Below, in pieces: positions 1-40,806 of a DNA stretch of 40,806 nt (position 1 is the stretch's first letter; each line of letters opens with the position of its first letter). The position numbers and the translations under genes are program-made. The notes beneath the pieces were generated by a model, which worked only from the letters and a program-made list of their open reading frames with translations, was not told the DNA's origin and made no database searches. Source of the stretch: Bacteroidia bacterium. GTDB taxonomy: Bacteria > Bacteroidota > Bacteroidia > B-17B0 > Aurantibacillaceae. The DNA lies in the NCBI GenBank assembly GCA_025451115.1, contig JANWKZ010000132.1:1-40806 (forward strand). Reading direction: 5' to 3'.

Positions 1-348
1 GTACCGCGGCGTTATTATACCAACAGTAACTTCCCGATGTTCGATAACCTGATCGACATTAACGAACTCGTTACAGGCTTCGCTATCCTCGCTGCTTTTG
101 CGCAGGTGGTGTTCCTGATCAACTTCTTCTATAGCATGTTCCGCGGCGATAAAGCTCCGCAAAACCCATGGGGTTCTAACACGCTGGAGTGGACAACGCC
201 TATGGCGCATATACACGGTAACTGGCCAGGCGCGCTTCCTGAAGTACACCGTTGGGCTTACGACTATAGCAAGCCCGGCCACAAGGATGATTTCGTTCCG
301 CAAACTGTTCCGCTGCTCCCCGATGAGCACGACGGCGGCGAACACTAG
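1..348 (+). CDS. Cytochrome c oxidase subunit I, C-terminal fragment (5' end outside window)
   Basis: Frame is open from base 1 (VPRRYYTNSNFPMFDNL...), then TGFAILAAFAQVVFLINFFYSMFRGDKAPQNPWGSNTLEWTTP, a typical Cox1 C-terminus. Confidence 0.93.
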   Translation, partial: VPRRYYTNSNFPMFDNLIDINELVTGFAILAAFAQVVFLINFFYSMFRGDKAPQNPWGSNTLEWTTPMAHIHGNWPGALPEVHRWAYDYSKPGHKDDFVPQTVPLLPDEHDGGEH

Positions 349-372
349 CCCCCTAAATACAGATTTAAAAAG

Positions 373-404
373 AATCCCTGCTGAGAAGCGGGGATTTTTC
401 TTTT
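373..404 (+). terminator. Rho-independent terminator downstream of cox1
   Basis: AATCCCTGC-tgagaa-GCGGGGATT stem (one G-U pair) followed by TTTCTTTT. Confidence 0.75.
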
Positions 405-430
405 ATACAAATCCCCCGGAGATATAAATT

Positions 431-489
431 TCTCCCCTCCCAGGGGAGCCCAGGGGAGATGTCTCGGCTAGCCGAGACAGAGGGGTCAT
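431..489. repeat. Compound palindromic intergenic repeat
   Basis: Hairpin CTCCCCT-ccc-AGGGGAG (432-448), a second AGGGGAG (452-458), and a perfect 20-bp palindrome TGTCTCGGCTAGCCGAGACA (460-479). Confidence 0.7.
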
Positions 490-524
490 CTGGAATTAAA
501 AGCCCATCACCAAGAATAATCTCC

Positions 525-532
525 TACCTTTG
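525..532 (+). promoter_or_regulatory. Candidate Bacteroidota -7 box TAnnTTTG
   Basis: TACCTTTG lies 5 nt before the ATG at 538. No clear -33 TTG. Confidence 0.4.
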
Positions 533-537
533 CAGGC

Positions 538-930
538 ATGTCAATGCCCTTCAAACAACGCTTAAAGTTCTACGGCTTCGGCTTTGCGTTGGGGTTGGTG
601 ATATTGATCAGTATCCTCAACAAAAAAGGCTGTGCGGGACTTAACGAACGTAAAGCCCAGGAACTCGCATTACAGGTTTGGAAGATCAGCGACGCGCAAC
701 GTTGCAAGCTGAATTGCATTGGCCTTACCACCGATACACTTTTCATGAAAGCCGTACGCGATTGCTACGTTAACTATGATAAAAGCGAGATACACGCCGA
801 CCCCTGCGGTACTTATGTATTAGAAGGCGGTAAAGGCGCTGTGGCTACTTTTACGCTCCTGGTTGCAGACTGCCAGAATACTTCCGAACTGCAGGATATA
901 GTTACCTCGAGGGCCTGCGATTGCAAGTAG
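538..930 (+). CDS. Hypothetical membrane-anchored protein (resembles DUF4258-type Bacteroidota proteins)
   Basis: 130-aa ORF with one N-terminal TM segment (YGFGFALGLVILISIL) and a Cys-containing C-terminus. Confidence 0.75.
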   Translation: MSMPFKQRLKFYGFGFALGLVILISILNKKGCAGLNERKAQELALQVWKISDAQRCKLNCIGLTTDTLFMKAVRDCYVNYDKSEIHADPCGTYVLEGGKGAVATFTLLVADCQNTSELQDIVTSRACDCK

Positions 931-949
931 GGATACGTGTTTTCACCTA

Positions 950-979
950 TTGACGAAAACCATTTTTTGCTTATTTTAG
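950..979 (+). promoter_or_regulatory. Candidate promoter TTG-N19-TATTTTAG
   Basis: TTG (950-952), 19-bp spacer, TATTTTAG (972-979, one mismatch to TAnnTTTG), upstream of the ATG at 999. Confidence 0.45.
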
Positions 980-998
980 CTTACTAAATCTTAACTCT

Positions 999-3900
999 AT
1001 GAAAAAAATACTATTTATCTTTTTAGTAGCGCTGTGCACTATAAATGTCGAGGCGCAGTTAATGAACAAAATGTACTCCTGTTCCAATTTTTTTGACTCC
1101 AAGAGGTCAACCAAATCTTCCACAGGAGGCCACCTTATATATTATCAACCCATGGCAGGGGGCTCTAATCTCATGAGTTTAGATGCGAGCGGCAATATTT
1201 TATGGAATAAGGCATACGAGAATAATTCGATGGCATTGAATTTCACTGATTTCTGCGAAGTATCCGGCGGTAAACTGATCGCTATCCGGATCGCCGGAGC
1301 CATGGAGAGCATGACTTTTAATTCAGTTACAGGCGCACCGATCAGTCACGATAATCGTATTATTAATGCCGGATCCTGGTCACCCTCAGGCCCAACATTG
1401 CTCGCCCCGGATGGAAACGATGCGATCTTTGTAAGCCCTGACGGAGCAAGAGATTCCTTATATGTAGGAAAGGTCCTGGGCAGTAACGGCTCTATTTCTT
1501 ATATTAATGTTATAAATTTCAATGGGGTTTTAAGTACCGACTATAGTTATAGCCCAAGTGCAATGAAAAGAACTTCTACAGGCCAATATCTTATTCTATG
1601 CGACATACATAATTCTGCTAATACCAATTTTAAACAAGCCATTGTCAAGGTTGATGCAAATGGTAATGTGCTTTCCTTTAAATATTATGATTGTCCCGCG
1701 GGCACGGTTTATTGGACGGGCAACTCGATCACGGAAGCTTCAAATGGTGACATATTGGTTTCCGGGTATGCTAATGTTTCTTCCGTTACCGGTTCGTACA
1801 TTCTCAGATTTGATCCCAATGCCAATTTTATTTGGGGCAAGCACCTGGTCAACCAGGCAAATAATACATTTCATACGGAGCATGCCAATGGCGACATAAC
1901 ATTAGGAGTTTCTGCACAGGCTCTTTCGCCTGACAATGTTACGCGATGCGGATTGGTAAATCTGAGTTCATCCGGATCATATCTTTGGGCCCGTAACTTT
2001 GGTTTTTCAGGCTCCAATATGTGTGGTATAAATACGGATGCAAATGATCTTACTGAAGTGGTGCAAAATTCACCGATGACCGGGCCTGGAGCTTTTGTGC
2101 TTCAAACGGCTGATCTTTCCGGAAACATGCCAGGCTGTTCAGAGTCAATAGGTCCAATTTCAATGAACAATCTTAACTTCATTGTCAATTCCGCTAGCCC
2201 ATCCGTGGTTGGCGCATCACTTAATTTATCCACGCCTTTTTCATTTACTGAATTGCCTCCCTTAAACTTTACCACTTCCACTCCCGACATCATTGTAAGC
2301 GGTGTAGTTAGCAATCCGGCATGTTTCGGGCAATTTGGTAACGTTAACATCAGCGTATCTGCGGGGTATCCTAATTATAGCTATTCGTGGAGTAACGGTA
2401 CAAGTAACCAGAACCTGTTAAACGTTTTAGGCGGCACCTATTATTCGAGGATCGTTGATGCTAAAGGCTGTGTAGCGGTAGATACCTTTAATGTAATTGA
2501 GCCTCCACAACTTTCGGCTACCTATACCGTGAGCCACGTTACCTGCTTCGGCGCCCAGAACGGAAGCATCAATGTAACAACGATTGGTGGCACGCCGGGT
2601 TATGATTATCAATGGACCACATTAGCCACTAGCGAAGACCTTACCGGCCTGAGCGGAGGATTTTATCAGCTTACAATAACGGATACCAATAATTGTAGTA
2701 AAACAGTTGGGGTTGCCGTAAGCGAACCACAGCAGCTCATAGCCGGCATCATTTCCTCTCAAAATGTGACCTGTCATGGTGCGTGTAATGGAAGCTTAAC
2801 AGGAATTGCTTCGGGCGGCACACAGCCTTATACCTATCAGTGGAACAATCCGGGCAATAGTACTACTACCAATATCACAGGTTTGTGTCCTGGAAATTAT
2901 CTTTTTTCGGTTACCGATTCCAAGAACTGTTTTACTTTTTCTAACGCGGTGATCACAGAGCCGGCGGCTTTAGCCGTTTCTTCGAATACAACAGATGCCC
3001 AATGTGGCTCTGCCAATGGTGCTGCCAGTGTACAGGTTACCGGAGGTGTTACTCCGTATTCGTATTCCTGGTCGAGCGGTTCTACCAATGACACAGCCAC
3101 GAATTTATATGCAGGCACTTATACAGTGAATGTACTCGACGCGAACAATTGTCCTGTTTCTGCTACTGTGAATGTGGACCTGACCACCACGGTATCGGAA
3201 CTTTGCCTGGTAACGGTTGACTCTATGTCTACACATAATATTTTGATGTGGGATAAGACCGCATTCACCAACGTAGAATACTTTAATATTTACCGTGAGG
3301 ATATTACCAACAGTTATACATTGATCGGTGCTGTTGACTACGATTCATTAAGCGAATATCATGATATGGATATGAATTTCGCCGACCCTAATGTAACTAC
3401 TAAGCGCTACAAGATCTCGGCCATGGATACCTGTGGGAATGAAAGCGCAAAGAGTAATTTTCACAACACAATATTCATTTCAGACAACGCAGGTACTTTT
3501 ACCTGGAATACCTATACTATTCAGAACAGCGCTAACCCTGTTACAAACTACAAACTGATGCGCGACGATTTTGCTACCGGCAATTGGCAGCAGATCGGCA
3601 TTACAGCCGGCACGCAAAACGTTTTGAATGATCCGAATTACACTACGTTTCAATCTACGGCCGACTGGCGAGTAGAAACGGTGTGGTCTATCTCCTGCAC
3701 ATCAACGATGCGCCAGGATGGAAATAGTATACAGGGAGCTATAGTTAAGTCAAAATCCAATATCAGCAATAACCGTGCAATTGGAATCCAGGAAAATGCG
3801 AACACTAATTTTGGCATGTATCCAAATCCTGCCGGCAATGTATTAACTATTCGCTCGAAGAATGGCGGAACAGCTGAGATAGTGAATGCTTTAGGAGAAA

Positions 3901-4031
3901 CTGTACTGAAAGCTAACCTGGATGGTGCACAAAACACACTTGATATTTCAGCTCTCGCTAATGGGATTTACTATGTGAAGATAGCGAACACCCAGGCGCA
4001 AACCCTGAAGAAACTGGTGGTACAGCGATAA
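999..4031 (+). CDS. Secreted adhesin-like protein with four SprB-type repeats and T9SS type A sorting domain
   Basis: Signal peptide MKKILFIFLVALCTINVEAQ. Four repeats of the form 'V.C.G..NGS....GG..PY.Y.W...........AGTY...V.D...C'. C-terminus YPNPAGNVLTIRS...GIYYVKIANTQAQTLKKLVVQR. Confidence 0.92.
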   Translation: MKKILFIFLVALCTINVEAQLMNKMYSCSNFFDSKRSTKSSTGGHLIYYQPMAGGSNLMSLDASGNILWNKAYENNSMALNFTDFCEVSGGKLIAIRIAGAMESMTFNSVTGAPISHDNRIINAGSWSPSGPTLLAPDGNDAIFVSPDGARDSLYVGKVLGSNGSISYINVINFNGVLSTDYSYSPSAMKRTSTGQYLILCDIHNSANTNFKQAIVKVDANGNVLSFKYYDCPAGTVYWTGNSITEASNGDILVSGYANVSSVTGSYILRFDPNANFIWGKHLVNQANNTFHTEHANGDITLGVSAQALSPDNVTRCGLVNLSSSGSYLWARNFGFSGSNMCGINTDANDLTEVVQNSPMTGPGAFVLQTADLSGNMPGCSESIGPISMNNLNFIVNSASPSVVGASLNLSTPFSFTELPPLNFTTSTPDIIVSGVVSNPACFGQFGNVNISVSAGYPNYSYSWSNGTSNQNLLNVLGGTYYSRIVDAKGCVAVDTFNVIEPPQLSATYTVSHVTCFGAQNGSINVTTIGGTPGYDYQWTTLATSEDLTGLSGGFYQLTITDTNNCSKTVGVAVSEPQQLIAGIISSQNVTCHGACNGSLTGIASGGTQPYTYQWNNPGNSTTTNITGLCPGNYLFSVTDSKNCFTFSNAVITEPAALAVSSNTTDAQCGSANGAASVQVTGGVTPYSYSWSSGSTNDTATNLYAGTYTVNVLDANNCPVSATVNVDLTTTVSELCLVTVDSMSTHNILMWDKTAFTNVEYFNIYREDITNSYTLIGAVDYDSLSEYHDMDMNFADPNVTTKRYKISAMDTCGNESAKSNFHNTIFISDNAGTFTWNTYTIQNSANPVTNYKLMRDDFATGNWQQIGITAGTQNVLNDPNYTTFQSTADWRVETVWSISCTSTMRQDGNSIQGAIVKSKSNISNNRAIGIQENANTNFGMYPNPAGNVLTIRSKNGGTAEIVNALGETVLKANLDGAQNTLDISALANGIYYVKIANTQAQTLKKLVVQR

Positions 4032-4066
4032 CGACTCTCCTTTGCACTTTTCCATATCTTAGAAAG

Positions 4067-5377
4067 ATGAGGAGAATTCTCCTGGCGATCTTATTGATGA
4101 GCGACTGCTTTCTGGGCGCCCAGGATAAAAGTCGTTATATAGACAGCCTGGTAAAAGATCTGCAGGTACATAGGACGGATAAAGCACGAAACTTTGCGTA
4201 TACCGAACTCTCCTGGCACTACAGGCTTATCGATATAGGACTTGCCTCAGCCTATGCTGATTCGAGTATTGCCTCATCAAGGGCGCTTAACAACCAGGGG
4301 AACTTATGGGCGGGACTGAACAATAAAGCAATCGCTTTGTCTCACCTCGGAAAGCAAAAGGAATGTTTTGAATATTACTCTATGGCGCTGGCCGTAGCCG
4401 AGAAAAATAAATTCAGAAGAAAAGAAGCGCACACCTTATTTAATATCGGCACATTTTTCAGGGACCACGACGATTATAAAACCGCCAAGGAATATATTTT
4501 AAAAGCATCCGCGATATATACCGAATTGAAGGACACGATCAAACTGATCACTATCTATTCCGGCCTTGGAGGTAATTACGGCTACCAGGATAGCAACAAA
4601 TTAGCCCTATTCTATTATACAAAAGCATTCGACCTGGCAAGATCTATAAACGATTCAAGTGAAATGGGATTTGCCGCTAACAATATAGGGAACTGTTATT
4701 ACTATATGAACGACCCCAAACGTGCCAAGGAGTATTATTTTAAAAGCATAGGCTATCACGAGCGAAATGGCCTCACATCAGATCTTGCCAGCTCCTATAG
4801 CAATTACGCTTATATGCTTAATGAAGACGGTGATCATGAAAAAGCAAGGTCATTTTACTTAAAAGCGCTTGCCATTTCAAAAAAAACAAAAGACAAAATA
4901 CATCTCATCAGGGTGTACCAATACCTGGCAGAAATGTTCATGTCGGCCGGTGACTATAAAGCTGCGTACTATTATTCGGACACTTCGCACATGATGAAAG
5001 ATTCAGTGGCTCTAGAGCAGAACAGCAAAGCGATACATGAAATGGGCCAGCGATTTGATTCGGAGAAAAAGCGCCTGGAGATCGGGAATCTTGGGAGGGA
5101 AAATGAATTGAAAGAAAAACAGAATAAGGTACAGCGCATGTTGCTTATAGCAGTTGGAGCGGCGCTGGTCATTTCATGTGTATTGGGATTATGGGCGTAC
5201 CGCGAGTTCCATCAGAAGAAACAAGCAAATATGATCATTGAAGAACAGAAACGTGCGATAGAAGAAAAGCAAAAGGAATTATTGGACTCCATTCATTATG
5301 CCCGACGCATACAGCGATGTCTTATCACAAATGAAAAGGCCATCGATAAAGCGCTTAGAAGACTCAATAAGTCATAG
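4067..5377 (+). CDS. TPR protein with TM segment, coiled coil and C-terminal DSIHYARRIQ linker; no output domain
   Basis: TPR-like repeats, TM segment MLLIAVGAALVISCVLGLWAY, coiled coil, then DSIHYARRIQRCLITNEKAIDKALRRLNKS-stop. Confidence 0.88.
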   Translation: MRRILLAILLMSDCFLGAQDKSRYIDSLVKDLQVHRTDKARNFAYTELSWHYRLIDIGLASAYADSSIASSRALNNQGNLWAGLNNKAIALSHLGKQKECFEYYSMALAVAEKNKFRRKEAHTLFNIGTFFRDHDDYKTAKEYILKASAIYTELKDTIKLITIYSGLGGNYGYQDSNKLALFYYTKAFDLARSINDSSEMGFAANNIGNCYYYMNDPKRAKEYYFKSIGYHERNGLTSDLASSYSNYAYMLNEDGDHEKARSFYLKALAISKKTKDKIHLIRVYQYLAEMFMSAGDYKAAYYYSDTSHMMKDSVALEQNSKAIHEMGQRFDSEKKRLEIGNLGRENELKEKQNKVQRMLLIAVGAALVISCVLGLWAYREFHQKKQANMIIEEQKRAIEEKQKELLDSIHYARRIQRCLITNEKAIDKALRRLNKS

Positions 5378-5382
5378 AGCTA

Positions 5383-6198
5383 TTATTTTCCCGTTACCAA
5401 TAAATTCCTCGCGGCTTTTTCACCGCATTTATGGTATTTAGTATAGGCTTTTGCCGCGCGCGAACGCATGGCTTCGGCGTTCTCGCCGTTCACATAGCCG
5501 GTTAAGGCATCGTGCAAACTATAAGCTTCCGGGCACATGAGGCCCGTGGTCCATACAATGGGATTGGCTTGTGTTTGTTCTAAATAGGAAGAAAAATAAC
5601 TCTTACTGTAGCAGGCAAGAATGATCGCGTCACGCTTTTTACCGTCGGCATTTTTAAAACTTTCTTCAAGTGAAAAATCCATGAGACCATCGTGACCGGT
5701 GTAGGCGAGAAGCTTCGCGTTTCCGAAAATACCAAGCTTCAGGTCATTCACTTTCAAAATTTCTTTTTTCTGTCCCGCGCAGCTTTTTAAAAGATCAACC
5801 GTGCATTCTTTTATGTATTTTCCGTTGTACGCATCAGCTATCAGGTAATAGTTTTTGCTTACATGTTTAAATACTACTCGCTCCATTAGGACGGAATCCG
5901 GCTTGAGTGATTGCACAAATTTCCATTCGGTGCTTTTCTTGAAATAGGTTCTTACTCCGTAGCCACAGCCCCAGTATAAATTATTATTTGGATCTTGCCC
6001 GTTGCCTATTTTGGAAGGTACAGGCACAATGCCCTGGTATTTGTTATCGCAGAGCGCTACGAAAACGTGGATCGTTTTGAAATTTGTGTCAGGTAAAATT
6101 ATTTCTGTTTTCTTTTTGACCTCGGCTTGAGGTATGGCAACCGTTTCTGTGCTTTTAACACCGAGGAAGAACAAAATGTAGATAAGTATCCAGTACAT
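5383..6198 (-). CDS. Secreted hypothetical protein, possible caspase-like (clan CD) fold
   Basis: N-terminal hydrophobic segment. Motifs LLAYTGHDGLMDF and AIILACYSKSYF resemble the His-Gly and Cys-containing strands of caspase-like proteins. Confidence 0.7.
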   Translation of the reverse strand: MYWILIYILFFLGVKSTETVAIPQAEVKKKTEIILPDTNFKTIHVFVALCDNKYQGIVPVPSKIGNGQDPNNNLYWGCGYGVRTYFKKSTEWKFVQSLKPDSVLMERVVFKHVSKNYYLIADAYNGKYIKECTVDLLKSCAGQKKEILKVNDLKLGIFGNAKLLAYTGHDGLMDFSLEESFKNADGKKRDAIILACYSKSYFSSYLEQTQANPIVWTTGLMCPEAYSLHDALTGYVNGENAEAMRSRAAKAYTKYHKCGEKAARNLLVTGK

Positions 6199-6252
6199 AC
6201 TTTTGTAACGAAAGAATGATCGTTTTGGTACACCAGGCCTCGTTAAATTTCC

Positions 6253-8112
6253 TTAAAGGCGGATCCCTATAACAAGAACATCATCAACCTGCTCAAGCTC
6301 GCCCCTCCATTCTAAGATAATCCTTTCGAGTTCCGTCCTTTGCTTCTCCATAGGAAGACTTGAGTTCCTGAGCAAAAGCTCCTGGAAAGGTCTGTACTTG
6401 AATTTCTTTCCTTTGGGGCCCCCAAACTGATCGGCGTAGCCATCTGTGAACATGTAAATGATGTCGCCTTTTTTCAGTTTAAGTACATGATTCGTGAAAG
6501 GCTTCTTCTCTTCATCAGTCGATCCGCTCACAGGCTGTTTGTCAGCTTTCAGTTCGCTCATCACCCCGTCGCGTAATAAAAAGATGGGATTGTTGGCTCC
6601 GGAAAAATGAACGGTTCTTGTTTTGAAATCAATGGCGCACATGGTCATGTCCATACCATCGCGTATCACCTCGCCTTTATTGGCTTTTAGATTTTTGGGC
6701 AGCTCCTGGTTCAGAAAATCCAAAGCTTCGGCCGGAGAATTGATGTTCGGGTTCTTGATGGTTTGGTTCAGCAGGGTATTCCCGATAATGCTCATCAGCG
6801 CGCCGGGAACGCCATGGCCGGTGCAATCTACGGCCGCAACAATCGCCAAACGCTCATCTTTTACAATTTCTTTTCCCTGTGGGGTAAGTTGTACGGAGGT
6901 TACCCAATAAAAATCACCACTTACAATATCCTTGGGCATGTAGAGCACAAAATGGTCCCTGAGTATTTCGCTGATCTCTTCTTCACGAGGCAGCATACTG
7001 CGTTGTATGCGTTTGGCGTAATTGATGCTATCGGTAATATCCTCGTTCTTCTGGCGGATTATTTTTTCTGTGCGTTTTCTTTCGGTAATATCAGAAGAAT
7101 AAACGCGCAGGATCTTGCTTTCGGGAATGGCGTACACTTTTTGCTCGTACACTTCCTCTCCAATGGTGATCTCGCAGAGATAAGAACTCAGCTCGCCTTT
7201 TTGAAAAGATTCGAATTGCGGACGGATAATATCGAAGAGGCCATGCGAACTTCCTTTTTCCTGCATATCCGGAAAGCGTTTCCTGGCTGCGGGATTCAGA
7301 TAGCTCACGGTTCCGTTTAATCGTAATTCAATTACCGGGTTTGGATTTTGCTCGGGGAAAAGGGCCAGGTTAGCCAATCTTTTTTCGATCTCTTTTTGAT
7401 TGGTGATATCGGAGGAATACACGCGCAGCAAATTACTTTCAGCCAACGCGAATACTTTTTGTTCATAGATGGCTTCGTTCACCGTTATCTCGCAATTGAA
7501 ATTCTGTAACTCCTTTTTTCTAAAGGAATCTATCTTAGTAAAAATATTGGCAAAGAGGGGATGCGAAATTCCTTTTTGCTGCATATCCGGGAACCGGTTC
7601 TTTGCCGCAGGGTTTAGATAGCTCACAGTCCCATCAAGCTTCAATTCAATTACAGGATTGGGATTCTGCTCCGGAAATAGCGCCAAATTGCCCAGGCGTG
7701 CCTCGGTCTCTTTTTGTTTAGTGATATCGGAAGAATAAACACGCAGGATATTACTCTCAGGAATGGCGTATACCTTTTGCTCGTAAATGTGTTCATCCAC
7801 CACCAACTCGCACGCATACATTTTCAGGGAGCCATTTCTAAACTCATCGAGTCGCGTCGAGATCTCGGCCAGCAAATGGTGTTCGAAACCGCTTACCTGC
7901 AGTTCCGGAAAAAGTCTTTTAGCTGCGGGATTCATATAGCTTACTTCTCCTGTCAGCCTAACCTCTATCACTGGGTTGGGGTTTTGTTCGGGGAAAAGAG
8001 CCAGATTGGCGAATTCTTTTTTGTCTTTCACCACTTTGCGGAAGGCAAAAATGAGCGTGAGCACAGAGCCTATGCCTAAAAATATACTGATCCATAAAAC
8101 AGCGTTGTTCAT
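6253..8112 (-). CDS. PP2C-type SpoIIE phosphatase with N-terminal TM and three tandem PAS-like sensor repeats
   Basis: Three ~106-aa repeats (NLALFPEQNPNPVIEL.L.GTVSYLNPAAK..FPDMQ), linker DSINYAKRIQRSMLP, then SGDFYWV...DCTGHGVPGALMSIIG...FTDGYADQFGG. Confidence 0.93.
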   Translation of the reverse strand: MNNAVLWISIFLGIGSVLTLIFAFRKVVKDKKEFANLALFPEQNPNPVIEVRLTGEVSYMNPAAKRLFPELQVSGFEHHLLAEISTRLDEFRNGSLKMYACELVVDEHIYEQKVYAIPESNILRVYSSDITKQKETEARLGNLALFPEQNPNPVIELKLDGTVSYLNPAAKNRFPDMQQKGISHPLFANIFTKIDSFRKKELQNFNCEITVNEAIYEQKVFALAESNLLRVYSSDITNQKEIEKRLANLALFPEQNPNPVIELRLNGTVSYLNPAARKRFPDMQEKGSSHGLFDIIRPQFESFQKGELSSYLCEITIGEEVYEQKVYAIPESKILRVYSSDITERKRTEKIIRQKNEDITDSINYAKRIQRSMLPREEEISEILRDHFVLYMPKDIVSGDFYWVTSVQLTPQGKEIVKDERLAIVAAVDCTGHGVPGALMSIIGNTLLNQTIKNPNINSPAEALDFLNQELPKNLKANKGEVIRDGMDMTMCAIDFKTRTVHFSGANNPIFLLRDGVMSELKADKQPVSGSTDEEKKPFTNHVLKLKKGDIIYMFTDGYADQFGGPKGKKFKYRPFQELLLRNSSLPMEKQRTELERIILEWRGELEQVDDVLVIGIRL

Positions 8113-8120
8113 GCCTCCTG

Positions 8121-8516
8121 TTATTCTATAGCCGCGCGTATAACCGCCGGAATTTCCATTTTGGTGTTAAGGTTGAAATCAAAGAATACCACTACATCAT
8201 GCGCCTCCGCACAGATCTCATTTTTCTCATTCAGTATCTGGTGGTGCAGGCCAAAACTGGTGGTTTTAATGAATTCAAGCGTGGTTTGTATGATAATATT
8301 GCCGGGGTAGTGCAGGGGCTTCAAAAAGGTACAGCCCGTAGAAGCCAGCATGGGCCCCTTTTTGGTCTCAGCGTACATTTGGATAATGCCCGCCTTTTCC
8401 CAGTAATTCACCCGGGCGGCCTGTATGTACTTCATAAAGGCCACGTTGTTCACATGGCCAAAAAGGTCCATTTCGCTCCAATCGATCCGTAGGGCCAGCT
8501 TGGTTGTAAATTTCAT
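8121..8516 (-). CDS. Acyl-CoA thioesterase (4HBT hotdog family)
   Basis: LRIDWSEMDLFGHVNNVAFMKYIQAARVNYWEKAGI motif. The internal ATG at 8516 is preferred over the 8546 start. Confidence 0.85.
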   Translation of the reverse strand: MKFTTKLALRIDWSEMDLFGHVNNVAFMKYIQAARVNYWEKAGIIQMYAETKKGPMLASTGCTFLKPLHYPGNIIIQTTLEFIKTTSFGLHHQILNEKNEICAEAHDVVVFFDFNLNTKMEIPAVIRAAIE

Positions 8517-8636
8517 ATCCGCTAATATACCCATTATAATAATCAAAGAAATGTCCGCATAACTATTTAATAAACAAATAATTAACCTCCGAAACCTAAG
8601 TTTCCCCTGATATTTTTAAGTACGGTAACTTTTGAG

Positions 8637-8644
8637 TAATTTTG
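8637..8644 (+). promoter_or_regulatory. Candidate -7 box TAATTTTG
   Basis: Exact TAnnTTTG 30 nt upstream of the ATG at 8675. No clear -33 element. Confidence 0.4.
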
Positions 8645-8674
8645 CACCATTAAAACAATTTAAACCCATATCAA

Positions 8675-9718
8675 ATGAAACAAATTTACTTAACTATCAG
8701 TGCGATCGCACTTTCAATGATTGGTTTAGCTCAAGGGTCAAGGACCGCTAACCAACCGAATGTTGAGCTGAACCCAGCTAACATGTCACTTACAAAAGTT
8801 ATCAATAACCCAAACCCGGCTCCTCAGGCAGCAGGCGACACTGTTTGGATCTTTGACGGCGCTTTCTCTTACAACTGGGATGGTAACCTTCCTGTGTCTT
8901 ACAGCGTAGCTTTAGAAGACCTTGATGGATTTACACACACCTCAGGGTATGTGACCTATTTTGGTTCTACCGGTCACTACAAATTCTTCTATTACCAGGA
9001 TATTAATGCAACTCAAGTGCATTACGGTCACGCCGATACAGTTTTCTTTGCGGCTTCTACCTCTTGGTTCGCTACTCCGGGTACTTCTAATGACTGGATC
9101 GAATTCGGTCCTATCGCTATTCCTGCCAACGGTGGTACACTTAGCTGGGTACACAACTACGTTGACTTCGGATACCGCGATGGTTATGAAGTACGCGTGA
9201 ACACTACCGGTTTAGCTTCTACTAACTTTACCGGTGCTGCTCTTTTCACCGTAGCTGATAACGATCCTTCAACTGTAGGAGATACTGTAAATACTCCTCA
9301 GCCTGTATGGTACCCACGTTCTACCAGCTTAGCTGCTTACGCTGGTCAGCAGATCTACCTCGCTTTCCGTCACAACGCGAACGACCAAAATATTCTGGAG
9401 TTCACTAACGTTATGATCACTGAGAACGCTGGTACTGGCATCAATAACCAGAACAACGGTTTCTTCATCGGAACCAACATGCCAAACCCTGCTGTTAATT
9501 CTACTTCTATCAACTACACACTTGATAAATCAAGCAACGTTTCTTTCACTGTAACTGATATCACAGGTAAAGTAATGATGAGCGAGAACTTAAGCGATGT
9601 AGCCGCGGGCGCTAACAAAGTTGAAGTGAATACTGCCTCTTTCTCTAACGGCATGTACTTCTATACTTTCTTGATCAACGGTCACAGTGTTACTCAGAAA
9701 TTCGTAGTAGCTCACTAA
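8675..9718 (+). CDS. Secreted protein with T9SS type A sorting domain
   Basis: Signal peptide MKQIYLTISAIALSMIGLAQ. C-terminus MPNPAVNSTSINYTL...ITGKVMMSE...NGMYFYTFLINGHSVTQKFVVAH. Confidence 0.9.
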   Translation: MKQIYLTISAIALSMIGLAQGSRTANQPNVELNPANMSLTKVINNPNPAPQAAGDTVWIFDGAFSYNWDGNLPVSYSVALEDLDGFTHTSGYVTYFGSTGHYKFFYYQDINATQVHYGHADTVFFAASTSWFATPGTSNDWIEFGPIAIPANGGTLSWVHNYVDFGYRDGYEVRVNTTGLASTNFTGAALFTVADNDPSTVGDTVNTPQPVWYPRSTSLAAYAGQQIYLAFRHNANDQNILEFTNVMITENAGTGINNQNNGFFIGTNMPNPAVNSTSINYTLDKSSNVSFTVTDITGKVMMSENLSDVAAGANKVEVNTASFSNGMYFYTFLINGHSVTQKFVVAH

Positions 9719-9742
9719 GAATAATTGATCTTCGGATCGGAA

Positions 9743-9771
9743 GACCCAGACGGTACCGTCTGGGTTTTTTT
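9743..9771 (+). terminator. Rho-independent terminator
   Basis: Perfect 20-nt palindrome CCCAGACGGTACCGTCTGGG (9745-9764) followed by seven T. Confidence 0.88.
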
Positions 9772-9807
9772 ATGCCCACTTGGCAAATGTTTTTATCTTT
9801 GAGATAC

Positions 9808-10839
9808 ATGAAAGACAGGCGACAATTTTTAAAAACAGCCGGCACCCTTTTAGCGGGAACTCCTCTTGTGGGAAGGGCCACGTTGTTTGAAGGCGAACCT
9901 GTACCTGAAACAAAGATCATCAAACCCCCCGCATTAAAACCCGGTGATACGGTTGCCATCTCCTCGCCCGCAGGGGCTGTGTGGGACAGCGGGAATGTGG
10001 AGAAATTCACCGGCATCATCGAATCATTGGGGTTTAAAGTAAAGCACGGACAAACGCTCAAGGAGAAAACGGGTTATTTTGCCGGGAACGATGAATTGCG
10101 TGCGAAAGAACTGAATACATTCTTCGCAGACGCTGAAGTGAAAGCTATTTTTTCACAAAAGGGCGGATGGGGCTGCGCGCGTTTACTCGAAAAACTCGAT
10201 TACGAGACGATCCGGAAAAACCCCAAGGTCATTATGGGATTCAGTGATATCACCTCCTTGTTGGTTGCTATTTATAGTAAAACGGGTCTTGTTACATTTC
10301 ATGGTCCGGTGGGAAACAGTGGCTGGAATGATTTCAGCGTAGACTACATCAAACGCGTATTGATGAAAAAAGAAGCCGTTACCTATGCGTATCCCGATAA
10401 GGACGAGGACAAACCTTATTTGCTGAACCCGGGGAAAGCAAAAGGAACTTTGATAGGAGGGAACCTCGCTGTGCTCGCAGGTATAATGGGTTCGAAGTAT
10501 TTACCCGACTGGAAGAATAAGATCCTCTTCCTGGAAGAAGTAGAAGAAGAACCTTATTCGGTAGACAGGATGTTGACCCAATTACGTTTAGCCGGCGTAT
10601 TAAAGAATATCAGCGGCTTTGTTTTTGGCAAATGCGCGAAATGTCTGGCCGAAGAACCATTCAAAGCATTCACACTAAAGGAAGTTCTGGAGCAGCACAT
10701 AAAGCCACTTAAAATTCCCGCTTTCTATGGCGCTATGATAGGCCATATCGAGAACAAATACACCATTCCGGTAGGAGTGAAGGCTGAGATAGATGCCGAT
10801 AAGTTCGAAATAAAATTACTGGAAGCGGCCGTTAGTTAA
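9808..10839 (+). CDS. LD-carboxypeptidase, peptidase family S66 (LdcA-like), with Tat-like signal
   Basis: MKDRRQFLKTAGTLLAGTP signal; KPGDTVAISSPAG, MGFSDIT, LLNPGKAKGTLIGGNLAVLAGIMGSKYLPDWKNKILFLEEVEEEPY. Confidence 0.9.
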   Translation: MKDRRQFLKTAGTLLAGTPLVGRATLFEGEPVPETKIIKPPALKPGDTVAISSPAGAVWDSGNVEKFTGIIESLGFKVKHGQTLKEKTGYFAGNDELRAKELNTFFADAEVKAIFSQKGGWGCARLLEKLDYETIRKNPKVIMGFSDITSLLVAIYSKTGLVTFHGPVGNSGWNDFSVDYIKRVLMKKEAVTYAYPDKDEDKPYLLNPGKAKGTLIGGNLAVLAGIMGSKYLPDWKNKILFLEEVEEEPYSVDRMLTQLRLAGVLKNISGFVFGKCAKCLAEEPFKAFTLKEVLEQHIKPLKIPAFYGAMIGHIENKYTIPVGVKAEIDADKFEIKLLEAAVS

Positions 10840-12298
10840 ACCGGTCTTTCAAGATCCTTTCAATATATTTCTCATTCGGCATAAGTGATTTCTGAATACG
10901 CTTGGCGTAATGAATACTGTCGGTGATCTCCTTATTCTTTATTTCCAGTTCGGTCTTTTGATGTTCCACTTCAGCTTTTTGCTTTGAAATGATCTCGTTA
11001 GCTTTTTTCTTGTTTCGGTAACTCCGGAAGATAATAAGCGCCATAATAAGCACGCAACCAAAACCGGCCAGGAGCAAATTCCTTATGAGTGCCTGCTTCT
11101 CACTTTCTTCTTTGGCCAAAGCTTCCTTTTTATCAAATTCAAAGTTCATTTCGGCCTCTAATTGTTTTTTGGCATTATCAAGATTAAAAAGACTATCACG
11201 TAGATGTACTGCACTTCGGAAGGCTTCGAGCGAAAGAGCCAACTTCCCCGACTTTTCATAAATATCACTCAGGTTCTCTTTAAAATTGAGCAGGAAGGCG
11301 ATGTTGGAAGTTTGCGCCATAAGCGCAACGGCTTCAACCGTATATTTTTCAGCCTCCTTGTTCTTTCCGGATATAAAATAGATCCAGCCTATATTTCCAA
11401 GGTGCGTGGCCATCCCTTCTTTGTTACCACTCTCTTTGTCCAACTCGATCGCTTTATTATAATTCTCCAAACATTTAGCGGTATCGCCCATGGCGAAGTA
11501 CAGGTTGGCCAGGTTGTCGGTAATAATGGCCAGTTGTGTTTTATCGTTGCCTTTTTTCGCTATAGAAATAGATTCTTCAAACGCTTCTTTTGATTTCCTG
11601 AATTTTTCGTTGGCCGCAACGGTATCGGTTGTCATTAGCAAAGCCGCCTGGTGTTGATAGATGGTGGCAATATTGCCCAGGTGCCTTCCGATGCCGGCAA
11701 CATTGTTGATCGTTCTGTCTTTTGCAAGGGCCTTTTGGCCATATTCAAGGGCTTTGTCAAGCTCATTATTGGCCATATGACTTATACCTATATTCCCCAG
11801 CACCAATGCCTGGCCCTCATCGTCGCCTAACTCCTCGTATAACTTCAACGCCAAAAAATTAATTTCCTGCGCCTTCACATAGTCACTAAGCGATCTGTAG
11901 CAGGAGGCGATATTGACCAGGACCCCCGCCTTATCCTTTTTCAGTTTGAACTTTTCGTAAATGGGGACGGTTTCCAAAAGTTTCTTTACAGCCTTCTGAT
12001 ATTGCCTTTGTGCCAGTAACACATTGCCAATAGCCTGCATGGCGCGCGCTTCCTTTATAGGCAGCTCAAGCTCTTTCGCAAGATCGTAAGCAGCCAATGC
12101 CAAACGCATGGCGGAGTCGGCATGATCGCGCTTTAGCTGTGTCGTTAAATTTATGTAAAGCTCTACTTTATTGGAATCCTCTTTGGCTACGGCAAGTGCC
12201 TTAAGAAGCGAATCTATACGGTTTTGGTTTTGCGCGGGGGCAGCAACCGCGCATAACAGGGTAAAAGAGAGAAAATATTTTAGAAGTGGCTTATGCAA
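10832..12298 (-). CDS. TPR protein with TM segment, coiled coil and C-terminal DSIHYAKRIQ linker; no output domain; TTG start
   Basis: Signal peptide, many TPRs, TM segment LLLAGFGCVLIMALIIF, coiled coil, then DSIHYAKRIQKSLMPNEKYIERILKDRFN-stop. The codon at the start is TTG. Confidence 0.88.
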   Translation of the reverse strand: MHKPLLKYFLSFTLLCAVAAPAQNQNRIDSLLKALAVAKEDSNKVELYINLTTQLKRDHADSAMRLALAAYDLAKELELPIKEARAMQAIGNVLLAQRQYQKAVKKLLETVPIYEKFKLKKDKAGVLVNIASCYRSLSDYVKAQEINFLALKLYEELGDDEGQALVLGNIGISHMANNELDKALEYGQKALAKDRTINNVAGIGRHLGNIATIYQHQAALLMTTDTVAANEKFRKSKEAFEESISIAKKGNDKTQLAIITDNLANLYFAMGDTAKCLENYNKAIELDKESGNKEGMATHLGNIGWIYFISGKNKEAEKYTVEAVALMAQTSNIAFLLNFKENLSDIYEKSGKLALSLEAFRSAVHLRDSLFNLDNAKKQLEAEMNFEFDKKEALAKEESEKQALIRNLLLAGFGCVLIMALIIFRSYRNKKKANEIISKQKAEVEHQKTELEIKNKEITDSIHYAKRIQKSLMPNEKYIERILKDRFN

Positions 12299-12300
12299 AT

Positions 12301-12332
12301 TATCTTCGTTGGAAAATCTCCCAACGAAGATA
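12301..12332. terminator. Perfect 12-bp hairpin between two minus-strand genes (weak T-tract)
   Basis: TATCTTCGTTGG-aaaatctc-CCAACGAAGATA. It starts right after the beta-helix gene stop and ends 2 nt before the next gene start. Confidence 0.55.
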
Positions 12333-14126
12333 TTATAATTTTACAACTTTCATTACGCTTACCACGTTGCTGTTTTGAAGGATAACGGTGTAAACTCCGG
12401 AGTTCCAGTCACGAATATCTAATTCTACATTTTTAACCCCTCCCGCTACAGTTTTTACCAGCTTGCCGGTGTAATCATAAACGAAGAGTTCTTTCCAGTC
12501 GCCCTCAGTTTCTATTTTCACAAAAGCGCTTGCGGGGTTTGGATAGATACGCGTTCCCTTTACGTCATTCATATTTTCTATGCCCGCACTGAGTTGAGCT
12601 TCACATTCTGTAAAAAGGCCTTGCCCTTGGTGTAACTCTGCAGGAATGGTTCCTGTAGGATATTCCGGGCCCAACGGCGGCCATTGCGCGCTCCCAAAGA
12701 AAAGCGGCGCACCGCTCAGGTAATATGATTGGATCAGGTTGTTGCTTCCCAGGCTTTGATCCCAGGTAACCGTGCTGTTCTCTACATTTCCATGGATCAG
12801 CAAATTGATCCCCGCATCAATTGTAATATCGTTCATCGTAAAAGGGGCCGTATTATCTTTTCGCATGTCATTCCCCACCAGGTTCTGCTCGATGGAATTA
12901 TCCGAAATGCGTATGCCCTCACGCGTAAGTCGGTTCCTGAAAAAAGTATTCCCGAAACCGGCAGGTCCCCAGGTATCGCCGGCATGTATCTCCTGGATCA
13001 CATTGCCTTCAAATAAATTCATGTAACAAAAATGTCCGTGTAACGAAACATCCGTAATACGATTGAAAGGAGAGATGCTTCCATCACCGGTAGCGTTAAT
13101 GGAGTAATTGTAGCCAAACACATTTCCATTGGCACCACGCTGAACAAGCATAGCGTGACGATTCTTGTCAAAGATATTATTCTCAACTAAATTGTCGGTG
13201 CTGTGTGTAGTTATCGCAACACCATAACCATGACCGCCATTACCGAAATCCCAATTATCATGAAAATAGCTATCGCGTACTGTGCAATTGGCGCTCATGG
13301 CTAAATTCACGTGACAGCTTACCGACTTGATGCTGCGAATACATTTTAGCCAGATGTTGGCGCAATACACAAATCCAAAATTCGATTTATCACCGGCCTT
13401 AAGATTCTCAATAGTGAAATTCTCAAAACCAATTTGCTCGGCCATTTGGTATCTTACCACCTGTACGATCATATTCAGATCATACGTATAATGCAACGGA
13501 CGATCAAGCGTGATGGTATTTCCGTTGAGGGCGGTGATCTTCATTATCTGGCCAACTGTACGTGGAGCAACCTGCAAAGCATTAGGTGGATTTTGGGTAG
13601 CCATAAGAACAGTATCGTTTTCCTGTGAAATATCGATCCAGTCGCCAACACCTAAACCGGTAACATCAGTAAGCGTAATAGTCTGCGAGTTTTTTGTGGC
13701 GCCCGAAACAACATCGAACGGACCAAGGTCCTGTCCGCCCCACACCTGGAAATTCCCTGTGTTTGTGGTTTGGGTTGTGAAATGAAAAAGCGTAGTGTTC
13801 GACATATCACCGCGTATGATCACTTTTCCGGCTGATGGAATGTTCACCGGGTTTTTAAAAGTATAGGTACCTGCAGGGAAATAGATCACGGTTCCCGTTC
13901 CTGCTACGTTATTCAATACGTTATTCAATGCAACTGAATTATCTACACTGGTATCGTTCGCTATGGCTCCGCTGCTCAGCATATTCACCTGCGTGGTGAA
14001 ATTCGGAATACTTTGCAGCATGCCCACATTACTCCAATCGATGATACGTGCTTGGGGAATTTGAGCGAAAAGGCCTGTACAAGTTAAGGCCGCGAAAGCG
14101 AAAAAGGAAAGTCTTTTAAAAAGCAT
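12333..14126 (-). CDS. Secreted right-handed beta-helix protein (Pectate_lyase_3-like) with T9SS type A sorting domain
   Basis: Signal peptide; DTSVDNSVALNNVLNNVAGTGTVIYFPAGTYTFKNPVNIP; repeated N-rich beta-helix segments; C-terminus YPNPASAFVKIETEG...GVYTVILQNSNVVSVMKVVKL. Confidence 0.88.
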   Translation of the reverse strand: MLFKRLSFFAFAALTCTGLFAQIPQARIIDWSNVGMLQSIPNFTTQVNMLSSGAIANDTSVDNSVALNNVLNNVAGTGTVIYFPAGTYTFKNPVNIPSAGKVIIRGDMSNTTLFHFTTQTTNTGNFQVWGGQDLGPFDVVSGATKNSQTITLTDVTGLGVGDWIDISQENDTVLMATQNPPNALQVAPRTVGQIMKITALNGNTITLDRPLHYTYDLNMIVQVVRYQMAEQIGFENFTIENLKAGDKSNFGFVYCANIWLKCIRSIKSVSCHVNLAMSANCTVRDSYFHDNWDFGNGGHGYGVAITTHSTDNLVENNIFDKNRHAMLVQRGANGNVFGYNYSINATGDGSISPFNRITDVSLHGHFCYMNLFEGNVIQEIHAGDTWGPAGFGNTFFRNRLTREGIRISDNSIEQNLVGNDMRKDNTAPFTMNDITIDAGINLLIHGNVENSTVTWDQSLGSNNLIQSYYLSGAPLFFGSAQWPPLGPEYPTGTIPAELHQGQGLFTECEAQLSAGIENMNDVKGTRIYPNPASAFVKIETEGDWKELFVYDYTGKLVKTVAGGVKNVELDIRDWNSGVYTVILQNSNVVSVMKVVKL

Positions 14127-14227
14127 GATTCAGTGGTTTTTTAGCCCACCGAAAATAGCCTATAAAGACCTCTTAAGAAGAATCAAAATCCGGTTTTTCC
14201 TAATACGCATAACGCGGGTATTTGGGT

Positions 14228-15769
14228 TTACCCCGCCCAGCTGTCGCGGTCTAAACTGCGGTACTGGATAGCTTCGGCAATATGGTTGGGCAGTATATTT
14301 TCGCTATTATCCAGGTCGGCAATGGTACGGCTCACTTTCAGGATTCGGTCGTAGGCCCGGGCCGAGAGGCCGAGTTTTTCCATGGCGTTTTTTAATAAGC
14401 TTTTGCACGATTCGTCGAGCTCGCAATAGGCCTGTAACATCTTGGTGCTCATCTGCGAATTGCTGTAAATGCCTTCATATTGGGCAAAACGCTTTTTCTG
14501 AAGGCCGCGGGCCTTCATCACGCGGTCGCGTATCTCGTTGCTTTTTTCGGCGTGTTGTATTTTGCTCAATTCACCAAAAGGAACGGGCGTTACCTCAATA
14601 TGAATATCGATACGATCTAGCAGTGGTCCCGATATTTTGTTCAGGTATTTTTGTACCACGCCCGGCGCGCAAACGCATTCTTTCTCGGGATGATTGTAAT
14701 ATCCGCAGGGACAAGGATTCATAGAAGCCACCAGCATAAAACTAGCCGGGTACTCTACCGAAAACTTAGCGCGCGAAATAGTTACGTTGCGATCTTCCAT
14801 GGGCTGACGCATCACTTCCAGCACGGTACGTTTGAATTCCGGCAATTCATCCAGGAACAAAACACCATTATGCGCCAATGAGATTTCCCCCGGCTGCGGG
14901 CTCGCGCCCCCGCCTACAAGCGCCACATCAGAAATAGTATGATGCGGATTTCTGAAAGGCCTTTGTGTGATCAAGCCGGTTTGTTTTCCTAATCGCCCCG
15001 CTACACTGTGAATTTTTGTAGTTTCCAAAGCCTCATCCAGGGATAGCGGAGGCAGAATAGAAGGCAGCCTTTTCGAAAGCATGGTCTTACCCGCGCCGGG
15101 TGGGCCAATAAGCAAAACATTATGTCCGCCCGAGGCAGCTATCTCAAACGCGCGTTTAATATTTTCCTGCCCTTTTACATCGCTAAAATCGGGGATCTCC
15201 AGGGTACTTCCGTTATTGAAGATCTCTTCGGCATTGAATTTTAATTTTGGAAGCGCGTTCTCGTCTCCGCTAAAGAAGTTTATTACATCTTTTATGTGGC
15301 CGGCAGCATAAACGTTTACACCATCTACTACAGAAGCCTCAGGAGCATTGAGGGCTGGCACAATAACACCCTTAAAACCCTCTTGTTTGGCCTTTATGGC
15401 AATGGGTAAAACGCCCCTTATAGGCCTTATTTCGCCATCCAGGGATAATTCGCCCATGATCACATAATCTTCCAGGTTTTCAAGCAAAACCTGCCCGGAA
15501 GCGCCCAAAATACCCAGGGCAAGGGGCAGATCGTAAGAAGACCCCTCTTTTTTGATGTCGGCAGGGGCCATATTAATGGTTATTTGCTTTATAGGCACCC
15601 GGTAACCATTGTTTTTAAGGGCGGCATCTATCCGTTGGTGACTCTCTTTTACGGCACTGTCGGGAAGCCCAACAAGGTAAAAATTCACCCCGGGCACCAT
15701 GTCCACTTCTATCGTCACTTTTGTAGCTATAATGCCGTGAACGGCACATCCGTAGGTCTTAACCAGCAT
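14228..15769 (-). CDS. YifB/ComM family Mg-chelatase-like AAA ATPase
   Basis: MLVKTYGCAVHGI...VDMVPGVNFYLVGLPDSAVKESHQRI; Walker A GPPGAGKTML; NPCPCGYYNHPEKECVC; LLDRIDIHIEVTPV. Confidence 0.96.
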   Translation of the reverse strand: MLVKTYGCAVHGIIATKVTIEVDMVPGVNFYLVGLPDSAVKESHQRIDAALKNNGYRVPIKQITINMAPADIKKEGSSYDLPLALGILGASGQVLLENLEDYVIMGELSLDGEIRPIRGVLPIAIKAKQEGFKGVIVPALNAPEASVVDGVNVYAAGHIKDVINFFSGDENALPKLKFNAEEIFNNGSTLEIPDFSDVKGQENIKRAFEIAASGGHNVLLIGPPGAGKTMLSKRLPSILPPLSLDEALETTKIHSVAGRLGKQTGLITQRPFRNPHHTISDVALVGGGASPQPGEISLAHNGVLFLDELPEFKRTVLEVMRQPMEDRNVTISRAKFSVEYPASFMLVASMNPCPCGYYNHPEKECVCAPGVVQKYLNKISGPLLDRIDIHIEVTPVPFGELSKIQHAEKSNEIRDRVMKARGLQKKRFAQYEGIYSNSQMSTKMLQAYCELDESCKSLLKNAMEKLGLSARAYDRILKVSRTIADLDNSENILPNHIAEAIQYRSLDRDSWAG

Positions 15770-15869
15770 GTTTTGAAATATGAAACTTTTTTCTACTTTT
15801 ATACGGAGCTAAAGTAGCAAAAAAACCACTTTGGCAAGGTTTATGTAAACCTGATATAAAATCACGTGT

Positions 15870-16310
15870 ATGAAGAAAATCATTACCCTCTTAAGCCTGT
15901 TTGTTGCCTCGGTTTCATGGTCGCAGGAAATAGTAAAGGTTAGCGAACTCAATTGTTTCAATAAGTGGTCGCAAAAATTTGAAGAGCGCGGCGCCGAAGA
16001 GGTGGCCGACGGATCCTATACCGATGTGATCATCACCTTCCGCCACGGAGCCTCCGCCGAGTGTTTTGAAGGAAAGGCCGTGGTAAAGGATAAAAAAATA
16101 GACGCTTTCTATATCTTACTGGATGATGGCACTTTCGACCAGGTGATCCGTGTTTGGAAGAACGATACCGAAAAGAACGTAACCATTACCAATGGCATCA
16201 GCAAAACACTTATCACCAAAGATAACCAGCTCATTAATATTATCTGGCCCAAAAAGCTGAAAGCTAAAAAAGCCGGTTTCAAAAAAGCAGCCGAACCTGT
16301 TGACGACTAA
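15870..16310 (+). CDS. Hypothetical secreted protein
   Basis: 146-aa ORF with signal peptide MKKIITLLSLFVASVSWSQ. Its stop overlaps the lipB start. Confidence 0.75.
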   Translation: MKKIITLLSLFVASVSWSQEIVKVSELNCFNKWSQKFEERGAEEVADGSYTDVIITFRHGASAECFEGKAVVKDKKIDAFYILLDDGTFDQVIRVWKNDTEKNVTITNGISKTLITKDNQLINIIWPKKLKAKKAGFKKAAEPVDD

Positions 16311-17023
16311 TGCCCCTGAAAAATAAAAAGGTCTTCTTTGAAGATCTTGGCCTGCGCGATTATAAAGAGGCCTGGGACTACCAGGAAATAATACAGCAAA
16401 AAGTAGTTTCGCAAAAGACCGCAAACCGCGTCTTATCTGAGGTTGAGCAAAAGCCCACCGATAATTATTTATTTTTTGTAGAGCATCCGCACGTGTACAC
16501 GCTGGGCAAGAGCGGCGATGAGAACAACCTGTTGGTCAATGACGCTTTTCTCAAGAATATAAATGCTACTTACTACAAGATCAACCGTGGGGGCGATATT
16601 ACCTATCACGGCCCCGGACAATTGGTAGTGTACCCAATACTCGACCTCGAGAATTTTTATACCGATATACATAAATACCTCCGCATGCTGGAGGAAGCGG
16701 TGATCTTAACACTTGCGGAATACGGGATCACGGCCGGCCGCAGCGATAGAGAAACGGGCGTGTGGCTCGATGCATCAAATACAGCGAAGGCCCGCAAGAT
16801 CTGTGCTATTGGCGTGCATTGCAGCCGGTGGGTTACCAAGCACGGTATCGGGTTCAACGTTAATACCGACCTCAGTTATTTTCAGCACATAGTTCCTTGC
16901 GGCATCACGGATAAGGCGGTTACTTCCATGCAAAAAGAGCTTGGCAGAGAGGTAAATATGCAAGAACTGAAACTGCGTTTTAAAAAGCATTTTGCAAGCC
17001 TTTTTGCGTGCGAAATTGTGTAA
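16310..17023 (+). CDS. lipB: Lipoyl(octanoyl) transferase
   Basis: VEHPHVYTLGKSGDENNLLV, KINRGGDITYHGPGQLVVYPILDL, RETGVWL, KICAIGVHCSRWVTKHGIGFNVNTDLSYFQHIVPCGI. Confidence 0.95.
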   Translation: MPLKNKKVFFEDLGLRDYKEAWDYQEIIQQKVVSQKTANRVLSEVEQKPTDNYLFFVEHPHVYTLGKSGDENNLLVNDAFLKNINATYYKINRGGDITYHGPGQLVVYPILDLENFYTDIHKYLRMLEEAVILTLAEYGITAGRSDRETGVWLDASNTAKARKICAIGVHCSRWVTKHGIGFNVNTDLSYFQHIVPCGITDKAVTSMQKELGREVNMQELKLRFKKHFASLFACEIV

Positions 17024-17028
17024 ATTTG
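17021..17028 (+). promoter_or_regulatory. Candidate -7 box TAAATTTG
   Basis: Exact TAnnTTTG ending 4 nt before the ATG at 17033. Confidence 0.35.
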
Positions 17029-17032
17029 TTTA

Positions 17033-17434
17033 ATGAAAGCAGAAGATCTAATACACCGTGCGGAAGATATTGCTGTGGCTGTAGTGCCCGAATTAGTGGA
17101 AGACCAGAATGGATGGATGGTGTACCTGGTGAACCTGAAGAACGCCGCGATAGAGAACGTACTTGTTAGCTCAAAAGGCTATGGCGAAATAGATAACCGA
17201 AACCTGCGCACCTCCGAATTGCGTCACTATATTGAGAAACTGGAGCCGCACCATTTTTCAAAGATAGAACCTATCATTGAGGATGTTTTTGGGCTCGCCA
17301 ATGAGTATTGGGTGAGTTTTTACATAAATAAAACCATATATGACAAAAAGTTTGTATTCTTGCCTGAGAGTATAAACGAGAGTAATTTTGTAACGATCCC
17401 CTTCCTGAATAAAAAAGGGGTCATGATCAGGTAA
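17033..17434 (+). CDS. Conserved hypothetical protein
   Basis: 133-aa ORF packed between lipB and the exonuclease gene. Confidence 0.75.
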   Translation: MKAEDLIHRAEDIAVAVVPELVEDQNGWMVYLVNLKNAAIENVLVSSKGYGEIDNRNLRTSELRHYIEKLEPHHFSKIEPIIEDVFGLANEYWVSFYINKTIYDKKFVFLPESINESNFVTIPFLNKKGVMIR

Positions 17435-17435
17435 T

Positions 17436-18134
17436 ATGGAAACCATTCACACAAACAATATCCTTTTTCTGGATATAGAAACGGCTCCGCTTGTTTACAA
17501 ATACCAGGAGCTCGACGAACCCTTTAAAAAATTGTGGGACCTCAAATATCAGCACTACAAAGACGTAACACCCGAACAGCAATACAGTAAGGCCGGCATC
17601 TTTGCAGAGTTCGCCAAGGTGATCTGCATTTGCGTGGGCTATTTTAACGGAAAGGAATTCCGGTTGAGGTCTTTTTACGGACACGGCGAAAAAACAGTTT
17701 TAAAAGAATTCAAAGAATTGCTTGATCGTCATTTTACGGAGCCCGAACACCGTTTGTGCGCGCATAACGGAAAAGAATTTGATTTTCCGTTCCTGTGCCG
17801 CCGTTTTTTAATTAATGGAATTGGTTTACCGGAGATACTTAACATACAAGGCAAAAAACCCTGGGAGATCCAGCACCTTGATACGATGGAAATGTGGAAG
17901 TTTGGCGATTACAAGAACTTCACTTCGTTGAATTTGCTCGCCGCCGTATTCAATATACCTACACCCAAAGACGATATTGACGGAAGCCAGGTAGCCCGTG
18001 TGTATTACGAAGAAAAGAATTTAGATCGCATCAAGAACTATTGCCAGAAAGATGTCATCACGGTAGCTCGCCTTTATCAAAAAATGCGCGCCGAACAACC
18101 TTTAAAGGAGGAACAACTTGTATTAACTAACTAA
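17436..18134 (+). CDS. Predicted 3'-5' exonuclease (PolB-like DEDD family)
   Basis: ILFLDIETAPLV, CAHNGKEFDFPFLCRRFL, LDTMEMWKFGDYKNFTSLNLLAAVF, YCQKDVITVARLY. Confidence 0.88.
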   Translation: METIHTNNILFLDIETAPLVYKYQELDEPFKKLWDLKYQHYKDVTPEQQYSKAGIFAEFAKVICICVGYFNGKEFRLRSFYGHGEKTVLKEFKELLDRHFTEPEHRLCAHNGKEFDFPFLCRRFLINGIGLPEILNIQGKKPWEIQHLDTMEMWKFGDYKNFTSLNLLAAVFNIPTPKDDIDGSQVARVYYEEKNLDRIKNYCQKDVITVARLYQKMRAEQPLKEEQLVLTN

Positions 18135-18147
18135 ACCAAACCGGAGC

Positions 18148-18225
18148 GTCATCCTGAACTTGTTTCAGGATCTCCCCACCATTTGTACAAACCCAATACA
18201 GATGCTGAAACGAGTTCAGCATGAC
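18148..18225. repeat. Inverted pair of 26-bp hairpin repeats
   Basis: Copy A 18148-18173 GTCATCCTGAACTTGTTTCAGGATCT; inverted copy B 18200-18225 AGATGCTGAAACGAGTTCAGCATGAC. Each forms an 8-bp stem with a 5-nt loop. Confidence 0.85.
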
Positions 18226-18237
18226 CCATAGAAAGAA

Positions 18238-19227
18238 ATGCAAAAAGTCGGCGTAATAGGTAATGGAAGCTGGGCCACCGCCCTGGTAAAACTCTTGGGA
18301 AATAACCTGAAAGAGGTAAATTGGTATATACGTAAAAAGGAAGACCTCGATTCTATTTCTAAGTTTCACCATAACCCGCGTTATTTAAGTTCCGTAGAAT
18401 TTACCCCCGGAAACCTTAAGTTGTTTTCAGATCTCGAGGCTTGTATTAAAGCATCTGATATTATCGTATTAGCTGTTCCCTCGGCCTTCTGTCACGATGT
18501 GATGAAGGATGTGCCGAAGGAACTATGGAAGAAAAAAATTGTTTTCTCAGCCATCAAGGGCATTATTCCCGAATACAACCTGATCGTAGGCGAATACCTG
18601 AATAAGTACTTCAGTATTCCTTTCGATCATATTGGTGTGATCACGGGCCCTTGTCACGCCGAGGAAGTTGCCCTCGAAAAACTTTCTTACCTCACACTTG
18701 CCTGTACCGATGTAAATAAAGCCGAGCAATTGGCCGAACTGCTGAGGTGTCGCTATATGAAAGTAACCGGCAGCGACGATATCTACGGTACAGAATATTC
18801 GGCCGTGCTAAAGAACGTAGTGGCCATTGCCGGAGGCATTTGTCATGGCCTTGGTTATGGCGATAATTTTTTATCCGTGCTTGTAAGCAACGCGATCCAG
18901 GAAATAGAACGCTTTGTAAAAGCGGTGCATCCCATTGATCGCGATATAAAAGCTTCGGCTTATTTAGGAGATCTTTTGGTTACGGCTTATTCGCAATTCA
19001 GTCGTAATCGCATGTTCGGCACCATGCTGGGCAAAGGCTATTCGGTAAAGATGGCGCAACTCGAAATGAACATGATAGCCGAAGGTTATTACGCCGTTAA
19101 GTGCGTACACGAGATAAACAAGCAGTACAAAGTGGATATGCCCATTATGCAGGCTGTATACAACATTGCTTACGAGAAGTATTCTCCCGCCATTGAGATG
19201 AAATTGCTGGCAGACAAACTCTCTTAA
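18238..19227 (+). CDS. gpsA: NAD(P)H-dependent glycerol-3-phosphate dehydrogenase
   Basis: VGVIGNGSWATALVKLL, VFSAIKGI, ITGPCHAEEVA, EYSAVLKNVVAIAGGICHGLGYGDN. Confidence 0.94.
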   Translation: MQKVGVIGNGSWATALVKLLGNNLKEVNWYIRKKEDLDSISKFHHNPRYLSSVEFTPGNLKLFSDLEACIKASDIIVLAVPSAFCHDVMKDVPKELWKKKIVFSAIKGIIPEYNLIVGEYLNKYFSIPFDHIGVITGPCHAEEVALEKLSYLTLACTDVNKAEQLAELLRCRYMKVTGSDDIYGTEYSAVLKNVVAIAGGICHGLGYGDNFLSVLVSNAIQEIERFVKAVHPIDRDIKASAYLGDLLVTAYSQFSRNRMFGTMLGKGYSVKMAQLEMNMIAEGYYAVKCVHEINKQYKVDMPIMQAVYNIAYEKYSPAIEMKLLADKLS

Positions 19228-19238
19228 AAACATAAAGT

Positions 19239-19739
19239 ATGGAAAAACAACTTACCGATCATTGGAACCTGAGCGAACTGGTGATCACACAACATCGCGC
19301 TTATCTTGAACTGAACCGTAATCCGTCAGCTCATGTGGTAGATAACCTAACCAAATTCGCGACCAACATTCTGGAACCTTTGCGTGTACTGAATAACAGC
19401 CCGCTTCACGCCAACAGTGGCTACCGTTGCAAAGAACTAAATCACGCGGTAGGTGGTGCCGATAACAGCCAGCATATTTGCGGTGCTGTGAACAAACAAG
19501 TAGAGGCGGCAGCCGATATTATAGACGCGAAGAATGGGAATTTAAGACTATTCGAATTGATCCGTGCTTCTAAACTTCCCTTTGATCAATTGATCACCGA
19601 ATGCCCGAACGCCAACGGCGTTCCGGCCTGGATACACATCTCCTGGAACCCAACACGTAACCGACGCATGGTGCTGAAGGCAAAGATCACCGGTCGCAGA
19701 CCGGATGGCGCGCCTTTGTTTTCTTACGAGAGTTTGTAG
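19239..19739 (+). CDS. Peptidase M15-like (D-Ala-D-Ala carboxypeptidase-like) protein
   Basis: ANSGYRCKELNHAVGGADNSQH...EAAADI and HISWNPTRNRRMVL resemble M15 zinc motifs. Confidence 0.82.
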   Translation: MEKQLTDHWNLSELVITQHRAYLELNRNPSAHVVDNLTKFATNILEPLRVLNNSPLHANSGYRCKELNHAVGGADNSQHICGAVNKQVEAAADIIDAKNGNLRLFELIRASKLPFDQLITECPNANGVPAWIHISWNPTRNRRMVLKAKITGRRPDGAPLFSYESL

Positions 19740-19754
19740 GGCCCTTTCTAAGCT

Positions 19755-20573
19755 TTATTGTTTTACCGTAGCTGGCACCGGTTTATAATACTTCATCGCC
19801 TCAGGCAAAAATTTTTCAATATCCTTGATGCGCGTTTCGTCGCTGGGGTGGGTGCTTAATATTTCAGGTGGCTTCTGTCCATTACTCTGCGCGGCCATTC
19901 GTTTCCAGAAATCAACTGCTTCGTGCGGATCGTAGCCGGCAATAGCGGCAAATACCAATCCCAATTTATCACCTTCAGTTTCCTGTTTGCGCGAATAACT
20001 TAAGAGATTAAGCCCTGCGCTTACGTTATATACCTGAAGAAAAAGATCACGTGTCTCGGCGGGCTTTTGAGATAAAGCAATGGCAATACCTACACCCAAA
20101 CCCTGCGCAAGCATTTGCTGGCTCATGCGTTCGTTACCATGGCGGGCAATAGCGTGGCCAATTTCGTGTCCCATAACGATAGCAAGACCGCCTTCATCGC
20201 GCGTAACCGGCAATAGACCGGAGTAAACAACTACTTTCCCACCGGGCATACACCAGGCGTTCACCACATCTTCATCCACTGCGTGAAACTCCCATACATA
20301 ATTCTCAATACGTTTCTCCATCTTGTGTTGTTTCATGTAAGAAACGATGGCGTTCTTAATCCGCTCCCCTACTTTTTTTACAAGCTGGTCGCGAGGATCG
20401 CTTTCCGGAAGGGTCTTATGTTCTTTTAAGAATTTCGCGTATTCGGTAACACTCATGCCTATCAATTCCGATTCAGGCACAAGACTCAGTTGTTTACGAT
20501 TGGTGATCGGAACCCGCTCAACGCATCCAAATAGAAATACGAGTACAAGCGAAAAGGAAATAATACGTTTCAT
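19755..20573 (-). CDS. M48 family metalloprotease lipoprotein
   Basis: Lipobox-like LVFLFGC; zinc motif VMGHEIGHAIARHGNERMSQQ; downstream QETEGDKLG; HPSDETRIKDIEKFLPEA. Confidence 0.94.
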   Translation of the reverse strand: MKRIISFSLVLVFLFGCVERVPITNRKQLSLVPESELIGMSVTEYAKFLKEHKTLPESDPRDQLVKKVGERIKNAIVSYMKQHKMEKRIENYVWEFHAVDEDVVNAWCMPGGKVVVYSGLLPVTRDEGGLAIVMGHEIGHAIARHGNERMSQQMLAQGLGVGIAIALSQKPAETRDLFLQVYNVSAGLNLLSYSRKQETEGDKLGLVFAAIAGYDPHEAVDFWKRMAAQSNGQKPPEILSTHPSDETRIKDIEKFLPEAMKYYKPVPATVKQ

Positions 20574-20580
20574 AGAAAAA

Positions 20581-20850
20581 TTAATCTATCGTTGCCGACA
20601 GACCCTTATCTAAAAGGGCTTGGCGAAGTGGCTGAAGGTCGTCGTAACTTCCTTTCTTAACACCGCATTTGCCGTTGTGATGCACAATGTGCGCGCACTG
20701 CTCGGCCTGCAACGGATTATGACCACAGATATCAACCAGGGTATCGATCACAAAATCAAAGGTATTCACCTCATCGTTATGAAGGATGAGGTCGCGGAGC
20801 CTTTCGGCTTTCTCCTGTACCTTTGGTTTTTCTAATAACTCAGTATCCAT
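20581..20850 (-). CDS. clpS: ATP-dependent Clp protease adaptor ClpS
   Basis: RDLILHNDEVNTFDFVIDTLVDICGHNPLQAEQCAHIVHHNGKCGVKKG. Confidence 0.93.
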   Translation of the reverse strand: MDTELLEKPKVQEKAERLRDLILHNDEVNTFDFVIDTLVDICGHNPLQAEQCAHIVHHNGKCGVKKGSYDDLQPLRQALLDKGLSATID

Positions 20851-20962
20851 AGATCAAATCTTTAAGCAAAGGTAGTAAAAACTGCCCGATCAGCCAATGC
20901 GCCCCTCTTACACAGATAAACAGGGTCTTTGCAAGAACCCTTAGCTTTGGTTTATAAATGTT

Positions 20963-23116
20963 TTACTTACTCAGGATCTTGAACTCCGAGCGGCGGTTGT
21001 TTTGACGCCCCTCTTCGGTATCATTGGTATCCATAGGTTTGGTCTCTCCGTAACCTTTGGCCGTAAGCCTGTCTTTCGCTATTCCTTTTCCGATCAGGTA
21101 ATTCACCACGCTCTCCGAACGGGCCTGAGAAAGGGTCATGTTATAACTGTCAGAACCTTTAGCATCTGTATGCGAAGAGATCTCGATCTTCAGCGTAGGC
21201 AGATCGTTCAGTAATTTGATCAATCGCTCTAACTCGTTCGTACTTTCAGGGCGTAAAGTAGCTTTATCGAAGTCGAAGAAGATGTTACGCAGCACGATCA
21301 CACTTCCCACGGCAACATTTTTTAACTCCACGTCTTTCACCACTTCCTGGTAACCGCTTGCCAGCGGAATGTCAAAGTTCTCGGAGTGGAAAAGATATCC
21401 TTCCGCTTTCACAGCAATACCATAGTTCTTACCCGAAGGAAGTGTAACGAGGTATTTCCCGGTTAAGCTGTTCGATTTAAAAGTTGCGATCACCTCGTTC
21501 TTTACGTTATCCACCAGCTCAATGCTCGCTTCAAGTGTTTTTTTAGTAAATGCATCAGTGATAGTTCCCTTTAAAATGGTAAGCGACACGGGCTTGATCT
21601 CCATAGCCGCCGCCGCCTTCGCTTTGATAGCCTCCTGTGCCGATGCAATTAAGTTGTCCTCGCTGCTGTAAGCGAAATGTTTTTCAGGCCCAAGGAAAGT
21701 GATCACATAAATATCTTTCTCACCATAACCACCTTCTTTGGCAGAGGCGTAGTACCCACGGCGACCACTACCCGAGATAGCGAAGTACACGTCGTCGTCA
21801 GGACTGTTCACAGGATAGCCCAGGTTTTCGGGAACACTCCATTTTCCGTTGTCCAGCACAGTTTTGAAAATATCATAACCGCCCATGGAGCCGGGACCTT
21901 TAGAGCTGAAATACATTGTTTTTCCGTCGGGGATCATGAACAAACCTTCTTCAGCGTATTTTGTATTGAGCGGCGGACCTACAGGAACAGAAGCTCCCCA
22001 ATTACCTTTAGCATCTTTAGTTGTCGAATAAATATCTCCGAAGCCCAGACCGCCGGGTTTGTTGGAAATAAAATAAAGCGTTTTACCATCATACGATTCG
22101 GTGATCGTTGTTTCACGATAATCAGAATTGATGTTCTTGCTCATCTTTTCAGGCTTGCTCCAGGCTGAACCCTGCAAGTGACTCACGTATACATCGCCAC
22201 CGCCTTTACCATGGTGCTCGTAAATGTAAAGACTGGTTCCATCGGGCGAAAGACCCGCTGTTGCTTCGTGGTACTGTTCTTCGTTAATGGGTTCGCCCAT
22301 GTTCTTCGCGTCACTCCATTCGCCATTCGTTTTTGTACAAACGTAGAGGTCCTCAAAAAAACCGGCATCGCCGTCATCTTTTTTCTGCGCGTCTTTGTAT
22401 TTACGACGCGAAGTAAAGATGAGCGTTCCTTCATCTGTAGAAATGTAAGCACTGTAATCAGGGTAAGGCGAGTTGATATGTGGCCCCATATTATCTATGA
22501 AAGCCCTTTGAGGTGTAGCCATTAGTTTTTTCCCAACCATACACTCGTCCATTTTTTTAGCGATGTCTTCAAACTGCATCGGAATACCTTTATTGGCGGC
22601 AAGCCATGATTTGTACTGCGCATAATATTTCAAAGCATCATCCCAGCGATAGTGCAATTGATAACACCAGGCTAAAATATAAGGTTGTTGCCCCTGGATG
22701 TCGGCAGTAGGATTCAGCTGTATAGATTTCTCCAGGTATTTCAGACACTCTTCACTTTGTGGCTTGAGGTGGAATTTAGCGAACCCGATCATCCAGTTGA
22801 GTAAAGCATTATCGGGATTGAAAGCCTGGGCTTTTTCCAGCAGGGGCATGGCCGCCTCAAAATTAGGCGCACCCGCGTGCAGGTATTCGCGGCGACTGCA
22901 GGGCATCATATTTACTTCGGTAGAGACCGAGTTGAGCGTGAAATTGTACTCTTCAAGGCCTTTGTCCCAAAATTCTTTACCGTCTTTGAAATTGCGACGC
23001 GCGTCTTTGAACTCGTCTTTTTTATTGGGGAAGTTCTCTTTTTCGAAAGGAACATCTTTTTGCCCGAACAAACCTGCAAAACAAGCAGTGAAAAGTATCA
23101 GAAATATTTTTTTCAT
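20963..23116 (-). CDS. OmpA family protein with TPR-like N-terminus, PD40 propeller and carboxypeptidase-regulatory-like domain (PorE-like architecture)
   Basis: Signal peptide MKKIFLILFTACFAGLFGQ; PD40-type repeats (GTLIFTSRRK, GKTLYFISNKPGGLGFGDIY, GKTMYFSSKGPGSMGGYDIF); C-terminal IFFDFDKATLRPES...SHTDAKGSDSYNMTLSQARSESVVNYL. Confidence 0.92.
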   Translation of the reverse strand: MKKIFLILFTACFAGLFGQKDVPFEKENFPNKKDEFKDARRNFKDGKEFWDKGLEEYNFTLNSVSTEVNMMPCSRREYLHAGAPNFEAAMPLLEKAQAFNPDNALLNWMIGFAKFHLKPQSEECLKYLEKSIQLNPTADIQGQQPYILAWCYQLHYRWDDALKYYAQYKSWLAANKGIPMQFEDIAKKMDECMVGKKLMATPQRAFIDNMGPHINSPYPDYSAYISTDEGTLIFTSRRKYKDAQKKDDGDAGFFEDLYVCTKTNGEWSDAKNMGEPINEEQYHEATAGLSPDGTSLYIYEHHGKGGGDVYVSHLQGSAWSKPEKMSKNINSDYRETTITESYDGKTLYFISNKPGGLGFGDIYSTTKDAKGNWGASVPVGPPLNTKYAEEGLFMIPDGKTMYFSSKGPGSMGGYDIFKTVLDNGKWSVPENLGYPVNSPDDDVYFAISGSGRRGYYASAKEGGYGEKDIYVITFLGPEKHFAYSSEDNLIASAQEAIKAKAAAAMEIKPVSLTILKGTITDAFTKKTLEASIELVDNVKNEVIATFKSNSLTGKYLVTLPSGKNYGIAVKAEGYLFHSENFDIPLASGYQEVVKDVELKNVAVGSVIVLRNIFFDFDKATLRPESTNELERLIKLLNDLPTLKIEISSHTDAKGSDSYNMTLSQARSESVVNYLIGKGIAKDRLTAKGYGETKPMDTNDTEEGRQNNRRSEFKILSK

Positions 23117-23159
23117 AGTTTTTCTTTTTATGCCGAAGGCATCCCTTCGGGAAAATTCT

Positions 23160-24209
23160 TTATTCGCAAACGTCAAAATAACCTTTAGCTCTTTCTACAC
23201 CCAGGGAAGCAGCCTTACGGAAATCTTCGCAGGCACCTTTAAAATCCTTCATCATCTCTTTAGAGATGCCACGGTTCAGATAGGCCTCTCCGTATTTATC
23301 GTTAAGCTGGATGGCTTTGTTACAATCATTGACCGCTGCCTGGTAATTCTTCTTTTTATAATGGATAGAAGAGCGGTTGTTGAAAGCGAAAGCGTAATCG
23401 CTTTTCAATTCGGTTGCCTTGGTAAAATCAGCTTGCGCTCCTTCCAGGTCGTTCTTCTCTAATTTGGCGAGCCCGCGGTTATTGTAAGCGATATAATAAT
23501 CGGTTTTCATCTGGATGGCTTTGTTGTAATTCTCAATAGCCTTATCGTATAATTTTTTCTCACGCAAAGCACTTCCCATATTATTATAAATAAAAGCGGA
23601 GTTGGGCGCCAGCATAACTGCCTCCGTATAATCACTGATGCTTCCATCCAGATCATTGATCATTTTCTTAGCCCCGGCCCGGTCGTTGTAGGCAAAATAG
23701 TGATCCGATTTCGCGGCAATAGCTTTAGAGTATAGATCAATCGCGCCTTTGTAGTCGGCTGCTTCCATTTTCATAACACCCGCGTAATAAAATGCGTCGG
23801 CATTCTTCGGGTTCACCTTTGTAGCCTTATCGAGATCCTTCTGAGCATCTTCGGCTTTCCCTGCTTTCAGGTGCAGAGAGGCTCTTTGCACGTAAGCATC
23901 ATCAGCCGAATCGCGCAACGTGATCGTCCTGTCCAGATCGGCCATGGCTTCCTGGGTCTTATTCATCTCGATGAACGTTAAAGCGCGGTTATAGAAAGCG
24001 CGGTCGAAATTGGGCTTCAGAGCGATGGTTTTGGTGAAGGCTTCAATGGCGGCCCCATAATTCTTGTCTTTAAAGAATTGGAGCCCGGAGTTATAGGTTT
24101 TTTCAGCCTCTTGTTCATCGGCCATTTTAACCTTAACGGTATCGGTTTGGGCAAAGCCCGCCAAGTGCAGGCAGAATACTACACTTGCTGTGATGAGTTT
24201 TTTACGCAT
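23160..24209 (-). CDS. Secreted tetratricopeptide repeat protein
   Basis: MRKKLITASVVFCLHLAGFAQ signal followed by about nine TPRs (e.g. YDKAIENYNKAIQMKTDYYIAYNNRGLAK). Confidence 0.9.
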   Translation of the reverse strand: MRKKLITASVVFCLHLAGFAQTDTVKVKMADEQEAEKTYNSGLQFFKDKNYGAAIEAFTKTIALKPNFDRAFYNRALTFIEMNKTQEAMADLDRTITLRDSADDAYVQRASLHLKAGKAEDAQKDLDKATKVNPKNADAFYYAGVMKMEAADYKGAIDLYSKAIAAKSDHYFAYNDRAGAKKMINDLDGSISDYTEAVMLAPNSAFIYNNMGSALREKKLYDKAIENYNKAIQMKTDYYIAYNNRGLAKLEKNDLEGAQADFTKATELKSDYAFAFNNRSSIHYKKKNYQAAVNDCNKAIQLNDKYGEAYLNRGISKEMMKDFKGACEDFRKAASLGVERAKGYFDVCE

Positions 24210-24281
24210 GGTTGCAAAAATTGGGTCGAAGCCACAAGGTAGCAAATAAGGATAAAAAACAATAAAAATCTTCCTAAAAAA

Positions 24282-24842
24282 TCACTTTGTGAGGGGGCTG
24301 GCGGGCAGGTTTATTTCGAAGGAATCCCACTTAGTGCCATTACTATTCCAGTAGTACTGTATGGATTTGCCTGTATTACAATCCCATACAAGGTAATAGG
24401 CCTTGTTATCATTGCTGTCGTAATACATTTTCATACCTATATCGCCGGTAGCGCCGGGCAGGGGAGCGGCCGGTAAATTGATCTCAAACGAATCCCATTT
24501 GGTGGCATTACTGTTCCAGTAATATTGGATAGACTTACCTGTTTTGACATCCCAAACCAGGTAGTAAGCCTTCTTGTCCTTATCATCATAAAATACGTCC
24601 ATCATGATACTTCCTTTTGCCCCGGGCAAGGGGGCCGCGGGTAGATTGATCTCAAAAGAATCCCATTTATTGCCATTGCTGTTCCAGTAATATTGCACCG
24701 ACTTCCCGGTCTTATTATCCCAAACCAGGTAATAGGCCTTTTTATCGTTCCAGTCGTAGAATGAGGTCATGTGCACATTGTTCTGCGCTGTAATTTTCAG
24801 GCAAAAGAAAATGGTGAAAGCCAGGAAGAATAGTTTTTTCAT
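24282..24842 (-). CDS. Small secreted protein made of three tandem 56-aa repeats
   Basis: Signal peptide, then three copies of KAYYLVWD.KTGKS.QYYWNSN..KWDSFEINLPAAPLPGA. DNA period is 168 bp. Confidence 0.85.
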   Translation of the reverse strand: MKKLFFLAFTIFFCLKITAQNNVHMTSFYDWNDKKAYYLVWDNKTGKSVQYYWNSNGNKWDSFEINLPAAPLPGAKGSIMMDVFYDDKDKKAYYLVWDVKTGKSIQYYWNSNATKWDSFEINLPAAPLPGATGDIGMKMYYDSNDNKAYYLVWDCNTGKSIQYYWNSNGTKWDSFEINLPASPLTK

Positions 24843-24872
24843 GAGAAGCGATTTTAGAGTAAAAGTAATTAA

Positions 24873-25466
24873 TTATTTAGAATGCCTTTTTTCAAGCACT
24901 TCAAGCACATCTTTCAATTCAAAGTTCTTTGCGCGCAACAGGATCAGGTAGTGAAACAGCAGGTCGGCCGCCTCACCTAAAAAAAGATCCTTGTTGTCGT
25001 CCTTAGCTTCAATAACAAGCTCGGTAGCCTCTTCCCCAACTTTCTGCGCGATCTTATTCATTCCCTTCGCGAAAAGAGAGGAGGTATATGATTTTTCGGA
25101 GGGATTATTCTTCCTCTCCAAAATGATCTGCTCGAGCTTAGCTAAAAAATCTCCTGTGTTCTTTTCATTGAAACAGGTATCTGCACCGGTATGACAAACG
25201 GGGCCAACCGGATCTGCTTTTATAAGAAGCGTATCTGTATCGCAATCGATCAACACTTCTTTTACGCTCAGAAAATTTCCACTTTCCTCACCCTTGGTCC
25301 ATAAACGGTTCTTTGTGCGACTAAAAAAGGTCACGCGCTTTTCTTTGTTGGTCTTTTCAAGCGCTTCCGCGTTCATAAAGCCAAGCATCAGCACTTTTTG
25401 CGTGGAAACATCCTGGATGATGGCGGGCGCAAGGCCGTCTTTGTATTTCGAAAAATCGATCTTCAT
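24873..25466 (-). CDS. hisIE: Bifunctional phosphoribosyl-AMP cyclohydrolase / phosphoribosyl-ATP pyrophosphatase
   Basis: LMLGFMNAEALEKT, GEESGNFL, DPVGPVCHTGADTCF, and the HisE part KIAQKVGEEATELVIEAKD. Confidence 0.96.
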   Translation of the reverse strand: MKIDFSKYKDGLAPAIIQDVSTQKVLMLGFMNAEALEKTNKEKRVTFFSRTKNRLWTKGEESGNFLSVKEVLIDCDTDTLLIKADPVGPVCHTGADTCFNEKNTGDFLAKLEQIILERKNNPSEKSYTSSLFAKGMNKIAQKVGEEATELVIEAKDDNKDLFLGEAADLLFHYLILLRAKNFELKDVLEVLEKRHSK

Positions 25467-25469
25467 TTT

Positions 25470-27434
25470 TTATATTCTTACACCGATAACAAGCACGTCG
25501 TCAACCTGGTCGAGTTTGCCACGCCAATTCTCAAAAGCGGTGTTCAGTTTCTCTTTTTGTTCGGTTAAAGGCAAGTGGGCTATCTGCAGCATGAGCTCGG
25601 CCATTTGCTTGTATTTGAATTTTTTTCCTTTTGGTCCGCCGAACTGATCGGCATATCCGTCGCTGAACAGGTAAAGCACTTCACCTTTGTTCAAAGCAAT
25701 GGTCTTTTCTTCAAAGGGCATGATCTCTTCCCCAAATTTCCCTACGGGTTGTTTATCGGGCATCACCTGGCTTAATTCCATCTGAGTGTTCTCTTCCATA
25801 CCTGAAAGAGAGGGACCAATGATCCAAAGTGGGTTATTAGCGGCCGCCACGCGCAATTCAGAATTATTTTTATCAAACATACAGAGAACGCCATCCATCC
25901 CATCTTTTATTTCATAATCATTCTTGGAAAAGGCTTCCTGCAGTAATTCGTTCACTTTATCAAGGATAACACCCGGACTTGTAAGCTTGAATTCTTTTAC
26001 CGCACGCGTTAAGGCGTTGCAGGCAACAATGCTCACCATGGCCCCGGGCACTCCGTGTCCTGTGCAATCGCAAGCGGCTAACAAGGGTTTCCCTTCAGCG
26101 GTTCTTTCTACCCAATAGAAATCACCGGCAACGATGTCTTTGGGTTTGTATAAAATAAAATACTCCGGGAAGATCGTGTTGATGGTCTTGTCAGAAGGCA
26201 ACATTCCGTCCTGGATGTATCTTGCATAACTGATCGAATCCATTACTTCTTTATTCTTGGTTTCTACAAGTTCCTTTTGAAACTCAACCTCTTTTTTCTG
26301 AAATTGAATAAGAGAGTATAGGTTACGGGTTCTTTTCAGGTAAAGAAAAAGAAAGACCACGGCGGCTATCAGAACGATCACTCCACCGGTTAAAATGATC
26401 CCCCTGAATTTACTGCTGGCCAGTTCGGCATTTTCTTTCTCAAGCGCCAGGCCCTGCTCGGCAATGATCTTCTCTTTTTCGGTGAGTTTTAATTTGTTCT
26501 CTATTTCATTAAGGCTTTTTATTTTCTCGATATTCAGCAAAGAATCTTTAAGCAGCCGGAAACGCTTCAGCGCGTTAAAAGCTTCCGGGTAATTTTTATT
26601 CTCTTCCAATACCGAGATCAAACCTTCAAGCGCGTCTGCTTCTTCAACCATTAATTTGTTTTTCCGCGCAAGTAAAAGCGCTTCGTTAAAATACTTGATG
26701 GCTTCGGTAGAGTTCTTTAATCTAAAAAAAGTTTCTCCTAAATGAGTCAGGCCGGTGATCTCACTATCTACCATTTTGTATTTGCGGGCCTCTTCCACAC
26801 TTTTTTGGTAATGAAGTGCGGCTTTCGAAAAATCTTTTTTTCCAAAATAGGCCATGCCAAAATTCACCTGGATAAAAAAATCATTTTTCCCGTTTGGGAG
26901 TTGCATTGCGATCAATTCATTCAATGTGCTCAGCGCTTTTTCATAATTACCTGCTTCGCAATAATCCAGGGCAAGATTCACAGAGGAAGCGGCAAGTCCC
27001 AGGGTGTCCTTCGCGAGTATGTACAGCTCCCTGGCTTTAAGTAGGTATTCCAACTCTTCCTTATCATTAAGGAGCCGACCCATTAGAATGGATTTAAGCG
27101 CGTAACATTTGGCCAGGCCTTTGTTGTGTTTTAACTTTTCGAAAATGCCGGCAGCTTCATTTAATTTTTCCAGCGCAGGTTTTAGATCGCCCTTTAAAAG
27201 CAGGTATCTCGATTCGCAAACCAATGAATAAGCATACTGTTCTTCCAGGTTCTCTTTTTTACTCAGAGACTTTGCTTCCAGGCAATAGGTCATAGAGGAA
27301 TCGGGTGCAGCATTATAGATCTCGGTAGCTATCTTTAACAGACCATCAGCCCGCTCGGCGGGCGACTGCGCACTGAGCGAAAACGCAAGAATTGCGGATA
27401 ACAGGAATAGGCAGTAGGACTTCATGGAATGCAT
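25470..27434 (-). CDS. TPR - TM - SpoIIE/PP2C-type phosphatase, embedded in the his operon
   Basis: Signal peptide, TPRs, TM GIILTGGVIVLIAAVVFLFLYL, linker DSISYARYIQDGMLPSD, then AGDFYWVER...DCTGHGVPGAMVSIVACN...FSDGYADQFGGPKGKKFKY. Confidence 0.94.
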   Translation of the reverse strand: MHSMKSYCLFLLSAILAFSLSAQSPAERADGLLKIATEIYNAAPDSSMTYCLEAKSLSKKENLEEQYAYSLVCESRYLLLKGDLKPALEKLNEAAGIFEKLKHNKGLAKCYALKSILMGRLLNDKEELEYLLKARELYILAKDTLGLAASSVNLALDYCEAGNYEKALSTLNELIAMQLPNGKNDFFIQVNFGMAYFGKKDFSKAALHYQKSVEEARKYKMVDSEITGLTHLGETFFRLKNSTEAIKYFNEALLLARKNKLMVEEADALEGLISVLEENKNYPEAFNALKRFRLLKDSLLNIEKIKSLNEIENKLKLTEKEKIIAEQGLALEKENAELASSKFRGIILTGGVIVLIAAVVFLFLYLKRTRNLYSLIQFQKKEVEFQKELVETKNKEVMDSISYARYIQDGMLPSDKTINTIFPEYFILYKPKDIVAGDFYWVERTAEGKPLLAACDCTGHGVPGAMVSIVACNALTRAVKEFKLTSPGVILDKVNELLQEAFSKNDYEIKDGMDGVLCMFDKNNSELRVAAANNPLWIIGPSLSGMEENTQMELSQVMPDKQPVGKFGEEIMPFEEKTIALNKGEVLYLFSDGYADQFGGPKGKKFKYKQMAELMLQIAHLPLTEQKEKLNTAFENWRGKLDQVDDVLVIGVRI

Positions 27435-27447
27435 AAAAATAAGGCTT

Positions 27448-28224
27448 TTATATCCTTACGCAAATATTGTTTTTATCGAGATAGGTTTTAAGGTCGGGGA
27501 TCTCAATTTCTTTGAAGTGAAAGACGCTGGCCGCAAGCGCTGCATCGGCCTTTCCCTTGGTAAACACATCCTTAAAATCCTGCATTTTTCCCGCACCCCC
27601 ACTGGCGATAACGGGTATATTGACAGCTTCTGATATTTGTTTTGTGATCTCGAGTGCGAAGCCATTTTTGGCCCCGTCGTTATCCATAGAAGTAAGAAGG
27701 ATCTCACCAGCGCCCAGTTTTTCTCCTTCTATGGCCCAGTCTAACGCGCGCTTGGTGGTTCGCATCCTTCCTCCGTTCAAATGAACGAGCCAATCGCTTC
27801 CTTTCTCAAAATTCCCCTTGATATCGAATTGCGTATCAATGGCAAGCACTACGCACTGACTCCCAAAACGGCCCGCCAGTTTGCTGATCAGCTCCGGGTG
27901 TTTGAAAGCGGCAGTATTAACGGATATTTTGTCGGCACCTGAATCTAAAAGAAGTTCTACGTCTTCTACGGAGCGGATGCCACCACCTACGGTGAAGGGA
28001 ATATTTATTTTCGAGGCGATCTTGTTCACTAATTGCGAAAGCGTTTTTCTTTTTTCTTCAGTAGCGCTGATATCAAGAAATACAAGTTCATCGGCTCCGG
28101 CTTCGCTGTAATGAATGGCAAGCTCAACGGGATCGCCGGCGTCACGAAGATGTTCAAAGTGAACGCCCTTCACGGTTCGTCCGTCTTTGATATCGAGGCA
28201 GGGGATGATTCTTTTACTTAGCAT
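27448..28224 (-). CDS. hisF: Imidazole glycerol phosphate synthase cyclase subunit
   Basis: [71 protein letters not shown]. Confidence 0.97.
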
Positions 28225-28940
28225 CAGACGTATTTTTTTAGTTCGGCCAGGCTGATCTTTCCTTCGTAGATGGCTTTTCCTATGATCACGCCAGTACAGC
28301 TATTGTTTTTTAAGAGCTCTACATCTTTGATAGACGAAACACCTCCGCTGGCAATTAAATTTGTTTCCGGAAATTTTTCTATGATCCTTTTATAGAGATC
28401 AATTGCCGGACCTTTCAGCATTCCGTCCTTGGAAATGTCGGTACAAAAGATATTCTTTATTCCTTCCTGTAGATTCTGATCGATAAAATCAAAAACAGAC
28501 ACGTTTGTTTCCTCGGCCCAGCCGTGAATAGCCAATTTTTCATTTTTTACGTCTGCCCCAAGTAAGAATTTCCCCGCGCCATACTTTCTTACCAATGAAT
28601 AAAAAACTTCCGGCTCTTTCACGGATAAACTGCCAATAGTAGCTAGTTGGGCACCCGCGTTGAAAACAGATTCCAGGTCTTTCTCTTGTTTGATCCCGCC
28701 CCCGAAATCGATCTCCAGGTTTGTATTTTCCGCGATGCGTTCCAACACCTTCAGGTTTGTGATCATGCCGCTTTTTGCACCATCCAGATCTACAAGGTGT
28801 AACCTTCGTATGCCCGCATCTTCAAATTGCTTCGCAACTTCGAGCGGATCTTCGTTATAGATCGTTTTTTTAGAATAATCTCCCTGAGTAAGTCGCACGC
28901 ACTTACCTTCAATGATATCTATGGCCGGAATGATCTGCAT
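28224..28940 (-). CDS. hisA: ProFAR isomerase
   Basis: [63 protein letters not shown]. Confidence 0.97.
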
Positions 28941-29551
28941 TATAGTTCAAAAAAGTTCTTTAATAGTTTCTCGCCTGCGGTTGCCGATTTTTCAGGATGG
29001 AACTGGGCCGCATAAAAATTGTCTTTGTGCAAAGCGCAGCTATATTCTAAAATGTAATTGGCCGTTGCAATACTGTGTTCGTTTTTCTCTGCGTAGTACC
29101 CATGCACAAAATACATGTATTCATTCTCTTTAATCCCGTTAAACAGGGGCGACTTGAGATCATAGATCTTGTTCCAACCGATCTGCGGAACTTTAATATC
29201 GCCGCTTTTACTCTTGCTTGGCTCATCGGGGGATATAAAGTGCCTTACCGGAACATCAAAAATACCGAGGCATTCCGTATTTCCTTCTTCAGAGCTTTTA
29301 CATAATAATTGCATGCCCAGACAAATGCCGAATAAAGGTTGTTTTAATTCTTTTATAACTGTATCGAGTTTTTTGTCTTTCAAATACTTCATAGCGCTGC
29401 TGGCCTCACCCACACCCGGAAAGATAACTTTGTCGGCTGAACGGATTTCCTCGGCATTATCACTCAGAATAGGAGTCACACCAATGCGTTCCAGCGCGAA
29501 GGTCACAGAACGGATATTGCCTGCATGGTAATTTATGATCACTGCCTTCAT
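28940..29551 (-). CDS. hisH: Imidazole glycerol phosphate synthase glutaminase subunit
   Basis: [46 protein letters not shown]. Confidence 0.97.
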
Positions 29552-30651
29552 AGAATTCCCTTTGTACTTGGTAACGACATATTATTTGCATCCCGTTTCA
29601 CGGCCATCTTCACGCATTTTGCAAATGCTTTGAAAATGGATTCGATCTTATGGTGTTCGTTCTCGCCTTCAGCTTTTATATTCAGATTGCATTTAGCGGC
29701 ATCACTGAATGATTTGAAGAAGTGAAAGAACATTTCAGTAGGCATTTCACCTATTTTCTCTCTTTTAAAATCGGCTTTCCATTCGATCCAGTTCCTCCCA
29801 CCAAAGTCAAGGGCGACCTGGGCCAGGCAGTCGTCCATGGGAAGACAAAAGCCGTAACGCTCAATTCCTCGTTTGTTGCCCAAAGCTTTCGAGAAGGCTT
29901 CTCCGAGAGCAATTCCAACATCTTCTATTGTGTGGTGCTCATCAATGTGTAAGTCGCCTTCGCAACTAAGAATAAGATCCAGCGCGCCGTGCTTTGCCAG
30001 CTGATCAAGCATGTGATCGAAAAAACCAAGGCCTGTAGAAATTTTTGCTCGACCACTTCCATCAAGATTCAAGTTCACTTGTATTTTGGTCTCATTCGTG
30101 CTCCTAGTGTGAGAAACGAAACGAAACGATTTAGATAAAAAAGAATAAATATCCTTCCAGTTGTCTGTACAAAACGTGACATCGCTTTCCTTTATCTTGT
30201 CGTAATTTTTTATGAAGATACTACCGCAACCAAGGTTTTGTGCCAATTTTACGTCGGTAATTCTATCGCCAATGGTAAAAGAGTTCTTCAGGTCGTAGGA
30301 ACCATCCATATATTTAGTCAGCATGCCCGTGCCGGGTTTACGGGTAGGTTTGTTTTCTTCCGCAAAGGACTTGTCAATACAGATCTCTTCAAATTTGATA
30401 CCTTCTCCTTCCAGCGTTTCAATGACCAGGCGCTGGATCTTATCGAAGATCTCCTGCGGATATTTTGCCGAACCCAGGCCATCCTGGTTTGTTACCATCA
30501 CTAGCTCATAATCAAATTCACGCGCAATTTTACCTAACCAAGTGAATACGCCGGGAAGAAATTTCAATTTTTCAAAGCTGTCGATCTGGAAAGTATCGGG
30601 TGGTTCCCAGATCAAGGTGCCGTCGCGGTCTATGAATAGAACTTTTTTCAT
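29548..30651 (-). CDS. hisB: Bifunctional histidinol-phosphatase / imidazoleglycerol-phosphate dehydratase
   Basis: [20 protein letters not shown] (HAD half) and [37 protein letters not shown]. Start at 30651 gives a 4-bp overlap with hisC. Confidence 0.96.
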
Positions 30652-31733
30652 TTGTATGAACTTAAAACATCCAGTAATCTTTGATTCTCTTTCTCCGTAC
30701 CAATGGTCATGCGCAGGCAACCCTCGCAAAGCGCTACGGTTGATCGATTGCGCACTACAATTTGGGCGTCAACCAGGTAGTTATAGAGTTTGTTGGGATC
30801 TTCTGTTTTTACCAAAAGAAAATTTGCTTCGCTCGGATAGATTTTCTTTACGAAAGAAAATTTCTCAAGTGCCGCTGCCAGTTTTCCTCTTTCACTAACG
30901 ATAGTTTTGATCCAATCGTTCACTTGTGCAATGTTCTCCAGCGCTTCAAGGGCGATCTGCTGGGAGACAGAATTGATATTATAGGGGGGCTTTACTTTGT
31001 TGAACACATCAATGATCTGTTGCGAAGCGAAGGCCATTCCCACTCTAAGTCCGGCCATTCCCCAGGCTTTGGAAAGGGTTTGAAGAATGACAAGATTGGG
31101 ATAGTTCAATAGCTCCGGAATTAAACTCCTGTATCCTGCGAAATTAATATAGGCCTCATCAACAACAACGATCCCGTTGAAATTCTCAAGCACCGTTTTT
31201 ATGTCGGCCCACTTCACTCCGTTACCTGTGGGATTATTCGGACAGCAAACAAAGAAGAGTCTTGTATTTTGATTTATCGTTTTTAGAATTCCGGTTGTAT
31301 CTAATTGGAATGTTTCCGGAAGCAAATTCACTTTTCGCACTTCAACATCATTGATATTGGCAGAAACTTCGTACATGCCGTAGGTAGGCGGACAAATGAT
31401 CGCATTGTCAATAGCCGGCCTGCAGAAGGCACGGAAAAGTATATCAATAGCTTCATCACTACCATTTCCTAAAAAGATGTTTTCAATAGGCAACCCTTTT
31501 ATTTTGCTGATCTTTTCTTTCAGTTCTAATTGGAGAGGATCAGGGTAACGATTATAGGACCTCACCCCCGGCCCCTCTCCTGCAGGAGAGGGGAGAGGTG
31601 ATCCGTATGAATTTTCATTAGCGTCAAGGAAAATACCTTCTTTTCCCTTATACTCATCACGTGCCGAAGAGTAGGGCGTAAGGTTTTTTATATTGTGCCT
31701 TAAAATAGTATCTATGTCGAATTCCTTTTTCAT
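30648..31733 (-). CDS. hisC: Histidinol-phosphate aminotransferase
   Basis: [13 protein letters not shown]...[61 protein letters not shown]. Confidence 0.97.
31558..31604. repeat. Palindromic repeat element embedded in frame within hisC
   Basis: CCTCACCCCCGGCCCCTCTCCTGCAGGAGAGGGGAGAGGTGATCC contains a perfect 22-bp palindrome CCCCTCTCCTGCAGGAGAGGGG (31572-31593). Confidence 0.7.
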
Positions 31734-33004
31734 TTTATTCTTAAAGTAACCGCGTTCTTGTGTGCATCCAGGCCTTCGGCCTCTGCCATCAATTCAATTG
31801 TTTTTCCGATATTCTTTATTCCCTGTTTGCTTAATTTCTGAAAGGTAATTTTTTTCACAAAACTATCCAAAGAAACTCCGCTATAGGCTTTTGCAAAGCC
31901 ATTCGTAGGCAAGGTATGATTTGTGCCGCTGGCGTAGTCGCCGGCGCTTTCGGGAGAGTAATTTCCCAGGAAGATAGACCCCGCGTTCACGATCTTCGAG
32001 GCGAGTTTCTCATCACTCTTACAACTGATGATCAAGTGCTCAGGTGCGTACTCGTTGATCATTTCTGTGGCTTCCTTGTCATTTCTGACTAAAATAGCTT
32101 TACTGTTCTCAAGGGCTTTCAGGGCAATGTCTTTGCGCGGTAATTTTTCTACCTGCAGTTCTATCTCCGCCTGTACTTTTTCAATGACCTTCTCATCGGA
32201 CGAAATCAGTATAACCTGGGAATCGGCTCCGTGTTCGGCCTGCGACAAGAGGTCGGCGGCTACAAAAGAAGGCACACAGGTTTTATCGGACCATACGCAG
32301 ACTTCAGAAGGACCGGCGGGCATATCGATGGCAATTCCTTCTTTATTGATGAGTTGTTTGGCGCAGGTCACATATTGATTGCCGGGACCAAATATTTTGT
32401 AGACCTGCGGAATAGTTTCTGTTCCGTAAGCCATAGCTCCGATAGCCTGAACTCCGCCCACTTTAAATATTTTTTTTATTCCCACGAATTGCGCTGCAAA
32501 AAGGATGGCGGGGTTTACTGTTCCGTTAGCCGCGGGCGGCGTACACAAAATAATTTCCTTGCATCCCGCGATCTTTGCCGGGATACCCAACATAAGTATT
32601 GTAGAAAACAAAGGCGCACTTCCGCCGGGAATGTAAAGCCCCACTTTCTCGATAGCCACTGATCTTCTCCAGCATTTTACGCCTGGAGAGGTGATGATCG
32701 TTTTTACAGGTTGCTCTTGCGCCTTATGAAATTTTCGGATGTTCTCAGCCGCTTGTTTTATAGCTTTCTTTAATTCCTTACTTACCAAATTGGCAGCCGA
32801 GGCAGATTCTTCCTTGCTTACTTCAAATTGCGCTAAGGTTGCCTTGTCAAACTGCAGGGTGTATTTCTTTATGGCTGTATCGCCATTCTGTTTTACATCC
32901 TGCAGAACGTTTTGTACGGTAGTTTCCAAAGAAGAATTATCTAAGGCAGGACGCTTCAGAAGTTCTTTCCAGGCAGTTCTATCGGGATACTTAATTAGTC
33001 TCAT
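31730..33004 (-). CDS. hisD: Histidinol dehydrogenase
   Basis: GLYIPGGSAPLFSTILMLGIPAKIAGC, FKVGGVQAIGAMAYGTETIPQVYKIFGPGNQYVT, DMPAGPSEV, LLSQAEHGADSQ. Confidence 0.97.
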   Translation of the reverse strand: MRLIKYPDRTAWKELLKRPALDNSSLETTVQNVLQDVKQNGDTAIKKYTLQFDKATLAQFEVSKEESASAANLVSKELKKAIKQAAENIRKFHKAQEQPVKTIITSPGVKCWRRSVAIEKVGLYIPGGSAPLFSTILMLGIPAKIAGCKEIILCTPPAANGTVNPAILFAAQFVGIKKIFKVGGVQAIGAMAYGTETIPQVYKIFGPGNQYVTCAKQLINKEGIAIDMPAGPSEVCVWSDKTCVPSFVAADLLSQAEHGADSQVILISSDEKVIEKVQAEIELQVEKLPRKDIALKALENSKAILVRNDKEATEMINEYAPEHLIISCKSDEKLASKIVNAGSIFLGNYSPESAGDYASGTNHTLPTNGFAKAYSGVSLDSFVKKITFQKLSKQGIKNIGKTIELMAEAEGLDAHKNAVTLRIK

Positions 33005-33855
33005 AGGATCATTTTTTCGATGGGTACAACCAAAATTCCCTGGGCGCCGTTAGCTTTCAATTTCTCAATGATCTCCCAAAACTCGTCTTCCTGCACTACG
33101 CTGTGTACTGAGCTCCATCCTTTTTCGGCCAGCGGAAGAATGGTTGGGCTTTTCATGCCCGGAAGAATATCACAAATGGTCTTTAGTTTATTGTTAGGCG
33201 CATTCAGTAAAATGTACTTATTGCTTTTGGCCGAGCGTAGAGCGTTCATCCGGAATAATAATTTTTCCAGGAGGGCTTTCTTCTCTTTATCTAAATTCTT
33301 GTTCGAAACAAGCGCTGCCTGCGACTTAAGAATAACCTCTACTTCCTTTAAACCATTCGTAAAAAGTGTGCTGCCCGAACTTACCAGGTCGCAAATAGCA
33401 TCAGCTAAACCAATGCCCGGCGCAATTTCAACCGAGCCGCTTATCTCATGTATTTCTGCTTTGATCTTCTTCTTCTTTAAATAACCTGAAAGTATAGTTG
33501 CGTAGGAGGTAGCTATTCGGAGTCCCTTCAGATCCTTTGCACTCTTGTAGGTCTTATCCTTTGGAATGGCGATCGACAACCTGCATTTTCCAAAACCAAG
33601 TCGCTGCACGGTCTTTACATTCCTGTTCTTTTCCAGGAGAACATTTTCTCCTACAATTCCAATGTCGGCTACTCCATCTTCCACATATTGCGGAATATCA
33701 TCGTCGCGCAGGAAGAATACCTCCAGCGGAAAATTATAGGCTTCGGCTTTCAGCTTATTGAGCCCGTTATCGAACTCGATGCCGCATTCTTTGAGCAGTT
33801 TAAGCGAACTTTCGCTTAAGCGTCCTGATTTCTGTATTGCGATCTTTAACTTCAT
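33001..33855 (-). CDS. hisG: ATP phosphoribosyltransferase (long form)
   Basis: MKLKIAIQKSGRLSESSLKLLKECG, FLRDDDIPQYVEDGVADIGIVGENVL, ISGSVEIAPGIGLADAICDLVSSGSTL. Confidence 0.96.
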   Translation of the reverse strand: MKLKIAIQKSGRLSESSLKLLKECGIEFDNGLNKLKAEAYNFPLEVFFLRDDDIPQYVEDGVADIGIVGENVLLEKNRNVKTVQRLGFGKCRLSIAIPKDKTYKSAKDLKGLRIATSYATILSGYLKKKKIKAEIHEISGSVEIAPGIGLADAICDLVSSGSTLFTNGLKEVEVILKSQAALVSNKNLDKEKKALLEKLLFRMNALRSAKSNKYILLNAPNNKLKTICDILPGMKSPTILPLAEKGWSSVHSVVQEDEFWEIIEKLKANGAQGILVVPIEKMIL

Positions 33856-33883
33856 ATCATCTTAATTATTAAATATACTAAAT

Positions 33884-33970
33884 AAAAAAAGGCCTACCGT
33901 TTGGTAAGCCTTTTAATGTTTTATTGCTTATTGCATATACAAAATCATTACAGCCTACCTTGAGGGTAAG
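33884..33970 (-). promoter_or_regulatory. his operon attenuator (mutually exclusive hairpins with intrinsic terminator)
   Basis: Minus-strand RNA: segment 1 CUUACC (33970-33965), segment 2 GGUAGGC (33959-33953), segment 3 GGCUUACC (33910-33903), segment 4 GGUAGGCC (33898-33891), then U7 (33890-33884). 1:2, 2:3 and 3:4 can all pair. Confidence 0.88.
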
Positions 33971-34004
33971 AGTGATGATGAGTATGTGCAAATTGCTTTT
34001 TCAT
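33948..34004 (-). CDS. his operon leader peptide, MKKQFAHTHHHSYPQGRL
   Basis: 19-codon ORF (with stop) on the minus strand, with His codons CAT-ACT-CAT-CAT-CAC directly before the attenuator stems. Too short for the supplied ORF track. Confidence 0.88.
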   Translation of the reverse strand: MKKQFAHTHHHSYPQGRL

Positions 34005-34014
34005 TTCTGTGCAA

Positions 34015-34047
34015 CAAATGTATGGAAAAATCCGGATACCCGCCAAA
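34015..34047 (-). promoter_or_regulatory. Candidate his operon promoter TTTG-N21-TACATTTG
   Basis: Minus strand: TTTG (34047-34044), 21-bp spacer, TACATTTG (34022-34015, exact TAnnTTTG), 10 nt before the leader ATG. Confidence 0.65.
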
Positions 34048-34048
34048 T

Positions 34049-34594
34049 TTAATTTTTTTTGGCCTTTCCGATAGCGGATATTCCCAGGCTTTCGGAGTAA
34101 AGAATGAAGGTTTCCGGTTTTTCATCGAGATAGAGCACAGGAACCTGTTCCCCGGGCTTCAGATCTATCTCTTGTTTATTACCAATAAAGGGCACCATGC
34201 CGTCAAATCCCTGTCCAAGCCGGTCGTTATAGATCACATGGATGAAAATGTAGCCGGCTGATTGCGTGATGCTATGGGCACCTGTGTTTCCGTGGATCTC
34301 AGATTTCTCTACAATACCCATGGTCACATTTCCATTGCGACAAAGATTCACCGCTTTCATGCCATTCAACATCATGGCCACACCCATTAGTTCGAATAAA
34401 GCTGCAATGCCGGCTCCCCAAAGTATTCCTGAAACGAGGTCGTCCCATTTCCACCAGCTGATCATCCCAACAAGCGGGATGATCAGAAGTGAGCCAATAA
34501 GTATGCCTTTTACTTTTTTACGGTTCTTGCTGAACAGCGGATCGGAATAATTAATATCCCTGGGCGTGTTCTTTAATAATTCGGCTGGTATCAT
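34049..34594 (-). CDS. Hypothetical membrane protein (DUF3592-like)
   Basis: Two TM segments, then a soluble domain ending GEQVPVLYLDEKPETFILYS. Confidence 0.78.
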   Translation of the reverse strand: MIPAELLKNTPRDINYSDPLFSKNRKKVKGILIGSLLIIPLVGMISWWKWDDLVSGILWGAGIAALFELMGVAMMLNGMKAVNLCRNGNVTMGIVEKSEIHGNTGAHSITQSAGYIFIHVIYNDRLGQGFDGMVPFIGNKQEIDLKPGEQVPVLYLDEKPETFILYSESLGISAIGKAKKN

Positions 34595-34619
34595 GGCTTC
34601 GTTTTTTTAAGGGTTAATA

Positions 34620-35183
34620 CTATTTGCGTTTCAGGCTTTTTGTGATCTCGATCATGCTACGGATCGTAGCTTCTGAGTGTGCCACACCCGAAATATCTTC
34701 AAAAGAGTAGTATGTACTTTTATCTTTAGGATCTTCATAAGTGGCGAAGAAGTGATAACAAGTTACATCTTCAAGATTTACAGTCGACCACATGAACAGG
34801 CGGGGCTCATTAATGATATGCTTGCAAGACGAAGGGTCGTTGTTGTACTTCATTGTTTCCATTACAGGAGCCATGCTTGAGTCTATAGGCAGATCGGCAT
34901 CGGCCATATTTGAGTATATCCTCATTTTGAAGTTATCGCCTGCCAGTATATCCATAGCACCGGTGTACTCTGATTTTGCAAAGGTCAGCTTTTTAGCAAT
35001 TGAATCAGGGACGCTAAGGGTAAGCTGCAAGCCATCTACGCCTTTATTTTCAAGGTCTACTGTTACCGGAGGTCCGCTTGGGACTGTCGCTGCGTCCGTT
35101 TTTGTTTCGTCCGTTTTAGCGCTGTTGCACGCGGTGAAGGCGATCATGGCCAACATACCCGCGAAGAGAATTGATTTTTTCAT
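34620..35183 (-). CDS. Hypothetical lipoprotein
   Basis: Lipobox MKKSILFAGMLAMIAFTACNSAKTDE. Confidence 0.8.
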   Translation of the reverse strand: MKKSILFAGMLAMIAFTACNSAKTDETKTDAATVPSGPPVTVDLENKGVDGLQLTLSVPDSIAKKLTFAKSEYTGAMDILAGDNFKMRIYSNMADADLPIDSSMAPVMETMKYNNDPSSCKHIINEPRLFMWSTVNLEDVTCYHFFATYEDPKDKSTYYSFEDISGVAHSEATIRSMIEITKSLKRK

Positions 35184-35218
35184 AACTGTTTGTTTTTATT
35201 TTTTTTGATTGGTTTTAC

Positions 35219-35683
35219 TTATTGGATCATGATGAGCTTGTAATTGCCTTCTATTTTCGATACGATAACAAGCCAGGCTTCTTTGTCGCCGTTCTTTATC
35301 TTGTAAACCGCTCCTTTACCTAAGCCGCTGTGATAACCGGCTTCGCTGGAACATGCGATCGACTCGCCGCTTCCTAGCAGGATGCCTCCGTTCTTCTCAA
35401 CCAGGCCTGCGTAGTGTTTAAGTATGCCGTCGGCCGTCAAAAAAGTTTTATTGTCGAAATTCAGGTAGTCGATGTCGGTAAGTTTGCCACTTACTTTGGT
35501 CTTGCCTTCGTCGTTGTAATCGATCACGATATCAAAGTCGCCACTTTGTTCTGTAAGCTCATTGATCTCGTAATTTTTAGAGACTCTTTTGTAATCAGCT
35601 GGATCCTTATGCCCTTCCTGGGCAGATAAAAAATTTGTGCTGATGATAAGCAATGCTGTGAAGATGTAACTGAGCGTTTTCAT
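35219..35683 (-). CDS. Hypothetical secreted protein
   Basis: Signal peptide MKTLSYIFTALLIISTNFLSAQ; 154 aa. Confidence 0.75.
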   Translation of the reverse strand: MKTLSYIFTALLIISTNFLSAQEGHKDPADYKRVSKNYEINELTEQSGDFDIVIDYNDEGKTKVSGKLTDIDYLNFDNKTFLTADGILKHYAGLVEKNGGILLGSGESIACSSEAGYHSGLGKGAVYKIKNGDKEAWLVIVSKIEGNYKLIMIQ

Positions 35684-35721
35684 ATTATTTATTTTTTATG
35701 GTTATTATTTGTTCTTTATTT

Positions 35722-36942
35722 TTAAAATTCAATGTTCACGCTTTGTGTCTCGATCACGGGCGCCGGACCATTGCTTCCTCCTCTGCCGGAACGTGAACCA
35801 TCTTTGCCATAATTGCCCTGGTCGCCGCTTTTGGTGTTACCACTTCCTCCGGAACCCACCGCTCCGCCGCTTCCATACGATCCGCCGCTTCCGCCAACAT
35901 TTGTAAGGATGATCGCCGATTCATATTTCTTTGCAGAGGGGTCCATATATACTTTTATTTTTCCGCCATTGCCACCATTGGAACCATTTCCTCCTTTACC
36001 ACCGTTACCGCCACGTCCTCCGTATGCTCCACCTCCGCCTTTGCCCCCTCGTCCACCGCGTCCGCCATCTCCTCCGCAACCGCCATTGGCCGATACGGTG
36101 ATCTTAGCTTTTGTTGGATCAACAATATAAAACCCTTGCTTATCCGTATTCAGACTTTTTACTTTTACATACAGCATTTCCTTATTCAGATTAGCATCCA
36201 TCGCGGCCTTCACAAAAACTTCTACTTCCTGTCCGTCGCCGCCCTCTTCTCCGTCATCGGCATCGCCACCATCGTTTCCTCTTTCCCCGTCGCCAACCGA
36301 TTTCATGCCATCGCCATCGTAACCTGATTTTCCGTTGCGACCACAAAAGCCCTGAAAATTCGCGAGCAGATCGGCATCAAATAGTAAGGGTATTTGCAGG
36401 CTTTGACTTACCGACGGGTCGGATTTAACAGAGGCTTTCAGGGTCACTTTGTTATTGGGGATCGCTTTCATGTCGCGGCTTATAGTGAGTACGCCATTCT
36501 CGAAAGTGCCGCCCTCTACCTCAATGAGATAATCACTCCATGATGTTAAACCATTTCCTGCTCCAATGGTTGTTAGTTCTTTTCCGTTGTCGAGGCCGGC
36601 TTTGATGATCATGTTGAAGATTGAACCGAAGGTTTGGCCGTTGTTATCGCCTGCATAGGAAATGGCAAGGCTCTGCACTTTCTTGCCCTCAAGGGTATTC
36701 GCCCTTTCAAGTTTTTTCTTTTTGTTCTTTTGGACTTTAAAGTAGATGATGCCACCTATTATCACTCCGCCAAGTACCGCAGCACTGATAATGCCTTTGG
36801 TTATTTCGGCACTGCTTTCCGAACTGCTTTCCTGTGCTTTTACCTGTTGACTGAACAGGGCCAGGATAAGGATCGGGTAAATTAATTTTTTACAAATGGT
36901 GTTTATTGTAACACCAGAGTATTTGTGAAGCTTTGCTTTCAT
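35722..36942 (-). CDS. Secreted/membrane-anchored Gly-rich repeat protein
   Basis: Start MKAKLHKYSG at 36942. TM segment GIISAAVLGGVIIGGIIYF, then Gly-rich tracts GGCGGDGGRGGRGGKGGGGAYGGRGGNGGKGGNGSNGGNGG and SGGSYGSGGAVGSGGSG. Confidence 0.85.
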   Translation of the reverse strand: MKAKLHKYSGVTINTICKKLIYPILILALFSQQVKAQESSSESSAEITKGIISAAVLGGVIIGGIIYFKVQKNKKKKLERANTLEGKKVQSLAISYAGDNNGQTFGSIFNMIIKAGLDNGKELTTIGAGNGLTSWSDYLIEVEGGTFENGVLTISRDMKAIPNNKVTLKASVKSDPSVSQSLQIPLLFDADLLANFQGFCGRNGKSGYDGDGMKSVGDGERGNDGGDADDGEEGGDGQEVEVFVKAAMDANLNKEMLYVKVKSLNTDKQGFYIVDPTKAKITVSANGGCGGDGGRGGRGGKGGGGAYGGRGGNGGKGGNGSNGGNGGKIKVYMDPSAKKYESAIILTNVGGSGGSYGSGGAVGSGGSGNTKSGDQGNYGKDGSRSGRGGSNGPAPVIETQSVNIEF

Positions 36943-36975
36943 GACTCTTTTTTTAGATTGTTTTGATTTCTGAAC

Positions 36976-36983
36976 CAAAAGTA
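36976..36983 (-). promoter_or_regulatory. Candidate -7 box TACTTTTG for the Gly-rich gene
   Basis: Minus-strand TACTTTTG (exact TAnnTTTG) 33 nt upstream of the ATG at 36942. No well-spaced -33 TTG. Confidence 0.5.
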
Positions 36984-37012
36984 GGGTGACCAAAAGGCCG
37001 GGATGGGGGTCA

Positions 37013-37050
37013 ATGAGCGGATAGGCCTTCCGGATGAGCGGATAAGGCTT
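37013..37050 (-). promoter_or_regulatory. Direct repeat, candidate LytTR operator
   Basis: ATGAGCGGATAGGCCTT (37013-37029) and ATGAGCGGATAAGGCTT (37034-37050), period 21 bp. 11 of 11 identical over ATGAGCGGATA. Confidence 0.5.
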
Positions 37051-37081
37051 TTGAACTAGCGCCGTGCTAAAAGGGAAAGGG

Positions 37082-37834
37082 TTATTTACCCGAAAGGAAC
37101 CTAACTATTTGATCTTTACGAGTTTGTGCAACAGGTACATGTGAGCCGTCTTGCATCTCTATATAGCCGCCATCCGACTTTACGTACTTCTTTACGTGGG
37201 ACATATTGATCAAATGCGAGTTGTGTACGCGTTCAAAGCCACAGGATGTTAGCAGCTCCTCGTATTCTTTCATGGTTTTGGAAACCAGCAGCGGTTTTTC
37301 TTTTATAAAATGAAATAATGTGTAATTGCGTTGCGATTCGCAGCGAATAATATCGTCTATTTTATATACCAGAATACTGTCGGCACTTGCCAGTGCTATC
37401 TTTTGCGGTCTTTCTTTTTGTTTAAGATTATCAAAAAGCACATTCAGTTTATCGTTCACACTTTTTGAATTCATGGTTTCTTCCGCTTTTTTAACTGCCT
37501 GAACCAATTCATCCGCATCAACGGGTTTCATCAGGTAATCAATAGCGCTGAAACGAAATGCTTTTACCGCGAACTCATTATGCGAAGTGGTGAAAATAAT
37601 TTGTGGTTTTTTATCAGAGGCTTGTAACCTTTCCAGAAGATTGAAGCCGCTGCCGTCATCCAGTTCTATATCCAGGAAAACGAGATCGGGCTGCAGGGAA
37701 GTAATAAGCGCAAGTCCATCTGACACTTTCGGACTTTCTCCAACAACTTTAACCTGTGGGCAATGGTTTTTCAGGTCGTCCTTCAATGAGTCGAGCGAAT
37801 GTTTTTCGTTCTCTATGATGATAGCTGATATCAT
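37082..37834 (-). CDS. LytTR-family response regulator
   Basis: Receiver domain PDLVFLDIELDDGSGFNLLE, FTTSHNEFAVKAFRFSAIDYLMKPVD; LytTR domain IIRCESQRNYTLFHF...CGFERVHNSHLINMSHVKKY. Confidence 0.96.
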   Translation of the reverse strand: MISAIIIENEKHSLDSLKDDLKNHCPQVKVVGESPKVSDGLALITSLQPDLVFLDIELDDGSGFNLLERLQASDKKPQIIFTTSHNEFAVKAFRFSAIDYLMKPVDADELVQAVKKAEETMNSKSVNDKLNVLFDNLKQKERPQKIALASADSILVYKIDDIIRCESQRNYTLFHFIKEKPLLVSKTMKEYEELLTSCGFERVHNSHLINMSHVKKYVKSDGGYIEMQDGSHVPVAQTRKDQIVRFLSGK

Positions 37835-39792
37835 ATACTCTCCTTTACAGGTAACGTGAATTTGATCCTTGTTCCGCTTGCTTTTTCATTTTCATAAAGG
37901 TCCTCCAACTGTATCTTTGTTTCTTCCGAGTTCAAGATGGTCAATCTCTCTTGTGTTACTGCGAGGGCAAGCGAGCGGTGCGTTGATCCTTCCATTGCTT
38001 TTATTTCACTCGCTTTTTTGCGTCCAACCCCGTTGTCTTCTATTATACAAACAAGACCTCCATTTTTCTTAGTGAAAGATAGTAAAATTTTTCCTTTGCC
38101 TTCTTTAGGCATGATGCCATGCAATACAGCGTTCTCCAGGTGTGGTTGAATGAGCATGGGCGGGATGAGCAGGTTCTCGGGATCGATCTGCCCATCCAGC
38201 TGCAATTCAAAATCAAATTTATTACCCGAGCGTAACTGCTCCAGGTCCATATAATACTGCAAAGATTCGATCTCTTTCTGTATAGGTACAAATTCTTCCC
38301 GTGAATTCTCCAGGATCAGGCGCATAAGTTTAGAGAACTTGGTAAGGAATTTTTTTGCTTCAGCGGCTTCGTTCTTTCCAATGAAGTTATTGATGGAACT
38401 GAGTGAATTAAAGATAAAATGCGGGTTCATCTGCAGGCGCAAGGCCTGTTGCTCCAGTTCTATCACCTGCTTCTCCATTTTTATACGCTCATGGGCCCGC
38501 CTGTTGCGGATAAAGAAAAGTACTCCAATAAAGATAAGTAACAATAGTACGGACCCGATGATCAACGAATTTCTCATAACCGCGAACTCTGCTTCCTTTC
38601 GGGCAGCTTCTGTCTTTTGCAATTCACTTTCCTTATTCAGTAATTTTATCTGGTTCTCTTTTTTCTCAGTCTCGTAACGCGTTGTCATTTCGGTTACCTG
38701 ACGGGCAATATCTTCGTTAAGCATGGAGTCCTTGTTTTCAGAGTATTTTTTGAAATACTTCAGCGCCTCCGTGCTTTTCCCCAGCTTCTCATAGGCTGTT
38801 GCCATACCCAACAAGGCGTTTTGCATACGTTCATTCATTTCACCGGGGCGGGCTTTTTGGTAAGCCTTTTCGAAGTATGACAGTGCCTGTTGATAATTGT
38901 GTTGGTCGAGATTGATCTCCCCGAGCGCGACATAGGCCAGGGCGGCATCCATTTCATCGCCGATCTCATCGGCTACCTGTAGCGATTGCTTAAAATATCC
39001 CGAGGCTTTCTCTGCTTCCTTTCGTTCAAGATAGATGGTTCCGAGATTATTAAGTACAACAGAAAGTCCTTCGTGATTCCCGGTTTCGTTGGCAAACGAC
39101 AGCGCTTTTAAAAGTAAAGGAAGTGCTTCTTCGCTTTTCCCGGTTTGCATCAACGCGTAGGCAACATTGCTGAGCGGGATGATCATTCCTCCGCGATCAC
39201 CAATTTCTTCAGAAAGCTTTAAATGATATCTGAAACTCTCCAACGCTTTAGGATAATTCTTCATTGTAAAATAAAGCTCGCCCAGGTTCCCGTGAGCGGC
39301 TGCTATACTTTTTTTTGAGCCGGAAGCTTCTGCCATTTTTACCGCGGCCAAGCGATATTTAACAGCCGAATCCAGCTCACCTTTCATCCCATAACAATTG
39401 GCGATACCCCCATACATGATAGACATGCCGGCCTTATTGTTCATACCTTGCAATAATTTCAGGTTCAATTCATATTCTTTTAGCGCTTCCGTAAACTGAG
39501 ATCTCCGCTGAAAAAAATTACCAAGGAGATTGTGACAGGAGATGGCAAGCTTTTTATGCCCGCATTTTTCAGCCGCAACCAAACCCTGCTTACATATTCC
39601 TATGGCTGAATCAAGGTTCGCAGAACCCATTTGGTTACTGAGAGAGAGGTAAAGTTTCGCGCGCATGGAGTCACTGGTCGCGCCACTTAAAAGATTGCGC
39701 ATTGAGTCGATCCGTGATCGCAAAATGGAAGAATTGTTTTGCGCGAAGAGCAATACTGGGATAAGGAAAAGTATCGCGAGGATCTTTTTCAT
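37831..39792 (-). CDS. TPR-containing sensor histidine kinase (LytS/His_kinase family)
   Basis: Signal peptide, TPRs, TM SLIIGSVLLLLIFIGVLFFI, LRLQMNPHFIFNSLSSINNFI, PPMLIQPHLENAVLHGI, CIIEDNGVGRKKA. ATGA overlap with the regulator gene. Confidence 0.96.
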   Translation of the reverse strand: MKKILAILFLIPVLLFAQNNSSILRSRIDSMRNLLSGATSDSMRAKLYLSLSNQMGSANLDSAIGICKQGLVAAEKCGHKKLAISCHNLLGNFFQRRSQFTEALKEYELNLKLLQGMNNKAGMSIMYGGIANCYGMKGELDSAVKYRLAAVKMAEASGSKKSIAAAHGNLGELYFTMKNYPKALESFRYHLKLSEEIGDRGGMIIPLSNVAYALMQTGKSEEALPLLLKALSFANETGNHEGLSVVLNNLGTIYLERKEAEKASGYFKQSLQVADEIGDEMDAALAYVALGEINLDQHNYQQALSYFEKAYQKARPGEMNERMQNALLGMATAYEKLGKSTEALKYFKKYSENKDSMLNEDIARQVTEMTTRYETEKKENQIKLLNKESELQKTEAARKEAEFAVMRNSLIIGSVLLLLIFIGVLFFIRNRRAHERIKMEKQVIELEQQALRLQMNPHFIFNSLSSINNFIGKNEAAEAKKFLTKFSKLMRLILENSREEFVPIQKEIESLQYYMDLEQLRSGNKFDFELQLDGQIDPENLLIPPMLIQPHLENAVLHGIMPKEGKGKILLSFTKKNGGLVCIIEDNGVGRKKASEIKAMEGSTHRSLALAVTQERLTILNSEETKIQLEDLYENEKASGTRIKFTLPVKESI

Positions 39793-39825
39793 AAGTTAAA
39801 CTTACACAATTTTTAGATAGAGGAA

Positions 39826-40806
39826 CTAATCCTCCAAATAAACCCTTCCCTCACGCCAATAGCTAACGGCTAGGGTCCAGGGGTCTTTAAAGTTGATGCT
39901 TCGTTGAAGTTTATAGCAATTCTCAGAGAAAGGATTCCTGATCTTTTCGAAGCGGAAGGTGAGGGGAGGAGCGCCGTTTTGTATGTAGTATTCCCAGGTT
40001 TCCATGCCGCTGGTTTTGTAGGTCTTATGAGGGGTGCCGAAAATAATATAGATCATGCCCATATCGGTCTTCCAGCCTTCTATGTGCGAGGTAAAGAAAG
40101 TATTGGCATCCTGCACACGGTTATAATAACGTTTAATGAGCTCTTTGGCGCGGTCGTTATTGCCCGAAATGCTTAACCAGAAAGCTTCTATGGCAGCTTG
40201 TTTATCAGCCGCATCGATCAATTTCTGGTGCTCTTCCTTGTTCATGATAAAACGAGAAGCGGCGATCATTTGAGCGTGCGAAGCCACCTTCGGAAAATTA
40301 GACTCCACGCCCAAAACCATACAGCCGCCTGTATTTACCGAATCGAGCCGCATATAGTAAATGCCCTGGCGACCCACTTTTAAATTAAAAGAATGCTCGT
40401 TCGTTGAAAGGATCGTAAAGGTTGAATCGGCAATAGATGGATACAATTGCGGGTCTTTCTGACTGAAAGGAGGCGGAGGTAAGGAGTAATCAACCGCGAA
40501 ATAATCCACCCGCGTTTTTACAAAGCCCATCCGCTTATTGGTAATAGTAACTACGCTTCCTTTATTTATTTTATTAGTGTATTGAACCTCTTTATTGGAT
40601 GATTCGATCAGAAAATTCTGCTGCGAGAACGAATTCCTTTTATCCGATTCGATATAATGCGTATGCTTTCTTTTTCCAAAAACATCTTCTATGGTTATCT
40701 CAAAATAAGATTCCATCCCGCTTTTCACGGGAATGGCCAGGTAGCCACTCAGCATTTTACCTGCCGGAGCGCCATCGTTCTTATCTTCTATATAAACAGT
40801 GGCCGA
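39826..40806 (-). CDS. GWxTD domain-containing protein, partial (5' end outside window)
   Basis: EGWKTDMGMIYIIFGTPHKTYKTSGMETWEYY. The frame stays open to the window edge (SATVYIEDKNDGAPAGKMLSGY...). Confidence 0.85.
   Translation of the reverse strand, partial: SATVYIEDKNDGAPAGKMLSGYLAIPVKSGMESYFEITIEDVFGKRKHTHYIESDKRNSFSQQNFLIESSNKEVQYTNKINKGSVVTITNKRMGFVKTRVDYFAVDYSLPPPPFSQKDPQLYPSIADSTFTILSTNEHSFNLKVGRQGIYYMRLDSVNTGGCMVLGVESNFPKVASHAQMIAASRFIMNKEEHQKLIDAADKQAAIEAFWLSISGNNDRAKELIKRYYNRVQDANTFFTSHIEGWKTDMGMIYIIFGTPHKTYKTSGMETWEYYIQNGAPPLTFRFEKIRNPFSENCYKLQRSINFKDPWTLAVSYWREGRVYLED

Follow-up and report, generated by a model that had tools for sequence, protein, structure and literature searches.

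In the enterobacterial his and trp leaders, RNA segments pair as the alternatives 1:2, 2:3 and 3:4, an intrinsic terminator precedes the first biosynthetic gene, and in the his leader the ribosome stalls at His codons. In enterobacteria, the his leader folds in a more complex way, from six segments; it carries seven His codons in a row, and its 5′ UTR is longer and includes a Shine-Dalgarno site. Sinorhizobium meliloti trpL, from another phylum and serving another amino acid, is a leaderless attenuator in which the leader start codon stands at the RNA 5′ end and attenuation proceeds via ribosome stalling, although both the leader RNA and the peptide have additional roles in trans (PMC7298713). 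Within the Bacteroidota, the Bacteroid-trp leader RNA has been described upstream of trp operons (Rfam RF01692; Weinberg et al. 2010, PMC2864571). The available part of a study of Flavobacterium psychrophilum reports clues of leader-peptide attenuation before amino-acid operons, as well as a structured 5′ element before hisG that has no Rfam hit and is conserved in other Flavobacteriaceae (PMC9723704). That element shares gene and phylum with the leader described here, and the two are likened by description rather than by anatomy or sequence comparison. Rfam holds no his-leader family for Bacteroidota, and the available part of a 2021 survey of his genes in the superphylum does not describe Bacteroidota his leaders. 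Our paper searches on these leaders returned no dedicated paper, and his attenuation was mentioned only in passing in the searchable literature.

The window analysed here is a 40,806-nt stretch of contig JANWKZ010000132.1 from a Bacteroidia bacterium. Upstream of its hisG we find the parts of what is very probably a classical, ribosome-mediated, translation-coupled transcription attenuator of the his operon.

Anatomy of the leader and its operon

All features lie on the minus strand. Four of the 18 leader codons (7, 9, 10 and 11) encode His, the amino acid whose biosynthetic genes follow, beginning with hisG.

34044..34047, minus strand: −33 element TTTG of a predicted sigma-A promoter, 21 nt before the −7 box (from sequence)
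34015..34022, minus strand: −7 element TACATTTG, 10 nt before the leader ATG; adjoins the leader ORF in relatives too
33948..34004, minus strand: his leader peptide ORF of 18 codons, MKKQFAHTHHHSYPQGRL + TAA (from sequence; His-rich short ORF conserved before hisG)
33972..33986, minus strand: control codons CAT ACT CAT CAT CAC (H T H H H) (from sequence; conserved His run)
33964..33971, minus strand: segment 1, UCUUACCC, pairs with segment 2 (duplex −6.9 kcal/mol)
33951..33960, minus strand: segment 2, AGGUAGGCUG, with alternative partners 1 and 3; spans the last leader codons
33903..33914, minus strand: segment 3, AAAAGGCUUACC, forms the antiterminator with 2 or the terminator with 4 (from folding and covariation)
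33887..33898, minus strand: segment 4, GGUAGGCCUUUU, terminator 3′ arm (from folding and terminator scan)
33884..33890, minus strand: U7 tract of the intrinsic terminator (from sequence and terminator scan)
33001..33855, minus strand: hisG, ATP phosphoribosyltransferase, long form, 284 aa (Pfam PF01634 and PF08029), first gene of the controlled operon
24873..33004, minus strand: rest of the his operon: hisD, hisC, hisB, hisH, hisA, hisF, a TPR-SpoIIE phosphatase gene and hisIE (ORFs)

Segment 1 starts at the codon directly after the last His, and an intrinsic terminator, a 3:4 hairpin of 12 bp with a 4-nt loop followed by U7, stands between the leader ORF and the first gene. The initial annotation had placed the promoter, leader ORF, segments 1 to 4 and U7 tract before hisG; all are present and correct to the base, and the two Pfam domains confirm its naming of the downstream gene. 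In the remainder of the operon, hisIE and the SpoIIE gene were identified by Pfam, and hisD, hisC, hisB, hisH, hisA and hisF are genes that we take to be such from recognition of their sequences. The TPR and SpoIIE-type phosphatase gene (25470-27434, 654 aa) is inserted between hisF and hisIE, and by eye an ORF at 6253-8112 has a similar phosphatase domain.

The leader stood out clearly against chance. Its RNA folded at −38.4 kcal/mol, whereas shuffles averaged −19.2 ± 3.3 (z −5.9). The isolated terminator reached −16.9 kcal/mol (z −5.3 against shuffles), and the 2:3 duplex, at −11.1 kcal/mol, beat all 100 shuffles. A terminator scan of 401 bases returned one site, namely the leader hairpin, with 0.3 expected. 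The terminator hairpin word occurs a single time in the 2.75-Mb genome assembly, at the leader, and is therefore not a repeated element.

At the gathering threshold, the window matched no Rfam family, the enterobacterial his leader family included, and in the leader region the latter had no match even when E values up to 1 were allowed. RF01692 aligned over its full length (1-131) with 29.9 bits and E 0.13 against a gathering threshold of 49, so that the leader is not a member of that family. Other sub-threshold matches involved enterobacterial sRNAs as well as Phe and Thr leaders; we discounted them as products of chance or of a common terminator shape, the layout being shared by Bacteroid-trp alone. 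Both leaders come from the same phylum and have the −7 box, a 10-nt gap, an ATG AAA AAA/G CAA start, a run of control codons, an ORF-end segment matching the terminator, and a terminator with a U tract; they differ in that Bacteroid-trp carries Trp codons before the trp operon, whereas His codons precede hisG here. The RF01692 match spans 34024-33903 and begins at the −7 box, which suggests that the Rfam model reaches into promoter DNA ahead of the transcription start. Two trp leaders from the same genus (L207 in genome G062 and L208 in G065) encode MKKQILNNSWWWFSTNVVNS, carry TACATTTG 10 nt before the ATG, share the MKKQ start of the his leader, and score about 45 bits, just below the RF01692 cut-off.

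According to the available part of PMC9413887, his genes in other bacteria are under the repressor HisR or T-boxes, and a protein repressor or a His-responsive riboswitch could in principle use these hairpins with translation uninvolved. We give this hardly any credence: the window contains no Rfam family at gathering score, and what is conserved is an in-frame His codon run behind a start codon.

Alternative folding and conservation of the switch

Conditional folding was performed on nascent RNA ending at segment 3, with ribosome-covered bases masked to 12 nt past the first base of the A-site codon. In the ribosome-free state, P(1:2) was 0.99 and P(2:3) 0.01. With a ribosome stalled at His codon 7, 9, 10 or 11, P(2:3) rose to 0.99-1.00. 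A ribosome placed at the stop codon prevented both 1:2 and 2:3 (P(2:3) = 0.00), which leaves 3:4 free to form. The predicted fold thus flips exactly as the initial annotation had proposed for masking of segment 1. In the fold, the 1:2 stem is moreover extended, with the His codons and sequence beyond the stop codon taken into it. The predicted hairpin energies are −16.4 kcal/mol for 3:4 and −17.5 kcal/mol for 2:3, and at equilibrium the full-length leader settles on 3:4 in every case, that of a stalled ribosome included; the antiterminator would therefore have to act kinetically, during transcription. As a thermodynamic prediction from folding, relatives and covariation, stalling at the control codons yields an antiterminator that is mutually exclusive with the terminator.

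Conservation was assessed on HisG relatives drawn from the same family, from named genomes and from an even sample of the class, which gave 187 distinct hisG upstream regions, mostly from class Bacteroidia. A short ORF with at least four His in eight codons was present in 153 of the 187 (opposite strand 0, shuffles 0.35), and one with at least three His in eight codons in 177 (opposite strand 11, shuffles 6.3); at this looser setting, 10 loci had no His-rich ORF. Examples of the leader peptides are MNITVHTHHHHHFLPSR in Chitinophaga ginsengisoli, MTQNLHLHWHHHTHPPGKQVLLCRF in Taibaiella chishuiensis and MQLYSATYNHHHHHHVNSASMHGRFML in Fulvivirga aurantia. Six more distant Bacteroidia (L155, L160, L164, L174, L178 and L186) have longer leader peptides with a conserved HHFHHSS-like tail, in which the His run lies directly before the stop codon. 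Among 20 hisG genes placed by the genome tool outside the class and inside the phylum, His-rich ORFs were evident in families f74, f81 and f82, were less distinct in f79 and f87, and were absent from the 11 others.

A hairpin with a U tract followed downstream in 164 of the 187 loci, and the scan gave none in the remainder. The loci lacking one could be taken to favour a leader ORF that acts via translational coupling or reinitiation at hisG, or via a Rho-dependent switch, instead of an intrinsic terminator, and leader ORFs near structural genes have indeed been proposed to raise translation by reinitiation (PMC4833913). In the window, however, the leader stop is separated from the hisG ATG (33855) by 92 nt, a distance well beyond the peak at 10-14 nt in that study, and the strong hairpin with U7 sits in this very gap; such a coupling mechanism is accordingly judged highly unlikely.

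The switch itself was followed in the 164 loci with a hairpin. The median probability that segment 3 pairs upstream was 0.30 in the absence of a ribosome; a stall at the last His codon raised it to 0.87, whereas a ribosome at the stop lowered it to 0.12. Under stall, the probability exceeded 0.7 in 130 loci, versus 17% after shuffling. Relative to the ribosome-free state, a switch was seen in only 82 of the 164; for part of the relatives, 1:2 is not predicted to exclude the alternative when the ribosome is lacking. Pairing of 2:3 reached a shuffle p ≤ 0.05 in 85 of 101 loci of the GGCUUAC type and in 32 of 63 of other types, and 50 of these 63 paired better with their own partner than the median of foreign pairings, figures in which the choice of segment 2 as the best-pairing stretch favours pairing, the shuffles correct for this only partly and the sequences are related.

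The core words GGCUUACC and GGUARGC are strikingly constant across loci, as is expected of bases that each take part in several alternative helices. Core position 6 nonetheless varies in concert across segments 2, 3 and 4: the triple is U/A/U in 102 loci, C/G/C in 6, and a G-U intermediate in 8. Other lineages use unrelated words and keep the pairing, for example CCCGUCUGA with UCAGGCGAGG and GAGCCCGG with UCCGGGCUC. The conservation check laid down in the initial annotation, which made loss of the His codons or of the 2:3 and 3:4 pairings in close relatives its refuting outcome, thus came out in its favour, with codons and pairings kept and the latter co-varying. Judged from these sequence comparisons, the predicted his attenuator is kept ahead of most of the hisG genes sampled from class Bacteroidia, and of some from elsewhere.

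This covariation also bears on a simpler origin for the hairpin. An upstream gene on the same strand (34594-34049) ends 135 nt before the hairpin, which makes a good intrinsic terminator, and the hairpin might merely terminate that gene, the His-rich ORF being accidental. We consider this most improbable: in most relatives a promoter box and a His-rich ORF intervene before the hairpin, and a plain terminator does not explain why segment 2, within the ORF, co-varies with it. The upstream ORF itself (34049-34594, 181 aa) had no Pfam match.

Comparison with relatives also touches on the history of the operon. The YifB-like protein of the window is closest to its own genus (79-83%). HisG resembles sequences from other genera in the family more closely (up to 86%, versus 65-68% for the same genus), and so does HisD (73% versus 58-62%). 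In the HisG tree, the same-genus sequences fall outside a well-supported branch containing the window's HisG, and three same-genus relatives have attenuators of the CCCGUCUGA or CCCGUUUGA type, that of the window being of the GGCUUACC type. The his operon (24873-33855) together with its attenuator seems to have been replaced by a related version, apparently horizontally. This signal may alternatively stem from a mis-joined contig in the draft assembly; replacement of the operon is the simplest reading.

Promoter position and the start of the leader mRNA

The −33/−7 promoter pattern alone was not above chance in the window (1 found versus 1.4 expected) and was rejected as independent evidence; it gains weight only because its position next to the leader ORF is kept in relatives. 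A sigma-70 type promoter for the leader was likewise rejected. In F. psychrophilum, TAnnTTTG occupies −12 to −5 relative to mapped transcription starts, according to the available part of PMC9723704. When this spacing rule is applied, the RNA of the window is therefore predicted to start at approximately 34010, with a predicted 5′ UTR of about 6 nt.

In relatives, the gap between the −7 box and the leader start codon is mostly 4 or 7-12 nt. It is exactly 4 nt in 14 leaders, which are predicted to be fully leaderless. A gap of at most 11 nt was found for 74 of 128 leaders versus 4 of 26 ORFs of at least 200 aa at the same loci (Fisher p 7e-5, a value that ignores relatedness); this comparison covers leaders and ORFs with a box within 60 nt, and its control set is small because most control ORFs sit inside operons. 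A further 49 leaders had no exact box within 60 nt. A start codon that usually lies 4-12 nt after the −7 box was not found described in our literature search, and from this placement the leader mRNA is therefore predicted to be leaderless or nearly so. For comparison, only 3.7% of 5′ UTRs in B. thetaiotaomicron are published as shorter than 10 nt, and 5.5% of F. psychrophilum mRNAs are given as leaderless in the available part of PMC9723704.

We lean slightly towards a general rule, by which the his attenuators of Bacteroidota, and the trp attenuators that were checked, would be systematically leaderless or near-leaderless, with predicted 5′ UTRs of 0-8 nt, ribosome loading tied to promoter escape, and initiation independent of Shine-Dalgarno pairing.

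Proposed mechanism and its significance

From the computed elements, their conservation and covariation, and conditional folding, we infer as follows where transcription starts, that the ORF is translated, that ribosomes stall on it, that termination occurs in the cell, and how the operon responds to histidine. RNA polymerase would begin some 6 nt ahead of the leader ATG, and ribosome loading would take place very close to the RNA 5′ end. When charged His-tRNA is ample, the ribosome would pass the four His codons to the stop codon and either cover segment 2 or leave so that 1:2 forms; segment 3 would then be free, 3:4 and U7 would form, and transcription would end ahead of hisG. Under a shortage of charged His-tRNA, the ribosome would stall on the His codons and cover segment 1, segment 2 would pair with segment 3 once the latter is made, and the terminator would come too late, allowing transcription of hisG and the downstream genes.

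The initial annotation had likened this to the logic of the enterobacterial his attenuator. Folding and covariation support that part of the comparison which concerns the switch, with its stall and its 1:2, 2:3 and 3:4 pairings; the likeness does not extend to the anatomy, which here has four segments, in contrast to the six of the enterobacterial his leader, and is nearest in Rfam to Bacteroid-trp.

The mechanism as such is classical, and Bacteroidota trp leaders in Rfam as well as a structured 5′ element of hisG in F. psychrophilum were already known. What is added here is that a predicted his attenuator is documented through most of the sampled Bacteroidia hisG genes; the near-leaderless start is possibly a new generality. 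Unannotated ORFs of 15-25 aa thereby gain a likely function, and the leaders could serve as the basis of an Rfam entry. If the 5′ UTR is nearly absent, as predicted, one may ask how a ribosome loads quickly enough for attenuation to work, given that this phylum relies little on Shine-Dalgarno pairing. If the near-leaderless arrangement holds true, it would represent a distinct, phylum-typical way of synchronising the ribosome with the polymerase.
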